DNA from: a virus
Length of the DNA stretch: 56,290 bases
Virus record (IMG/VR): IMGVR_UViG_3300020469_003527
Span: 1 to 56,290 of that record
Reading direction: 5' to 3' (one strand)
The notes below the pieces were generated by a model. It saw only the letters and a list, made by a program, of their open reading frames with translations. It did not search any database and was not told where the DNA came from. A program made the translations under genes and the position numbers. Of the stretch, positions 1-56,290 are shown piece after piece. Each line of letters opens with the position of its first letter. Position 1 is the stretch's first letter.

Positions 1-380
1 TGCCAACGCCAGATATCATCAGCTTCTTCTACAGTACTACTTACGCTAAACTCTGCACCACTACCAAAATTAAAAAACTTGCAATAACCTTTTTCTGGAG
101 TTGCTATTCTTTTTAAGTTATAAAACATCAATAGATTATCTTTAAAAATGTTATTGTCTATAATGTTAGGAGTTTCTCGTCCTGCCGATGCACAATGCAT
201 AATTACATCAAAAGGGCCTTTTTCTATTGCATAGTAAGTTACAGCCATTGTTGATGTCAAATTTAATTCATCTCTGTTAGGACAAAACAATTCATACTTT
301 TTGTCTAGTTTAGATTTTATCTTCTTCTTTAAAAATTTTCCGACAAAACCTGTAGAGCCTGTTAATAACATTTTTTTCAT
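1..380 (-). CDS. NAD(P)-dependent extended-SDR sugar epimerase/reductase (3' end cut by window edge)
   Basis: The first 126 codons are visible and the gene runs off the left edge. The N-terminus has the Rossmann nucleotide-binding motif GSTGFVG, then a VIMHCAS strand and a FFNFGSGAEF segment, as in extended short-chain dehydrogenase/reductase sugar epimerases, dehydratases and reductases. The YxxxK catalytic pair lies beyond the edge, so the reaction is not defined. The stop of the next gene upstream (383-385) is two bases from this ATG, so the two are translationally linked. Beside an RfbH-type dehydrase and a YerE-like enzyme, a role as a nucleotide-sugar ketoreductase (YerF-like) is plausible but inferred. 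Confidence 0.8.
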   Translation of the reverse strand, partial: MKKMLLTGSTGFVGKFLKKKIKSKLDKKYELFCPNRDELNLTSTMAVTYYAIEKGPFDVIMHCASAGRETPNIIDNNIFKDNLLMFYNLKRIATPEKGYCKFFNFGSGAEFSVSSTVEEADDIWRW

Positions 381-382
381 AA

Positions 383-2146
383 TCAACCTCTAGCAAAATC
401 TACAAACTTATTATTTTCAACATATTCCTTATTTGTAATGTAAGGAAACTGGTCGTTGATTGGTCTGCCACCTTCTAACTTAGGCTCTATTAAAACTCTT
501 TCATCAATGACAAATTCGATTAGCAATCTTTTATTTTCACGCTTAAACATATTTTCATTAACTTGGTCAATTGATGTAACTCTTAAATAATCCATAGAAT
601 ACGCAGTAGCTATACCTGAAAGATTAGGTCTGCCTGGACCTTGACCATTTCCTGTAGCGTGATGTCTGCCTCCCATGTAAGTATTCTGAAATTGTCTTAT
701 CATACCTAAACCATGATTGTTAAATACAACGACAGTAATTCCTAAATCATACTCAAGCATTGTTTGTAATTCTTGGATATTCATTTGAATTCCGCCATCA
801 CCATTAAAACTAATTACTTGTCTATCAGGATTATTTAACTTCGCTCCTATAGATGCAGGCAAACTGTAGCCCATAGCATAATGACCTGATGATGTTGTAA
901 GAAGTTGATTTTTTCTTCTATTAAACATTTGATAAACCCATACATGATTAGCACCAGCATCAGCAAATAGCATAGCATCATCATCTATAATTTCATTCAT
1001 TTTTTGCACAACTTCGTAAGGATTTAAACTTTTATATTTTTTAGGTTCAGTAGAGATATCAACATTGTAATACTTTTCTTTCATCTCTTTTAAATAGCTT
1101 ACCCACTCTGAAGAGTATTCAGGCAATTTATAGTTCTCTAATACTTTAGGAAGATGAACTAAATCTAAAATCTCTCTTTTCCATTCGGAGTCATACTTTA
1201 CTAATTCTTCTCCATCAATATCAATAACCATAACTTTAGATTGAGGTGCAAATAGTTTAGGATTTCCAGATCGTTGCCTGTTGTCAAGTCTTGACCCTAA
1301 GACCAAAATATTACTCGCATTTTGAATAATATAATTTGCACCTCGATTACCATAAACTCCAAAATGCCCATAATAATTAGGTAGTGAATGTTCAAATGAA
1401 TTAAGTGCTGACCAACTTGAAACAAAAGGCACACAATTATCAATTAGCCATTCATTAAGTTGTTCTGAAACACCTGATAGTTCTACGCCTGCTCCATAAA
1501 CTACTAAAGGCCTTTCAGAGTCTTTAAAAAATTCAGATATGTTATTTCGTATTTCTTCAATTTTAATTGATGAAGATACTATCATTTTTACTTCTGGTAA
1601 CAGGAGTTCGCTGTTTTCCATTTCATCAGTCTGTACGTCCATAGGAATATCAATTAAAACAGGACCGCCTCTACCCTCAAATGCTTTTTCATAACATGTT
1701 TTTAATTCTTGTCTTAATTCTTCTCCATTCGTGACAGCTACAGCATAATTAGTAATCGGTTTAACCATACTAACTATATCCATTTGCTGAAAACCTGCTT
1801 GTCTTACTTTTGCTCCATTATATTGACCAACTTCTTTTCCATTTACTTGACCGCAAATGTGAAAACTAGGTATGCTATCAAAATATCCACAAGCGATACC
1901 TGTTACTAAATTAGATGCACCTGGACCACTTGTACAAAAAGTTGCTCCTATCTTTTTTCTATTAGTGGTTCTCCAAACAGCATCAGCGGCCATAGCCGCC
2001 CCTTGTTCATGTTGAAAGCATGTATAATTTATATTTTCTTTTGCAATCGCATCTACCATAAAAGAACATGCACCACCTTGTACTAAAAAAACATTATCTA
2101 CTTCAATAGCTTTTAAAAATTTAGCTATGTATTCTTTACCTTTCAT
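383..2146 (-). CDS. Thiamine-diphosphate enzyme of the acetolactate synthase family, YerE-like candidate
   Basis: A full-length 587-residue ThDP enzyme with the three acetolactate-synthase-type domains. Glu47 in FQHEQGAA is the conserved ThDP-activating glutamate. The C-terminal ThDP/Mg motif is GDGG at 449-452, followed by NN at 476-477. A Shine-Dalgarno AAAGGCGG precedes the ATG. Acetolactate synthase would normally sit with branched-chain amino acid genes. Here the neighbours are an RfbH-type dehydrase (22 bases upstream) and an SDR enzyme. Known family chemistry: YerE is an acetolactate-synthase homologue that adds the two-carbon unit of pyruvate to C4 of a CDP-3,6-dideoxy-4-ketohexose in yersiniose synthesis. 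A YerE-like role is the better inference; true acetolactate synthase or another ThDP ligase remains possible. Confidence 0.8.
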   Translation of the reverse strand: MKGKEYIAKFLKAIEVDNVFLVQGGACSFMVDAIAKENINYTCFQHEQGAAMAADAVWRTTNRKKIGATFCTSGPGASNLVTGIACGYFDSIPSFHICGQVNGKEVGQYNGAKVRQAGFQQMDIVSMVKPITNYAVAVTNGEELRQELKTCYEKAFEGRGGPVLIDIPMDVQTDEMENSELLLPEVKMIVSSSIKIEEIRNNISEFFKDSERPLVVYGAGVELSGVSEQLNEWLIDNCVPFVSSWSALNSFEHSLPNYYGHFGVYGNRGANYIIQNASNILVLGSRLDNRQRSGNPKLFAPQSKVMVIDIDGEELVKYDSEWKREILDLVHLPKVLENYKLPEYSSEWVSYLKEMKEKYYNVDISTEPKKYKSLNPYEVVQKMNEIIDDDAMLFADAGANHVWVYQMFNRRKNQLLTTSSGHYAMGYSLPASIGAKLNNPDRQVISFNGDGGIQMNIQELQTMLEYDLGITVVVFNNHGLGMIRQFQNTYMGGRHHATGNGQGPGRPNLSGIATAYSMDYLRVTSIDQVNENMFKRENKRLLIEFVIDERVLIEPKLEGGRPINDQFPYITNKEYVENNKFVDFARG

Positions 2147-2168
2147 ATCGCCGCCTTTCTATTAATAA

Positions 2169-3473
2169 TCAAGTCATAAACTTTTGTAAAACATATCCTA
2201 TATATTCTATTTGCTCTGGTGTAATTACAGGACTTGTACCATGAAAGTATGTATGTGTCATGGTGTACGTTGCTACAGGAAAATTGTTCTTAGCATCTTC
2301 AGGATTCATTAAATGCGAATACGCAGGCTGTAGCATTATATTACCTGCAAAATAAGGTCTTGTTTGAATCTTATGGTCTTCAAAGTAATTTACTAAATCA
2401 GTTCTAGTAAATGGAGCATCTTCACGAATCGTTATAGGAAAAGCAAACCACGATGGATTTGACAAGGCTCTCGGTCTAGGCAAATGGAAAAATTGTTCAT
2501 ACTTTTCATACATCGAGAAAAGAAGTCGATAATTTCTTCGTCTGAGTTCGTGAATTTTATCGAGCCTTTCCAATTGCACTAGACCAATCGCACCCTGTAA
2601 ATCTATAGGTTTTAAATTATAACCTATTTCATCGTAAACATACTTATGATCGAATACTTCTCCTGTCATTGTGGGAATCCATTCTGAAAATCTTTTTTTG
2701 CATGTTCCATTTTTTAGCACGTTAGCTTTTGGTCCTACACAATAACACCCTCTTCCCCATTCTCTAAATGACCTAACAACAATTTCTAATTGTTCAGATT
2801 CGCACGTTACAAATCCACCTTCACCCATAGTCATATGATGAGCAGGATAAAAAGAACATGATGCCATAGAACCAAAACTTCCTAATGATTTACCATCATA
2901 AGTTGACCCTAAGGCATCACAACAATCTTCTAATAAAACTAAATCGTATTTCTTTACTAGTGCCATTACATCATTCATGTTCGGAGGATTGCCTAATACA
3001 TGAGCGAATGTAATAACTTTAATATCATGTTCTTTAATTAAATCTTCAGCTTTAGTTAAATCTAAATTTAGAGTTTCTAATTCAATATCTAAAAACACAG
3101 GCTCAAATCCTACTTGAATTGTAGGATTAAGTGTTGTTGGAAAACCTGCAATCGGCATAAGAACTTTTGTGCCTTTTGGAAAGTTCGTGTATCGTTTTGA
3201 TGTTAACGCTGACATCATTAGTAAGTTTGAACTTGACCCAGAGTTTGTTAAAACTCCATGTTTTCTTTCCATTTGTTTTGGGAATTTGCTTTCAAATCTT
3301 ATACACGCTTTACCCATGACAAGCCAACCATCTAACAAAGATTCAATTGCCGCCATGTACTCTTCTTCAAAAAAGTATGGTCCTGCGTAGTGAACTAAAT
3401 CTTCACCAGCTTTCCATTCATGATTTTTCTTTAATATATTTTTTCTTACTATATCTAATAAATTTGAATTCAT
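2169..3473 (-). CDS. rfbH: RfbH/E1-type CDP-4-keto-6-deoxyglucose 3-dehydrase (PMP and [2Fe-2S])
   Basis: A 434-residue DegT/DnrJ/EryC1/StrS-fold protein, the usual length of RfbH (E1, AscC). The PLP lysine of the aminotransferases is replaced by His212 in SFYPAHHMTMGEGG, the hallmark of the 3-dehydrases that use free PMP. The cysteines expected to hold the [2Fe-2S] cluster are present: Cys185, Cys243, Cys245 and Cys258, with a longer last spacer than I recall for bacterial E1. Family role: C3 dehydration of CDP-4-keto-6-deoxyglucose with an E3-type reductase on the way to 3,6-dideoxyhexoses (abequose, tyvelose, ascarylose, yersiniose). No E3 gene, cytidylyltransferase or 4,6-dehydratase is visible here; they may lie left of the window or come from the host. 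Confidence 0.9.
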   Translation of the reverse strand: MNSNLLDIVRKNILKKNHEWKAGEDLVHYAGPYFFEEEYMAAIESLLDGWLVMGKACIRFESKFPKQMERKHGVLTNSGSSSNLLMMSALTSKRYTNFPKGTKVLMPIAGFPTTLNPTIQVGFEPVFLDIELETLNLDLTKAEDLIKEHDIKVITFAHVLGNPPNMNDVMALVKKYDLVLLEDCCDALGSTYDGKSLGSFGSMASCSFYPAHHMTMGEGGFVTCESEQLEIVVRSFREWGRGCYCVGPKANVLKNGTCKKRFSEWIPTMTGEVFDHKYVYDEIGYNLKPIDLQGAIGLVQLERLDKIHELRRRNYRLLFSMYEKYEQFFHLPRPRALSNPSWFAFPITIREDAPFTRTDLVNYFEDHKIQTRPYFAGNIMLQPAYSHLMNPEDAKNNFPVATYTMTHTYFHGTSPVITPEQIEYIGYVLQKFMT

Positions 3474-4264
3474 TAAAAATATCCTATATTATCTCTTGGA
3501 AACCAAACATCACCATGTCCATGTGGAGTTGTCATGTACTCTGACTGATAATCTTTTCTTATCTCATATCTTAAATCTTTACCAAGACCTATAGCTATTG
3601 CTAGAGCAGAACTTTGATTACCTAAAAACATCTCACACCCATTTATGTATCTCGCTAATTCTAATAAATCATTTGTTCTTTGATATCTTATATCACATTT
3701 AAATTCATCACAGAAATCTGTATGTTCTTGTTCTGTTCCTACAAAAAAACAATCATCAGATATAAACTTTTCATAAACTTTTTTAGAATCTCCTGTTTCT
3801 CCATGATGATGCCTAGAGGTTCTGTTTATACAAATTTTTTCAGGCTGATAGATAGGATCAATATTGTTTAACCATGGAAGTCTAATCAAAGCATTGCTGA
3901 TTTTTTCATCATGTATATTTAAGTTTTGAGTAAGAGCATAACATTCTGTTTGATTACCTCTCCATCTATCTCCCATTAAATGAAATCTATAATGATTTTC
4001 AAAATCAACGTCAATAGACTGGTCTTTATAAACATCAACATCATGGAGATAATCTTGTGCTTTTAATAAAGGTACTAACATGTCATAATCTTTTTGTGTA
4101 TATCTTCCTGTTCCAGGACCTGCATCAGTCCAGCGTAAAACTTCTTTACAAAAATAATTTAAGTAGTTCAACTTTATGTACATGTTACCGCCACCTAAAA
4201 GTTTGACTACACAAAGACTATAAATTGTATCACCGAATGTTCCAAAATGAGAAAAATTTTTCAT
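3473..4264 (-). CDS. Putative GT-B-like glycosyltransferase (GT9/heptosyltransferase-like)
   Basis: 263 residues. The C-terminal half has the pattern of the nucleotide-sugar-binding lobe of GT-B enzymes: a FFVGTEQEH strand, then a segment around GCEMFLGNQSSALAIAIGLGK resembling the ADP-heptose transferase site where an Asn/Gln-Ser turn precedes a helix. The N-terminal FGTFGDTIYSL loop resembles the GDxI turn of the same family. The stop overlaps the start of rfbH, so it is cotranscribed with the sugar module. Donor and acceptor are unknown. A non-catalytic sugar-binding protein is possible. Confidence 0.55.
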   Translation of the reverse strand: MKNFSHFGTFGDTIYSLCVVKLLGGGNMYIKLNYLNYFCKEVLRWTDAGPGTGRYTQKDYDMLVPLLKAQDYLHDVDVYKDQSIDVDFENHYRFHLMGDRWRGNQTECYALTQNLNIHDEKISNALIRLPWLNNIDPIYQPEKICINRTSRHHHGETGDSKKVYEKFISDDCFFVGTEQEHTDFCDEFKCDIRYQRTNDLLELARYINGCEMFLGNQSSALAIAIGLGKDLRYEIRKDYQSEYMTTPHGHGDVWFPRDNIGYF

Positions 4265-4265
4265 T

Positions 4266-4331
4266 TTACCAAAGGGCTACTAAAAATACAAGTGCTATAG
4301 ACATTAAAAATATATAAAGATAAATTTTCAT
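4266..4331 (-). CDS. Possible 21-residue membrane peptide
   Basis: A short ORF exactly filling the gap between two glycosyltransferase-like genes. It encodes a peptide starting MKIYLYIFLMSIALVF and ending in LVALW, almost entirely a single membrane-spanning helix. Its ATG abuts the stop of the upstream gene (stop 4332-4334). Placement and hydrophobicity are suggestive, but AT-rich DNA readily encodes such peptides, so this is tentative. Confidence 0.35.
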   Translation of the reverse strand: MKIYLYIFLMSIALVFLVALW

Positions 4332-4994
4332 TTATTCCACCATAAATTTTTTGTACTCATGATAAAGGGCAATTCTACTTTCTAAATTTATTCCTGGCCA
4401 ATGAATTAGAAAATCACCGTGCTTCCAATTTCCATCATGCCCTAATTTATCAACGTGAGGAGGAGGGCAATCAGGATATAAATTATAATTATAAGAATTA
4501 AATGTTCTCTGAGGAACATATCTCATGATAGGAGAATATTGAGTAGCGTGGTCAATCATTGCTTGTTGTTCTGCCCAATTGTCATTTTTGTATTTGTCTA
4601 GTTGGTCGCAAATAAAATTTATATAGTTTACGCCTGCTTCAGAATTTTTTATCAAAAAACTATCAGCATTTATATCTCTATAATCTTTAGATATAATCAA
4701 GTGTGCGTTTTCATCAGCATGTTCTTTAATGATATCTTCAAGTTTGATTGTCATGTTTGTTATCATTGAATCACAACCAGTAAACCATACCCAATCAATA
4801 TCTGAATGTGCAGTAAATATTTCTAAGATATAAAATAGTTTTTTAAATCCATGGGGAACATCATCATTAGCATATATCTTACAAAGTGGCTCATAGCCAT
4901 GTCTTTGTGCGTATACTCTTTTATTATCTGTCCATGTGTGATTACCTAACTCACAATAACTATAGTCATAAGAATTAGCAATACCAATTTTCAT
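4332..4994 (-). CDS. Galactosyltransferase of the GMA12/MNN10 (GT34) type
   Basis: 220 residues with the layout of small GT34-like glycosyltransferases. WVWFTGCDSMITNM stands where the WxWWLDxDxxI metal/nucleotide-sugar motif sits in GMA12/MNN10 proteins. DYRDINADSFLIKNSE matches the later DxxxLNxGSFLIRNS motif. A C-terminal HWPGIN segment carries the expected conserved His. The residues between Cys and Asp in the DxD-like motif deviate from consensus. It probably adds a hexose to a surface polysaccharide or virion glycan; donor and acceptor cannot be told from sequence. Its start is two bases from the stop of the methyltransferase upstream, consistent with one operon. Confidence 0.7.
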   Translation of the reverse strand: MKIGIANSYDYSYCELGNHTWTDNKRVYAQRHGYEPLCKIYANDDVPHGFKKLFYILEIFTAHSDIDWVWFTGCDSMITNMTIKLEDIIKEHADENAHLIISKDYRDINADSFLIKNSEAGVNYINFICDQLDKYKNDNWAEQQAMIDHATQYSPIMRYVPQRTFNSYNYNLYPDCPPPHVDKLGHDGNWKHGDFLIHWPGINLESRIALYHEYKKFMVE

Positions 4995-4995
4995 A

Positions 4996-5580
4996 TTAAA
5001 CCTTTTGTAAAATTATCTCAATTGCACAGTCTCCGAAAGAATGATATGTTTGATCAAATCTTTCACGACCATATCTGAATGTTGCATCTAATAACTCTAT
5101 CTTACATATTTTAATATTTTCTTGTGTAGAAAGCAAGTCAAAAACATTAATTGATGAGTTTTTATTCCATGATTCTTTTTTATTGATTGTGAATGTGCAT
5201 TTGTGGTCGCCATTAAATGTGCTAGGAAAAACTCCTTGTTCATATAAATCTTCATCAGGAATTACAATAACTAAATGTCCATTCTTTTTTGTAACTCTTA
5301 TCCAATTTTTTAATCCTGTATGAGCATCATGCAAATGCTCTAAACAATGACTTGAATGAACAAAATCGTAAGACTCGTCTTTTGCTGTTTTCATAAATTG
5401 TGCATCACCATCAGGCAAATCCCATGATTTGATAGAACTTATCATAGGAAAAAATTCTTTATACTTGTCTAGGGAATCTTCGCCTGACCCAATATCTATA
5501 CCGTCACCTACAAAATATCTAGTCGCAAATCTGTGGTCATGAAATCGTCTTAATACACATTTACCAGTTTCATCTGACAT
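4996..5580 (-). CDS. SAM-dependent class I methyltransferase
   Basis: About 194 residues when started at the ATG at 5580, chosen because GGAGA precedes it. An upstream in-frame ATG at 5619 lies inside the previous gene and has no such site. The SAM-binding motif I is GDGIDIGSGEDSL. A VHSSHCLEHLHD segment and a GHLVIVIPDEDLYEQG strand follow, the layout of Methyltransf_11-type enzymes. No nucleic-acid recognition domain is visible. With sugar genes on one side, a sugar O- or C-methyltransferase is a reasonable guess, but the substrate is unknown. Confidence 0.8.
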   Translation of the reverse strand: MSDETGKCVLRRFHDHRFATRYFVGDGIDIGSGEDSLDKYKEFFPMISSIKSWDLPDGDAQFMKTAKDESYDFVHSSHCLEHLHDAHTGLKNWIRVTKKNGHLVIVIPDEDLYEQGVFPSTFNGDHKCTFTINKKESWNKNSSINVFDLLSTQENIKICKIELLDATFRYGRERFDQTYHSFGDCAIEIILQKV

Positions 5581-5590
5581 ACTATCTCCA

Positions 5591-6271
5591 TTATGTTTTT
5601 TGTAAATATAACTCGTCAAATAACTTTCTATAAGATATAAAGTCTTTTATATAATCATCTCTCTTTTTTGTGAAAACTTGTGCATTGCCTTCTTGTACTG
5701 CAATTATTATAACTAATTCCGTAATTGGAATCTTTGTAATCTCCTCATACATTACAGCATAGGCTGAACATTGCATGAAATAATTTTGAATCCAATGTTC
5801 TTTCTTTTCTTTTGTTGAAGTTTTAAAATCAATAACTGAAAGTTTATTATCATACTCTGCAATACAATCAACTCTGCCTGCAACTCTCAAATGATGAGAA
5901 TAAAGAGGAACTTCAAGTGCATGTATGTTAGTAATTTTGTTATCTAGTATAGATTTAATTTTGTAAAACATACCTAAATCATTTACATTACAACCTTGTT
6001 TATAATACATTTCATTGTTTAGATATTTTTCACAAAGGTTATGCACTCTAGTTCCTCTTGCAGATGCTTGAGTAGAAATTTTATTAGCTTTTTCTTCGCC
6101 AACTCTTTTACGCCAGTCCATTATAGCTTTTTTACTATGCAATCCTGTAACTGTAGTAACTGATGGATATTTTTCACCCATAGGAGTGACGTAATATCTT
6201 TTATCATTTACAATTTCTGACTCTAAATCATCATATTCTAAGTCAACTCCTACATGATAAAAATTTTGCAT
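5591..6271 (-). CDS. PD-(D/E)XK exonuclease, RecB/MGME1-like
   Basis: 226 residues. The nuclease core is visible in order: ASARGTRVHNLCEKYL (the GxxxH-type helix of RecB-like nucleases), LEVPLYSHHLRVAGRVDCIA (the catalytic Asp of the PD motif) and LSVIDFKTSTKEK (the D/E-x-K motif), then a QCSAYAVMYEE helix matching the RecB-family QxxxY motif. This is the single-domain exonuclease found in T4-like marine phages and related to mitochondrial MGME1. Its likely role is processing DNA ends during replication, recombination or host DNA breakdown. It lies just upstream of the methyltransferase and four bases after phoH. Confidence 0.8.
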   Translation of the reverse strand: MQNFYHVGVDLEYDDLESEIVNDKRYYVTPMGEKYPSVTTVTGLHSKKAIMDWRKRVGEEKANKISTQASARGTRVHNLCEKYLNNEMYYKQGCNVNDLGMFYKIKSILDNKITNIHALEVPLYSHHLRVAGRVDCIAEYDNKLSVIDFKTSTKEKKEHWIQNYFMQCSAYAVMYEEITKIPITELVIIIAVQEGNAQVFTKKRDDYIKDFISYRKLFDELYLQKT

Positions 6272-6274
6272 AAT

Positions 6275-7066
6275 TTATATTATTCCTTGTTCTAGTTTAC
6301 TTAGTATATATTCCTTTACAAGTTCACTTCTCACTATATCTTCTTTATTAAATTCAACACAACTAAATGATTGCATGGAATTTAAAACTTTCATGAATAA
6401 AAGAAGTCCTTCTTTTTCACTTTGTCTATATAAATCGCTTTGTCTAAAATCACCGCAAAATAAAACTTTACAGTTTTCTCCTAGTCTTGTAATAACAGAA
6501 TCTAATTCGTGATATGACATATTTTGGCATTCATCAACTACTACAATAGTATCTTGCAAAGTTAATCCTCTAATGAAAGATGTGGTTACAAATTCTATTA
6601 CCCCTTGTTTTTTTAAAAAATCGTAAACATCTTTTTTAGGATAAAATAATTCATTAATTATAGAAACATAAGGTTGCTCGTAAACTCTAGCCTTCTCTAT
6701 ATTATCTCCTGGTAAAAATCCCATATCTCTTGTGGGAACTACGCTTCTCACAATAGTTACTTTTTCTTTTATAGAATTGCTATTTAATATTTCATCAAGG
6801 GCTAGGTATAACGATATAAATGTTTTACCTGTTCCTGCTAAACCATGAAGTAAGATATTTTTATCTTTATCAAAATAATCAAATGCCCTCTGTTGATTTA
6901 ATGTAATAGGATTTGTGCGTTTAGGCGAAAGATTTTTCAATTGATTTTTTGTTTGATTTTCTTTTTGTATTTTTCTTCTTTCACGTTTGGTCATCTTTAT
7001 TACGTTTGAAAATCTGTGGTCATGCTGTGGATAATCCTCAAGAGTGGTATCAAAATGAGTTGTCAT
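6275..7066 (-). CDS. phoH: PhoH-like P-loop ATPase
   Basis: 263 residues with a basic, disordered N-terminus of about 50 residues followed by a PhoH domain. Visible motifs are NPITLNQQRAFDY (Q motif), Walker A HGLAGTGKTF, a conserved PTRDMGFLPGD segment and Walker B VVVDECQNM. phoH is among the commonest genes of marine phages. Its biochemical role is unsettled (ATPase/RNA helicase-like), and despite the name no phosphate-stress link can be shown here. Confidence 0.93.
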   Translation of the reverse strand: MTTHFDTTLEDYPQHDHRFSNVIKMTKRERRKIQKENQTKNQLKNLSPKRTNPITLNQQRAFDYFDKDKNILLHGLAGTGKTFISLYLALDEILNSNSIKEKVTIVRSVVPTRDMGFLPGDNIEKARVYEQPYVSIINELFYPKKDVYDFLKKQGVIEFVTTSFIRGLTLQDTIVVVDECQNMSYHELDSVITRLGENCKVLFCGDFRQSDLYRQSEKEGLLLFMKVLNSMQSFSCVEFNKEDIVRSELVKEYILSKLEQGII

Positions 7067-7093
7067 ATCACTCCTTTGCGAATAGGTTGATGT

Positions 7094-7330
7094 TTACCAA
7101 GTGTTGATAGTCGATTTAGGGTGAGCCTCTTTTGCTTTTTGAAGTACTTCTTTGAATCCAGCATCAGGCTTTTTTATTCCTAATCTAATCGGGTCACCTA
7201 GACTTGGCGCCGTTATAATCACGGGTTCATATAAAGGATTTTTTTTGAGAAAATTATCCCTCTCACTAATTTTCATTACTTTTTCTATGATTTCGTTTGT
7301 TTCGATATTCTTAAAATTATATGTAGGCAT
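7094..7330 (-). CDS. Small conserved phage protein, FmdB-like N-terminus without zinc ligands
   Basis: 78 residues beginning MPTYNFKNIETNEIIEK, resembling the start of FmdB-type zinc-ribbon proteins (MPxYxYxC...) and of a small protein recurrent in marine T4-like phages. There are no cysteines, so no zinc ribbon is formed. The C-terminal half is basic and rich in Lys, Gly and Pro. It overlaps the end of the next gene upstream by 14 bases. Function unknown. Confidence 0.7.
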   Translation of the reverse strand: MPTYNFKNIETNEIIEKVMKISERDNFLKKNPLYEPVIITAPSLGDPIRLGIKKPDAGFKEVLQKAKEAHPKSTINTW

Positions 7331-7895
7331 TGGCTGTATTTAGTTGTTTAACACCTTCTGTATACCATTTAGGTGCGTTTCCATTCTTCCATTTCGCAAA
7401 ATAGTTCTTTTCATGTATATAGTAGTTTTTGTAAGATTGTATCACATTATTTTGAACTTTATGCTCTTCAGGCATTGCAGGAGGAGGCGGAGAAAATAAT
7501 TTATCAATAGAAGAATTAGGAGGATTCTTTAACGCTTTTTCTAAACCGCTTGAACGAATTAAATGTATTTTTCCATATCTATTGGTATACTCGGTAAGAC
7601 AAGCAGTAAGAAGATTATGTAGCCAAGTGTAGTGCTGTGTTGATAGTCGTACCCACACCGCACTAGGGTGGTTAATATGACCTGCTTTATAAAGAATATT
7701 TTCTCTTTCATCTGTAAGTCTCCATCTTTTGATTTTCCTGCCGTTTTTAGAAAGGTCTGTATACTCAACTCCATCTTGCATTCTATGGGCAGTTGATAAC
7801 AACTGAGCATATTCGATAACCATTTTAACTACATGTTTATCACATGTCATTTCAGCACATTTTTTTACATCGTGGTCTAAATAAAATATATTCAT
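7317..7895 (-). CDS. Conserved phage protein of unknown function (possibly DNA-glycosylase-like)
   Basis: 192 residues starting MNIFYLDHDVKKCAEMTCD, a protein recurrent in marine T4-like phages. The N-terminal CDKHVVKMVIEYAQLLSTAHR helix and a later HPSAVWVRLSTQHYTWLHN segment faintly recall the pyrimidine-dimer glycosylase fold (Pyr_excise), but no catalytic N-terminal Thr/Glu pair is recognisable. I leave the function open. Confidence 0.65.
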   Translation of the reverse strand: MNIFYLDHDVKKCAEMTCDKHVVKMVIEYAQLLSTAHRMQDGVEYTDLSKNGRKIKRWRLTDERENILYKAGHINHPSAVWVRLSTQHYTWLHNLLTACLTEYTNRYGKIHLIRSSGLEKALKNPPNSSIDKLFSPPPPAMPEEHKVQNNVIQSYKNYYIHEKNYFAKWKNGNAPKWYTEGVKQLNTANAYI

Positions 7896-8104
7896 TTTTT
7901 ACCCCATAGAAAAGATACATATACTGTAGCAAAAATTACTAAGAATGTCAAAAACTCGTCTAAAGCACTAACATTTTCTTTGACAAATTCTCCAAAGACA
8001 GCAATTGTAAAAAGAGCAGTTAAATAGGAACAAAGCATAACTAAAATCGAATGTCTTAAAATACCTCCTACAAGACCTCCCAAAAAAATTATGTAATCTT
8101 TCAT
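7892..8104 (-). CDS. Small two-helix membrane protein
   Basis: 70 residues from the ATG at 8104, which overlaps the upstream stop as TAATG; a GTG three codons earlier is an alternative. Two hydrophobic segments, around residues 7-30 and 48-64, end in a basic tail WGKK. The size and shape resemble phage holins, but nothing specific supports that. It sits in a run of small genes with ATGA/TAATG overlaps. Confidence 0.55.
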   Translation of the reverse strand: MKDYIIFLGGLVGGILRHSILVMLCSYLTALFTIAVFGEFVKENVSALDEFLTFLVIFATVYVSFLWGKK

Positions 8105-8298
8105 TACTTCCACAATCCTTTTTCTTTTTCTTCAGCAAGAGTATTTACAATTTGCCCAAAAACTTTTTTAGAATTATCTTCAATTTGAATTTGATGGTCA
8201 ATTACTTCTTTTATCTCCCTAACAAAACCTTCTGTTATAGGACTTCCATGTCTTATAGAAGAATCAAGATAAGTTGAAATTGTTTCTAACTTCATCAT
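8104..8298 (-). CDS. Hypothetical small phage protein
   Basis: About 64 residues from the ATG at 8298, chosen because GGAGG lies seven bases upstream; an in-frame GTG at 8304 is less likely. Predicted mostly helical and acidic, with VREIKEVIDHQIQIEDNSKK in the middle. No recognisable domain. Its stop overlaps the next start (TAATG). Confidence 0.55.
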   Translation of the reverse strand: MMKLETISTYLDSSIRHGSPITEGFVREIKEVIDHQIQIEDNSKKVFGQIVNTLAEEKEKGLWK

Positions 8299-8300
8299 AG

Positions 8301-8507
8301 TCACGCCTCCATTCTTGTTAGTTTACCTAAGACGTACCAATCACTATGATAGCTTCTTGTGATTTTACCTTTCTTAGTCTTTCTAATACATTCAGACGCC
8401 AACTCATGACCTGTATACTGCTCTAAATATTTTATGGCTTCATCTTCATGTCTAAAAATTTTCATGCCAGTATTGTTCAGCATGTTAGGCTTCGCTTTAA
8501 AATACAT
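8301..8507 (-). CDS. Hypothetical small phage protein
   Basis: About 68 residues from the ATG at 8507 (GGAGAAC upstream); an in-frame TTG at 8513 is an alternative. The protein is basic, with a MKIFRHEDEAIKYLEQY helix and a KGKITRSYHSDWYVLGKL strand pair. Similar short proteins of the form 'modify a loop, then W-x-V' occur in phages without known function. Confidence 0.55.
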   Translation of the reverse strand: MYFKAKPNMLNNTGMKIFRHEDEAIKYLEQYTGHELASECIRKTKKGKITRSYHSDWYVLGKLTRMEA

Positions 8508-8509
8508 AA

Positions 8510-9121
8510 TCAAGTTCTCCTATTATAAAAATTAATATTCAAATTACTTCCCTTAACATATGGAACGCTTTTGTATAATGCAAATTTCTTTTCAACTTCT
8601 TCAAAAACATTCACTCCATCATCTTCCCATACAATATAATTTTCATCAGTTACTTTAGTAGGAACAAATCTATTTTTTTCATTTATTAAAATAAAAGTTC
8701 CTGTTCCTTTAATTTGTTGTGATATATTTTCGACTTCTTCAGCAACATTTTCTACATGCTGTAAACAAAATGCAGAAACTATACAGTCAAAAGTATTTTT
8801 TTCCGCAGGCAATTTTATTGTAGGAATAAAAAGTTCGCTAGGAATATACTTCTTTGCAAAGTATAACATACTCTGACTAGTATCATATCCTGTAACATAA
8901 TCAGCAAATTGTCTGATAATTCCTAAAGAAATTCTTCCCATTCCACAACCATAATCTAACCATGTGCGGCCGTTGTAACTACAAATCTCATTTGACAATG
9001 AACGTACAACGTGATTTGTTTCTTCTTCAAACTTATTAGGATTATTAGGGTCATTAGTAAGTGCTACATGTTTAGCATTTTCTAATGTTGTTACTTCAAA
9101 AGTTTCTTTTATATAACTCAT
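8510..9121 (-). CDS. SAM-dependent class I methyltransferase
   Basis: 203 residues. Motif I is WLDYGCGMGRISLGI, the acidic end of strand 2 is GYDTSQSML, and motif IV-like IVSAFCLQHVENV is followed by GTFILINE. This is a Methyltransf_11/25-type small-molecule or protein methyltransferase. It has no target-recognition domain and no DPPY/NPPY motif, so DNA methylation is unlikely. It lies in a run of small phage genes, which gives no clue to substrate. Confidence 0.8.
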   Translation of the reverse strand: MSYIKETFEVTTLENAKHVALTNDPNNPNKFEEETNHVVRSLSNEICSYNGRTWLDYGCGMGRISLGIIRQFADYVTGYDTSQSMLYFAKKYIPSELFIPTIKLPAEKNTFDCIVSAFCLQHVENVAEEVENISQQIKGTGTFILINEKNRFVPTKVTDENYIVWEDDGVNVFEEVEKKFALYKSVPYVKGSNLNINFYNRRT

Positions 9122-9122
9122 A

Positions 9123-9410
9123 TTACTTAACTATTGCCTTATTTAATTCGATTGCCTCTTGATGATGCTTAGTGTGAGTGTATTGAACACAATCAACATC
9201 ATCTAAGTTTTCGCTTTTCTGTTCAACTTTAGTACATACGAATTCATTTTTTTGTAACATGTAATGAGTATCTTGCTTTTCAGTTTTAACTTCATCAAGT
9301 TCTACTTTTTTAGCAAAAGCCATGAAATAACCAGCGGCAATAATTGCTACTAATGTTATACCCATAAGAATTCGTAAGACACGTTTACTGAATAAAATAA
9401 TTTTAGACAC
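9123..9410 (-). CDS. Small membrane-anchored protein
   Basis: 95 residues starting at a GTG at 9410 with an AGGAG site eight bases upstream. A basic N-terminus is followed by one hydrophobic segment (about residues 12-31), then a polar domain with two cysteines (VCTK and DCVQYTHTKHHQ). The topology suggests a periplasmic or membrane-tethered C-terminal domain. The AGGAG overlaps the stop of the 30-residue ORF upstream, which implies coupling. Function unknown. Confidence 0.6.
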   Translation of the reverse strand: MSKIILFSKRVLRILMGITLVAIIAAGYFMAFAKKVELDEVKTEKQDTHYMLQKNEFVCTKVEQKSENLDDVDCVQYTHTKHHQEAIELNKAIVK

Positions 9411-9419
9411 TTCGCTCTC

Positions 9420-9512
9420 CTATATCATAAAGGCTAATGCTATCCAAAAACAAAATGTATAGACATATAACCAAAAGATTATTTTTAAGAATGTTTTAAA
9501 TATTGTAATCAT
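9420..9512 (-). CDS. 30-residue membrane peptide
   Basis: The ORF encodes MITIFKTFLKIIFWLYVYTF followed by CFWIALAFMI, nearly all membrane-spanning. Its TAG is part of TAGGAG, which supplies the ribosome-binding site of the following GTG-started gene. That tight arrangement is the best argument that it is translated. No strong ribosome-binding site precedes its own ATG. Confidence 0.45.
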   Translation of the reverse strand: MITIFKTFLKIIFWLYVYTFCFWIALAFMI

Positions 9513-9572
9513 AGTATTATTATCGTCTTTTTTTCAAAAAACTTCAAGTGTCTTTGTTGTATTGCTACAACA

Positions 9573-10001
9573 TTAAGCAAATAATTCTGGTAAAGCCTCT
9601 TGAACTATTTTTTTATTTATATTTTTGACTTTTAATTTCTTATCTTTCATCTTTACAATCAGTTCAGCTTCCTCAGGTGATAAGGATTCTAAGATATCAA
9701 TGAAAAGTTTTTCTTTCTTTATAATAGGTAAATTATTACCTGGAAGAAAGTATTGCATTTTTCTCCATTCGGCAGGAATTCTATTTGAGTCTGTATCTCT
9801 TAATTCCTCGTGCTGAGTGTATGGAGGTTTACCCTCGGGCAAATCCAATTTAATATCTGTAAAATTATATTTTAAAATATCTTTAAAATATGGGAGCAAA
9901 TTTGCTATGGCTTTAATTGCACCTACTCTTTTTTTAGGAGATAATTCTGATATATGATTAAATATTCCTAAGACTGTCATTTGACTTACGTCTATTGCCA
10001 T
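9573..10001 (-). CDS. Conserved phage protein, DUF6433-like
   Basis: 142 residues. A C-terminal pattern FLPGNNLPIIKKEKLFIDIL, then SPEEAELIVKMKDKKL and a final VQEALPELFA, matches a protein family widespread in marine T4-like phages (DUF6433 as I recall it). The N-terminal region is helical and basic. No enzymatic motif. It is separated by two bases from RNase H, so it is probably expressed with the replication genes. Confidence 0.7.
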   Translation of the reverse strand: MAIDVSQMTVLGIFNHISELSPKKRVGAIKAIANLLPYFKDILKYNFTDIKLDLPEGKPPYTQHEELRDTDSNRIPAEWRKMQYFLPGNNLPIIKKEKLFIDILESLSPEEAELIVKMKDKKLKVKNINKKIVQEALPELFA

Positions 10002-10003
10002 GT

Positions 10004-10867
10004 TTAAAACTCCTGTATGTGTTCGATTAGCATTTTCATTCTATGCTTTACGAAATAGTTTAATAATTTTTCCTTACCTTTTTTAGGTGTAGAAGTAAAC
10101 TCTGTAATAATCTTATCTTTATATTCATTAGGTATTTTACTTAAATCAATTAAAGACTCATTTCTTTTAAAGTTTTTTGTCATTACTTCATCACCTAAAT
10201 CTTCAGGTTCTTTATCGACCCAAATATTTAGTTTCTTTGATGTTACAGGTCTTTGTCTAATTGATTTTACTATGAAATCATCACCAGACAATATGTTAGG
10301 AATTCCATCACCTCTGTCACCTTTTATAATATGTTCTTTTAAAAATTGTAAAGGATTATTCGTGCGAATAAATTTTTTAGCTGTAGGATTGTATTGGTCT
10401 ACATTTGAAAATTTTTGTAGCTGTAGAAAATCTTTATCGCTTGATAGAATCAATATTTTTTCAGTAGTATCACAGTTCATATAAACGCCAAACTTATGCA
10501 CTATAGTTCCTATTACATCGTCAGCTTCAGTTCTATCAACTCTAATAACTTTGTAAGGAAAGTTGTCTTTTATTTCATCTCTAACTTTATTCAACGTATC
10601 AAATATTAAACTCCAATCATATGGAGAAGAGTCTCTATCTTTTTTTCTATTTGCTTTGTAGAAAGGAAAAATATCTCTACGCCAATATGATTTATCATCA
10701 GAAGTAATAACCATTTCGTTATACTCATCTTTAAATTTACTATTGTACATTCGTAAAGAATTCAAAATCATATGACGAATTAAGTTTTCGCTTATCTCTT
10801 CTGACGACCCATTTATTTGGGTCATCAGATTCGATATCATTACTTGATTTAAATCGACTAGTATCAT
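10004..10867 (-). CDS. rnh: T4-type RNase H (5'-3' FEN-like nuclease)
   Basis: 287 residues of the FEN/XPG-like 5' nuclease family, as T4 rnh. The acidic clusters are visible: MILVDLNQVM at the N-terminus, TEADDVIGTIV in the middle, ILSSDKDFLQL next, and KGDRGDGIPNIL at the helix-hairpin-helix-like turn. A basic arch region (FPFYKANRKKDRDS) is present. The enzyme removes RNA primers from lagging-strand fragments. It works with the polymerase, helicase and primase encoded elsewhere in the window. Confidence 0.9.
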   Translation of the reverse strand: MILVDLNQVMISNLMTQINGSSEEISENLIRHMILNSLRMYNSKFKDEYNEMVITSDDKSYWRRDIFPFYKANRKKDRDSSPYDWSLIFDTLNKVRDEIKDNFPYKVIRVDRTEADDVIGTIVHKFGVYMNCDTTEKILILSSDKDFLQLQKFSNVDQYNPTAKKFIRTNNPLQFLKEHIIKGDRGDGIPNILSGDDFIVKSIRQRPVTSKKLNIWVDKEPEDLGDEVMTKNFKRNESLIDLSKIPNEYKDKIITEFTSTPKKGKEKLLNYFVKHRMKMLIEHIQEF

Positions 10868-11979
10868 AGTATTCTCAATAAAATTGTGTCTGTATTTATT
10901 CTACCAGTCAAGGAATTTTGTTTAGTTGTTAAGTCATCTAAGATTGTTCTCAACTTAACTTTACCAGCATTTAATAAGAGTTGAATTGTATCATCAGGTT
11001 TTCTGAGTGTTTTAGAAACTGATGTAGTCTTATCAAAGTTTTGTATTGTACTTCCCTTAACTGATAATCCTCTGGCATCTTCAGCGTGATAAACTCCTAA
11101 CTTTTTAGTCTTAATATTATAGACCCATAGTTGTATCGCTCCTATTATCTTTTTTGCAGAAACGCTCTTATAAGAATCACTTTCAGATGCGTACTTTAAT
11201 TTCTTCACTAGCTGTTCAGCAGGCTTTTCTTTTACTCGCCTTTTTTTACGCATGGATTTAGTTTGTGAAATTTTATGGGCTTCAGAGATTAGTTCATCTA
11301 TAAAAACTTTCCATTTTTTAATTTCTGCTTTAGTGAAATGTGCATACTCTTCACGAACATACTCGTCAGTTGCCCAAACATCAATTAGTCCTTGCAATTC
11401 TTTAGACTCTTGAATAAAAAACTCTACAATTTTTTCAGCAATGACTGATGAAATTTCTCTACTTCTCAAATAACCTTCCCAATTATATTTGAATATTCTA
11501 TTAACTAAAACATACTGGTCTAAGAGATACTCAATCTCAGCTATTTCTCTGTCTGCTTTTTGTTGAATTCTATCTTGAATAGAAATTACATTTTTAGAAG
11601 TAGTTTTTGCAGGGTCAAAACTTTTTGCCTTTTTTTTCAACTCCTCTAACTCAAAATTAAACTTTTTAGATTGTTCTTGATTTAAAGAATATCCTTTTAA
11701 TTGCATTCTAGCTAACCAAGAAACCGATGTTGATATATCTGTATGTGACAGTCTATTAAAAAGTTCAATATCTTTATCTGAGTATTTTTTTATTTTACAA
11801 AACTCTAACAGAAACTTTTTATTGTATCTATGTTTTGCAATTTTGCCATACCAAGATAATGCTTGAGAAATTTTCTCAGACAATTCTTCATCTGATAAAG
11901 ATTCGGCATCAACCCACTCTGGCTCTTTGCCGTAATAATGTTGGTCCATACCATCAATTCGGATTTTCGCTAATTTCAT
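10864..11979 (-). CDS. Large conserved phage protein of unknown function
   Basis: 371 residues, rich in Lys and Glu, with a charged helical N-terminal two thirds (possible coiled coil around residues 85-130) and a compact C-terminal part: IGAIQLWVYNIKTKKLGVYH, then ARGLSVKGSTIQNFDKTTS and a final TGRINTDTILLRIL. Proteins with this C-terminal pattern occur in marine T4-like phages beside RNase H, so it may act in DNA replication or recombination. I recognise no catalytic motif. It overlaps rnh and the glutaredoxin-like gene by four bases each. Confidence 0.7.
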   Translation of the reverse strand: MKLAKIRIDGMDQHYYGKEPEWVDAESLSDEELSEKISQALSWYGKIAKHRYNKKFLLEFCKIKKYSDKDIELFNRLSHTDISTSVSWLARMQLKGYSLNQEQSKKFNFELEELKKKAKSFDPAKTTSKNVISIQDRIQQKADREIAEIEYLLDQYVLVNRIFKYNWEGYLRSREISSVIAEKIVEFFIQESKELQGLIDVWATDEYVREEYAHFTKAEIKKWKVFIDELISEAHKISQTKSMRKKRRVKEKPAEQLVKKLKYASESDSYKSVSAKKIIGAIQLWVYNIKTKKLGVYHAEDARGLSVKGSTIQNFDKTTSVSKTLRKPDDTIQLLLNAGKVKLRTILDDLTTKQNSLTGRINTDTILLRIL

Positions 11980-12218
11980 AATAATTCTCCTTTATAATCA
12001 GAATACAATTCATCGTACAACTCTTTCAAACCTCCAATATGTATAGATTGTTTAAATACTTGAGGAACAGTCTTTACATTCGGAATCAAACTACCTAACT
12101 GTTTTATTGTATAGTCTTTATTCAATAAAAACAAGCGGTATGGTGTTTTTGTTGTGTATAAGATAAACTCTGCTCTATTTGTAGCCCTGCTATCTTTTGC
12201 ACCATAAACGTAATACAT
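11976..12218 (-). CDS. Glutaredoxin-like fold protein lacking the CxxC active site
   Basis: 80 residues. The C-terminal half reads as a glutaredoxin: PNVKTVPQVF carries the cis-proline loop and IGGLKELYDELY the glutathione-binding GG turn and last helix. The N-terminal strand MYYVYGAKDSRATNRAEFIL sits where the CPYC/CxxC motif should be, yet the whole protein has no cysteine. It cannot be a thiol-disulfide reductase. A structural or binding role, or decay of a former enzyme, are both possible. An active glutaredoxin domain is fused to NrdA elsewhere in the window. Confidence 0.65.
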   Translation of the reverse strand: MYYVYGAKDSRATNRAEFILYTTKTPYRLFLLNKDYTIKQLGSLIPNVKTVPQVFKQSIHIGGLKELYDELYSDYKGELL

Positions 12219-12740
12219 TTATCTAAACGACTCTATAGGCATTATTCTTTTTACTTCTTTTATTTTTAATTGACGACCTGGGTCTTTTTTCATTCTAGTT
12301 GTAAACATTCTACCATCTACTTCAAAAGTAACATCATATCCTATCACTCTATCTTCATGAGTTTTTATAACAGCATCTTCACAAACATCAATTCGTTTGA
12401 CAGTAGATTGTTTCCTTGAATTTTCAACCATAACTGCACCTGTTATTGCTCCTATTCCTGTTCCTAATGCTTTATCTTTTGAAATGATGTTTCCAATAGT
12501 CGCTCCTACGGTAGTGCCTAGCAATATCAACATTGGGTCTTTTTGACGAACATTTACTTCTCTGTAAGAACATGTTTTATAAGGCTCTCTGTGATAAGAT
12601 TTTATTGTTTTAACAACAGGCTCTACAGAAATAACTGGCACATAATAATAATCTATTATAGAATTACTAGCAAACGATGTAACTGGCATAAAAATTAAGG
12701 CAGTAAAGTAAAGAGCAGATATTAGTAAAAACTTTTTCAT
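12219..12740 (-). CDS. Exported glycine-zipper protein (17 kDa surface-antigen/SlyB-like)
   Basis: 173 residues with a clear signal peptide (MKKFLLISALYFTALIF, likely cleavage after SFA near residue 24). A glycine-zipper segment follows, LGTTVGATIGNIISKDKALG and TGIGAITGAVMVENS, as in the rickettsial 17 kDa antigen and SlyB-type outer-membrane proteins. A C-terminal beta-rich domain starts near CEDAVIKTHEDRVIGYDV. There is no lipobox cysteine. The gene is coupled (ATGA) to the membrane protein upstream and has an AAGGA site. A phage-encoded envelope protein of this type could act in lysis or superinfection exclusion, but that is inference. Confidence 0.7.
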   Translation of the reverse strand: MKKFLLISALYFTALIFMPVTSFASNSIIDYYYVPVISVEPVVKTIKSYHREPYKTCSYREVNVRQKDPMLILLGTTVGATIGNIISKDKALGTGIGAITGAVMVENSRKQSTVKRIDVCEDAVIKTHEDRVIGYDVTFEVDGRMFTTRMKKDPGRQLKIKEVKRIMPIESFR

Positions 12741-13006
12741 TTTATATGTTTCCTTTTAGTTAAATTTTGTCTTTCAATTTGATTGACAAAAAAGTTATTG
12801 TTTTTTCCTGTCACTTGTCCAATTAAGAACAAAAACCATGCAATTGAAAATATAGAACTTGCATTTAATTTTATGGGAAAAATCATCATCTGTTCTACAA
12901 AAATAACATTAAAAGCCATAATAGTCAATATTGACAGTAGTAAATATACAACAGTTATTGCACTTATGATACCAAAAGCAACTAAAAACAATTCAGTCTT
13001 TTTCAT
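12737..13006 (-). CDS. Membrane protein, two helices
   Basis: About 89 residues if started at the ATG at 13006, which has GAGGA nine bases upstream; an in-frame ATG at 13021 overlapping the previous stop is also possible. Two long hydrophobic stretches (LVAFGIISAITVVYLLLSIL and the region around ASSIFSIAWFLFLIGQV) flank a short loop, with a basic tail ERQNLTKRKHIK. Cotranscribed with a three-helix membrane protein and the exported glycine-zipper protein. Function unknown. Confidence 0.55.
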   Translation of the reverse strand: MKKTELFLVAFGIISAITVVYLLLSILTIMAFNVIFVEQMMIFPIKLNASSIFSIAWFLFLIGQVTGKNNNFFVNQIERQNLTKRKHIK

Positions 13007-13017
13007 AGTATTTATCC

Positions 13018-13251
13018 TCATGTAAAAAATTTACTCAAATATCCGAAAACGTATATTCCACATATTACTGCTTGAACTGTAAATAGTGACCATTTTTTCC
13101 ATATCACTCCCACAATCAACCAGCCTACATTACCCACTAAAGAAACATATACATTCAATGGGTATATATTTATAGAAGTAAGATAGACTCCTAGTAACAA
13201 TATTCCTGTAGAACTCCATTCTAATATCTCAACTTTATTTAACTTCTTCAT
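13018..13251 (-). CDS. Membrane protein, three helices
   Basis: 77 residues with three hydrophobic segments at about 13-32, 36-51 and 55-73, ending in a short basic/aromatic tail. It is the first gene of a minus-strand run that diverges from the plus-strand island at 13377. The topology resembles the small SemiSWEET- or YrhK-like membrane proteins, but without a diagnostic motif I do not assign it. Confidence 0.55.
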   Translation of the reverse strand: MKKLNKVEILEWSSTGILLLGVYLTSINIYPLNVYVSLVGNVGWLIVGVIWKKWSLFTVQAVICGIYVFGYLSKFFT

Positions 13252-13376
13252 ATTTTATATAGTACTTAATTAAAGTGGTTTTAGCAATACAAATAAAATA
13301 AATAGTAGTGAGTTCGTGAATTTATCAAAAAAGTGATATTACACTATGCTTCGCAATTACATAAAGGGGGCAAGTA
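13252..13376. promoter_or_regulatory. Divergent intergenic region, promoters for both strands expected
   Basis: This 125-base AT-rich gap separates the minus-strand membrane genes from the only plus-strand genes in the window, so it must hold at least the plus-strand promoter unless that island depends on distant readthrough. A candidate minus-strand sigma70 site is TTGATA, 18 bases, TATTTA (within about 13301-13331). On the plus strand TACACT near 13350 could be a -10 without a good -35. A strong ribosome-binding site, AAAGGGGG, precedes the GTG at 13377. Confidence 0.45.
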
Positions 13377-13895
13377 GTGATTGATCCAGTTACAGCTTTG
13401 GCTTTAGCTTCTGCCACGTTTAATGGCGTAAAAAAAGCCGTACAAGTGGGAAAAGAAGTCTCTGAAATATACACAGAGTTGTCTAAGTGGGCAGGTCATG
13501 TAAGTGATGTTTATGAACATATCAATCAAAATGGAGAAACTAAGAAACCTGGATTATTTCAAAAAATAACTTTTAGTAAAAGTGCAACTGCTGAGGCATT
13601 TGATAGTTTTGTAGCTAAAAGAAAAATTAAAGAAATGGAAGATGAAATTAGGCATATGTTTACATGGGGTGCGTTACACCATCTTGGCCTTGAGGGCTAT
13701 CGGGAATTTATTGGTATGCGGCGAAAAATAAAAGCTGACCGTGAGAAATTAGTATATGACCAATTAAGAAGAAAAAAGAAATTTATTCAAACAATAAAAA
13801 TTTCATTGATAGCAATTTTATCATTATCACTAACAATATGGTTTATGAATTTTGCAATAACATTAATTTTAGATGCACCTGGAATGAAAGGATAA
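13377..13895 (+). CDS. Conserved phage protein with C-terminal membrane helix
   Basis: 172 residues starting at GTG after AAAGGGGG. The N-terminus MIDPVTALALASATFNGVKK is a small-residue amphipathic helix. Charged helical regions follow, and a single hydrophobic helix near the C-terminus (about 142-165). Similar 'DPVTAxxxA' proteins occur in marine T4-like phages, typically ahead of an EF-hand membrane protein. A virion-membrane or lysis role is possible but unproven. First gene of the plus-strand island. Confidence 0.65.
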   Translation: MIDPVTALALASATFNGVKKAVQVGKEVSEIYTELSKWAGHVSDVYEHINQNGETKKPGLFQKITFSKSATAEAFDSFVAKRKIKEMEDEIRHMFTWGALHHLGLEGYREFIGMRRKIKADREKLVYDQLRRKKKFIQTIKISLIAILSLSLTIWFMNFAITLILDAPGMKG

Positions 13896-13899
13896 GTAA

Positions 13900-14268
13900 A
13901 TGACACAGAAAAGATTTGAAAGTAAATCAAATTTTAATAAATACGACAAAGATGGTGACGGAATTATTACTGATGAAGAATTGTCAAATATGGAAGCAAT
14001 TGAGGAAATTGAAAGATTGAATAGAAAACAAAAACATCAAAGAATGATGGCTTGGTATGCTTTAGTTGGAATGATAAGTTATCCAGCGTGTATTATATTT
14101 TGTGAGTTTGTAGGATTAAATCAGTCTGCTAAATTACTTGCAGATTTGGCGCCTACATATTTCATAGCGGCCGCTGGTATTGCCGGTGCATTTATGGGAA
14201 TTTCTGCTTGGTCTGAATCAAAAAGAAATTCATCAACAAGTAGTAAACCTATAGTAAAAAGGCCATGA
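13900..14268 (+). CDS. Membrane protein with an N-terminal EF-hand
   Basis: 122 residues. A canonical calcium-binding EF-hand loop, DKDGDGIITDEEL, lies at about residues 16-28, followed by a charged helix and two hydrophobic segments (about 50-70 and 78-101), with a Ser/Lys-rich tail. The loop has Asp at positions 1, 3 and 5 and Glu at 12, so calcium binding is credible. An AAAGGATAAG site precedes the ATG. Holin-like topology with a calcium-responsive cytoplasmic or periplasmic head is one reading. No homologue of known function is recognised. Confidence 0.7.
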   Translation: MTQKRFESKSNFNKYDKDGDGIITDEELSNMEAIEEIERLNRKQKHQRMMAWYALVGMISYPACIIFCEFVGLNQSAKLLADLAPTYFIAAAGIAGAFMGISAWSESKRNSSTSSKPIVKRP

Positions 14269-14450
14269 TACCAGGTAAACAGCAACAAATATTTAAAGTA
14301 TACGATACTTGGGGAACAATATTATTGACAACTTCTTCAAGATTTTTAGCATCATGGTATCAAAACATATATAATAAAAGACAGCGTAAACGTAACACAA
14401 AAATAAGTATTTACGGAGATGATAATTTTAGTGATAAAAAAATAATTTAA
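14265..14450 (+). CDS. Small basic hypothetical protein
   Basis: 61 residues, coupled to the EF-hand gene by an ATGA overlap. Contains IFKVYDTWGTILLTTSSRFL and a very basic stretch NKRQRKRNTK. No recognised domain. The overlap and same-strand position support translation. Confidence 0.5.
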   Translation: MIPGKQQQIFKVYDTWGTILLTTSSRFLASWYQNIYNKRQRKRNTKISIYGDDNFSDKKII

Positions 14451-14465
14451 AAGGAGATTTTATCT

Positions 14466-14576
14466 ATGGAGTTAATTATAATAGGAGTATTAGTTTTAGC
14501 ACTATGCTCAATTTTTTCCTATGCAGGCTCAAGAGCCTTAACAGTTATTGAAAAATTCAATGAACGCAATAATTAG
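14466..14576 (+). CDS. 36-residue single-helix membrane peptide
   Basis: A short ORF with a strong ribosome-binding site, AAGGAG nine bases before the ATG. It begins MELIIIGVLVLALCSIFSYA and ends in a charged tail VIEKFNERNN, typical of a single-pass membrane microprotein. Its 3' end overlaps the start of the next gene in another frame. The strong site makes this one of the better supported small ORFs here. Confidence 0.55.
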   Translation: MELIIIGVLVLALCSIFSYAGSRALTVIEKFNERNN

Positions 14577-14853
14577 ATTTGTAATATCAATATCAGTATT
14601 ATTTGCAATACTGATAGTCGGTTTTACAACAACTACAGGATTACATGCTAGAATTCCATCAAGTGAATTTTATGTTGCCCCAAACAAAGACATATATGAA
14701 TGCAGACTTCAATGGATAAATGAAAATTTACCACCTAACTTAATGTGTTTATATAAGTGTGAAGACACACATAGTACATTTGAGTGGTATGAAAAATCTT
14801 GGGACCAAAAAGGTTGTAAACTCAAAACAAGAGTTTATAAATCACAGGTGTGA
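14560..14853 (+). CDS. Exported Cys-containing protein
   Basis: About 97 residues from ATG 14560; a TTG at 14548 is an in-frame alternative. The N-terminus (FVISISVLFAILIVGF) is a signal peptide or anchor with possible cleavage after LHA. The mature part has cysteines at YECRL, LMCLYKC and KGCK, able to form two disulfides in the periplasm. Probably secreted across the inner membrane. Together with the next gene it suggests that this island modifies the envelope. Confidence 0.55.
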   Translation: MNAIIRFVISISVLFAILIVGFTTTTGLHARIPSSEFYVAPNKDIYECRLQWINENLPPNLMCLYKCEDTHSTFEWYEKSWDQKGCKLKTRVYKSQV

Positions 14854-14856
14854 ATC

Positions 14857-15075
14857 GTGAATCAAATATTTTGGGCGTGTGTGGTAATGTTGGCATCAGA
14901 GCCATACTATGTTATGGGCACCATGCAGACAAAAGCCCAATGTGAATATATTGCTTCTACTTATATGCCACCTAGCATTGAACATAGTTCAATCGAATGT
15001 ATTCCAGTTAATGTAACAAATCGTGATGAAATCATTAAACAGATAAAGGCTCTCAAGGCTTTGAGGTTGCTTTAG
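14857..15075 (+). CDS. Small exported protein with two to three cysteines
   Basis: 72 residues starting at GTG, three bases after the previous stop. A short hydrophobic N-terminus (FWACVVMLASEPYYV) precedes TKAQCEYIAS and IECIPV. Proteins with the layout 'short signal, QCxxx..., C-P' are frequent in marine phages and of unknown function. The 3' end overlaps a convergent minus-strand gene by 23 bases. Confidence 0.5.
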   Translation: MNQIFWACVVMLASEPYYVMGTMQTKAQCEYIASTYMPPSIEHSSIECIPVNVTNRDEIIKQIKALKALRLL

Positions 15076-15205
15076 GTTTTCTCTTTCTAGTTTGTCTTCT
15101 TTTATTCATTACAGGTGCTTTTTTCTTCTGTACAGGTTTTCCTGTATTATCTTCAAACAGCACTAAAGTTTTTCTTAAAAAATTTGCGATTGCTTTCTTA
15201 ATCAT
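15053..15205 (-). CDS. 50-residue basic protein
   Basis: The ORF begins MIKKAIANFLRKTLVLFEDN and then becomes strongly basic: KPVQKKKAP, KRRQTRKRKPKA. It starts three bases after the endolysin stop, so it reads as the distal gene of the endolysin unit, and it converges with the plus-strand island. The basic tail suggests nucleic-acid or membrane binding; no function assigned. Confidence 0.5.
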   Translation of the reverse strand: MIKKAIANFLRKTLVLFEDNTGKPVQKKKAPVMNKRRQTRKRKPKATSKP

Positions 15206-15208
15206 TTA

Positions 15209-15835
15209 CTAATCCTTTATAACTTCTATTGCGTGGTTATAGTGTTTTATTCTATCTTCTAGTCCTATATATCCACCATTTATCTTTCTAGTCATAGTCT
15301 TTAAATCTTCCTCGTCAGCGTACTTATTTAAATTTGTTGTCTTCCAATACCAACAAGCAGAGTGTATCGCATAATATACTTCACATAATAACTCTGGATT
15401 TTCGACTAATGTATTATCACTAAAAAGATGCTCAGAACAATTCGTATAATTATTTTTTCCAGTAATCTGAATTATTCCTCTTCCTCTATACTTCCAACCT
15501 TCGCCTGATTCTGTATCTCCATTTCCCATTCTATTTGCATATATTACATTTGCAATTTTTTCAGGCTGTCTATGATACTCTTCTGCATCTCTTCCTGCAT
15601 TTTTAAAATACTTTGGAAATACTGCATTGAGTGCCTTAGCTGAATAGTTTAGATTTTCATTGAGTCTTGTAAACCCCATAGATTCGTGACCGCATTGTGC
15701 TATGAAGGCGGCCACTCTTTCTTTGGTGTTAATTTCCCAACCTGGTAATATTTCATTTAGCTGATTATACCAGTCATCTTTATCTTTTACCTTAGGTAAA
15801 AGTTCATGAACTACTTCTTCTGTTAAGAAATTCAT
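15209..15835 (-). CDS. Endolysin, glycoside hydrolase family 19 (chitinase-like muramidase)
   Basis: 208 residues from ATG 15835, with a GAGAGG site; a TTG one codon earlier is in frame. The GH19 fold is visible: FIAQCGHESMGFTRLNENLN contains the first catalytic Glu, and YRGRGIIQITGKNNYTN is the signature of GH19 endolysins with the conserved GRG-xIQ-TG-xNY core. There is no signal peptide or SAR anchor, so release needs a holin. It cleaves peptidoglycan at the end of infection and would work with the Rz/Rz1-type spanins encoded at 25.5-26.2 kb. Confidence 0.9.
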   Translation of the reverse strand: MNFLTEEVVHELLPKVKDKDDWYNQLNEILPGWEINTKERVAAFIAQCGHESMGFTRLNENLNYSAKALNAVFPKYFKNAGRDAEEYHRQPEKIANVIYANRMGNGDTESGEGWKYRGRGIIQITGKNNYTNCSEHLFSDNTLVENPELLCEVYYAIHSACWYWKTTNLNKYADEEDLKTMTRKINGGYIGLEDRIKHYNHAIEVIKD

Positions 15836-15846
15836 CAATACCTCTC

Positions 15847-17043
15847 TTATTTTTTGTAGTTAACAGCTTCTTCTGACCCAGAAGTTGCACTACCTTCTGT
15901 GTAAGAATGTTTTCCTGTGCCATCTAATGCTCCACTTTTAACGATAGTATATTCGCTTCGTTGCTCTTCGCCATCAAATAATTTCTCAAGTATTTCTCTA
16001 ACACCTGCGGCATATCGTGCCTGTGCTGATAATGAAGTACCTGAAGTGTGAGGAGTCATTCCATGATTAGGCATAGTTCTCCAAACATGGTCGTTTGGTG
16101 CTGGTTGTGGAAACCAAACATCTCCAGCATAACCACTTAGCTGACCAGATTCAAGTGCTTTAGCGATTGCTTCTCTATCACATATTTTACCTCTTGCAGT
16201 ATTTACGATGTAAGCACCTTTTTTCATTTTTGAAATCATTGCTTCATCAAATAAATTTTCTGTTTCTGGGTGAAGAGGACAATTGATTGTAACAACATCA
16301 CATACTGAGACTAAAGATTCTACTGATTCGTGATGAACAAGATTTAATTCAGCTTCAACTTCATCTGACAATTTATGTTTATCGAAATAATGCAACTCTA
16401 CATCAAACGGTTTTAATTTTCTAAGTGCATCTAAACCTATTCTACCTGCGGCAACTGTTCCAACTTTCATACCTTCTAAATCGTAAGATTTAGATACAGC
16501 ATCAGCAATATTCCAACCGCCTTCTTTTACAATTTGATGTTGTGTGTGATAGTCTCTTACTAAAGATAATATCATCATCACAATATGTTCTGCGACCGAC
16601 CTTGAATTACAATAAGTAACTTCCATTACGTCTACACCATAATGCATTGCGGCTTGTAAATCGACATGGTCTGAACCTATACCTGCGGTAATCGCCATTT
16701 TCAAATTAGGTGCAGAGTCAATCTTTTGTCTAGTAAGATAATATGGCCAAAATGGTTGAGATATAACAACGTCAGCATCAACTAACTCTTTATCTGCTGT
16801 ACAACCTTCTCCATCTTTATCTGAAGTAACTACTAACTCATGACCATTTTCTTCTAAAAATTTTCTAAGCCCTAACTCACCTGATACACAACCTAGTAAC
16901 TCTCCAGGTTTGAAATCAACTGCTTTAGGTGACGGTAGTGTTTGACCGTCAGGATATTTTTCTATTACAGGTAAATCTTGTAATGCATATTCACTAGGCA
17001 TACCATTACTTGGGTCATCATACAAAACACACAATACTTTCAT
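15847..17043 (-). CDS. fdh: NAD-dependent formate dehydrogenase
   Basis: 398 residues, colinear with the metal-free NAD-dependent formate dehydrogenase of Pseudomonas sp. 101 and methylotrophs. Residues fall at the same numbers as in that enzyme: Ile122, Asn146, the NAD-selecting Asp221 in HYFDKHKL, Arg284 in NTARGK, Asp308, Gln313 in FPQPAP and His332 in TPHTSG. The N-terminal KVLCVLYDDP and QTLPSPKAVDF and the C-terminal GKHSYTEGSATSGSEEA are formate-dehydrogenase-specific and absent from other 2-hydroxyacid dehydrogenases. Reaction: formate + NAD+ to CO2 + NADH. An AAAGGA site precedes the ATG. It is flanked by endolysin and a WavE-like gene, not by metabolic genes, so it looks like an acquired auxiliary metabolic gene. 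Confidence 0.95.
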   Translation of the reverse strand: MKVLCVLYDDPSNGMPSEYALQDLPVIEKYPDGQTLPSPKAVDFKPGELLGCVSGELGLRKFLEENGHELVVTSDKDGEGCTADKELVDADVVISQPFWPYYLTRQKIDSAPNLKMAITAGIGSDHVDLQAAMHYGVDVMEVTYCNSRSVAEHIVMMILSLVRDYHTQHQIVKEGGWNIADAVSKSYDLEGMKVGTVAAGRIGLDALRKLKPFDVELHYFDKHKLSDEVEAELNLVHHESVESLVSVCDVVTINCPLHPETENLFDEAMISKMKKGAYIVNTARGKICDREAIAKALESGQLSGYAGDVWFPQPAPNDHVWRTMPNHGMTPHTSGTSLSAQARYAAGVREILEKLFDGEEQRSEYTIVKSGALDGTGKHSYTEGSATSGSEEAVNYKK

Positions 17044-17057
17044 ATATTTCCTTTCTA

Positions 17058-17213
17058 CTATTTAAATCCATCTAAATATTCTCTGACATTAGACAAATCT
17101 GTAAAATGCACATCTTCATCTATCTTTTCAGCTAAAGCCATATTCAAGTCTATATAGAACGCTAAAAGTTCTATAGTACTCATACTATTGATAATTTCAT
17201 TTCTGTCTATCAT
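17058..17213 (-). CDS. 51-residue acidic protein, weakly acyl-carrier-protein-like
   Basis: The ORF fills the gap upstream of fdh and overlaps the WavE-like stop as ATGA. It encodes MIDRNEIINSMSTIELLAFY and ends VHFTDLSNVREYLDGFK. The pattern N-S-M followed by an amphipathic helix, an acidic E-K-I-D-E-D turn and a final helix resembles the C-terminal half of an acyl carrier protein, where the Ser carries phosphopantetheine. The first helix and the canonical Asp before Ser are missing, so function is doubtful. Confidence 0.45.
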   Translation of the reverse strand: MIDRNEIINSMSTIELLAFYIDLNMALAEKIDEDVHFTDLSNVREYLDGFK

Positions 17214-17947
17214 TCTACCACTTCCTTTCCAATAGGTGCTATCATTCCTTGAACACCCATTCTTTTTGCAAACTTAATTTTTTGAGCATCTAAAAATTGA
17301 TATAGGGAATGTTCTATATCAATGTATCCACGATTATTTATACGCTCAATCATATTTGCATATATTCTTTCGTATGTATCTGAAACATAGGAAAGTAGAT
17401 TTGCATCAAAACTCCATAGCCTAGACATATACTGAAGTCTAACTCCATTCGTAAGTTCTGGTGGGAATTGTGATGTGAAAGGACCTTTTATTACTATTTT
17501 ATCTTTTGCTTCTTCATGAAGATTTATATCAAATTCTTCAGTTAATTTATACCGTGAACTTAATTTAAATATTCTAGTATACTTTTTATGTTGAGGCTCT
17601 GATAATAATTTTTTAAAGTAGTCAGTAAAAACTAAAACTTCTATACAGTTTTTTACAATATCCCAATTTTCTATTTTTTGTATTTCTTTTACTTGAGAAT
17701 CTTGTGTGTAATCCATTACGCAATCAGAATATTTTTCAAATCTTTTTAATGTCTCTTCATTTATTGTTTCTTGCCCAGAATCTAAAATAGCTATATCAGA
17801 GTCAGGACAATATTTTCGTATTGACTCATATGTTTCCATTGATTGTTGTATTCTTTCAGTTGAATCATATACTCCGAATCTAGTATGAACTGCTGATGAA
17901 GTTACAAAAAGGTATTTGTTTTCACTTTTTAGTAGTTTTAGTAGCAT
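17210..17947 (-). CDS. WavE-like / GT-A-type putative glycosyltransferase
   Basis: 245 residues. YTRIFKLSSRYKLTEEFD and a C-terminal GYIDIEHSLYQFLD match the conserved spots of WavE-type lipopolysaccharide synthesis proteins and related phage proteins; the N-terminal FVTSSAVHTRFGVYDSTER and DSDIAILDSGQ fit a GT-A Rossmann start. Its first 26 bases overlap the end of the ClpP-like gene. The likely role is surface-glycan or virion-glycan modification. The substrate is unknown. Confidence 0.5.
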   Translation of the reverse strand: MLLKLLKSENKYLFVTSSAVHTRFGVYDSTERIQQSMETYESIRKYCPDSDIAILDSGQETINEETLKRFEKYSDCVMDYTQDSQVKEIQKIENWDIVKNCIEVLVFTDYFKKLLSEPQHKKYTRIFKLSSRYKLTEEFDINLHEEAKDKIVIKGPFTSQFPPELTNGVRLQYMSRLWSFDANLLSYVSDTYERIYANMIERINNRGYIDIEHSLYQFLDAQKIKFAKRMGVQGMIAPIGKEVVE

Positions 17948-18521
17948 TATCTATCTTTCCTTTTTTACTAAGTCTTTTCAATACTTCGGAAGAGTCCATC
18001 CAGATATCTTTATTTTCAAGTATAGAATCAATTTCATCTTTTGTTAAAAAATCTTTATATATTGATGCGAATAATTTTTCTGACCACTTTCTCTCATGAA
18101 GAATATTATCATACATTTCTCCACCTTTACCTAAAATCAAGCCTGAATAATTATGAAACATAAACATTGAATGCTCTGATATTTCAAATATATCTGACGA
18201 TAAAAATATTATAGTGGCGGCAGACATACACACACCTTCTACAGATGCAATAATTTTACTTTTACATTCTGCCATACATCTCATAAACTGTATAGCAGTA
18301 AATAAATCTCCGCCATAACTATTAATATGAAATCTGATTACATCAGTTTCACTTGAGTTTCTTATAATATCAAACCAATCAATATATTCAGAAGATTCTC
18401 CTATTTCACCCGACAAATAAAAAGTATGAAAATTGCCTAAACTTTTATGCTTATAAGCATTTTTATGTTTTTTATCTTCAAGAACATCTTCCTCAGTTTC
18501 GCTACACGTTTTCATAACCAT
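17922..18521 (-). CDS. ClpP-like serine protease
   Basis: 199 residues of the ClpP/crotonase fold with an intact triad: Ser100 in GVCMSAATIIF, His123 in FMFHNYSG and Asp172 in KDIWMDSSEVL. The oxyanion strand INSYGGDLFTAI is typical of ClpP (NSPGG). ClpP-like genes are common in marine T4-like phages; host-protein turnover and head maturation have both been suggested. No ClpX-binding evidence is visible. It overlaps the RuvC-like gene upstream by 20 bases. Confidence 0.85.
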   Translation of the reverse strand: MVMKTCSETEEDVLEDKKHKNAYKHKSLGNFHTFYLSGEIGESSEYIDWFDIIRNSSETDVIRFHINSYGGDLFTAIQFMRCMAECKSKIIASVEGVCMSAATIIFLSSDIFEISEHSMFMFHNYSGLILGKGGEMYDNILHERKWSEKLFASIYKDFLTKDEIDSILENKDIWMDSSEVLKRLSKKGKIDNATKTTKK

Positions 18522-19059
18522 ATTTGCATATCCAATAAGAGTCTATAATATCTGATGATGGGTTCCATTGTTTTTCAGTCATATTCAATTCTTCTTTGAG
18601 TCTTATATTATTATGTAGTTCAAAAATATCTTGCATTTTTTGTTTATCGGCATTTCCTTTTCCTGTAGCATATTTTTTTATAACAGTAGGAGCAACACAT
18701 TCAAATTTAACATCAACAAGATACAATCTATATTTTAATATTCCTGTATTTTCAGCAATATTAAAAACTCTACCTTTTGAACCTAAAGAATAATCTTCTA
18801 GAAAAACCTTTACTTCTTTTTGACTTGTCATATTTCTTTCTAGTATTCTATCAATAAAAAAACTTGAGATTATATCATATCTTTCTTCATTACAATTGTA
18901 TTCAAAATAATGTCCATAAACATTTTTAAATGAAACTTCATACTTTTTACTTTGTGTTAAATAATGGAATACACAGTTTTCAAAACTAAACTCATTCTCA
19001 TCATCATATAAACATATCGCAGGTGTAGTCATTGAATAATCAATGCCTGCTATAATCAT
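18502..19059 (-). CDS. RuvC-like Holliday-junction resolvase (RNase H fold)
   Basis: 185 residues with the acidic residues expected of RuvC-type nucleases: Asp in MIIAGIDYSMTTPAI, Glu/Asp in KVFLEDYSLGSKG, and Asp pair near the end in SSDIIDSYWICKYG. APTVIKKYATGKGNADKQKM is the RuvC-like Lys-rich recognition segment. It probably resolves branched DNA before packaging, the role played in T4 by endonuclease VII (gp49), of which none is seen here. Confidence 0.75.
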   Translation of the reverse strand: MIIAGIDYSMTTPAICLYDDENEFSFENCVFHYLTQSKKYEVSFKNVYGHYFEYNCNEERYDIISSFFIDRILERNMTSQKEVKVFLEDYSLGSKGRVFNIAENTGILKYRLYLVDVKFECVAPTVIKKYATGKGNADKQKMQDIFELHNNIRLKEELNMTEKQWNPSSDIIDSYWICKYGYENV

Positions 19060-19328
19060 GTATTCGTATAAACGTGTTCAACTGTATAATCAGTATTTTC
19101 ATTTAGTTGTGTTTTAACTCTTTCATCTTGTCCAAAGTAAAAACAAAAAGATGAGTGTAAATCATTATAATGTGCAAGTTTTTCTACTTCTTTTTCAACA
19201 GTTTCTATCCAATCACTATGTTCAGGTATTGACTGTGGATTATCTAACATGATTTGAATATTAGTTCTATGATTTTCAATCTTTGCTAAAAAATGACTTT
19301 TTAACGTCCTTACTAATTGGCCTTTCAT
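19056..19328 (-). CDS. Hypothetical phage protein
   Basis: 90 residues, helical, with GQLVRTLKSHFLAKIENHR at the N-terminus and a segment HSDWIETVEKEVEKLAHY in the middle. Starts with an ATGA overlap with the zinc-ribbon gene and ends with an ATGA overlap with the RuvC-like gene, so it is clearly part of the same operon. No domain recognised. Confidence 0.6.
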   Translation of the reverse strand: MKGQLVRTLKSHFLAKIENHRTNIQIMLDNPQSIPEHSDWIETVEKEVEKLAHYNDLHSSFCFYFGQDERVKTQLNENTDYTVEHVYTNT

Positions 19329-19480
19329 TCTTCCTCCATTTCATCTTCAAACTCTCTATTGTCTAGTTCAGCACCGCAGAAACAACAAGTAACAATCAAC
19401 TCATCACTATCATCGCATCTCTCTACTATGTATATATGTTCACATGAGGCACATTCTACTTTTGTTCTATTTGATGACAT
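19325..19480 (-). CDS. 51-residue zinc-ribbon protein
   Basis: A short ORF with two CxxC knuckles: TKVECASCEHIYIVERC at residues 10-13 and LIVTCCFCGAELDN around residues 32-35, followed by an acidic tail EFEDEMEEE. The spacing fits a four-cysteine zinc ribbon that could bind nucleic acid or RNA polymerase. The start has no better alternative and the stop overlaps the next ATG (ATGA). It lies between nrdB and a hypothetical gene. Confidence 0.6.
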   Translation of the reverse strand: MSSNRTKVECASCEHIYIVERCDDSDELIVTCCFCGAELDNREFEDEMEEE

Positions 19481-19496
19481 AAAATCCTTTTCTTAT

Positions 19497-20477
19497 CTAT
19501 GCGGCCTTTCCCCATACATTATCCCATGTACCTGAAACAGAACCTTTAGCATAATCTGTTGCTCTATTTTCAAAAAAGTTTGTGTGTATAGGAGCATTGA
19601 TCATTTCTTCAACCCAAGGTAAAGGATTCTTTTTAACTTTATGAATACCTTTCATACCCATAGAAATCAATCTTCTATCACAAATATATCTTATATATTG
19701 TTTTACATCTTGTGCGTTTAAATCTTTCATTTCACCCATACTAAACGCTAAATCAATAAATTTATCTTCAAGTTCTGTCATTTTTGTTGCTATTGTATAA
19801 ATTTTACCTTTTAACGTATCATTCCATATAGAACGATTCTCTTCAACAAAGGTCCTAAATAATTTTATCATGGCTTCTGAATGCATTGTTTCGTCAACAA
19901 TTGACCATGTTACAATTTGACCCATACCTTTCATCATTCCATGTCTAGGAAAATTCAATAGCATTATGAAAGACGAAAATAATTGCATACCTTCAGTAAA
20001 CGCACTAAACGCCGCTATGTGAGTTGCAGTAGATTCTAATGTGCTATTCTTTGAAGATATTTCTACTAGATAATCGTGTTTTTCACTCATCTCTTCATAC
20101 TCTAGAAATTCATTGTAAGTTTTCTCAGGCATACCTAGAGTTTCAATTAGATGCGAATATGCGGCAATATGTAATGCCTCTCTTGCGGCAAATCCAGCTA
20201 ACATCATACGAACTTCAGGTTGAGGAAAATGTGGAAGATAGTTGTTTATGTAACCGCCTGCAACATCAACATCACCTTGAGTAAAAAATCTAAAAATGTT
20301 TGTTAAAAAATGCTTCTCAGGTATTGATAGTTTGTTTTTCCAATCTTTTACATCTTCTAACATTGGAACTTCTGTGTGCAACCAATGAGCCTGTTCATGC
20401 TTTAGCCAATAATCATATGCCCAAGGATAGTTAAAAGGTTTAAAGTGATTTCTCTCGTCTTGAAGTTTTAATTTCAT
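19497..20477 (-). CDS. nrdB: Class Ia ribonucleotide reductase, small subunit
   Basis: 326 residues of the ferritin-like R2 family. The diiron ligands and radical tyrosine are present with E. coli spacing: Asp69, Glu100, His103 and Tyr107 in REALHIAAYSHL, then Glu in FTEGMQLF and Glu/His in VDETMHSE. The tyrosyl-radical site is therefore intact (class Ia, not Ic). It forms the aerobic reductase with NrdA encoded two genes upstream. A Mom-like gene separates the two. Confidence 0.95.
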   Translation of the reverse strand: MKLKLQDERNHFKPFNYPWAYDYWLKHEQAHWLHTEVPMLEDVKDWKNKLSIPEKHFLTNIFRFFTQGDVDVAGGYINNYLPHFPQPEVRMMLAGFAAREALHIAAYSHLIETLGMPEKTYNEFLEYEEMSEKHDYLVEISSKNSTLESTATHIAAFSAFTEGMQLFSSFIMLLNFPRHGMMKGMGQIVTWSIVDETMHSEAMIKLFRTFVEENRSIWNDTLKGKIYTIATKMTELEDKFIDLAFSMGEMKDLNAQDVKQYIRYICDRRLISMGMKGIHKVKKNPLPWVEEMINAPIHTNFFENRATDYAKGSVSGTWDNVWGKAA

Positions 20478-20485
20478 TTTTGCTC

Positions 20486-21262
20486 CTAAAAAAATTGTTC
20501 TAAAGAATTTTCAGATTTGTAATTACGAATATTTTTTGCGTTATGTTTTACTTCATCATAATTTAATGAGAACGGCATAATTTCTGTAGTTTTATATTTT
20601 TCCTGTCCAGGTTTTAAAATTTTCCACACCAAATCTTTATCTTTTGGATAAGAATTTGTCCAAGTTTCTGTGCTTGTTTTCAAAAGTTTTTTCCATCTTT
20701 TCTGAGTGGGTATAATATATCTAAATTGTTTACCTTTAACTCTTGATAAACCTAACTCAATTCTTTTATCAAAATCGGGTCTACTTCCACAAATTAACCC
20801 ATCTTTTTTTTCTTGTATAGTTCTTGGGTGAATTTTTTCTCCAGATTTTGTAACGTATGTATCAGTCCAAATATAGCCGCCATAAAACATATTGAATGCC
20901 TGATACACATATCCAACTTTTCCTACTAATCCATCTGCCCATGTAAATAAAAATTTTACATCAGGCTTATTTTGCTTCAACCACTTTAATGCACATGATA
21001 ACATTTGAGTTTCAGAATTTCTAGGCATACTATCGTCCATACACATTTTGCCTATTTCAAAATAATCTTTTGTATCTAACTGAGGAAATAATTTTTGTAT
21101 CGTATGTTTGGGTCTAGTTCCCCAACCAAAAGTGATTATTCCTACTAACTTTCCATCAACAAAATATCCACAGAAATGCTTTGTAGCTGTGGGCATAACA
21201 GGAGAGTAGTGTTTATCATAAACAAAATTAGATGCATTTATCTTATGTATTTCTTTTATCAT
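20486..21262 (-). CDS. Mom-like (GNAT-fold) protein, possible DNA-base modification enzyme
   Basis: 258 residues. The first 150 residues follow the plan of the phage Mom family: DKHYSPVMPTATKHFCGYF, DGKLVGIITFGWG, EIGKMCMDDSMPRNSETQML, and TWADGLVGKVGYVYQAFNMF where Mom proteins have S-Y-A-D-x-x-x-G-H-x-G-x-I-Y-Q-A. Mom of phage Mu adds a methylcarbamoyl group to N6 of adenine. The remaining 100 residues are basic, with RYIIPTQKRWKKLL. It sits between nrdA and nrdB, suggesting early expression. The precise modification cannot be read from sequence. Confidence 0.6.
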   Translation of the reverse strand: MIKEIHKINASNFVYDKHYSPVMPTATKHFCGYFVDGKLVGIITFGWGTRPKHTIQKLFPQLDTKDYFEIGKMCMDDSMPRNSETQMLSCALKWLKQNKPDVKFLFTWADGLVGKVGYVYQAFNMFYGGYIWTDTYVTKSGEKIHPRTIQEKKDGLICGSRPDFDKRIELGLSRVKGKQFRYIIPTQKRWKKLLKTSTETWTNSYPKDKDLVWKILKPGQEKYKTTEIMPFSLNYDEVKHNAKNIRNYKSENSLEQFF

Positions 21263-21264
21263 TC

Positions 21265-23286
21265 TTAGCCTTCACAGGCTAAACATTCTGTATCATCTGA
21301 ACTGGACTCGTTATTTAGATAATCCATCATTTCTGTATACCCGCCTATATACTCTCCATTTAGATATATTTGAGGTACAGATTTTACTGCACGACCTGTA
21401 ACTTCGGCGGCAGTTTTGTTAATTTTATTTAAATCTACATAATCAAAAATTATCCCTCTACGAGTAAGTTCTTCCTTTGCTCTTTTACAAAATCCACATG
21501 TAGGTGTTCCATATACAATATTTCTAAACTTTGAATCTCCCTCAACAATGGCTTTCATATCTAATTCTTTAATAACTTCTCTCTCTAATCTTTTTGCTAC
21601 TTTATCAGCTTTACCTATTTTTTCTGACCTACAGTAATATAGTGTTTTAAGACCTTCTTTCCATGCTTGAAAATGTATAGCATGAATATATGCTACGTCA
21701 GAAGTTGGTCTAAAGAATAAATTGAGACTTTGTGCTTGGTCTATGTATTTCTGCCTATCAGCGGCATGTTGTACAATCCACCTTTGGTCGATTTCCATTG
21801 AAGTTTTGAAAACTTCTTTAATTGAATCATTGAAGGATTGAATGTGTTGAATTGAACCATCATTTGCGATAATCGAACTCCATAATTCATTATATTCTTT
21901 TTCATCATTTGTCGCCTCTTTTACAAGTTTATCTAAAAATTTATTTTTATTCAAATGGGCGCCAGACAAAGTATCTTGTCTGTACGCATTCGCTCTATAA
22001 GGTTCTATACTAGGAGATGTATTGCCCATGATAATACTGCTACTGGCATTGGGTGCAATAGCCATAAGATGAGAAAACCTTCGACCAGTACCAACAGCAT
22101 CAGGAGCCTCTCCTCTAAGTTTGCCAAGTTCAAGATTTGCTTCATCTAAACTTCTCCTTATGTGCCTGAATATTTCTACGTTTATAGACCTTGCTTGTGT
22201 AGATTCCCACGATAGCATATTTTTTTGTAGATAAGCATGATAACCAAGACTACCTATTCCAATTGACCTTTCTTGTATAGCACTATATTTTGCCCTTGAT
22301 ACACTATCAGGGGCATTGTCTATAAAATATTGTAAAACATTATCTAACATTTCTGCCACATCTCTTAAAAACAATGGATTATCTTTCCATTCATCATAGT
22401 ATTCTAAATTCAAAGATGATAAACAACACACGGCTGTTCTATTTTTATCTGTAGGTAAAATAATTTCTGAACAAAGATTTGACTGCTTTATGCTAAGACC
22501 TTTTTTCTTTTGAAACTCAGGCATCATTCTATTGCTCGTATCTATGAAATGAAGATATGGTTCTCCAGTTTGCATACGAATCTCTAGAATTCTTTGCCAT
22601 AATTCTTTAGCCGATACAATCTCTTTTACTGTACTTGTATTAGGGTCTTTCAATTCCCAATCATCATTTGCATTTTCATCTAACATACACTTTTCAATAA
22701 TTTGCATAAATGAATCTGGTATGTTTATTCCATGATGTAAATTTTGAGTTCTCATGTTAGGGTCGCCAGTAGGTTTACGCATTTCTAAAAATAACATAAT
22801 GTCTGGGTGAGATATATCTAGATATGTTGCGTATGAACCTCTTCTTGTTCTTCCTTGTCTATACGCTAAACAGGCCGCATCATAAGTTCTTAAATGAGGC
22901 ATAACTCCTGTAGACTTTTCATCTGCTGAACGAATACCTACACCTATACCTACTCCACCTCCTAACATTGATAACCAATTTACTTCAGCTAAACATTCTA
23001 TGAGTCCCTCTGCACTATCATGTAGATAAGGGAGAAAACAAGAAATAGGCAAGCCACGCTTACTACGCCCAAAAGATAAAATAGGTGTAGAATAAGATAA
23101 CCAATGCCTACTGCTGTAATCATACAAACGCTGTGCATGATCGCTATCACTTCCAAAACTTTTTGAAACATAAGCAAACCTCTCTTGTGGTGATATTTCA
23201 TCATCTCGCATATAAGATTCTGCTAATCTTTTCATTCCTAGTTCATCAAATAATTTATCTCTACTACAATCAATCTTAATTTCCAT
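21265..23286 (-). CDS. nrdA: Class I ribonucleotide reductase, large subunit with built-in glutaredoxin
   Basis: 673 residues. The catalytic core is intact: Cys in ISCFLPYLHDS, Asn/Cys/Glu in SNLCSEIILP, a second redox Cys in AVCCLSSLNL and the radical-transfer tyrosines in LKTLYYCRSE. There is no N-terminal ATP-cone; the protein starts at the core, so allosteric activity control is probably lost. From about residue 586 a glutaredoxin domain follows (active site CGFC at 597-600, TxP loop in SVPQIYLNG, GG in YIGGYTEM). Then comes a short linker and the swinging-tail CLAC at 668-671. The reductant is thus inserted just before the C-terminal redox tail. Confidence 0.95.
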   Translation of the reverse strand: MEIKIDCSRDKLFDELGMKRLAESYMRDDEISPQERFAYVSKSFGSDSDHAQRLYDYSSRHWLSYSTPILSFGRSKRGLPISCFLPYLHDSAEGLIECLAEVNWLSMLGGGVGIGVGIRSADEKSTGVMPHLRTYDAACLAYRQGRTRRGSYATYLDISHPDIMLFLEMRKPTGDPNMRTQNLHHGINIPDSFMQIIEKCMLDENANDDWELKDPNTSTVKEIVSAKELWQRILEIRMQTGEPYLHFIDTSNRMMPEFQKKKGLSIKQSNLCSEIILPTDKNRTAVCCLSSLNLEYYDEWKDNPLFLRDVAEMLDNVLQYFIDNAPDSVSRAKYSAIQERSIGIGSLGYHAYLQKNMLSWESTQARSINVEIFRHIRRSLDEANLELGKLRGEAPDAVGTGRRFSHLMAIAPNASSSIIMGNTSPSIEPYRANAYRQDTLSGAHLNKNKFLDKLVKEATNDEKEYNELWSSIIANDGSIQHIQSFNDSIKEVFKTSMEIDQRWIVQHAADRQKYIDQAQSLNLFFRPTSDVAYIHAIHFQAWKEGLKTLYYCRSEKIGKADKVAKRLEREVIKELDMKAIVEGDSKFRNIVYGTPTCGFCKRAKEELTRRGIIFDYVDLNKINKTAAEVTGRAVKSVPQIYLNGEYIGGYTEMMDYLNNESSSDDTECLACEG

Positions 23287-23295
23287 TTAAAACCC

Positions 23296-23967
23296 TTATT
23301 CTTTAACTAGTGGGAAGACATTAGCAATCACTTCAGCACACGCTTTTGCTAATTCCATATGTTCTTTTTGTGTTCCATTTCCACATCTAACATCTAAATA
23401 ATGCACCCATGACCTAATTGTTCCATTAACGTATAACCTTGATATTGTCAGGCCTTCAGGCAATACTGCTCTTGCTTGTTCCTTTGCTATGTTATTATCT
23501 ATTGCCCACTTGTAGGCATCTCTCGCATGATTTAAAACTACTTCTTGTTTTAACTTCCACTTCATTTGTAAATTTATATCGTTTATAGTTAAACTGTTTT
23601 GTCTATTCTTGGCGTCCTGAAGTCTGGCCTCTCTAAGTACAAAATCGAGTTCCTCAGTTGGGTTGGCATATCTTTGGCTAAATTCCTGAAAGCTAAAACT
23701 TCTGTGTCTGAGTAATTGTCTGGCAATGTCTCTTGTTGTTTCGATTTCAAGGCACGCTGAGACCATTTCAAGCGGCGACCAGTGTTTGTGTTTGATGAGG
23801 TATTTGATGAGTCTTTCAGATGTTTCGGTATTCGTTTGATTGGTGGGATTGCTGACCCTGGCACAAAACGCAATAAGTTCTGAAAGAAGTTTGGATTTGT
23901 CGAAATTGTATCTATCATTATATTCCTCATGTGGTTGTGTATATGAAACTAATTTAACTTTCAACAA
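23296..23967 (-). CDS. thyX: Flavin-dependent thymidylate synthase
   Basis: 223 residues with the ThyX signature RHRSFSFQEFSQRYANP (RHRxxSxxxxSxRY) and a C-terminal LYVNGTIRSWVHYLDVRC segment. It converts dUMP to dTMP with FAD and methylenetetrahydrofolate, independent of host ThyA, and lies in a nucleotide-metabolism block with nrdA and nrdB. The start overlaps the primase stop by seven bases. Confidence 0.95.
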   Translation of the reverse strand: MLKVKLVSYTQPHEEYNDRYNFDKSKLLSELIAFCARVSNPTNQTNTETSERLIKYLIKHKHWSPLEMVSACLEIETTRDIARQLLRHRSFSFQEFSQRYANPTEELDFVLREARLQDAKNRQNSLTINDINLQMKWKLKQEVVLNHARDAYKWAIDNNIAKEQARAVLPEGLTISRLYVNGTIRSWVHYLDVRCGNGTQKEHMELAKACAEVIANVFPLVKE

Positions 23968-24986
23968 TTACTCTCCCATCTTTGAAATTCTAGCAAACCT
24001 CTAGGAGAAGAAAACGTGTTTTTATTTATTATATCAATAATTTCTTTTTTTGTTCTATTCTGCATAATCATTTCATTTATATCTTTTTCTACAATAGATT
24101 TAGGCCAAATGCATATTTTTATATTTCCTAAAAGTGACCATCTCATTTGACCTCGTATATTAGCATTTCTACGCTCATTATCGTAAATAAGAACTAACTT
24201 TTCTTTTGGTAAATGATTTATCGCACTTTTCAAATTTGCATTTCCAACAGCAATAGAGTTATCTAAAAACATACTATCAAAACAGCCTTCAGTTACATAG
24301 ATTGTTTCATCTTTGTTAATCTTATTCAAATTGAAAAGCATAGGAGAATTATCTTTAATTCTCACTACTATATATCTTAGTAAGAGTTTCTCTCCTCTAA
24401 TCGCTCTTGCAGTAACACCCACTAAATTTTCATTTTCATCATAAAAAGGAAACACTATTCTAGGCTCATTTGTATGAATCTTACCTTTGTAATCGTCAGA
24501 TAACTGTGAAAGTTTAGAGGCATCATCTACAAAAAATAAAGAGTCAATCTTATCTTGAGGAATTTTTCTAAGTTTCAAATATACAATAGCTTCATGGTCT
24601 TCTGGTAGTTTAGACATCGGAAATAAAACTTTATTGTAGGTATCTTTAGAATCAAATCTAACAGGCTTGAATGTATAGTTATATTTCTTATGAGGCTTCA
24701 CTCCTATTTCTCCAGATTTATATCTGTCTACGCAGTATTTTCTATATAAAATAGGGTCTAAAAATTTTATAAGATTGCCAAAAGACATACTTGCTTGACA
24801 ATTATGACATTTATAGAAAAATGCATTTTTCCTCTCAAACAAATATCCTCTAGCTTTATTCTTGTGTTTTTTACTGTCGCCACAGATAGGGCAACGAAAA
24901 TTATATAAGCAGTTTGATTTTCTTTTAAATTTATCTAATCTAAAAGCAATATCGTGAACATACTGTCTATCTAAAATCGCACTCAT
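23961..24986 (-). CDS. DNA primase, T4 gp61 type
   Basis: 341 residues with an N-terminal zinc-binding domain (CPICGDSKKHKNKARG and YKCHNCQAS, two CxxC pairs) and a Toprim domain: DETIYVTEGCFDSMFLD supplies the Glu and KLVLIYDNERRN the DxD-like acidic residues. It makes RNA primers on the lagging strand with the gp41-type helicase encoded at 36.4 kb. It is placed directly upstream of thyX. Confidence 0.9.
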   Translation of the reverse strand: MSAILDRQYVHDIAFRLDKFKRKSNCLYNFRCPICGDSKKHKNKARGYLFERKNAFFYKCHNCQASMSFGNLIKFLDPILYRKYCVDRYKSGEIGVKPHKKYNYTFKPVRFDSKDTYNKVLFPMSKLPEDHEAIVYLKLRKIPQDKIDSLFFVDDASKLSQLSDDYKGKIHTNEPRIVFPFYDENENLVGVTARAIRGEKLLLRYIVVRIKDNSPMLFNLNKINKDETIYVTEGCFDSMFLDNSIAVGNANLKSAINHLPKEKLVLIYDNERRNANIRGQMRWSLLGNIKICIWPKSIVEKDINEMIMQNRTKKEIIDIINKNTFSSPRGLLEFQRWESNC

Positions 24987-25037
24987 GGAAACTCCTATAG
25001 AATCATACTATATTCTACTAGATATTATAGATGTCTG

Positions 25038-25460
25038 TCAAATGTATTTTTGTGCCATACTAATTAAATATCCAAATAATATAGCACCGCCAACTACCAT
25101 CCACTTCCATTTTTCAAGTTCTGAAACTCTACTAACTAGTGCTTTTTTCATCTCTTTCATTTCGTCCATTCCACAAGTATGAGCCTGTCTAATTTCTTTT
25201 CTCAACTCATCTTTATTATCTTCTGTAATTTTTCTATAATCTTCAAATTTCTGAAAAAGTACATCAATTAAAGACTGTAACTGTTTGTCTGTATTATCTT
25301 GTTTTTCTAGTTTAGCTTCGTGTACGGCAACTATCTTTGATAAGTTTGTAGAAACCTCTCCTAACTTATCAATTGTAGTGTCTAACTTTGTGAATATACT
25401 TGAAATTTGACTTACGTCCCTTTTCAACAGTTCTAAGTCTGTTTTTAAATCATCTGACAT
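25038..25460 (-). CDS. Coiled-coil protein with C-terminal membrane anchor
   Basis: 140 residues, long heptad-rich helices (KTDLELLKRDVSQISSIF through the DELRKEIRQAH region), then MVVGGAILFGYLISMAQ as a C-terminal membrane helix. This is the plan of XhlA-like and related phage membrane-associated proteins encoded next to spanins or holins. It follows the Rz1-like lipoprotein gene by four bases, so a lysis-related role is reasonable but not shown. Confidence 0.65.
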   Translation of the reverse strand: MSDDLKTDLELLKRDVSQISSIFTKLDTTIDKLGEVSTNLSKIVAVHEAKLEKQDNTDKQLQSLIDVLFQKFEDYRKITEDNKDELRKEIRQAHTCGMDEMKEMKKALVSRVSELEKWKWMVVGGAILFGYLISMAQKYI

Positions 25461-25464
25461 TTCC

Positions 25465-25758
25465 CTATTCCTTGATAGTTTCTATAAGTTTATCGTGTCT
25501 AATTGCACATTCATTATATTGAACCATCAAGTCTGTAGTATATCGAATCAAATCTCCCATATTAGATTCTTGAGATATTGAATCTATAGCATCACATCTA
25601 GTAGCTAAGTTTTGAGGCACTTTAGCAGTCTTCATATTAGGAGCGTATGCTTTTTGAACTGGCATCATACCACAACCAGTTATTCCTAAAAAAAATCCTA
25701 TTAGTATTAACACCCAAAAAAACTTAACTAGTATATTTCTTTGTTTTTCTTTATTCAT
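25465..25758 (-). CDS. Rz1-like outer-membrane spanin lipoprotein
   Basis: 97 residues with a lipoprotein signal peptide: basic start, hydrophobic core VLILIGFFLGITG, lipobox cysteine Cys29. The mature part has the short, proline-containing VPQNLATRCD motif frequent in o-spanins and a second cysteine in NECAIRH. It lies directly downstream of the Rz-like gene (ATGA overlap), the usual arrangement of a two-component spanin. Confidence 0.7.
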   Translation of the reverse strand: MNKEKQRNILVKFFWVLILIGFFLGITGCGMMPVQKAYAPNMKTAKVPQNLATRCDAIDSISQESNMGDLIRYTTDLMVQYNECAIRHDKLIETIKE

Positions 25759-26207
25759 TGTTTTCTAAACTTCTTCAAATATTCTTTAGGTCTGAGTATA
25801 TTTATCTTTCTATCTTTGTTCATATCTTTCGCTTTCTCATTTAAAACATCAAAATCCAAAGTTTCTAATCCTCTATCAAAGTTTAACTCTTCTATAGTAT
25901 TTCTAACTAAATTTATACCTGAAGGTGGAATTACACATTGTTTATATACTGTTTTTTCTACTTCTTTTTCAACAGTCTTATAAATGACTTTAACTTTTCT
26001 TTTTTGTGTTTTTAATTTTTCTTCATATTCCATTGATATCAAGGCTCGTCTTTCTTCCTCTTTATCTAATTCAAGTTCATATTCTGCGGCAAGGTTTGCT
26101 CTAGCTTCTGCCTCTAAAGCGGAATTGAATTTCCAACCAGCACCAAAAGACCCTACTATCATTATTCCAAATAGTATTGCTTTCCAATGTGTAATTAAAA
26201 ATAACAT
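25755..26207 (-). CDS. Rz-like inner-membrane spanin
   Basis: 150 residues from ATG 26207, which overlaps the upstream stop (TGATG); a TTG one codon earlier is in frame. One N-terminal membrane helix (WKAILFGIMIVGSFGAGW) is followed by a long coiled coil and a periplasmic VYKQCVIPPSGINLVRNTI segment; the 'C-x-P-x-x-G' ending of the coiled coil is characteristic of Rz proteins. With the adjacent lipoprotein it would fuse inner and outer membranes at lysis, implying a Gram-negative host. Confidence 0.75.
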   Translation of the reverse strand: MLFLITHWKAILFGIMIVGSFGAGWKFNSALEAEARANLAAEYELELDKEEERRALISMEYEEKLKTQKRKVKVIYKTVEKEVEKTVYKQCVIPPSGINLVRNTIEELNFDRGLETLDFDVLNEKAKDMNKDRKINILRPKEYLKKFRKQ

Positions 26208-26359
26208 CAATCAGGCCTGTGATAATCTTTTGGAGGTGAAGAAGGTGGTCCGTCATCTTTTAACCACTCTTTTACTTTATTTACAAAAGTTTCTGCCCAA
26301 GCGGGTTTATAAAACCAAGCAAGTATTATACCTGATACTAATCCTACTAACCACTCCAT
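26207..26359 (-). CDS. 50-residue single-helix membrane protein
   Basis: The ORF starts MEWLVGLVSGIILAWFYKPA (one membrane helix with tryptophans at its ends) and finishes in a proline-rich polar tail DDGPPSSPPKDYHRPD. AGGAG precedes the ATG. Its stop overlaps the Rz-like start, putting it at the head of a lysis-like cassette, where a holin or pinholin is often encoded. No sequence motif proves that. Confidence 0.6.
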   Translation of the reverse strand: MEWLVGLVSGIILAWFYKPAWAETFVNKVKEWLKDDGPPSSPPKDYHRPD

Positions 26360-26368
26360 ATATATCTC

Positions 26369-28240
26369 CTAAACTTTAAGTTTTAAATCTCTAGTCATGA
26401 AGTTTTTCTTTCTCATAACAGTTTTAGCAATTAAATCTAACTCTTTTGTTCTTCTATTTAAATTTAGAACGAACGGCATATTTATATCTGTTTTCATATC
26501 ATTTACAACAGCTTCAGCATCATCTCCTAAAGATGCTATTTTTTTTCCATATTTCTCATATGTTTTTTTAAACAAACTTGCAAGTTCTTGAATAGTTATA
26601 TCTTTTTTATTTCGCATATCATTAACTCTATCTAGAAAATGTCTAGTAAATTCTATATCAATACCTACAGCTTTGAAAAGCCTATCAGCGTAAGATTCAA
26701 CTTTATCTAAATCTGACCTAGTAATGTCTTCTGTTACTTGTTCTTTTACTTGTTTTTTAGAATGATATGAGATTTCGGGGTCAGCATCTCCAGACTCATC
26801 TGGCCACCAATTGACACTAAATTTTTTCCCCATGTTAAATATCTTACTCATATCTAATATTCTTTTTTCATATTCTTTTTTGCTCGGCTTTACTCTACCA
26901 GCAACAACATCTAGAACATAGTTTAATGTTACTGCGTTTGCTGTGAGAGAACCACATCTTGCACCTGCTTCACCTTTTAAATAATCTATCATTATAGATT
27001 CACTACTTTTAGCCATATCTTCTGCAAATTCATGAGGAACTTTTACATCAACATAACAGTATACAAAATCGTAATGAGGAGCAGGAGACCCGTGCAATAT
27101 ATATTCATCTCTTACTACTATTCTTTTAAATCCATCTTTGTTGTGCCAAACTACTTGTTTGTTTGTAAGTTCGTCTGGTTTTCCAAAAGTCTTTGTTAAG
27201 TGTTGTGCAAATTTTACAGGCTGTTCATGTTCCCATTGACTATATAATGAATTGTCTTCATTCATTTTTTTAGTCTTCTTTTTCATAGAATTTATAAATT
27301 TTCTGTAAATAGAAGAAGCGGCAACTTTACCCATAACTTTTGCTCTTTGCTCCATAGCTATTGCGGCTTGTATTTTATGAGCGTGAGTTCTTCCACTAGA
27401 TTTTATTTTTTTCACGCTATCTTCAGCATCTTCTTTAGTAGCAAATTTCAATCCTTTTATTGTTCCTTTAGGATTTTCGTCTGTATATAAGTCTGAGTGT
27501 TTATCTGAGTTAGCTGGTTGTCCTTTTTTTTTAGGGATTCTAGGATTTGATTCTTCAAATATACTACTTCTTCCATATCTTAGAAAAATCATACCTCCAG
27601 TTTTTTCGTCTTGAAGTATAATAGGTTTTTTAGGATATTTTAGACCATACTCTCTTATCGCTAATCCAATTTCATCATTACCTACATATTTTTCATATCT
27701 CACATATTTCTTTTTTCCTAGTCTAGCTTTTTTCATTAAGTCGCTAGAAACTACAAAAGTAGTTGTGTTAGCAAATTTACCTCTTCTTATCAGTTTATTT
27801 TGTGCTTTTTTACCTACTGGAGGATCATCACCTAAACCTGCAACTTGACCAGAACCAGCCACATTTGCAATTTCTTCATTTTTATATTTCTCTGACCACT
27901 TTTCAGTTAGGTATCTTTTTTTGTAAAAATCTAAAAATTTTTCTTTAATATTTTCTTCTGTGAGAGTATCTTGCTCTCTTAAAAGAAGTAAAGCGGCGGC
28001 ATATGATGCAAGTTTTGTTTTTCCAAAAGGTATCGTGCCCAAAACATTTTTAAGTTTTAGCATTAAATTATCAAACTTTGTATAGGAATCTTTTTGCTCT
28101 TGACTTCTACTGCTACGTTTTACAATGATTTTACCATTTTTATCAATCACACCTGTTTTATATGCTTCCCAATTCTCATAAGGCGTTGTCAATATTCTTA
28201 GGATTCTGTATACAATGTAAAGGTCTACTAAATTTGCCAT
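26369..28240 (-). CDS. Large conserved phage protein, probably virion-associated
   Basis: 623 residues. The N-terminus (MANLVDLYIVYRILRILTTP, then YKTGVIDKNGKIIVKR) and the middle (IPFGKTKLASYAAALLLLRE) match a protein recurrent in marine T4-like phages near structural genes. A C-terminal domain, FTRHFLDRVNDMRNKKDITI then INMPFVLNLNRRTKELDL and AKTVMRKKNFMT, recurs in several such proteins. The protein is Lys-rich and lacks recognised enzymatic motifs, and it contains one VKEQVTEDI-type acidic linker. A head or neck component or an ejected protein is possible. Confidence 0.65.
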   Translation of the reverse strand: MANLVDLYIVYRILRILTTPYENWEAYKTGVIDKNGKIIVKRSSRSQEQKDSYTKFDNLMLKLKNVLGTIPFGKTKLASYAAALLLLREQDTLTEENIKEKFLDFYKKRYLTEKWSEKYKNEEIANVAGSGQVAGLGDDPPVGKKAQNKLIRRGKFANTTTFVVSSDLMKKARLGKKKYVRYEKYVGNDEIGLAIREYGLKYPKKPIILQDEKTGGMIFLRYGRSSIFEESNPRIPKKKGQPANSDKHSDLYTDENPKGTIKGLKFATKEDAEDSVKKIKSSGRTHAHKIQAAIAMEQRAKVMGKVAASSIYRKFINSMKKKTKKMNEDNSLYSQWEHEQPVKFAQHLTKTFGKPDELTNKQVVWHNKDGFKRIVVRDEYILHGSPAPHYDFVYCYVDVKVPHEFAEDMAKSSESIMIDYLKGEAGARCGSLTANAVTLNYVLDVVAGRVKPSKKEYEKRILDMSKIFNMGKKFSVNWWPDESGDADPEISYHSKKQVKEQVTEDITRSDLDKVESYADRLFKAVGIDIEFTRHFLDRVNDMRNKKDITIQELASLFKKTYEKYGKKIASLGDDAEAVVNDMKTDINMPFVLNLNRRTKELDLIAKTVMRKKNFMTRDLKLKV

Positions 28241-28597
28241 CTATATTTTTTTCCTTAACCTTTTTAGTAATTCTTCATCATACTCTACATCATCATTCTC
28301 AATATATTTTAAGTGTATCAAAAAAGAGTTAATTACTGCTTTACTTTTTTTGTCAACTTTGTGATTTAAAATAGATGCCGTGGCTTCTACTCCGAAAACA
28401 TTAGAAAGTAATATTATATGATTTAATATCAATCTTTCTTTTAGTTCTCCTTTGTCAGAATATTTGTTTAGTAGTCTTTTTATGTATTGTATTTTTTTTA
28501 AATCATCTAAAAATTCAAGAATCGAAACACAGTTAGGATTCTTATAACTACTTACAACATATTCTTCAAAATTTTCATCACTTAATTTAACAATCAT
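28241..28597 (-). CDS. Conserved hypothetical phage protein
   Basis: 118 residues, helical, with the pattern NFEEYVVSSYKNPNCVSILE, FLDDLKKIQYIKRLLNKY and GELKERLILNHIILLSNVF. The same pattern is seen in small proteins next to the 623-residue gene in marine T4-like phages. No known function. It starts one base after the tail-fibre-like gene stop. Confidence 0.65.
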   Translation of the reverse strand: MIVKLSDENFEEYVVSSYKNPNCVSILEFLDDLKKIQYIKRLLNKYSDKGELKERLILNHIILLSNVFGVEATASILNHKVDKKSKAVINSFLIHLKYIENDDVEYDEELLKRLRKKI

Positions 28598-29134
28598 TTA
28601 AAATGTACTTAAACTTGCCCTCAATATTGCTGAAGAATTTACCGCTACATAAATGTAATTAGTGTCCCAAGTAATTGTTCCTACTCCTAAACCTATACTT
28701 GAATTGTCTCCATTTGCAGGCGTTTGTGCTGTTCTAACACGAATAGAATTAGAATTTATATCTAACGCTGAAGTAGGAGCATTTGTTCTTATTCCTACTC
28801 TATCATTACCAGCATCAACATATATCATATTTTCATCATTATTTGATTCTACTCTTGTATCAGAATCTCCACCATCTTCATTTACAACCATTCCAGTTTG
28901 AACCATCATTAAGTTTGATGTATCTACTGTTAGATATGAAGATGCTATAGTTGAATTTCCTGTAGCACCAAAGTCCATAGTAGAAAAACTTGTTTGTGAA
29001 GTTGCTCCAAAAATATCTTCTAGTTCTATTTTTTTACTTACAGGAGTTCCACCTGGATCATCAATAACTAACAGCACATCGGTGTTAGCGACTGCTGTTA
29101 GTTGCGAAAGTTGAGTTACTTTTTTATCTGCCAT
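28598..29134 (-). CDS. Tail-fibre-like or other virion surface protein
   Basis: 178 residues. The N-terminus MADKKVTQLSQLTAVANTDV is the classic start of phage tail-fibre or collar proteins (D-x-K-x-x-x-L-x-A), followed by a PVSKKIELEDIFG segment. The rest is Asn/Ser/Thr-rich with beta-repeat character and a VGIRTNAPTSALDINSN stretch typical of fibre shafts. A good ribosome-binding site (AGGAG) precedes the ATG. Confidence 0.65.
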   Translation of the reverse strand: MADKKVTQLSQLTAVANTDVLLVIDDPGGTPVSKKIELEDIFGATSQTSFSTMDFGATGNSTIASSYLTVDTSNLMMVQTGMVVNEDGGDSDTRVESNNDENMIYVDAGNDRVGIRTNAPTSALDINSNSIRVRTAQTPANGDNSSIGLGVGTITWDTNYIYVAVNSSAILRASLSTF

Positions 29135-29205
29135 TTATTTCTCCTATTCTATAAACCGAATTTAATCGGAATGCTAATCCTGGGATTCAGGCCACTAAAT
29201 TAAAA

Positions 29206-29682
29206 TTAAGAATCTTCTAATACTGCATCATCTTCAGCATCGCCAGATACGTTAAGAACGCACAAAGGCTCTACTTTATATCTAGTTGTTCCATGCATGT
29301 CGCTATAACTTACATACCTGTTCCAACCTGGAGTGTTTAGTCCTCTACCAATATTGTTAGAGACAACTGCTTCTGCATCTGATACTCCATATATATTATT
29401 TGCGGCTACGTCTGCTCCTGTAACAAATTTTGGTGCAGGTTGAATAGACACAGCATGACCTGACAGATTAATTCCGTCATACGCTGTATCGACCACAAGT
29501 GCTGTAGCATTCGTAACTGATTCTACTTGCCTTCTTTCTGCTCCTAAAAGCATGACATCTTTAACTTCTACATTTGAACTTAAAGCCGTGCCACTACCAA
29601 TTACAATTGTAGGATTTGCTGAATTACTAACTGAAACTGTTCCTAATCCTGCAACTTTATCTGCTGTTCCCCAAAGTGCCAT
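29206..29682 (-). CDS. Virion structural protein candidate
   Basis: 158 residues starting MALWGTADKVAGLGTVSVSN, a start shared by structural proteins of marine T4-like phages. The sequence is Val/Ser/Asn-rich and beta-like, without catalytic motifs. A strong AAGGAG site precedes the ATG. The 71-base gap after it holds a small CCTG/CAGG stem but no convincing terminator. Confidence 0.6.
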   Translation of the reverse strand: MALWGTADKVAGLGTVSVSNSANPTIVIGSGTALSSNVEVKDVMLLGAERRQVESVTNATALVVDTAYDGINLSGHAVSIQPAPKFVTGADVAANNIYGVSDAEAVVSNNIGRGLNTPGWNRYVSYSDMHGTTRYKVEPLCVLNVSGDAEDDAVLEDS

Positions 29683-29716
29683 TTTTCTTTCTCCTTATTG
29701 TTTTTATTTTTACTAT

Positions 29717-30139
29717 TTATCTATTATCAGTTTTTAACTCAGGTTGTAAATTTATGGGTTCTTTTTTACCGCTTAATTTATCTCCATTTTTCACGGTTTT
29801 TTCTGTTTTAATTCCGTCAACTCTATTTTTCAGTCTATCGACAACTTTCTTCTGCGACCTCAATTTTCTTGCCAAACGCAGTTTTGCCGCCGCTTTTTTA
29901 ACCGCATCTTCATCAAGTTCAACTTCTTCTTTTAATTTTCTAAACTCTCTTTCTGTCATCTTTTTCATGTTTATTTCCATAACTCCTAGTTCATATCTTA
30001 AAGACCTAAGTTTAGTTTTTTTGAAACCATAGTAGTCTTCGGCAGGTTGAGGTTTTGTAATTTTTTTAGTGATGTTTTTCTTTGCCTTTTCAAACATAAC
30101 ATCTAACTGTTTAAAATAAGAATTTAAGTCGAAATCCAT
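29717..30139 (-). CDS. Basic protein with one VELDEA-type motif
   Basis: 140 residues, strongly charged. LRSLRYELGVMEINMKKMTE and FRKLKEEVELDEDAVKKAAA are followed by a Lys/Arg-rich C-terminus. The single EEVELDED motif matches the repeated motif of the two large genes upstream, so all three probably share processing or location. No catalytic motif. Confidence 0.6.
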   Translation of the reverse strand: MDFDLNSYFKQLDVMFEKAKKNITKKITKPQPAEDYYGFKKTKLRSLRYELGVMEINMKKMTEREFRKLKEEVELDEDAVKKAAAKLRLARKLRSQKKVVDRLKNRVDGIKTEKTVKNGDKLSGKKEPINLQPELKTDNR

Positions 30140-33100
30140 TTTTAATCCTTTTTAGCCATTTTAGTAGCGACTGCATACATAACTTGTTTGCCTTTACCAG
30201 GATATCTCTTTTCAAAATCTGCCGCTTTGTCTTTTAAAGACATTACTATTTTTTCTTTTTTATTTTCTTCTCCTGGTGTAAGAGTTCTTTCAGATTTAGT
30301 CTTTCCGCTATCCATTTTATTCAAGTGCTTTTTAATTCTATCAGATTGACCTTTGTGCATTTTTGAAGCACCATCTAATTCACCAGCCATTTTTTCTAAA
30401 TCTAAATCATCTTTTACAATTCTTTTTTTCGCTCTATCAAGACCTGCAAATCTTTTAGATGTATTTACTGTTCCTGTAGAATGTTGTTTCTTCGCAATAT
30501 CTTTCATAGATTTTTTTGCATAACTTTTTGCTAAGTCTTTAGATATCTCGTCTATTTCTTTTTCTTCACAACCAGGTTTTACTTTTTTACGTTGTAAAGG
30601 AGTATTTCCCATATGTTTGTAATGATCAGGTTGACTTCCACGAACTCCAAGATTTACCTCAGTCTGTAAATCGCCTTTAGTTGCTAATTGCAAATCTAAT
30701 ATCTCTCCTTTTTTCCCTGACAATTCAATACCATTAGGAGTATCTTTTACTTTCAAACCAACTTGTTTTGCTAAAGCAATATACGATTGCTTTTGTTTAT
30801 TCGTTTTAAAACCTTTGATGACTCCTTTAGCTTCTTCTAAGTCTACTTCTTCTTTGAGTTTTTTAATTTGAGCATCAGAAAATTTAAATTTAGTTTTCAA
30901 AACTTTTTCTGCATCAGAAACAGACATTCCTCCTAGTAAAGCCTTTTTAGGATTCTTGACAGTATCAATTGCAATTTTCTTTTGATGTTTTTCTCCAACA
31001 CCTTCGTCAAATTTTATCACTTCTTTTACTTGAACACTTTCTACTTGGCCTCTGATTTTCAACAAGTCTGGAGCCTTATACTTATGTTTCATAATAAGTA
31101 TTCCTGATGCCTTAGTAGATACAAAAGGAACATCTGCTTTATATAATTTTTCTAATGCTTTTTTATTGCCTGAAATTGGGTCTAATATCTTATCTAATTT
31201 TTTTAAATTATCAAGACTTACTCTCTTTCCTCTAAGAGGTTCATATTTTTTTTGTAGCAACTTCATTTGAGCATCAGAGAACATTTCATCTACTTGTTCA
31301 ACCTCTTCAGCCCTACCAAGTTGTCTATTCATACTAAGTCTACCTTTAGCTTTGTCAATAGCTAAATCTCTTTTGTTGATTTTACTAGGAGAAGATGCAA
31401 TATCTTTAGAATGATAGTCTGCAACTCTCTTTGATAAATCTTTACCTGCTTTGCTTATATAACTCTTTAGCGTTTTTGATTTAAGTTCATCTACTTGTTC
31501 AGCTTCATCAACTTTAACTGCAAAATGTTGTTTAGTTCTTCCTATTCCTTTAATAAATTTGCCACCAACTTCTTTTGCTTTTTTACGAGCCTCAGCTTCG
31601 GTATCATATAGAAAAAGTTTTCCTTTCTTTTTTGCCTCATCAAGGTCAACTTCTTCTTTGAAGACATAGAATACACGACCAACTTTTCTTACACGACCGC
31701 CCATTTTTTTAGCAAAATTATCTGCTTGTGTTTTATTAGCAAATGTCTTGTCATATACTTCTTTACCCATAACCTTTGCCTCATCAAATTCGACTTCTTC
31801 TTTAAAACTCATTCCCATTTCTTTTCTGAGAGCCTGTATTTCTTTTTGAATTTTCTTTTGTGCAGGTGAATTAGGAACGGCTTTCAATGCTTTATTACCA
31901 AGTTTAAGAAGTTGTACTCTTTGTTCTGGTGTTCCTTTACCTCCAAAATGTTTGTCACTATCGTAGGCGTATTTTTTCCCACGAAAATTGCTTTTAGCTT
32001 CATCAAGTTCAACTTCTTCGTGTTTAGCTTTGTGCATAGTATCTAATTTATTGAAGAATTTTTTCTTTTCTTCAGGCGACAAGTCTCTCAAAGATTTTAT
32101 TCCCATCTTTGCCATGAGGCCTTTTACTTTTTCTTGATAGTCTTCAGAAACTTTTCTACTTGCTTCTATGATACTATCTGTTAATCCGAAATTACTTTTT
32201 GAAAACACGTTTATTCTCCTTAGTCTAAGTCTGAAACTGATTTGCCTTTTTCCCACATTTTACAAGACCAATACTTTGCTTTCCATTTAGGTCCTGGATC
32301 TGTATCGCAACCATGTCTTGCTCTAAAACTTTTTCTTCTTTCTGGGTCATCTCTTTTAATTTCCATATTTGGGTCACCAAAATTAACTTTTACAACTTTA
32401 CCTTTCGGACCCATTGTATATACAGAAAACTTTTTAGGACCTCCAGATGTTCTGAAAGGGTCGTTTAGTTTTACTTTTTTTCCTTGATATTCTGCTTCAG
32501 TTATTTCTTCTTCTTCCTCATATATCTTTTTCGCTCTTTGAGTACGAATATCATTTAACACGTTTAATACTGTATCTGCTGAATATTTTGCAGTTACTAA
32601 ATCAGGATTCTGCCCTGGTGTTTCTCTAGCGTAAGCGATTCTAGAAGCATCAGTTCCTAATTCTACTCGTTCATCAAGTTCCAGTTCTTCTTTCTTACTA
32701 CCTCTTACTTTATCAGCTAAGTCTTTATCAGCTTTGCCCCATGTTCCTTTGCCTTTTGTTATAAAAGAATTAACTCTTGCAAAAGCCCATTGCTGTTGAG
32801 ATGCTCCAGGTCTATGACCTCCTTTCCAAGCGGCCATTCCTCTATTGTAAACTTGTTTTAAAATACTGTAAGATATACCTGATTTTTCAGCTTTTTTAAC
32901 TAGACCTGCAATTTTAGATTCATTCATAATATTATGAAATTCTTGGTCAAACTTCTCTTCTTCAAGCATTTCTTCATAAATTGCTTCGACTTCTTCTTCT
33001 AGTTCGTAATCAAGTTCTAATTCTTCTAAACTTTCTCCAATATCGTCAGAGTTGTTTAAACCTTCAAACTCTAAATAATCTCTTACTGACTCTATATAAT

Positions 33101-33745
33101 CAGTAGCTTTAGCTATTTTTGAAAGAACCCATTGCTCAGGCTCCTCTTGCATATTCATAAACATCTCTTGCAAATCTTCTACATCTTGTTCTAAATTAGC
33201 AAGTTCAATTCTTGCCATACTTATACCATCAGTTGCAACTCCTTCATTGTAGTCTTCAGAAACCATCTTTGCTAGAATTCTAGCATCTACGTTAAAATAT
33301 TTTTTTGCAATTGCGGCGGCAGAAGATATAATAGCACTTTTAGGTTTTTTCTTTACTAAATCTTTTAATTCTTTTTGTGCTGATTTATACTGTGCTTTAT
33401 GAATTAAAGGACTTAATTTTTTAGTTATTCCAAAAGGATCTTCTTCTAATTTAGCTTCTTCTGTATACATGTTAAGTTCATATCTTTTATTATCAAGATT
33501 TGTAACTTGCACTTGAACTGCTTTTTTACCAGTCTTATCTAATAATCTGTAAGCATTCGCTTTACCTGAAGAAGGTCTTTTAGGTCCTGTCGCAACTTTT
33601 CTATCAATGTCTCTAGGATCAATTTCAATTTTATATTTCTTTTTCGCAAAATCATAAGCATGTTGCATAGCTGAAGAAAAATCTTTATGATAAAGTTCGT
33701 AACCTGTTCCAGATTTAGCCTCATCGACTTCAACTTCTTCTTTAG
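29900..33745 (-). repeat. Dispersed VELDEA acidic motif repeats across three genes
   Basis: A motif of the form E-E-V-[ED]-[LFV]-[DE]-E-[AG] recurs about a dozen times in the proteins encoded at 29717-30139, 30142-32208 and 32220-34235, at intervals of roughly 30-120 residues. DNA copies are visible on the plus strand as variants of ttcatcaagttcaacttctt, for example around 29908-29930, 31634-31657, 31778-31801, 31996-32019, 32668-32690 and 33718-33743. Synonymous variation between copies argues that the amino-acid motif, not the DNA, is selected. Confidence 0.8.
30142..32208 (-). CDS. VELDEA-repeat protein 1, candidate internal virion polyprotein
   Basis: 688 residues from the GTG at 32208, chosen because TAAGGAGAATAAAC places a Shine-Dalgarno after the previous stop; an in-frame ATG at 32256 lies inside the upstream gene. 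Short basic, Lys-rich modules are separated by a repeated acidic motif: EEVELDEAK, EEVEFDEAK, EEVDLDEAK, KVDEAEQVDE, EEVEQVDEM, VIKFDEGVG, EEVDLEEAK. The modules look like short alpha/beta units, for example KTQADNFAKKMGGRVRKVG. The L-x-E followed by Ala resembles the cleavage consensus of T4 prohead protease gp21, so the protein may be cut into internal head peptides. That is inference. Confidence 0.65.
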   Translation of the reverse strand: MFSKSNFGLTDSIIEASRKVSEDYQEKVKGLMAKMGIKSLRDLSPEEKKKFFNKLDTMHKAKHEEVELDEAKSNFRGKKYAYDSDKHFGGKGTPEQRVQLLKLGNKALKAVPNSPAQKKIQKEIQALRKEMGMSFKEEVEFDEAKVMGKEVYDKTFANKTQADNFAKKMGGRVRKVGRVFYVFKEEVDLDEAKKKGKLFLYDTEAEARKKAKEVGGKFIKGIGRTKQHFAVKVDEAEQVDELKSKTLKSYISKAGKDLSKRVADYHSKDIASSPSKINKRDLAIDKAKGRLSMNRQLGRAEEVEQVDEMFSDAQMKLLQKKYEPLRGKRVSLDNLKKLDKILDPISGNKKALEKLYKADVPFVSTKASGILIMKHKYKAPDLLKIRGQVESVQVKEVIKFDEGVGEKHQKKIAIDTVKNPKKALLGGMSVSDAEKVLKTKFKFSDAQIKKLKEEVDLEEAKGVIKGFKTNKQKQSYIALAKQVGLKVKDTPNGIELSGKKGEILDLQLATKGDLQTEVNLGVRGSQPDHYKHMGNTPLQRKKVKPGCEEKEIDEISKDLAKSYAKKSMKDIAKKQHSTGTVNTSKRFAGLDRAKKRIVKDDLDLEKMAGELDGASKMHKGQSDRIKKHLNKMDSGKTKSERTLTPGEENKKEKIVMSLKDKAADFEKRYPGKGKQVMYAVATKMAKKD

Positions 33746-34235
33746 GAACACAATTAGGCACCATTCTATTACCTTTCTTTTTCATTCCTTTTTGTACATG
33801 AGTGTCCCAGCAAGGGTCATCTTCTTGTATTTTTCCTTTATGCTTTTCATATCCTTGTTTTGCTTGTCTTTTACGGTCTGAATGTTTACCAGCACCAGAT
33901 TTAGGAGCATTCAAATGAACTAAATTTCTTTGTTTGATTTCTTTCGTTTTTTGTTCTCCATACATTTGTTTATACTTTTCAGTATGCTTTGACGTTTTTA
34001 CTTTCCCCTTTTCTCTAGCCTTTTTATCTCCAGGAGCATCTTTGTATGCACTAGCATCTGAATCAGACTTATCGTTCTGTCTGTCGAAATGAGAAGCCCT
34101 AGAGACTTTCTTGTCTTTTGAAAGACCTTTGTAATACTTTTTAGGTTGAGAGCCGTCTCTCTTAGAGACATGAGGATCTTGCTCTAACTCTGTTTTTTCT
34201 AAAAGAAAATCTGTATATTTTTTAAATAACATCAT
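32220..34235 (-). CDS. VELDEA-repeat protein 2 (DUF5872/DUF5824-like segments)
   Basis: 671 residues. The N-terminal region SKRDGSQPKKYYKGLSKDKK and PGDKKAREKGKVKTSKHTEK matches a module I recall as DUF5872. PCWDTHVQKGMKKKGNRMVP follows, then EEVEVDEAK. Near residues 440-510, LVKKAEKSGISYSILKQVY and MAAWKGGHRPGASQQQWAFA resemble a DUF5824-like module. The C-terminus (VKVNFGDPNMEIKRDDPERR, then SFRARHGCDTDPGPKWKAK) is a short basic module with two cysteines. VELDEA-like motifs separate these modules. Presence of several independent small domains joined by acidic motifs supports a polyprotein or multi-domain virion protein. Confidence 0.65.
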   Translation of the reverse strand: MMLFKKYTDFLLEKTELEQDPHVSKRDGSQPKKYYKGLSKDKKVSRASHFDRQNDKSDSDASAYKDAPGDKKAREKGKVKTSKHTEKYKQMYGEQKTKEIKQRNLVHLNAPKSGAGKHSDRKRQAKQGYEKHKGKIQEDDPCWDTHVQKGMKKKGNRMVPNCVPKEEVEVDEAKSGTGYELYHKDFSSAMQHAYDFAKKKYKIEIDPRDIDRKVATGPKRPSSGKANAYRLLDKTGKKAVQVQVTNLDNKRYELNMYTEEAKLEEDPFGITKKLSPLIHKAQYKSAQKELKDLVKKKPKSAIISSAAAIAKKYFNVDARILAKMVSEDYNEGVATDGISMARIELANLEQDVEDLQEMFMNMQEEPEQWVLSKIAKATDYIESVRDYLEFEGLNNSDDIGESLEELELDYELEEEVEAIYEEMLEEEKFDQEFHNIMNESKIAGLVKKAEKSGISYSILKQVYNRGMAAWKGGHRPGASQQQWAFARVNSFITKGKGTWGKADKDLADKVRGSKKEELELDERVELGTDASRIAYARETPGQNPDLVTAKYSADTVLNVLNDIRTQRAKKIYEEEEEITEAEYQGKKVKLNDPFRTSGGPKKFSVYTMGPKGKVVKVNFGDPNMEIKRDDPERRKSFRARHGCDTDPGPKWKAKYWSCKMWEKGKSVSDLD

Positions 34236-35092
34236 GCCTCTGATTCCTCTTTGTATATGTAATTTTTAAACTTATCTAGATTATTCTGAACAAAAGTAGG
34301 GTAACTTAAGTACGCTGACTCTACTAATATAGGTTCATAATCTGAATACAATCTTTCTACTGCTTCTTCTTTTGTATCAAAATCAAACTTAGTTTTCTTA
34401 TTTGCATAAACATCTTTAGAATGTGCCCAACTCTTTTGTTTTAATAATACGTTTTCTCCATCTGTACCATCTAAAAATGTGTAATGCCAACCTGCATTTT
34501 GAATATACTTATCACCTAAATTCATTTGTCTAATAACTGCTGGAGATAACTCCTTTAGTTTTTTAAAAGTTGTCATACAACCTGCGGCCGTAACATTTGT
34601 TTTGTGGAGTAAATTTAATTTATAAACATACAAATCTGTATTAAATCTAACTATTTCATCTTTTCCACAAAACTGTGTAGCTTCTGTAATACTTTTTTCT
34701 TTTAGTATTTCATCTACACAATGACCTAAAACTAAATCATTATCACTAGCTTTTAAATAATCTAATATTATACAAACATAATTCACTTGAAACGCTTCTC
34801 TTTTCCAATCATCAATATTCTGATGAGACTGAACTACTTCTTCTAAAACTTTGACGTTGAAAAAATTAGGAAACTTTTTCATTTCTTCCTCAAAGTTATT
34901 TATTCTTATGTAAATGATTTTATCTTCATACTTTTTAAATCTATCTACATCAAAATTAAAAGACTTTTTTAATCCTGTGTGTGTTTGGCCTGCTTCACAC
35001 ACTATAAACTTATCAACTACATTCCAATGAGCATTTAATTTAACTTCAAATAAATCATTCTCATTCAAAAACATACAATAATCATAAATCAA
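34232..35092 (-). CDS. Glycosyltransferase family 17-like enzyme
   Basis: 286 residues. MIYDYCMFLNENDLFEVKLN, FIVCEAGQTHTGLKKSFNF, NDLVLGHCVDEI and AAGCMTTFKKL, then GWHYTFLDG, follow the order of GT17 (MGAT3-like) N-acetylglucosaminyltransferases: E-N-D-x-L-E-x-R-L, V-x-x-E-A, D-x-D-E-I and G-W-H. The second Asp of DxDEI is kept as VDEI, but the first is Cys, so metal binding may differ. It may glycosylate virion or surface structures. It is embedded in virion-type genes. Confidence 0.75.
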   Translation of the reverse strand: MIYDYCMFLNENDLFEVKLNAHWNVVDKFIVCEAGQTHTGLKKSFNFDVDRFKKYEDKIIYIRINNFEEEMKKFPNFFNVKVLEEVVQSHQNIDDWKREAFQVNYVCIILDYLKASDNDLVLGHCVDEILKEKSITEATQFCGKDEIVRFNTDLYVYKLNLLHKTNVTAAGCMTTFKKLKELSPAVIRQMNLGDKYIQNAGWHYTFLDGTDGENVLLKQKSWAHSKDVYANKKTKFDFDTKEEAVERLYSDYEPILVESAYLSYPTFVQNNLDKFKNYIYKEESEA

Positions 35093-35095
35093 TTT

Positions 35096-35419
35096 TTATC
35101 TCCTAGATAATTCTTTCTTTCTAACTGTAGGCATTAGTCTTGTTGCTAGTTTCTTTACTGCACCTTTAAACTTACCTAATCTTCTATCGATTTGCATCTT
35201 TGCAGATGTTCCTAACTGGGCATATGATTTACCTCCTGCAAGTCTTTTTTTAAAGAAACCTCTTGCAGTTCTAGTTGCTCTTTTACTTAATCGACTTCTA
35301 TCTGCAAATCTTTTCATTTGTAGAGTTCTTGCTCTTTGTACTCTTTTTTGAAGTCTCTTAAATCTCATTGCTCTTTGTCTTCTTTGAGCCATGTCTAATA
35401 CTTCGTTTTGATTTTCCAT
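35096..35419 (-). CDS. Basic virion-type protein
   Basis: 107 residues with very high Arg/Lys content: AQRRQRAMRFKRLQKRVQRA, then SRLSKRATRTARGFFKKRLA and a final KKLATRLMPTVRKKELSRR. Proteins with this 'RAxR...GKxYxxL...KIxxDxRLxKxK...L.PxVR' pattern are conserved in marine T4-like phages next to structural genes. DNA binding in the head is a natural guess from charge. No enzyme motif. Confidence 0.65.
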   Translation of the reverse strand: MENQNEVLDMAQRRQRAMRFKRLQKRVQRARTLQMKRFADRSRLSKRATRTARGFFKKRLAGGKSYAQLGTSAKMQIDRRLGKFKGAVKKLATRLMPTVRKKELSRR

Positions 35420-35420
35420 A

Positions 35421-35774
35421 TTAGTACTCGCTAGAATCGTAAGCCGCAGTTTTTCTCAAGTGTAAAACTGTCGTATACTTGTGAGAACCACTTGTGGGAG
35501 TAATTTTTATGGGAGAAGTAGAGTTTGCACTATCAACCCAAGAATCATATTTGAAAGACCCTGTGCCTGCTAAATTATATAAAAGAGTGTTACCACGAAA
35601 TAATTGAACAATATTTGTGGTGCCTTCATTAGAATAGTGAATTTCTTTTATGTGATATTCTGTAGGTGTCACAGTATCTTTTGTACTATCAGCAAAGGCT
35701 ACGTTTGCCGTAGACTCTGAGGTAATTCTGACAACTACCTCAGTATCAGTATTTTTGAGAACATCTTTTGACAT
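35421..35774 (-). CDS. Virion-type beta-rich protein
   Basis: 117 residues, Thr/Ser-rich and predicted all-beta (VVVRITSESTANVAFADS, TTNIVQLFRGNTLLYNLAG, KYTTVLHLRKTAAYDSSEY). The layout suggests a structural or decoration protein. A T4-late-type promoter TATAAATA lies about 36-43 bases before the ATG, and GGAG precedes the start, supporting late expression of a virion component. Confidence 0.6.
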   Translation of the reverse strand: MSKDVLKNTDTEVVVRITSESTANVAFADSTKDTVTPTEYHIKEIHYSNEGTTNIVQLFRGNTLLYNLAGTGSFKYDSWVDSANSTSPIKITPTSGSHKYTTVLHLRKTAAYDSSEY

Positions 35775-35809
35775 TAAAATCTCCTATATTGTTCGTTTTT
35801 CTATAGGAG

Positions 35810-35817
35810 TATTTATA
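35810..35817 (-). promoter_or_regulatory. T4-late-type promoter element TATAAATA
   Basis: A perfect TATAAATA on the minus strand, with a predicted start about 10 bases downstream and the ATG at 35774. The octamer is the T4 late promoter -10, recognised through gp55/gp33 with gp45; a gp45 clamp is encoded in the window. It overlaps the end of the small ORF upstream, which is common in compact phages. Confidence 0.65.
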
Positions 35818-35821
35818 ATTT

Positions 35822-35974
35822 TTAATATGTCACCATTCTCGATATTGCTACTAATTTAGAAGATGTTGAATATATTATTACAGAATTTCTAACCAAGTAG
35901 TACATACCACTTTTTTTATACATTTTAATCCTAGTTAATTTACTTTCTTCAATTAAATCAATAGGATTAAACAT
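35822..35974 (-). CDS. 50-residue hypothetical protein
   Basis: The ORF starts MFNPIDLIEESKLTRIKMYK and ends VISKLVAISRMVTY-like (beta/helical). It fills the only 200-base gap between the 123-residue gene and the virion-type gene. No clear ribosome-binding site precedes its ATG, eight bases after the upstream stop. Supported mainly by fit and by lack of any other explanation for the gap. Confidence 0.4.
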   Translation of the reverse strand: MFNPIDLIEESKLTRIKMYKKSGMYYLVRNSVIIYSTSSKLVAISRMVTY

Positions 35975-35982
35975 GTCTGAGG

Positions 35983-36354
35983 TTAAGGTCTGTTTTGTTT
36001 TGGGAATGGAAATTGGACTACGTTTTTCACTTCGTCCTCTATTTCGTGTGATTGCAAGTTCTCCTCGTCAAAATCAAATTTAAATTGTAAGTCGTTCATT
36101 TCGTCTTCATTCATAACTAAAGATGTTTCTGTTGCACCTGAACCTGAATCGTATATAGAAGTTTCCTTTACGTTTTCATACAAATCGTAAGTTTCACGAA
36201 CCTCATTATCTAAATTAACAGTTGTAGTGTAAATTGATTGGCTCCAATCTCTAGGGCATTCTATTCTATCAACTACTTTCTCAAGTTCTTTAATTGATTT
36301 TTTTAATCCGTTTAATGTAATTTTTAAGTCATCTAAATTTCTTTCGTTTATCAT
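35983..36354 (-). CDS. Hypothetical phage protein
   Basis: 123 residues, acidic, with MINERNLDDLKITLNGLKKS and a helical first half, then many Asp/Glu residues (NEDEMNDLQFKFDFDEEN). It overlaps the gp41 helicase stop by four bases. No recognised domain; the position suggests association with replication genes. Confidence 0.55.
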   Translation of the reverse strand: MINERNLDDLKITLNGLKKSIKELEKVVDRIECPRDWSQSIYTTTVNLDNEVRETYDLYENVKETSIYDSGSGATETSLVMNEDEMNDLQFKFDFDEENLQSHEIEDEVKNVVQFPFPKQNRP

Positions 36355-37718
36355 ACCTTAAACCCCTTAAATTTATTTTCTTTAGTTTCAGGTTGACCGC
36401 TGTCAGATACATCATTTTGAGCAGTCTGCTCTACATCATAAATTCTCATCTTAGGCTTATCTATACCCACAATAAATCTTTTATTTTTGTTTGGGTCACT
36501 ATATCTATTCTTTAGTTGCTTTATTAGAATTTGATTTAATTCTGACAACTGTTCACTAGATATTATTGCAAACATAAAATCAGCAGTAGCAGGTAATCCA
36601 AAAGATTCTGACGTATCTTCTAATCCTACATCAGTATTTGTATATCCTGACCTTGTAGATTGTGTAGCTGATATTATAGGAACGCTATATTCAACTGCTA
36701 ATCCTCTCAACTCTTCTGCGATAGCTTTAACATATGTATATGAGTTGACGTTTGTGCCAGGCTTTATTCTTGAAGAAGTGCATATGTTTATGTAATCAAT
36801 GTAAATGATGTCTGGAACAAATTGTTTTTTTAATCTCAATTCATCTAATAATCTTTTGAAATGTAGTGGGTTTGCTGTCGCTGTAGGATATTCTTTAATA
36901 ATCAATTTACCAGCAGTCTTCTCTCGTATTCTTTCTATCTTTTTCATGTAAGAATCTTTAGGTAATGCTACTAAATCATCTAACTTAACATTCATCAAGT
37001 TTGCATCAACTCTTTCGGCGATTCTCTCTTCAGACATTTCTAAGGTAATATATAAAACATTTTTACCCATAGCCATATTAGCAGAGGCACAATGACACAT
37101 AAACAAAGATTTACCTACGCCTGTACCTGCAAGTATTACGTTTAAAGATTTTTCAGGCACTCCTCCTTTTGTTATCTTATTTAACATTTCAATATCAAAA
37201 GGAACTTTCTTTTCAACTAAATGATAATATTCATGTCGCTGTTCAGCATCTTCTACAAGGTCATGACCTATGTGATTATCAAAAGATACTGCTAGTGCAT
37301 CAGTTAATATTTTAGGAATAGCACCTAAATCTAAGTGATTTCTATCTTTATCATTTTCATCTACTATTTGAATACTCTGCATTAAACCATTGTATATTGC
37401 TTTTTGTTTACAAAACTTTTCAGTTGTATCTATTAACCAATCTGAATCTTGAATATCAGAATTTGTAGTAACTTCTTTTACAAGAGTTTGAGTTTCTTTA
37501 TGTAAATTTTCAGATAAAGATGAATTTTTATCAATTTGTATTAAAAGAGATTCTTTAGTAGGTCTAGATTTATATTCATGAATATGTTTATAAATTTCAT
37601 CAAATAAAGTTATCTCAGCAGTTTCGCTGAAATATTCTTTTTTAAGAAAAGGCAAAACTGTGCGGGTATATTCTCCGTCAAAAATTAAATGTTTTAATAT
37701 TTTATGTTCTAGTTTCAT
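36351..37718 (-). CDS. Replicative DNA helicase, T4 gp41 / DnaB type
   Basis: 455 residues. RecA-like helicase core: Walker A GTGVGKSLFMC, then VLYITLEMSEERIAERVDAN, Walker B IIYIDYINI, an ISATQSTR sensor segment and a C-terminal KNRYSDPNKNKRF-type arginine finger region. The N-terminal 150 residues are helical as in the DnaB/gp41 N-domain. It unwinds the fork with the primase of 23.9 kb and the polymerase of 40.3 kb. Confidence 0.92.
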   Translation of the reverse strand: MKLEHKILKHLIFDGEYTRTVLPFLKKEYFSETAEITLFDEIYKHIHEYKSRPTKESLLIQIDKNSSLSENLHKETQTLVKEVTTNSDIQDSDWLIDTTEKFCKQKAIYNGLMQSIQIVDENDKDRNHLDLGAIPKILTDALAVSFDNHIGHDLVEDAEQRHEYYHLVEKKVPFDIEMLNKITKGGVPEKSLNVILAGTGVGKSLFMCHCASANMAMGKNVLYITLEMSEERIAERVDANLMNVKLDDLVALPKDSYMKKIERIREKTAGKLIIKEYPTATANPLHFKRLLDELRLKKQFVPDIIYIDYINICTSSRIKPGTNVNSYTYVKAIAEELRGLAVEYSVPIISATQSTRSGYTNTDVGLEDTSESFGLPATADFMFAIISSEQLSELNQILIKQLKNRYSDPNKNKRFIVGIDKPKMRIYDVEQTAQNDVSDSGQPETKENKFKGFKV

Positions 37719-38016
37719 TCGACTCCTTTGAACTTATTTCTAATAAATTTTCCTCTAATATAGAGTTTAATATATTTCCTAGTATGTTTTCAAATCTTTT
37801 TTTCTTTTCATCATCAAAAGTAGATTCGATATTTTCATTTTCATTTATAGTCTCGTACTCAAAAGAAATTGTGTATGTTCCATCTTCATTTGGGTCTTTT
37901 GCTGGTTTTATTGTATTAAAATAAAAATCTATATTTCTAAATTCAGGCTCTTCTATTTTTACAATAGTAGTATTTCTTTTTGAATCAAACTCAGTTAATT
38001 TAAATAACGGCTTCAT
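37702..38016 (-). CDS. Hypothetical protein between helicase and UvsX
   Basis: 104 residues, overlapping both neighbours by 17 bases. Beta-rich N-terminus ([20 protein letters not shown]), then acidic and helical ([20 protein letters not shown]). It occupies the uvsX-gp41 junction seen in marine T4-like phages. No known function; a helicase-loading role is possible but not supported by motif. Confidence 0.6.
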
Positions 38017-39046
38017 CTTCTTCTCCTACAGTTTCATGCCCATACAAAAATTCTTGTTTACAAACATCATCTATTTTTTGTAAAATATCTTCAGTAAAAT
38101 ATTTTTCAGGTGATTGATTTATTGCTTTTCCAAATACTTTTGTTCCATCAGGCAACTCATATCGTGTAGAAACTTTTTTTATTATATTATATTTTTCAGC
38201 TATATCTAACAAACCATAATATCTATCTAATCCTTTATCGTAAGTTAATTTAGTTTCTACTATTTTGTTTTCTTTTGTAATTCTACTTTTGTGTAGTTTT
38301 GCTTTTACAATATTTCCTATAATTTCAGTTCCATCTTTTTCTTTTTTCTTAGTTAAATATACAATCGTACTAGCTGTATATTTGAGACCGCTACCTCCTG
38401 ACATTTCTTTCATTGGAATGTAAGAACCTACAACATCGTACACATGATTAGTGACCATCAATGGAACATTAATTTTAGCTAACTTTAAATTTAGAACTCT
38501 AAACGTAGCTTTAAGAGTTTGAGATTTAGTCATGTCTCTTGTTTCTTTTCCCTCAGACGTATCTTCCATTTCTTTCGTAGAAGATAACTGACCTAAAGAA
38601 TCTAAAATCATAATCATAGGTTTTCTTTTATCTTCAGGTTGCTCAGAATATTTTTGAATAATCTGAAGTGCTGTATGTCTAAATTTTTGAATTGTATCTG
38701 GCTCTGATATAACGACTCTGCTTGTATCAATTCCTCTTTGAGTCATCATTTTATTAGTTACAGCGGCCTCAGTATCAAAGTAAACTACACCGCCTTCAGG
38801 ATTGTCTTCTAAAAATCTTTTCGCTACTCCTAAAACAAAAAATGTTTTTCCTGTGGCAGATTCGCCTGCAAAAGTAGTAACTTTGTTATTAGGAACACCT
38901 CCATGAATAGTTCCTGACAACAAGGCATTAAGTGCATAGGAACCAGTATCAATATAACCACTAAATTCTGAAGATGCATTTTGTAAACTAGCAATTGTTG
39001 TATCTTCATCTTTTAACTGCTCAACTAAATTCGTAAAAAAATTCAT
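38000..39046 (-). CDS. uvsX: UvsX recombinase (RecA/Rad51 family)
   Basis: 348 residues with Walker [13 protein letters not shown], Walker [13 protein letters not shown], and the loop region [20 protein letters not shown] followed by [10 protein letters not shown]. It drives strand exchange in recombination-dependent replication. Cotranscribed with gp41-like helicase. Confidence 0.93.
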
Positions 39047-39055
39047 AACTATCCT

Positions 39056-39871
39056 TTAAGAAATTTTATCTCGTAACTCTTTCAATTCATTTTTATCAAC
39101 AGGTACAGGCCACGGTGTAGATGCACCTATTTTTTTCTTTGTAATTTTTTTCCTTGTCGGTTTTTTTAAAACAACTTTTTTTGTTACTGGTATTTCTCCT
39201 TTTAATTGCTTAAATGAATAATTTGAAGCAACAACTAATAATACTGCTAATGGATCAAATACAAATACTAATAACATTATAACAAATCTAACAGCAGAAT
39301 CAAAGTGCGATTCCACATTATCTCCATAAATTAACTCCGCTATATATTTAAGAGGTCCTACTTCTGCCATCTGTTTATTTTCTTCTCTCATCAAAGGCAA
39401 CTGTTCAAGTTTAATTTTTTGCAAATCATCTTGAGTTTCTAAGATGGCTCTATTTGTTGCTCTAGCTATTTTTTCAGGGTCATCACCTGCTTTTTTATAA
39501 AGATATTGTAATCTTTCATTTAACATTGACTCACGCTCTTTCAGTATTTTCAATTGTACTGAAGTTTCTCCCACATTTATGTTTGCCTCTAAATGTGCTT
39601 TTGAAAGAAATCCAAATATTCCTACTGAAGTTATGAATACTAAAATAACTACTGCTATTGTAAAATAGTATTTCATAACCTTAGGTGCATTATCCCAATT
39701 CTTATATAACCAACTAGCTGTTATAAGTTTAGCTACCTCTAAAGATGCTCCCATAATAGCTATAGGGGCAGGACTAGCGGCGAATATAGCTATAAGTCCT
39801 ATGATGGAATAGTAAGCCGCAATCGCTGAGACTGATAATGCACTAAGCAACATCAATATAACAAAAAACAT
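39056..39871 (-). CDS. Polytopic membrane protein
   Basis: 271 residues: three hydrophobic segments in the first 90 (MFFVILMLLSALSVSAIAA, IGLIAIFAASPAPIAIMGAS, FTIAVVILVFITSVGIFGF), a charged helical loop of about 90 residues, another long hydrophobic helix (FVIMLLVFVFDPLAVLLVVA), and a Lys-rich tail. Similar membrane proteins occur next to uvsX in marine T4-like phages. A membrane anchor for replication, or a channel, are open possibilities. Confidence 0.65.
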   Translation of the reverse strand: MFFVILMLLSALSVSAIAAYYSIIGLIAIFAASPAPIAIMGASLEVAKLITASWLYKNWDNAPKVMKYYFTIAVVILVFITSVGIFGFLSKAHLEANINVGETSVQLKILKERESMLNERLQYLYKKAGDDPEKIARATNRAILETQDDLQKIKLEQLPLMREENKQMAEVGPLKYIAELIYGDNVESHFDSAVRFVIMLLVFVFDPLAVLLVVASNYSFKQLKGEIPVTKKVVLKKPTRKKITKKKIGASTPWPVPVDKNELKELRDKIS

Positions 39872-39874
39872 AAT

Positions 39875-40282
39875 TTAATCTCTAGTCAATTCTAAAACTT
39901 TATCCACTTGGTCTTGTAACTTTTCAATTCTGTTAGGCCAGTAAATATATTCTTTCTCAGGATTCTTCATTAGATTTACTAATAAAGGCATTATTAACTG
40001 TTCTATTTTAACTAGTTTAGATGCAACTTCCTCTTCCATTTGTTTTCTTTCAGCATCTAATCCTAATTTATTTTTATTATAAAGATTGACAATACTGTCT
40101 ATTTTATTTTCTAACTTTGATATATTTTCATTAGATGTAGAAATTGAGTTTGCAATAACTTCAGTTTCCAATGTGTCAGGATTTACTGTAGTCTGAAGTG
40201 ATGATTCATCTACAGCACTAAATCCATAGTCATCTTCTTTTCTAAATTTTAAATATTCTTCTGGTATGTTTCTTATGCTCAT
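39875..40282 (-). CDS. Hypothetical coiled-coil protein
   Basis: 135 residues from ATG 40282, coupled to the polymerase stop as ATGA; an upstream ATG inside the polymerase gene is unlikely. MSIRNIPEEYLKFRKEDDYG is followed by coiled-coil heptads (ISKLENKIDSIVNLYNKNKL) and an acidic end. It occurs near gp43 in marine T4-like phages. Function unknown. Confidence 0.6.
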   Translation of the reverse strand: MSIRNIPEEYLKFRKEDDYGFSAVDESSLQTTVNPDTLETEVIANSISTSNENISKLENKIDSIVNLYNKNKLGLDAERKQMEEEVASKLVKIEQLIMPLLVNLMKNPEKEYIYWPNRIEKLQDQVDKVLELTRD

Positions 40283-42759
40283 GAGAAAAACCCCTCTAGT
40301 GTATTTACTTTTTCTGTTGTCCAATCGATCTTATCTACAATAATATTCAAAGGCTCTAAAAATGCCTTTTCAAATTGTAGCTGATAATCAATATATTTTT
40401 CAAGTTTAAATTCTTTAGGTAATATGTTATTTATAGCTAAAACATTCTCTTGAATAGGGTTAGGAAGTTTTAAGTAACAAAATTTAACTTTACTTCCATT
40501 TCTTATAATTTCATATTTTTTCTCTAATTTATTTTTTCCGATTAGTGAATTAAATAACAACGCACCTCTTACATGAATAGGAGTGCCTTTTCCATAAACA
40601 TGAGTCTTATCTTTAAATTTCTCAATATCTGAAACACTTCTAGGAAAAGCAATGTCTTCAAAAGACAATTTATTAAATTCATTTTTAGCAGTTTTAATAA
40701 AAGAATGAAACTCATCTTGTTCACCTCTCATAACAACTTTTAGTGCCTCTTTAATTTTTTCTCTACATGCATAAGGAGTTGATGATTTAACAGCTTCTAT
40801 TCCTGACATCTTTAATTTAGCAGAACCATATCGTACACCTTCACTATCCCAAACATTTAAGATGTATCTTTTCTTAGCTGTCCATATTCCTTTGTCAGCT
40901 ATAACTTCTCTTTTCATAATCATCTTTTGCGAAAAAGCATTTTGTCTTTTCGCTAATTTTTCATAAGAGTTATCAATGAATGGTTCTATTTTTTCGGAAC
41001 ATGCTTTATCTAAAAAATCTACAATTTTATTTTTATCAGTTTCATTCTTAAAAACTTTTGAAACTAATGGTCCAAAGTTTATATAAACGGAATCAGTATC
41101 AGAGGCTATAACATAATCGTTATCCTTTGTCTCTAATAAATTATTTAAATATTTGTTTAAATCATTAGCAATCCATCTAATACTTAACTGACCTGACAAC
41201 GTAATTGCCTCAGCTTGTCTAACATCAAAAAATCTAAAATACTCATTACCTAAGGCACCATAAGCTGAATTTAGTTGAATCTTTTTTGCCATTTGAATAT
41301 TCTTGTATCTAGAGATATCATTAACTAAACTTTTATCTTTAGTTTTTTCATATTCTTTTTCAGCTAAAATCATTTTCTTTTTGTATTCCGACCTTTCTGT
41401 ATACATGCTTTCCATCATTTCAGGTAAGAAACCTTTTTTAGTTTTAGAGAAACAAGTTCCATTTGCCGCCACAGAATACTCAGTTTTTGTTATTTGATTT
41501 GAGGAGTTAAGATAGTGTTCAATATTTGTAGGCATACTAGACTCGCTCATAATTGTTTCAGGCGAAATATTATATTGCATAATCAAGTGAGGGTATAAAC
41601 TATTCAAGTCAAATGAAGCAATCCAGTCGTGCATTCCTACAATTGGGTCTTTCACATATGCACCTGCATATTGTACATCTTTTCTTGTAACTCTTTTTTG
41701 AGGAACTACAATATTTTTATCTATCAAATAATTATGAATTAAACAATCCCACATTCTAACTTGAGTAAATACATCTGTATAATTTGTTTTAGCATCATAA
41801 GCCAAAGCAAGTGCAAGTTCTATCAATTTCATTTTATTTTCTAAAGCATCAACTAACTCAACATCTTTTATATTATAATCAATAAATTTTTGATAGTCAT
41901 TTTTATACAAAGTATGTAAAGATTCATACTCAGAGTAATCTAATTTTTTTTCTCCCAACTCAACAAATGCAATATGGTCTAACTTATAACTTTCTTGTTG
42001 AGCATATGTAAACTTTTTGTAAAGTTCATAATAATCTAAAGTTGTTACGCCATAAATGTTGTATGATTTTTGCTCACTACCTCTAATGAATATATTATCT
42101 GCCTCGACTATTTTCCATGGTGACAAATTTTTAGATTCGGATTCTCCTAGAATTTTACACATACGATTATACAAGTAAGGAATATCAAAAAATCTTACAT
42201 TCCAACCTGTAACAACATCTGGATTATATTTACTCCACAACTGTAAAAACTTTTTTAATAGATCAGATTCCGAATCACATTTATAGTATTCTACATTTTC
42301 CTTACTGTTAGAATATTCATCGCAACCAAACACATGAAAAGTGTTTTCTAATTTAATTGTAATTGATATAACTTCTTCCGATGCTAAAGCAACGTGAGGA
42401 AATCCATTTTCAGATGCAACTTCAATATCTATATTAGCAACTCTAATTTGAGATACGTCATAGTTAATTTTTCCTGAGTATGTTTCATTGATGTAAACAT
42501 AAGGAAAATTAGTAGAACCATAAACTTGATAGTTCTCTATCTCGTTATAATTCTTAACAACTCCTAATGCACTTTTGATATTTGCTTGAGGAACAGGCTT
42601 TACATATTCGCCGTGTAAAGTTTTAAATTTAGTTTTTTCTTTTGTGGGAAAATATAATATAGGATTGTATTCAACTTTGTCGCTGAATTGTTTTCCATTG
42701 CTATATCCTCTAATAAAGATTCGGTTGCCGTATCTTAAAAAATTAGTATAAAATTTCAT
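40279..42759 (-). CDS. DNA polymerase, family B (T4 gp43 type)
   Basis: 826 residues. Exonuclease motifs: NIDIEVASENGFP (Exo I Asp/Glu) and GWNVRFFDIPYLYNRM (Exo II). Polymerase motifs: ASFDLNSLYPHLIMQYN (motif A), KKIQLNSAYGALGN (motif B) and VIASDTDSVYINF (motif C, DTDS). It replicates the phage genome. A sigma70-like promoter overlapped by ACTCAT repeats and a terminator for hsp20 lie immediately upstream. Confidence 0.95.
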   Translation of the reverse strand: MKFYTNFLRYGNRIFIRGYSNGKQFSDKVEYNPILYFPTKEKTKFKTLHGEYVKPVPQANIKSALGVVKNYNEIENYQVYGSTNFPYVYINETYSGKINYDVSQIRVANIDIEVASENGFPHVALASEEVISITIKLENTFHVFGCDEYSNSKENVEYYKCDSESDLLKKFLQLWSKYNPDVVTGWNVRFFDIPYLYNRMCKILGESESKNLSPWKIVEADNIFIRGSEQKSYNIYGVTTLDYYELYKKFTYAQQESYKLDHIAFVELGEKKLDYSEYESLHTLYKNDYQKFIDYNIKDVELVDALENKMKLIELALALAYDAKTNYTDVFTQVRMWDCLIHNYLIDKNIVVPQKRVTRKDVQYAGAYVKDPIVGMHDWIASFDLNSLYPHLIMQYNISPETIMSESSMPTNIEHYLNSSNQITKTEYSVAANGTCFSKTKKGFLPEMMESMYTERSEYKKKMILAEKEYEKTKDKSLVNDISRYKNIQMAKKIQLNSAYGALGNEYFRFFDVRQAEAITLSGQLSIRWIANDLNKYLNNLLETKDNDYVIASDTDSVYINFGPLVSKVFKNETDKNKIVDFLDKACSEKIEPFIDNSYEKLAKRQNAFSQKMIMKREVIADKGIWTAKKRYILNVWDSEGVRYGSAKLKMSGIEAVKSSTPYACREKIKEALKVVMRGEQDEFHSFIKTAKNEFNKLSFEDIAFPRSVSDIEKFKDKTHVYGKGTPIHVRGALLFNSLIGKNKLEKKYEIIRNGSKVKFCYLKLPNPIQENVLAINNILPKEFKLEKYIDYQLQFEKAFLEPLNIIVDKIDWTTEKVNTLEGFFS

Positions 42760-42784
42760 TAGTAGCTTTGCTTATTTAGATTAG

Positions 42785-42823
42785 ACTCATACAATACATA
42801 TTGTACATGAGTATACAACTCAT
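42785..42823. repeat. Three ACTCAT hexamers over the polymerase promoter
   Basis: ACTCAT occurs at 42785-42790 and 42818-42823, and its complement ATGAGT at 42807-42812. The first two sites form a larger imperfect dyad (ACTCAT-ACAAT ... ATTGT-AC-ATGAGT) which in RNA would make a hairpin 26 bases before the polymerase ATG. The -10 element of the promoter falls inside it. T4 gp43 binds a hairpin at its own ribosome-binding site to repress translation, and RegA is encoded here, so a control site is plausible. Confidence 0.5.
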
Positions 42824-42828
42824 ATCAA
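42800..42828 (-). promoter_or_regulatory. Sigma70-like promoter for DNA polymerase
   Basis: On the minus strand TTGATA (42828-42823), a 17-base spacer, then TACAAT (42805-42800). A start about 42793 leaves a leader of about 34 bases before the polymerase ATG at 42759. It follows the hsp20 terminator directly, as expected for an independently controlled gene. Confidence 0.6.
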
Positions 42829-42838
42829 TACTAATTAA

Positions 42839-42866
42839 AAAAGGGGAACATTTTTGTTCCCCTTTT
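42839..42866 (-). terminator. Intrinsic terminator after hsp20
   Basis: A 12-bp perfect inverted repeat AAAAGGGGAACA/TGTTCCCCTTTT with a four-base loop, starting two bases after the hsp20 stop, followed by a T-rich tract on the minus strand. It separates hsp20 from the polymerase transcription unit. Confidence 0.85.
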
Positions 42867-42868
42867 GG

Positions 42869-43354
42869 CTACTTCTTTTCTATTTTCTTAGAACTTGCAA
42901 CATCACTAGTTTCATCTCTTACATCAATCTTTCTAGGTTTCTTATGTTCTGGAATAATTCTTTCCAGAAAAACTTTAAGCAACCCATTTAACATCTCTGC
43001 ATCTTTTACTTCAACTTGTTCATCAAGAGCAAAGGAACGAGTGAAAGTTCTATTTGCTATTCCTTTGAATAAGAAGTTTTCCGAGGAATCTTCAACAGTT
43101 TTTCCTGTAATCTTTAGCCTATTCTCCTCTAGAATAATTTCTAAGTCTTGTTTTGCGAATCCTGCCAAAGCAAGTTCGATAACATACTTATTATCTTCGA
43201 CCTTACGAATATTATAAGGGGGATAGTTTGGAATATTTTTGGTTAAGTCATCATGAAGTTTATGCATATTATCATAAACTGAATCACTACCAATAAAAGA
43301 TTTTGAGAATTTGTCAAAGACATCGCCAAAAGGCTGTAATGCTAGGTTTGTCAT
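42869..43354 (-). CDS. Small heat-shock protein (Hsp20/alpha-crystallin)
   Basis: 161 residues. The alpha-crystallin domain is visible from YPPYNIRKVEDNKYVIELAL through KQDLEIILEENRLKITGK and FTRSFALDEQVEVKDAEMLN to LLKVFLERIIPE, with a basic tail. hsp20 is a common gene of marine T4-like phages, thought to assist folding during infection. Expression is probably late, from the TATAAATA element at 43422-43429. A clear terminator follows. Confidence 0.93.
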   Translation of the reverse strand: MTNLALQPFGDVFDKFSKSFIGSDSVYDNMHKLHDDLTKNIPNYPPYNIRKVEDNKYVIELALAGFAKQDLEIILEENRLKITGKTVEDSSENFLFKGIANRTFTRSFALDEQVEVKDAEMLNGLLKVFLERIIPEHKKPRKIDVRDETSDVASSKKIEKK

Positions 43355-43389
43355 AATAGTCTCCTTAAATTAAGCGAGTTAATAAAATA

Positions 43390-43422
43390 AAAAGCGATAC
43401 CCTTGGTAGGCGTATCGCTTTT
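43390..43422 (-). terminator. Intrinsic terminator after the HTH gene
   Basis: An 11-bp inverted repeat AAAAGCGATAC/GTATCGCTTTT around an 11-base loop, followed on the minus strand by TTTTTATTTTATT. It lies downstream of the HTH gene stop at 43437 and upstream of hsp20. The same T-rich symmetry would allow termination on the plus strand. Confidence 0.8.
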
Positions 43423-43429
43423 ATTTATA
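43422..43429 (-). promoter_or_regulatory. T4-late-type promoter TATAAATA for hsp20
   Basis: A perfect TATAAATA on the minus strand at the outer edge of the terminator hairpin, about 70 bases before the hsp20 ATG. A start near 43415 would place the 5' half of the hairpin in the transcript leader. Only the octamer supports it. Confidence 0.55.
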
Positions 43430-43436
43430 ACAAAAA

Positions 43437-43637
43437 TTAACGTGAAACTATAGAATATGCAGTCGTTCCTACTCTATTTTTCACTTTCTTTACCGTATAG
43501 CCAGCTTGTCTTATTTCACTAATTCTAGCAGGTAAGTTTTTAATCTTAAATCTCTGCATGGCCTGAGACCTTGTCAGAGTACGTTTTTTGCCTCGCAAAT
43601 AACTGAGGACTTTTTGAAACTGGGACTGCTTTTTCAT
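43437..43637 (-). CDS. Helix-turn-helix (winged) DNA-binding protein
   Basis: 66 residues: FQKVLSYLRGKKRTLTRSQA then FKIKNLPARISEIRQAGYTV. The layout helix, turn, recognition helix (LPARISEIR) and beta-wing is that of the small HTH domain proteins (HTH_39-like) of T4-like phages. Basic throughout. It may regulate transcription. Encoded between a ribbon-helix-helix gene and hsp20. Confidence 0.75.
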   Translation of the reverse strand: MKKQSQFQKVLSYLRGKKRTLTRSQAMQRFKIKNLPARISEIRQAGYTVKKVKNRVGTTAYSIVSR

Positions 43638-43658
43638 AAAGACTCCTATGATATAAAA

Positions 43659-43871
43659 TTAAGAAAAAATACCACTCAATGGATCAACTACTACACCCTT
43701 CTGGGTTCTTACATCTCTCTCTAAATTAGGAAGAGATTGATTCAAGATTTCTCTCACAACTTGAGAAGGCCTGACATTTTTCTGGTCAGCCACAAAGTCT
43801 AGTGCATCTCTTTGTTTTTTTGTGATTCTCAAATGTAAATCGCAATCATAAACTTTTTTATTATTAGCCAT
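43659..43871 (-). CDS. Ribbon-helix-helix DNA-binding protein
   Basis: 70 residues. A strand CDLHLRITKKQRDALDFVAD followed by a helix and VRPSQVVREILNQSLPNLE matches the RHH (CopG/Arc-like) fold: beta strand, helix, turn with RPSQVVR, helix. A likely phage transcription regulator. A second small DNA-binding gene follows 21 bases downstream. Confidence 0.75.
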   Translation of the reverse strand: MANNKKVYDCDLHLRITKKQRDALDFVADQKNVRPSQVVREILNQSLPNLERDVRTQKGVVVDPLSGIFS

Positions 43872-43902
43872 AACTATACTCTACAAAAAAAATATTATAA
43901 AA

Positions 43903-44310
43903 TCAAGACAAGTTTTCTCGTTTTTTCCCTATATTATATTTAGTCACAAGATTCCATTCATGTTTATCTTTGTGCGATATAATTTTTATTTGAGATAAAG
44001 GAGCGACAGGTTCTTCAGTTATATTTTGATTTACAATCTTTACTAAATTCCATTCTGCCAGTAATTTAGTTATTGCATTTCTTCTAGATAAATCATTATC
44101 TGTAAAATCTGTAGACTTTCCATCTAACCCAAACAATTCTTTAAAATGTACTATGTAGTATTTACCTCTCTTATGTAATATATGACAAGACTGATAAAGA
44201 GTCTTATCTTTTCTAGAAGCGACACCTATTCTAGTAAGAGTTTCTCGTACTTTTAAAAAATCATCTTCTTTAACTAATTCAACTTCTAATAAATTTTCTA
44301 CCCCAATCAT
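43903..44310 (-). CDS. regA: RegA translational repressor
   Basis: 135 residues closely colinear with T4 RegA: DDFLKVRETLTRIGVASRKD, YQSCHILHKRGKYYIVHFKE, RRNAITKLLAEWNLVKIV, and KHEWNLVTKYNIG at the end. RegA binds near the start codons of early phage mRNAs and blocks translation, including clamp and clamp-loader genes. It sits directly downstream of gp62, the same order as in T4 (45-44-62-regA-43). Confidence 0.95.
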   Translation of the reverse strand: MIGVENLLEVELVKEDDFLKVRETLTRIGVASRKDKTLYQSCHILHKRGKYYIVHFKELFGLDGKSTDFTDNDLSRRNAITKLLAEWNLVKIVNQNITEEPVAPLSQIKIISHKDKHEWNLVTKYNIGKKRENLS

Positions 44311-44318
44311 ATTTTTAC

Positions 44319-44684
44319 CTATTGTTGTTCTTTTAGTAGTGAGATTTGTTCAGGACTTAAAACATTCAAGATTTGTTTAGACTTTTTATGACTATAACCA
44401 TAATGTTCTGAAATCCACTCAACATCTTTCTCTTTATCTTTTTTAAACCATTTAGAATATCTTTTTCTAGGTCTAATACTATTTAGCAAATAGAGGTATT
44501 GTGCTTTTTTATCTAACTCAAAAGCCATATTCATATCATTTGCAAATATAATTGTATCTATAAAATAAGATAGACCTTTATTTACTATGAACGAATTGTA
44601 TTCTTTTTCATTGAACTCGTCATTTTTAATCATATCTTTTTTATTATGATTTATTGAGTTTAAGTAATCAAAAACATTTTTCAT
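44319..44684 (-). CDS. Clamp-loader small subunit (T4 gp62-like)
   Basis: 121 residues, shorter than T4 gp62 (187). FIVNKGLSYFIDTIIFANDM and LLNSIRPRKRYSKWFKKDK are the recognisable gp62 motifs, followed by a helical C-terminus. It forms the clamp loader with gp44. The start overlaps the nuclease-like gene upstream (ATGA). Confidence 0.85.
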   Translation of the reverse strand: MKNVFDYLNSINHNKKDMIKNDEFNEKEYNSFIVNKGLSYFIDTIIFANDMNMAFELDKKAQYLYLLNSIRPRKRYSKWFKKDKEKDVEWISEHYGYSHKKSKQILNVLSPEQISLLKEQQ

Positions 44685-45145
44685 ATATCGTTCACACTCA
44701 ATTCTTCCATTTGTTTTAGAATTAAACTATCTGAAATTTTATGGACTAATTTAACAGCATCTTGTTCTATGGGTAAAACTTTCATTGTTCTTACTCCTGT
44801 ATTCTTGTCATAGAAAACAGTTCTAGTTCTCCATCTTGCATTCTTTGGGTCTACTTGGTAGACATTACCTCCATAGTAATCAGTAAACCTTCCTTTAGTA
44901 TTAGGAACTGCAACAAAAAACAACATATCGACACTTCTACATTTTTTTAATTGATTAGGTCTAATCGTAAATCCGCTCTCTGAAAAGAAAGGCATTTGAG
45001 TTTTGACCTCTATAAATTTTCCATCTACAGTAAAATCTTTTTCATGGTCAAAAGTATTTACAGATTTTTTTACTTTATATCCCTCATCAATCAAATAGTT
45101 TTGAACTACAGCTTCACCTAGTTGACCTAGCATTTGATGTTTCAT
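44681..45145 (-). CDS. PD-(D/E)XK nuclease-like protein inserted between gp44 and gp62
   Basis: 154 residues from the ATG at 45145 with GGTGG upstream; an in-frame alternative lies inside gp44. MLGQLGEAVVQNYLIDEGYK, FDHEKDFTVDGKFIEVKTQM supply the conserved N-terminal Glu, the D of PD and the E-x-K motif of restriction-endonuclease-fold nucleases. The rest resembles YraN-like or holliday-junction-cutting enzymes only in general. It separates the clamp-loader genes, which are adjacent in T4. A structure-specific nuclease acting at forks is a possibility. Confidence 0.65.
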   Translation of the reverse strand: MKHQMLGQLGEAVVQNYLIDEGYKVKKSVNTFDHEKDFTVDGKFIEVKTQMPFFSESGFTIRPNQLKKCRSVDMLFFVAVPNTKGRFTDYYGGNVYQVDPKNARWRTRTVFYDKNTGVRTMKVLPIEQDAVKLVHKISDSLILKQMEELSVNDI

Positions 45146-45149
45146 ATTA

Positions 45150-46094
45150 TTATCCACCAGAGACCTCACAATCTGCCATGACTTCAGTTAAAAACGCTAC
45201 CATATTTACTTCTTGGTCTGCCACAAAAGCAGATTGATATTGATATTTTGCCAAGTGCAAAACAAATTGAGGAACAGAATTAGGCTTTAATTGCTTTATA
45301 AAGTTCTCATATAAATTTTTAAACACTTCGTTTACATCATTATCAAGATTTTCTGAAACCCACTTTCTCATTGAAGAAAAGTTTTTTTCATGCATAGACT
45401 TGACTAAAGGTGCTAAAGAAATATCTTTTACATCTTGTAGTATGTCTTTACCTATATTTCCGTCATAAGAATGTCTCTGACATTCATTTAAAACTCTTCG
45501 CCAATCAGGAAAATATTTCATTATCAACTGTGCTAATACTTTTTCATCGTAAGAAATATTTTCTAAAGATAGTATGTTTTTTAATCTATTCAAAAAACTA
45601 AATGCCAGCTTTGCTTTTTCTTTAGAATTGATTTTGAAATTTATTACTGAACATCTACTATGAAGAGGATTTATAATTCTGTTTAAAAAATTACATGTAA
45701 TTATAAAACCACAATTAGATGAAAACTCTTCCATAAAATTTCTCAAAGCAGGTTGTGTGCTTTGAGCATTTAAATAATCGCCCTCATCTAAGATGACATA
45801 TTTTCTATCACCTGTGAATGACATGGTAGATGCAAAGTTTTGAATATCGTTACGCAAGGTATCAATGTTTCCATTTAACGACCCGTTAATTACGATATAG
45901 TTTGCGTTCAACTCCTCTAAAACGGCTCTAGCTATAGTTGTTTTTCCAACACCAGAGCCACCTGACAAAATTAAATTAGGAATTTCTTTTTGCTCTACAA
46001 ACTTAGAAAAAGTTTTTTTTAAATTTTCAGGTAATATAACTTCGTCAATTTTTTTAGGACGATATTTTTCCACCCATAAAATGTCTTGTAACAT
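45150..46094 (-). CDS. Clamp-loader large subunit (T4 gp44, AAA+)
   Basis: 314 residues. Walker A LSGGSGVGKTTIARAV, Walker B KYVILDEGDYLN, sensor 1 FIITCNFLNRI and the arginine-finger motif HSRCSVINF are all visible. It loads the gp45 clamp at the primer end using ATP. The Walker B reads DEGD, slightly different from DEAD. Confidence 0.93.
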   Translation of the reverse strand: MLQDILWVEKYRPKKIDEVILPENLKKTFSKFVEQKEIPNLILSGGSGVGKTTIARAVLEELNANYIVINGSLNGNIDTLRNDIQNFASTMSFTGDRKYVILDEGDYLNAQSTQPALRNFMEEFSSNCGFIITCNFLNRIINPLHSRCSVINFKINSKEKAKLAFSFLNRLKNILSLENISYDEKVLAQLIMKYFPDWRRVLNECQRHSYDGNIGKDILQDVKDISLAPLVKSMHEKNFSSMRKWVSENLDNDVNEVFKNLYENFIKQLKPNSVPQFVLHLAKYQYQSAFVADQEVNMVAFLTEVMADCEVSGG

Positions 46095-46111
46095 AAAAAC
46101 TCCATAATATA

Positions 46112-46783
46112 TTATTCACTAAATTCAGAACCTGCTTCATTGGCTAGCCAATATTCAATTCTTCCATTCACATTTTTAAAATGAGAAAAACCTTTTGTTG
46201 TGATAGAAACATCATAATCTCCAGCAATCAGTTTTAAATTTTCAGTAGCAAAATAGAAAACAAATTCAGCAGTAGTACTTCCTACTTCTATTTTAAACTC
46301 ATCGCTGTTAGAATCTTTTTGGTCTAGAGTAGCTAAGTATATACTTTCTCTATTCCCAATAACAGCTATGTTTGGAAGTCCTAAAACAGAAGATGACCTT
46401 ACAACTTGATTTAAGTCATTTTGTTTTAATTTAAACTCAACCTCAGGAGCAACTAAATCAATATCTTTTTCTGGTGGAGCAATAATCATACTCACATCAG
46501 ATAGTCTAATTTTGCTATTAGTCGAACTAGACTTTACGTTTAAAGTTTTCTCAGTTGAGTTAACTTCTATCTCAGGGTCTTTTAGCATTCCAACAAGACC
46601 TAGAAATTTATTCAAATCATACAAAACAATTTCATTATCAAAAGTCTCATTGATTGTAGCTTTGGCTAAAACATTTTTCATTTTAGAAATAGTTCTAACT
46701 GTAGACCCTGGTTTTATTTGTATGCCTTCATTTATCATGGCACAATTTTTTAAAATAGAAATCGTATCTTCACTTAATTTCAT
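46112..46783 (-). CDS. Sliding clamp (T4 gp45)
   Basis: 223 residues from the ATG at 46783 (AAGGAAG upstream); a GTG two codons earlier is in frame. MKLSEDTISILKNCAMINEG, NKFLGLVGMLKDPEIEV and FYFATENLKLIAGDYDVSI match gp45-type clamps, with the sequence of an extended beta-rich trimeric ring. In T4-like phages the clamp is also the late-transcription coactivator, consistent with TATAAATA elements here. Confidence 0.9.
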   Translation of the reverse strand: MKLSEDTISILKNCAMINEGIQIKPGSTVRTISKMKNVLAKATINETFDNEIVLYDLNKFLGLVGMLKDPEIEVNSTEKTLNVKSSSTNSKIRLSDVSMIIAPPEKDIDLVAPEVEFKLKQNDLNQVVRSSSVLGLPNIAVIGNRESIYLATLDQKDSNSDEFKIEVGSTTAEFVFYFATENLKLIAGDYDVSITTKGFSHFKNVNGRIEYWLANEAGSEFSE

Positions 46784-47057
46784 TATCACTTCCTTTCTCT
46801 AGATTATGAACGTGTAACATTATTATCGCATAATGAATTACTTTTAGTAAGTCATTTTTATCTTTACCACTCTTTTTTCCATATCGTTGAGCGTATTTCA
46901 TAATATTTCCGATACAGAAACCTTCACCATGACCGCCGTCAATTATAAATTCAGTAGCTTGAAAATTATTTTTTGAGTAATGTTGACTATATGTTTTATC
47001 AATATATTTCTCTATTTCTTTTAGAGAAATACTTTCATTATATTTGTAGTCTATCAT
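46770..47057 (-). CDS. DUF3310-type protein
   Basis: 95 residues. GFCIGNIMKYAQRYGKKSGK then DLLKVIHYAIIMLHVHNLE is the DUF3310 signature (G-x-x-x-GNxxKYxxR...K...DLxKxxxY). The family is found in many phages and may act on nucleotides, but no function is established. It overlaps the gp45 gene start by 14 bases. Confidence 0.8.
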   Translation of the reverse strand: MIDYKYNESISLKEIEKYIDKTYSQHYSKNNFQATEFIIDGGHGEGFCIGNIMKYAQRYGKKSGKDKNDLLKVIHYAIIMLHVHNLEKGSDNEIK

Positions 47058-47893
47058 TTTTTAGGCACACTAGTATCTGCTGTAGGTGATGCTCCAATAG
47101 TTGCTAATGCTTGTAACGAACCTCCAAATATATAAGTACCTGCATGTTTTAAATTTAGCCACGGTAACATAAACACTTTAACTCCAGCTTCCCTTGCCCA
47201 TTGACAAAACATATAGTCTTCAGATAAATATCTTTTAGTCTTTGGGTCGATAACACAATCAAAGTATGCCATTATTTCTCTACTACCATCAAATGCTTTT
47301 GTTCTAACATGGTCAGGTTTATAAGATTGTTGAGGATATTTTTTAGCAAATTTATCAAATGCTGTCCTAGTCACTAACATAAATCCTGTTCCACCTTCTT
47401 TAACTTCGACAGGCTCATCAATTCTAAATGATGTAATTCCGTCAGCAGGATTAAATACATAATCTCCTACAAAGTTTTCTAAAGTATTCGGGTCTTTATC
47501 AGCATAACCTTTATCTACTGCTAGTTTTATTTTTTCCCATGAGATTGCTTTTTTAGGATAAGGTCCACAAACAATTTCCATTTCAGGTTCAGTTGCGGCA
47601 TAGTGAGATAATAAAAGTACGTCTTGAGCCTCAAAATGTATATCACTATCAATAAAAATTAGATGGTCATATCCACTTCTTATAAATTCATCAGCTAAAT
47701 AATTTCTGGCTCTAGTAATAAGTGATTCATTAAATATAAAAAACAACTTACATTCAATTTGATACTTTGTACATAAAACCATGAAGTCACTCAAAGATTT
47801 AGTGTAAACACCTGAACACATACCACCATACATTGGAGTTGCTAAAAACAATTTTTTATTTCTTAACAACTCGATATTCATTTCAATTTGCAT
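47054..47893 (-). CDS. Phage glycosyltransferase (GT-A, GT2-like)
   Basis: 279 residues. LFLATPMYGGMCSGVYTKSL, FNESLITRARNYLADEFIRS, HLIFIDSDIHFEAQDVLLL with the DSD metal motif, and a C-terminal SEDYMFCQWAREAGVKVFM and HAGTYIFGGSLQ. This is the glycosyltransferase recurring in marine T4-like phages next to the clamp genes. It probably modifies glycans of virion or host surface; the substrate is unknown. Confidence 0.85.
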   Translation of the reverse strand: MQIEMNIELLRNKKLFLATPMYGGMCSGVYTKSLSDFMVLCTKYQIECKLFFIFNESLITRARNYLADEFIRSGYDHLIFIDSDIHFEAQDVLLLSHYAATEPEMEIVCGPYPKKAISWEKIKLAVDKGYADKDPNTLENFVGDYVFNPADGITSFRIDEPVEVKEGGTGFMLVTRTAFDKFAKKYPQQSYKPDHVRTKAFDGSREIMAYFDCVIDPKTKRYLSEDYMFCQWAREAGVKVFMLPWLNLKHAGTYIFGGSLQALATIGASPTADTSVPKK

Positions 47894-47934
47894 TATAACT
47901 CCATTTTAAATATGACACACTTTCTATATATAAG

Positions 47935-47961
47935 AAAAGACCCCAACTAGTGAGGTCTTTT
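47935..47961 (-). terminator. Intrinsic terminator after the CobS-like gene
   Basis: Inverted repeat AAAAGACC/GGTCTTTT around an 11-base loop, starting 13 bases after the CobS-like stop, followed on the minus strand by CTTATATATAG. It isolates the AAA gene from the glycosyltransferase gene. Confidence 0.75.
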
Positions 47962-47973
47962 TTAAAAAGTTTA

Positions 47974-49161
47974 CTATTCAGTACTAGCTACGGCAGACTC
48001 TTCAGTAGAAGTTTCTTCAACATCAACACCAGCATCTATTTTGGTGTAGAGGTCAAAGAAAGATTCTTTAGTCTCTTCATCAAATCTATTGATACAATAT
48101 TTAATCGAATCTACTTTTGAAAACATAATTGATGCCTCAACAATATGAATCAATCTTCTAGTAGAAATAATCTCATCAACTCCACCTTCTTTGTAAGTCT
48201 TACGAATAATATTTGCCCACTTGATAAGATTAGTTGCCCACTCAGTATCTTGTATATTAAGAGACTCCATTTTCTTAATGATAATTTTCATTTCTGTTTT
48301 TTCATTAGCGTACTCTTGCTCAACAGTAATTGGAAATCTCTCTAGAAAAGCATCATCAAGAATTGTTGCGGCCATGTACTTACCACTATCATCACCTTTA
48401 CCTTTAGTATTTGCGGTAGCAACAACATTAAAACCTTGCACTGGCTCAACATACTCTCCAGTTTTTTTGATGATTACTCCTTTACCTTCCATAACACCTT
48501 GAATACATAAAAGAGCATTAGAGCCTCTATCTATCTCATCAAGAATAAGAACAGCACCAGACTTCATTGCTTGTACTACAGGGCCATCAAACCATTTTGT
48601 TTCGCCGTTAATCAATCTGAAACCTCCTAACAAATCATCTTCATCAGTTTCTTTTGAAATATTTACACGAATGCACTCACGTTTGGTTTTGGCACATGAT
48701 TGTTCTACCATAAATGTTTTACCATTACCTGAAAGACCTGAAACAAATACAGGATAAAATATTTTACTTGCAATCAGTTTTGTCATACTCTCAGAAAATC
48801 CAAATGGAACATATAAAGAATCTACTGTAGGAATAATATCACGCTCTACATGAGATACAGAACTGATAACAGCTTTACTAACAGGCTTAATGTCAACTAC
48901 TTGTGCCATAGCGTTTAGACTGTCATTCGACTGTGCAGGCTCATTTACATCATTCAAAACGCTTGAGTAATTATAAGTTCCTCTAGAAACTTTAAACTCT
49001 TTAGACGTTAACTTGTTATAGTCTGGCCAAGGAATTCTAAGGGAAGTAGGAGTTCTACCATCACGAAAAGTTTCCATGATTTGTTTGTTAGTGACAACAT
49101 CACCATACTTTGTTACTAACTCATTTACTTGGTCAAGATTCACATATTTGGCTACATTCAT
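47974..49161 (-). CDS. CobS-like/MoxR-type AAA+ ATPase
   Basis: 395 residues from the ATG at 49161, preceded by GAGGAG; a TTG six codons earlier is in frame. Walker A FVSGLSGNGKTFMVEQ, Walker B VLILDEIDRGSNALL, sensor 1 VVATANTKGKGD and an arginine-rich C-terminal region (ISTRRLIHIVEAS). CobS-like genes are widespread in marine T4-like phages. Lack of cobalt-chelatase partners other than the VWA gene upstream makes a chaperone-type AAA/VWA pair more likely than vitamin B12 synthesis. Own promoter just upstream. Confidence 0.9.
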   Translation of the reverse strand: MNVAKYVNLDQVNELVTKYGDVVTNKQIMETFRDGRTPTSLRIPWPDYNKLTSKEFKVSRGTYNYSSVLNDVNEPAQSNDSLNAMAQVVDIKPVSKAVISSVSHVERDIIPTVDSLYVPFGFSESMTKLIASKIFYPVFVSGLSGNGKTFMVEQSCAKTKRECIRVNISKETDEDDLLGGFRLINGETKWFDGPVVQAMKSGAVLILDEIDRGSNALLCIQGVMEGKGVIIKKTGEYVEPVQGFNVVATANTKGKGDDSGKYMAATILDDAFLERFPITVEQEYANEKTEMKIIIKKMESLNIQDTEWATNLIKWANIIRKTYKEGGVDEIISTRRLIHIVEASIMFSKVDSIKYCINRFDEETKESFFDLYTKIDAGVDVEETSTEESAVASTE

Positions 49162-49211
49162 AATATAATTTCTCCTCAAAAATAAAATAATATAATTAAC
49201 TACTTAAAAAC

Positions 49212-49239
49212 AGTATATCAAACTGACTGAGAATGTCAA
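49212..49239 (-). promoter_or_regulatory. Sigma70-like promoter for the CobS-like gene
   Basis: On the minus strand a consensus TTGACA (49239-49234), a 16-base spacer and TATACT (49217-49212). The predicted start near 49205 gives a 44-base leader to the ATG at 49161. It is one of the strongest sigma70 matches in the window and directly follows a terminator. Confidence 0.75.
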
Positions 49240-49240
49240 C

Positions 49241-49270
49241 AGAAAATGTAGCAATTAAGCTACATTTTCT
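49241..49270 (-). terminator. Hairpin terminator enclosing the stop codon of the VWA gene
   Basis: A 12-bp perfect inverted repeat AGAAAATGTAGC/GCTACATTTTCT with a six-base loop that contains the VWA gene's TAA (minus strand). The final codons form one stem arm. A short T-rich run lies in the distal stem and just after it. The next base pair is the -35 of the CobS-like promoter. Confidence 0.7.
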
Positions 49271-51561
49271 ATTATTTTTGATAAAAATACTCTGTTAGTT
49301 AATCTTCCCTTATTCATCTTTTTGAACGCTGAAGTAATTTTTCTAATAGAATCTTCAGAACTAACTAACTCATCAAGGCTATCATTCTCTAAATTCAAAG
49401 CAGTAGTAGGAATTATGATTACTTCATCATATCCAAAATTATATACTGAAGTTTGTTTTTTTGCTCTAAACTCTTTAATTGGGTCTACATCAGAGCCATA
49501 AGTATAAACTTTAATACCATGTCTTCTAAAACAATTTTCTATCTCATATGCTTTATTAGGAATGATAAAGAAGTTGATGATTGTAGAATTTGTTCTATCT
49601 CTTAATCTATCAACAATTGTAGGAGTTATACCTTTCTCATGAGTCTTGTATATCTTGCCAGACTTACTATCTTTAATGTATGAAACATTTTTTCCGATAG
49701 AAGGTTGAATACATTCTTGACTTCTCTCGTAGTTGGTTTCTGCATCATAGATAAAAGCATAATCAGAATCGTGACCATCACTAACAAATAGAGTAGTATG
49801 CTTTTCAATTCTGTTATCAGTCTTAAACTTGTTAATCATCTTAACAGCACCACCTATAAGTATGTTTAATGGAGTGCCTCCTAATGAGAAGTTCCAATAC
49901 CAGTTGTTATAGTAGCGATGCTTATCAAAAACTGAATGAACGCTAACACTATTTCTGTTGATTAGTTTGTTATAGTTAAGAGATAAATGAGCAACATCTA
50001 ATAAATCATCAGTCATTTTTCTATATTGAGTGTTTGTCATTTTACTAGACAAAATATTCATCATAAAAATATTACTCATATCATCTCTAAACTGTAGGTC
50101 ATTATCTTTATACTTAAGACCAGATTTGTTTGCCATTTCATTTCTATCAATATTAAACTCTGCATCTAGTTTTCCATTTCCAGTAGTGAAAGTATGTACT
50201 TCAAAAGGTATACTTACTTTTCTTAAGAAGTGTGTAACTGTAACTAATTGCTCAATCGTAGGCTTAATTAAATCATGCATGGAGCCAGATAAATCTAGAA
50301 ACAAAGTAACGCCATGATTTTTTCCCTCAGGCGTAATTCCAATTTTACGAAAAATATCATCATTGAATTTGTAGCTATGTAACTTATTAGGATTGATAGA
50401 ACCTGTATTAGCTACTTGTGTTCTTTTATATTCTGCCGCCTTTTTCCTCATCTCAAATTCTTTTACAAGATAATTGATGGCAGACTTATTTTCCTTTTCA
50501 AATCTTAGTAATGTATTTTCGTTAGAATATCTTTTCTTAACATCATAGTACTCATCTCTAAGAAGTTTAACTTTTTTCCAAGGTATAATCATGCTACTAA
50601 TATCATACTCAGGAAATACAGCGTTTGTTATTTCTTTGTCGCTTGTAGCATCAACTAGAGATTGTGAAAAAGAAGTATCAGTATGAGATACTACTTCGCT
50701 ATGGTCATAGCCTTTACTATATGATGTTTCTTGAGTTTGCTCAACATCTTCTTCAATATCATCATTTGAATTAGATATGCTACTGGAAGAAGTATCTTCA
50801 GTTTGCTCATCGGAACTTTCGTCAGACTCATCAGAATTTTCATCAGACTCCTCAGAGTCATCAAAACTTTCAGTAGACTCATCAGAACCTTTACCTTCTA
50901 ACTGATTATCATCTCCATCTTCATCTTCATCTTCAAAGTCTAAATCATCATCAGCCATTTGTTGAGCAAGTTCTTCTTCTTTTTGCTCTTGCTCTTTTTT
51001 ACAGTAATCATAAATTTCTTGAGATAAAGAAATAACTTCATCTTCATTACATACTGAAACACGGTCAACAAAAACTTGCTCTTCATCAGTAAAGTTTACG
51101 TTGAAGTTAATTCCTAATTTAAATCTAAGATTGATTCTATCAATTAAAAGAAAGTCGTTAGGATTTTTTCCATTGAGTTTAAAAAAATCTCTATCCATAA
51201 AATCTTGATAACCTTTTATCATTACTTTAGCGAGACCTGGATAATCTTCTTTTATTAATCTTTCTATTCTTGCATCTTCAACAACATTAACAAAACTTTT
51301 TATCTTAGAATCAACATATGTGTACTTATTATTGTCAATGTGAGATGGGTCGAATGACCATGTAGTAGGAGTATATTTTGCATGAGAACTTTCATGACCT
51401 CCTAAAGTATCTTCCATAGCAGGAGTCATATCATCAAACTCAGGCATAGTAATTGTTCTAGTCTTTATATTGAATGAAGCAGTATCAACTTTTTTACGAA
51501 CTACGTTAATATTCTCTTCAGAAAATAATTTATAAAGAATGTTTTTTTGCTCTAAATTCAT
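49255..51561 (-). CDS. CobT-like VWA protein with HExxH motif
   Basis: 768 residues from the ATG at 51561; an ATG at 51591 coincides with the predicted transcript start and lacks a ribosome-binding site. The N-terminal domain has TLGGHESSHAKYTPTTWSF, an HExxH-type metal motif. An acidic Ser/Asp/Glu-rich linker follows (about residues 205-275). The C-terminal VWA domain carries the MIDAS motif FLDLSGSMHDL (DxSxS) and TTLFVSDGHDSDYAF. It pairs with the AAA+ gene downstream, the AAA/VWA arrangement of CobS/CobT and MoxR systems. Confidence 0.85.
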   Translation of the reverse strand: MNLEQKNILYKLFSEENINVVRKKVDTASFNIKTRTITMPEFDDMTPAMEDTLGGHESSHAKYTPTTWSFDPSHIDNNKYTYVDSKIKSFVNVVEDARIERLIKEDYPGLAKVMIKGYQDFMDRDFFKLNGKNPNDFLLIDRINLRFKLGINFNVNFTDEEQVFVDRVSVCNEDEVISLSQEIYDYCKKEQEQKEEELAQQMADDDLDFEDEDEDGDDNQLEGKGSDESTESFDDSEESDENSDESDESSDEQTEDTSSSSISNSNDDIEEDVEQTQETSYSKGYDHSEVVSHTDTSFSQSLVDATSDKEITNAVFPEYDISSMIIPWKKVKLLRDEYYDVKKRYSNENTLLRFEKENKSAINYLVKEFEMRKKAAEYKRTQVANTGSINPNKLHSYKFNDDIFRKIGITPEGKNHGVTLFLDLSGSMHDLIKPTIEQLVTVTHFLRKVSIPFEVHTFTTGNGKLDAEFNIDRNEMANKSGLKYKDNDLQFRDDMSNIFMMNILSSKMTNTQYRKMTDDLLDVAHLSLNYNKLINRNSVSVHSVFDKHRYYNNWYWNFSLGGTPLNILIGGAVKMINKFKTDNRIEKHTTLFVSDGHDSDYAFIYDAETNYERSQECIQPSIGKNVSYIKDSKSGKIYKTHEKGITPTIVDRLRDRTNSTIINFFIIPNKAYEIENCFRRHGIKVYTYGSDVDPIKEFRAKKQTSVYNFGYDEVIIIPTTALNLENDSLDELVSSEDSIRKITSAFKKMNKGRLTNRVFLSKIIENVA

Positions 51562-51597
51562 ATTGTTTTTTCTCTCGTTTGTTGTTGTCATATAGAT

Positions 51598-51625
51598 ATA
51601 TTATCATAGCTAGACATAAATGCAA
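51598..51625 (-). promoter_or_regulatory. Sigma70-like promoter for the VWA gene
   Basis: Minus strand TTGCAT (51625-51620), a 16-base spacer, TAATAT (51603-51598). The predicted start near 51591 leaves about 30 bases before the ATG at 51561. The 16-base spacing is the same as for the CobS-like promoter. Confidence 0.55.
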
Positions 51626-51656
51626 CAACTTTTTTACAATATGTGTAAAAACAACA

Positions 51657-52163
51657 CTATTTTTTAAGTTTTCTCTTTAAAATCATACGTTTTCGTAAAC
51701 CTCTTTCACTTTCAAACTTATGAGCAACATTTGTAAAGACTTGGCCTTTCAGATGGTCATACTCATGCAATACTACTCTAGCAGTCATTCCTGTAAAAGT
51801 ATTTGTCATTGTATTTCCATTCTCATCTTCATATCTAATCTTAACAGCATCAGGTCTTTTTACTTTTAAAAACAACAAAGGAAAACTTAAACAACCTTCT
51901 TGCATTGAAACTTTGTTTTCAGATATGTCTACAATTCTAGGATTAAAAAATGCACATGGAGTTTCATCTTCAACTCTTACAACAAATACTTTATATGATA
52001 GACCTACTTGATTAGCTGACAGACCTAATCCTTTATTATGAATCATAGTCTCATTTAAATCTTTAGCTAATTCTATTGGGTCAGTTTGAGGATTTTCAAA
52101 ATTAAAATCTTCACACTCTTTAAATAATATTGAATTTGTTTCTTTCACTAAATTTAATTTCAT
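51657..52163 (-). CDS. def: Peptide deformylase
   Basis: 168 residues with all three PDF motifs: GLGLSANQVG (GxGxAAxQ-type), EGCLSFP (EGCLS) and HEYDHLKG (HExxH metal and catalytic residues). It removes the formyl group from nascent proteins using Fe2+ or Zn2+. Phage deformylases are known from marine phages; in cyanophages they favour photosystem turnover, but no photosynthesis gene is seen here, so another translational demand is likely. Confidence 0.93.
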   Translation of the reverse strand: MKLNLVKETNSILFKECEDFNFENPQTDPIELAKDLNETMIHNKGLGLSANQVGLSYKVFVVRVEDETPCAFFNPRIVDISENKVSMQEGCLSFPLLFLKVKRPDAVKIRYEDENGNTMTNTFTGMTARVVLHEYDHLKGQVFTNVAHKFESERGLRKRMILKRKLKK

Positions 52164-52177
52164 AATATACCTTTTAT

Positions 52178-52771
52178 CTATTTACCAATTTTAGCATTTA
52201 CTTTTCTATGTTTATTCCACGCAACAAAACCTGCCAATCTTAAAGAGTAATATGCTAAGTAGTTCATTAAAAAGAATCCATTTATTTCTATGTTAATATC
52301 TCTAAAAATTTCATCTGCTTTTTTTTGAGATACAATTCCCATTGTATCTTTTTTATTTGCTTTTAGCAACGTCTGATATTTGTAAGCATAATCATGTATT
52401 AAACCTCCTATCAAAAGAACTCCTACAGGAGATAAAAAGGTATGTAAAAATTTAGGTATACTTGCTCCATCAAATTTAAAGCCTGCTGGTATTACATATC
52501 TTCTACCTTTTAGTGTGTAAGTAAAATCTTTCACTACTTCCCAATGTCTAACGCCAAATATCCACATGAGAATCATTTTAAAAAATCCTTTACCTTTCGT
52601 TTTTATAGGTATAGGTTTCATGTGCGGAAAAACTGTATATTTAAAATTTATTCTATTATCTATTTTTTTATCAAATAGATTAACTAAAAATCCTATTGCA
52701 ATTAAAACAATTAAAACTGTCCATTGCCAGAAGTCTACAGCTAAAGATATTATAAATTCATTTATTTCCAT
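52178..52771 (-). CDS. DUF1353 protein with N-terminal membrane helix
   Basis: 197 residues. One N-terminal hydrophobic helix (WQWTVLIVLIAIGFLVNLF) and a C-terminal domain with VIPAGFKFDGASIPKFLHTF, then LIGGLIHDYAYKYQTLL, the signature of DUF1353 proteins of phages and bacteria (D-G-A-S-I-P, H-D-x-x-Y). Function unknown; the family is often near lysis or tail genes. Confidence 0.75.
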   Translation of the reverse strand: MEINEFIISLAVDFWQWTVLIVLIAIGFLVNLFDKKIDNRINFKYTVFPHMKPIPIKTKGKGFFKMILMWIFGVRHWEVVKDFTYTLKGRRYVIPAGFKFDGASIPKFLHTFLSPVGVLLIGGLIHDYAYKYQTLLKANKKDTMGIVSQKKADEIFRDINIEINGFFLMNYLAYYSLRLAGFVAWNKHRKVNAKIGK

Positions 52772-53171
52772 CTATCATCTTTCTATTTTTTAAATGTTGT
52801 TCTTGTATATCTTCTTTTGACTGACCATAATATTTTACTGCATGATGTTTTTCTACCATCATCTCATTCAGAGATTGATTATTACAGCTAGATAATATAA
52901 AATCTCCTAACACTCTTCCATATTTACCAACTCCATCTTTCATAGTTTTTAAAACTTGACTACTTTCTATTGGCATCATTTCTAATACAAAATTTTTAGA
53001 TGCAAGACCGTATTTTTTTTCTTCTTTATCGCTTGTTCTAGATTCAGGTGCATCTATTCCATACAAACGCACTCTTTCTTTTTTTATCCATATTCCAAAC
53101 CCAAGGTCAATATCTACATCTACTGTATCGCCGTCAACAACTTTAACTATTTTACAATTATATTCATACAT
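52758..53171 (-). CDS. Staphylococcal-nuclease-like (thermonuclease) protein
   Basis: 137 residues. CKIVKVVDGDTVDVDIDLGF and RVRLYGIDAPESRT give the calcium-binding Asp residues and catalytic Arg of the SNase fold, and the KYGRVLGDF segment the second Arg region. No signal peptide is visible, so it acts in the cytoplasm if active. Possible role: host DNA degradation. It overlaps the DUF1353 gene by 14 bases. Confidence 0.85.
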   Translation of the reverse strand: MYEYNCKIVKVVDGDTVDVDIDLGFGIWIKKERVRLYGIDAPESRTSDKEEKKYGLASKNFVLEMMPIESSQVLKTMKDGVGKYGRVLGDFILSSCNNQSLNEMMVEKHHAVKYYGQSKEDIQEQHLKNRKMIDGNK

Positions 53172-53175
53172 ATTT

Positions 53176-53478
53176 TTACTTTGCGTCCTTTAGATACTCA
53201 GCTAAATTTTCTATATCAGTATCACTTAAAGGTTTAGCCATCATTATCATTAGTGCTGAGTTAGGTCCTATTTCTTTTCCACTCCGATAAGTTTTTAATT
53301 TATCAATAGTGTATTCTACTGAATTTCCAGATACTTTAGGATAACTTGCCATACCCATTCCAGCTGGACCATGACATTGTTTACAATTCATTTTAAATTT
53401 AGATTCACCTAATTTAGAATTTCCTGCCATTACAAAATTTGAAAAACAAAGTAATACTATTAACAATAATTTTTTCAT
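53176..53478 (-). CDS. Exported c-type cytochrome (class I, c4/c553-like)
   Basis: 100 residues from the ATG at 53478 with AAAGGAG nine bases upstream; an upstream in-frame GTG lies in the ErpA gene. A signal peptide (KKLLLIVLLCFSNFVMA, cleavage near residue 18) precedes one haem-binding motif, CKQCH at 32-36, followed by GPAGMG. A Met-rich segment SALMIMMAKPLS (likely axial Met) and DTDIENLAEYLKD match cytochrome c4/c553 half-domains. A monohaem electron carrier in the periplasm, needing host haem attachment. Cytochromes c are very rare in phage. Confidence 0.9.
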   Translation of the reverse strand: MKKLLLIVLLCFSNFVMAGNSKLGESKFKMNCKQCHGPAGMGMASYPKVSGNSVEYTIDKLKTYRSGKEIGPNSALMIMMAKPLSDTDIENLAEYLKDAK

Positions 53479-53488
53479 TATATCTCCT

Positions 53489-53914
53489 TTAACCGTATGC
53501 AAAACTTGAACCACAACCACAAGTAGATGTTGCTTGTGGGTTACGAATTACAAAAGTTGACCCCTGTAAATCATCTTTATAATCTATTTCAGCACCCATT
53601 ACATATTGATAACTCATTGCATCAACTACTACATTTGCACCATGTTGATTAACCTTTGTATCATCATCTTCAAGTTTTTCAGCAAATGCAAATCCATATT
53701 GAAATCCAGAACAACCGCCACCTTGAACAAATATTCTTAAGCCAGTCGCATCTTTCTCTTCACTTATCAAAGACTTTATCTTTTTAGCGGCCTCTTTTGT
53801 TACATGAAACGGATCTGGTGCTTTATCAGTTGTACTTGCATCGGCAAAATCTATCAACGCATCAGCATCAGACCTCTCTTCTTTTTTCTTTCTTGATAAT
53901 AATTTACTAAACAT
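53489..53914 (-). CDS. erpA: A-type Fe-S carrier (ErpA-like)
   Basis: 141 residues. [40 protein letters not shown] and [12 protein letters not shown] match ErpA strongly; the three cysteine ligands are Cys68, Cys132 and Cys134. An extra basic-then-acidic N-terminal extension of about 33 residues (starting [18 protein letters not shown]) is absent from bacterial ErpA. It delivers Fe-S clusters to target proteins. It is coupled to iscU by a TAATG overlap and followed by the cytochrome gene. Confidence 0.93.
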
Positions 53915-54315
53915 TATAAAATCTCCTGTTTAACTTCAATCTTTTTTTTCTTGTAATTATCTATTGCAGACCTAACGGCATCTTCAGCTAATATACTACA
54001 ATGTATTTTTACAGGAGGTAAACACAACTCTTTAGCTATCTCTGTATTTTTTATCTCCTCTGCGTGTTCTATGCTTCTACCTTTAATCCATTCTGTAACT
54101 AAACTACTACTTGCAATAGCACTACCACAACCATAAGTTTTAAACTTAGCATCTTCTATGATGCCTTCATCACTAACTTTAATTTGTAATTTCATTACAT
54201 CACCACATGCTGGAGCCCCAACCATTCCAGTTCCAACATTAGGGTCGCTCTTATCCATTGACCCTACATTTCTAGGGTTTTCATAATGGTCTATAACTTT
54301 ATCGCTGTAAGCCAT
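53914..54315 (-). CDS. iscU: Fe-S cluster scaffold protein IscU
   Basis: 133 residues with every functional residue of bacterial IscU at standard numbers: Cys37 and Asp39 in GAPACGDVM, Cys63 in [10 protein letters not shown], His105 and Cys106 in [10 protein letters not shown], plus the HscA-recognition motif LPPVK at 99-103. It assembles [2Fe-2S] clusters using sulfur from host IscS and is a substrate of host HscA. AGGAG precedes the start. First gene of an iscU-erpA-cytochrome unit. Confidence 0.95.
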
Positions 54316-54316
54316 A

Positions 54317-54631
54317 TTATCTCCTTAAAACATTCATTACTGAAGGGCACCCGAATCCAGGTCCTACGTTATTGTTTTCAACACGATATTCTCTTTTACG
54401 GGTTTTAGGATTAAATTTTAGAGGACATCTGTATATACAATTAAATCCTCCGTCACTTCTTCTTTTTCTTTCTGTTATATAACAGTTTATAGAATCTTTA
54501 CGAGCCTTTTCTCTTTCTGCTTTAGCTTTTCTTTCTTGTCGTTTAGCTTCTACTGGGTCTATTCCTCTAGGAGGTGGAACAGCACTTGTGGAAAAACTAA
54601 ACAAAAGTAGTAATAATAATATCTTTTTCAT
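54317..54631 (-). CDS. Exported Cys-rich basic protein
   Basis: 104 residues with a signal peptide (MKKILLLLLLFSFSTSA). The mature part is basic, with VEAKRQERKAKAEREKARKD then cysteines in NCYITERK, NCIYRCPLKF and FGCPSVM, able to form two disulfides. Similar exported Cys proteins lie in the plus-strand island. Function unknown. One base from the iscU start. Confidence 0.6.
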   Translation of the reverse strand: MKKILLLLLLFSFSTSAVPPPRGIDPVEAKRQERKAKAEREKARKDSINCYITERKRRSDGGFNCIYRCPLKFNPKTRKREYRVENNNVGPGFGCPSVMNVLRR

Positions 54632-54649
54632 ATTACTATTTAGCTTTTA

Positions 54650-55411
54650 TTAAGCTACGTTCCAAATTAATGCTCCCTTTTTACCTCTTGCTTTTACAAA
54701 CTCCCAGACTTTAGCATCATAATAAGGCTCTGAAGAATAAGGAGGCATTTTATCCTCACTAACTACTTTATCGTAAGCGTAAGGAGATTTTATAACTTCA
54801 GCCCTACCTTTCTCATAGTCACTCATTTTATGACCAATTTGTACTGCATAAGCTGGTACATTCGGAAATGCTAGTTGTAGACCTCTATTTAAAGTACCGC
54901 TAGATGCTACTGTCCAAATCTCTGTAGGTTCTACCGAAAGACTTCTTGCGACTTTTATAATAGACCCTAAAACTGTAGGGTGTTCAAGACCAAGAGGTAA
55001 TACTTTACGATTCGTTGTGTCTTCTTCGTAATATCTTTTTGCTTTTGCTTTTGTGACATTTAACATTCCGTTTGCCACCCAATGTATTTCACCATTCATG
55101 TCTAAAACTTTTTGTTGATGCCATGTTGGAGTTTTTCTTTTTGCCATAAAAAAAGTTGCTTTTTTATTATATTTGTTACAAACATAAGTTAAAGAAATAG
55201 GTCCCCAACCAACTTTATTTGCTCCTCCGAAAACCCATTCATTACCTTCAGTTTTTATAAGATAATCTATAAATCTTATCTTACTTCCATATTCCAACAT
55301 ATCATCACGCACAACAAAAAATCCATTATGATTTTCAATAATTGGAGTAGGATTAGGGTCATTCCAATCGCTAACTGTACTTAAATAATATTCAGCCGAT
55401 AAGAGACTCAT
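54650..55411 (-). CDS. PLP-dependent fold-type-II enzyme, ACC deaminase/D-cysteine desulfhydrase-like
   Basis: 253 residues from the ATG at 55411, preceded by ACAGGAG; an upstream ATG is less likely. FFVVRDDMLEYGSKIRFIDY mirrors the RDDxxxxGGNKxRKL start of the family with its Lys, and GANKVGWGPISLTYVCNKYN the TxGxxxSNHxxAxA region. TVASSGTLNRGLQLAFPNV resembles the glycine-rich phosphate-binding loop. The Asn of SN and one Gly are missing, so activity is uncertain. Proximity to iscU/erpA raises the idea of a sulfur-supplying desulfhydrase, but an unrelated phage role is just as possible. Confidence 0.5.
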   Translation of the reverse strand: MSLLSAEYYLSTVSDWNDPNPTPIIENHNGFFVVRDDMLEYGSKIRFIDYLIKTEGNEWVFGGANKVGWGPISLTYVCNKYNKKATFFMAKRKTPTWHQQKVLDMNGEIHWVANGMLNVTKAKAKRYYEEDTTNRKVLPLGLEHPTVLGSIIKVARSLSVEPTEIWTVASSGTLNRGLQLAFPNVPAYAVQIGHKMSDYEKGRAEVIKSPYAYDKVVSEDKMPPYSSEPYYDAKVWEFVKARGKKGALIWNVA

Positions 55412-56279
55412 GCAAACTCCTGTCAACTATTACATCAACCACTAAATGAATTCGTTCTTCACTTCCTTTGTTTATAGCTTGATGTGGTTTTCTTGTATCA
55501 AGAAACCACACTTCTCCTTTAGACATATGAATTTTTTGAGGAACACCTTTAGTATTCCATACTGTAAAATTTGCTTCAAGATTTGTTTTTATAGGTAAAT
55601 GTATTCGTGCTAACTTACCTAAAGACCCTCCTGAATCGGGGTCAACTTGGTCTGTATGTCTTTCAAGTTCTCCGCCGTTTGTTTTTAATTTCATAAATCT
55701 AACACGATGTATTTTATTTCCTAAACTATTACAAAAACTTTTTACTTCTGGAAAATATTCATATAGAGAAGTATCTTGCATTTCAAAATTTTCTTTTCTA
55801 TGTTCTTCTTTCCATTTTTTATTCATCTCTATGGGTTTAGTAATAAAAGATGGATCGTCAGTATATCCTCTAAGAGACAATGCAGACCAAGAATTATCTT
55901 TATTGTAGTTGCTGTAGTGATTTGTAAACTCTGGTAAAGTTTTAAGTTTATCGTGAATACTTTCTACTATATTGATATCAACATCTTTTATTTTTTTTAT
56001 ACTCAATTCTTCAGCGGCATCTACAACATTAAATTTTCTAGGAGTTCCTTTGTAATAAATTGTAAAAATTTCTCCATAAGTTGTAATTTTTGCTCCAACT
56101 CTAATAAAACTCAATTCTTCCGCAAGTTTAATATGCTGTTCATTTTCTGCCCATACATACAGCCAAGTATCTTGAGGAATTTTTTCTATTTCATTTTTTA
56201 AAGAATTTATATTACCTGACAATTTACCGACAGTAACATCTCCTTTTTTCTTTTCAGCTATTACAACATTACTATACAT
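55392..56279 (-). CDS. 2-oxoglutarate/Fe(II) oxygenase, aspartyl-hydroxylase-like
   Basis: 295 residues. The C-terminal half has the aspartyl/asparaginyl hydroxylase pattern: ELERHTDQVDPDSGGSLG (iron-binding HxD), ARIHLPIKTNLEANFTVWN, GEVWFLDTRKPHQAINKG (second His) and ERIHLVVDVIV. The N-terminal 80 residues (WLYVWAENEQHIKLAEELSF) look like a partial GNAT fold. Proteins of this type are frequent in marine T4-like phages. The natural substrate is unknown. Complete in the window; start 11 bases from the right edge. Confidence 0.8.
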   Translation of the reverse strand: MYSNVVIAEKKKGDVTVGKLSGNINSLKNEIEKIPQDTWLYVWAENEQHIKLAEELSFIRVGAKITTYGEIFTIYYKGTPRKFNVVDAAEELSIKKIKDVDINIVESIHDKLKTLPEFTNHYSNYNKDNSWSALSLRGYTDDPSFITKPIEMNKKWKEEHRKENFEMQDTSLYEYFPEVKSFCNSLGNKIHRVRFMKLKTNGGELERHTDQVDPDSGGSLGKLARIHLPIKTNLEANFTVWNTKGVPQKIHMSKGEVWFLDTRKPHQAINKGSEERIHLVVDVIVDRSLHESLIG

Positions 56280-56290
56280 TGTAATTTTAG

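Follow-up and report, generated by a model that had tools for sequence, protein, structure and literature searches.

Does a small cytochrome gene near the end of an uncultured viral contig belong to the phage, and which electrons would its product carry? These questions were raised by a gene, hereafter cytC, in the window, i.e. the whole stretch of 56,290 nucleotides analysed here (positions 1-56,290 of the IMG/VR record IMGVR_UViG_3300020469_003527). A sequence-only reading had described it as an exported monohaem cytochrome c carried by a phage, coupled to Fe-S genes and possibly serving a terminal oxidase. The features on which our analysis relies are as follows.

19497-20477, minus strand: NrdB, ribonucleotide reductase small chain (44% identity to the NrdB of L010)
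21265-23286, minus strand: NrdA, ribonucleotide reductase large chain (48% identity to the NrdA of L003)
45150-46094, minus strand: gp44 clamp loader, a T4-type core gene (52-57% identity to T4-like phage isolates)
51657-52163, minus strand: phage peptide deformylase (PF01327, phrog_2890)
52178-52771, minus strand: DUF1353 / PHROG tail assembly chaperone, phage flank (Pfam and PHROG)
52758-53171, minus strand: staphylococcal-nuclease-like gene, downstream of cytC (PF00565)
53176-53478, minus strand: cytC, monohaem class I cytochrome c of 100 aa with predicted export (open reading frame; PF00034, E 3.5e-11)
53489-53914, minus strand: erpA, A-type Fe-S carrier (NF010147 ErpA above cut-off, phrog_17776)
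53914-54315, minus strand: iscU, Fe-S scaffold overlapping the erpA start (TIGR01999 above cut-off, phrog_8429)
54317-54631, minus strand: SP104, small protein with a signal-peptide-like N-terminus and conserved cysteines (open reading frame)

The cytochrome gene and its operon

The open reading frame of cytC spans exactly 53176-53478, starts with ATG and encodes a protein that begins with MKKLLLIVLLCFSNFVMA, continues with GNSKLGESKFKMNCKQCHGPAGMG and ends with GPNSALMIMMAKPLSDTDIENLAEYLKDAK. Read by eye, its N-terminus combines Lys-Lys, a hydrophobic core and a VMA cleavage site, with predicted cleavage after A18, in keeping with the signal peptide previously predicted. The claimed CxxCH motif is present as CKQCH (haem residues Cys32, Cys35 and His36), and is not a chance motif since the protein reached 44.7 bits against Pfam Cytochrom_C (PF00034), for a cut-off of 21.3. 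The axial ligand was assigned by alignment to Met77, which phmmer aligned with M167 of the Pseudomonas stutzeri cytochrome c4, a residue that we take to be an axial ligand; the two Cys, the His and Met77 were invariant across 26 aligned homologues. By its sequence, cytC is a class I cytochrome c, presumably loaded with haem.

The AlphaFold model, of moderate confidence (pLDDT 75), displayed the predicted all-helical cytochrome c fold and best matched small cytochromes c in the PDB (Foldseek against 8yts: TM 0.61/0.72, E 1.3e-4). The best PDB matches were the Thioalkalivibrio paradoxus cytochrome c546/556, the P. nautica c552 and cytochrome c4. The first of these (8yts) ranked top by both sequence (E 6e-19) and fold, with about 41% identity to cytC, but its spectrum has been described as unusual. 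The earlier "c4/c553-like" label was thus right in terms of fold and sequence, but cytC is not itself a cytochrome c4: each domain of the latter (PDB 1etp) aligns with cytC, its axial Met matching at M167, whereas c4 is dihaem and cytC carries a single CxxCH in 100 aa.

On the coding strand, SP104, iscU, erpA, cytC, the nuclease, DUF1353 and the peptide deformylase follow one another, with gp45 and gp44 farther on; cytC is co-oriented with both the Fe-S genes and the phage core genes, as had been stated. The start of cytC lies 10 nt behind the erpA stop and is preceded by a good ribosome-binding site (AAAGGAGATATAATG), iscU, erpA and cytC each having their own GGAG site and short gaps. Both Fe-S assignments exceeded the cut-offs of their NCBI equivalog models (ErpA, NF010147, 162 bits for 117; IscU, TIGR01999, 234 bits for 192), so that the proposed Fe-S linkage holds within the window. 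No match to SP104 was found in Pfam, PHROG or NCBIfam; this gene also adjoins or neighbours the cytochrome in three other T4-like phages (L002, L004 and L044). The T4 late promoter TATAAATA was not found near the operon, and the motif was no commoner than chance across the window. The nrdA and nrdB genes of the window lie about 30 kb from cytC. Beside the Fe-S block, positions 54650-56279 hold an aspartyl/asparaginyl hydroxylase-like gene and a "threonine dehydratase" PHROG match, at a place occupied by gp46/gp47 in L002.

IscU and A-type carrier genes have already been reported in T4-like environmental viral genomes, with viral IscU grouping with Gammaproteobacteria in their tree (PMC5332604). 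These marine genomes carry the same kind of Fe-S genes as the window, but the paper nowhere uses the word "cytochrome", whereas the block of the window includes cytC. Another iscU match, in a record named Acinetobacter phage (CAKLQF020000009.1), was rejected as phage iscU: it sits in a bacterial isc operon which, together with mfd and ppiD, makes this stretch look like host DNA. The same match occurs in a second record of that name (CAKLQH020000011.1).

Viral origin, distribution and selection

The objection that this end of the contig might be bacterial was removed by L002, a segment of a 143,979-base IMG/VR viral contig whose cytochrome is 93% identical to cytC and lies in the same SP104-iscU-erpA-cytC block. 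One of its flanks carries gp22, gp23, gp19, uvsW, gp55, gp47 and gp46, and the other DUF1353, peptide deformylase, gp45, gp44 and hsp20 (T4 names read off the sequences), the staphylococcal-nuclease-like gene being absent downstream of the cytochrome. With T4 core genes on both sides, the gene is phage-carried, as the sequence-only reading had claimed, and has the phage flanks of an auxiliary metabolic gene. The gp44 of the window, a T4-type core gene, matched phages of Stenotrophomonas, Methylophilales and Pelagibacter at 56-57% identity, and by this sequence comparison the contig belongs among T4-like phages. No tRNA that could have served for host assignment was found in the window, and these phages may be called aquatic on the basis of related phages and MAG names.

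A cytochrome of the cytC type is present on about 25 viral contigs. In the tree, 22 of the 25 viral rows, window included, form a single phage clade (support 99/97), with L014/L015 and L045 falling outside it. In the part of L045 that was inspected there is no phage marker, and this contig may be cellular. The viral copies are under purifying selection, with a median dN/dS of 0.098 (range 0-0.24; simple NG86 counting on 147 pairs with usable dS), and the gene is therefore retained under selection, as expected of an auxiliary metabolic gene. T4-like and podovirus-like phages both occur within the clade, indicating that the gene moved between phage types.

Its surroundings differ between these phages. 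ErpA adjoins or neighbours the cytochrome, in several orders, in the T4-like relatives L002, L004, L008, L014 and L044, whereas in 15 podovirus-like loci a ribonucleotide reductase (RNR) gene lies close upstream, several with a 4-nt overlap; the coupling to Fe-S genes thus extends to T4-like relatives but is not a general rule. Where tested, the podovirus-like contigs carry a DNA polymerase and an internal virion or lytic protein. In three of them (L039, L041 and L042), the same place is taken by a single-chain RNR gene, read as class II. A redoxin gene lies near the cytochrome in L004. A third kind of cytochrome, dihaem and c4-like, is encoded at L103:8763-9329, on a contig that also carries ErpA and an SP104-like gene.

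Bacterial relatives and candidate electron partner

The closest bacterial homologues, from MAGs of Alpha- and Gammaproteobacteria, are 55-63% identical to cytC and share its length, its ligands and the signature GPNSALMIMMA. Directly downstream, they are followed by a gene for a protein of ~437 aa matching PF07995, Glucose/Sorbosone dehydrogenase (GSDH). This gene adjoins the cytochrome in all 18 family loci with a neighbouring stretch on the contig (L018-L021, L024-L026 and L115-L125), on the upstream side in L125. The contigs of L022 and L023 end just past the cytochrome, and in the L022 genome another contig (L112) begins with a matching GSDH; no GSDH was found at L126 and L127, the weakest family matches. 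This GSDH-associated family (43 tree rows, support 100/99) includes all phage copies of the cytC type, and is their parent family by the tree. It is sparse in bacteria, occurring in 9 of the 385 genomes of one sample and in 5 of the 369 of another. The bacterial enzyme is likely PQQ-dependent, and we do not put this more firmly because the match to the NCBI PQQ-dehydrogenase subfamily model was partial (102 bits, cut-off 435); pqqB, pqqC and pqqE are close to the cytochrome in L026.

By contrast, the phage gene stands among Fe-S or RNR genes and not beside GSDH. A search of 11 viral records found no GSDH, and a GSDH peptide pattern had no match among viral contigs; the partner during infection is thus an assumed one, and the adjacency in bacterial relatives does not prove that phage cytC has the same partner.

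From these results, we consider it reasonably probable that cytC serves a T4-like phage as an auxiliary metabolic gene, encoding a periplasmic shuttle related to the GSDH-adjacent cytochromes. Its most likely effect is to reinforce electron shuttling from a host PQQ dehydrogenase to the terminal oxidase. As the nearest bacterial homologues adjoin such a gene, the electron source is probably a host PQQ-dependent periplasmic sugar dehydrogenase; we infer delivery to the terminal oxidase. The protein would be exported by Sec, receive haem c from the host cytochrome c maturation machinery and, as a soluble protein, shuttle electrons across the periplasm; it would be the phage form of the cytochrome whose bacterial gene neighbours that of a PQQ-dependent glucose/sorbosone-type dehydrogenase. 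Only the carrier would be brought by the phage, and the dehydrogenase that it would bind and the terminal oxidase would come from the host. With more of this carrier, electrons from the oxidation of sugars or alcohols in the periplasm would be able to pass directly to the oxidase, so that proton motive force and ATP would still be available for making dNTPs and virions once host gene expression stops.

The strongest competing explanation, close to the terminal-oxidase idea of the earlier reading, is that cytC, without any particular connection to a sugar dehydrogenase, replaces or supplements the general shuttle of the host between bc1 and the terminal oxidase. Its fold and sequence do resemble those of the general-purpose c552, c553 and c4, the phage lacks GSDH, and the nearby IscU and ErpA could help to build Rieske and other Fe-S respiratory proteins. 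However, the phylogeny places cytC in the GSDH-adjacent family, away from general c5-type cytochromes, and the GPNSALMIMMA signature has been retained, which leaves this general role possible but rather unlikely.

We judge it improbable that the protein serves redox or iron homeostasis instead of energy, as a periplasmic haem protein acting against peroxide or for electron balance within an iron-cofactor cassette with IscU, ErpA and, elsewhere, NrdB. Such a cassette could account for the recurrence of ErpA beside the cytochrome in several T4-like relatives, for the adjoining RNR of podovirus-like phages and for the redoxin of L004, but the single-chain RNR in three podovirus-like loci shows that the diiron link is not constant, and the conserved axial Met fits electron transfer better than peroxidase or ligand-binding chemistry. 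Finally, a functionless passenger or decayed host gene caught in viral contigs, as might be read from the in-frame fusion to the downstream nuclease at L013:171-845, which lost the last residues and may be a deletion or an assembly fault, and from L101, where erpA is kept and no cytochrome was found, is very hard to reconcile with phage flanks on two sides, a 22-member phage clade, a dN/dS of about 0.1, intact ligands and recurrent yet different phage contexts.

Phage cytochromes beyond this locus

The earlier statement that c-type cytochromes are very rare in phages was accurate for isolates, among which 50,697 records gave no match to a cytC-type cytochrome; it does not hold for uncultured viral contigs, in which cytochromes are common. 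PHROGs contained no relative of cytC, and no phage cytochrome of this kind was found in the open literature collection searched, which is incomplete. A profile scan recovered 151 viral contigs with class I cytochromes, the matches from L047 on corresponding to a different protein that defines a second family (L047-L100 and L128-L204). These proteins are monohaem and about 145 aa long; a hydrophobic helix at the N-terminus is followed by a CxxxC segment and next by GCAACHG and MSSTMW (e.g. L066:9779-10210), and they are predicted from sequence to be membrane-anchored.

A scan dedicated to this second family matched 494 viral contigs, many of them near-copies. Its members often adjoin nrdB and/or a glutaredoxin gene: among 71 distinct sequences, an RNR gene was upstream in 29 of the 58 with room there, and glutaredoxin downstream in 35 of 68. 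Full-length members were found neither in phage isolates nor in the genomes sampled from two bacterial classes (369 and 385), a search for which no positive control existed. Long branches in the tree make the placement of this family relative to that of cytC tentative. Directly upstream of the anchored cytochrome, a ~130-aa two-helix-looking protein was observed in 19 of the 71 distinct cases (e.g. L066:9378-9779 and L073:9387-9770); it belongs to no known family and is likely the partner of that cytochrome. Just downstream, L073:10209-10667 encodes a membrane protein that looks DoxX-like by eye, with no NCBIfam match.

In cyanophages, photosynthesis genes and nrd can share one module. Two phage cytochrome families beside RNR genes recall this arrangement and favour an energy role, in which periplasmic electron flow would be sustained during dNTP synthesis. 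Cyanophage plastocyanin (petE), thought to favour electron transfer to cytochrome oxidase (review, PMC10452541), is likewise a phage-encoded soluble electron carrier, as proposed for cytC, but it is a copper protein of phages with phototrophic hosts whereas cytC is a class I cytochrome c. An earlier cytochrome-type gene, phage soxD, was known from two contigs only, the second haem motif missing in both and the first in one (PMC8190135); by contrast, the haem motif of cytC is intact.

More tentatively, and with somewhat less than even confidence, we suggest that c-type cytochromes from two or more distinct families are widespread in aquatic phages of heterotrophs, often in a cluster with ribonucleotide reductase, as a respiratory counterpart of cyanophage photosynthesis genes, the virus supplying a limiting periplasmic carrier to pay for dNTP synthesis. 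Phage electron carriers were previously known from cyanophages. An intact, selected cytochrome c common to T4-like and podovirus-like phages points to viruses of heterotrophs supporting respiration as well, here with a concrete candidate host partner, the PQQ sugar dehydrogenase. Since isolates lack these cytochromes, phage control of host respiration may have escaped notice, and the large anchored family indicates that it could be widespread.
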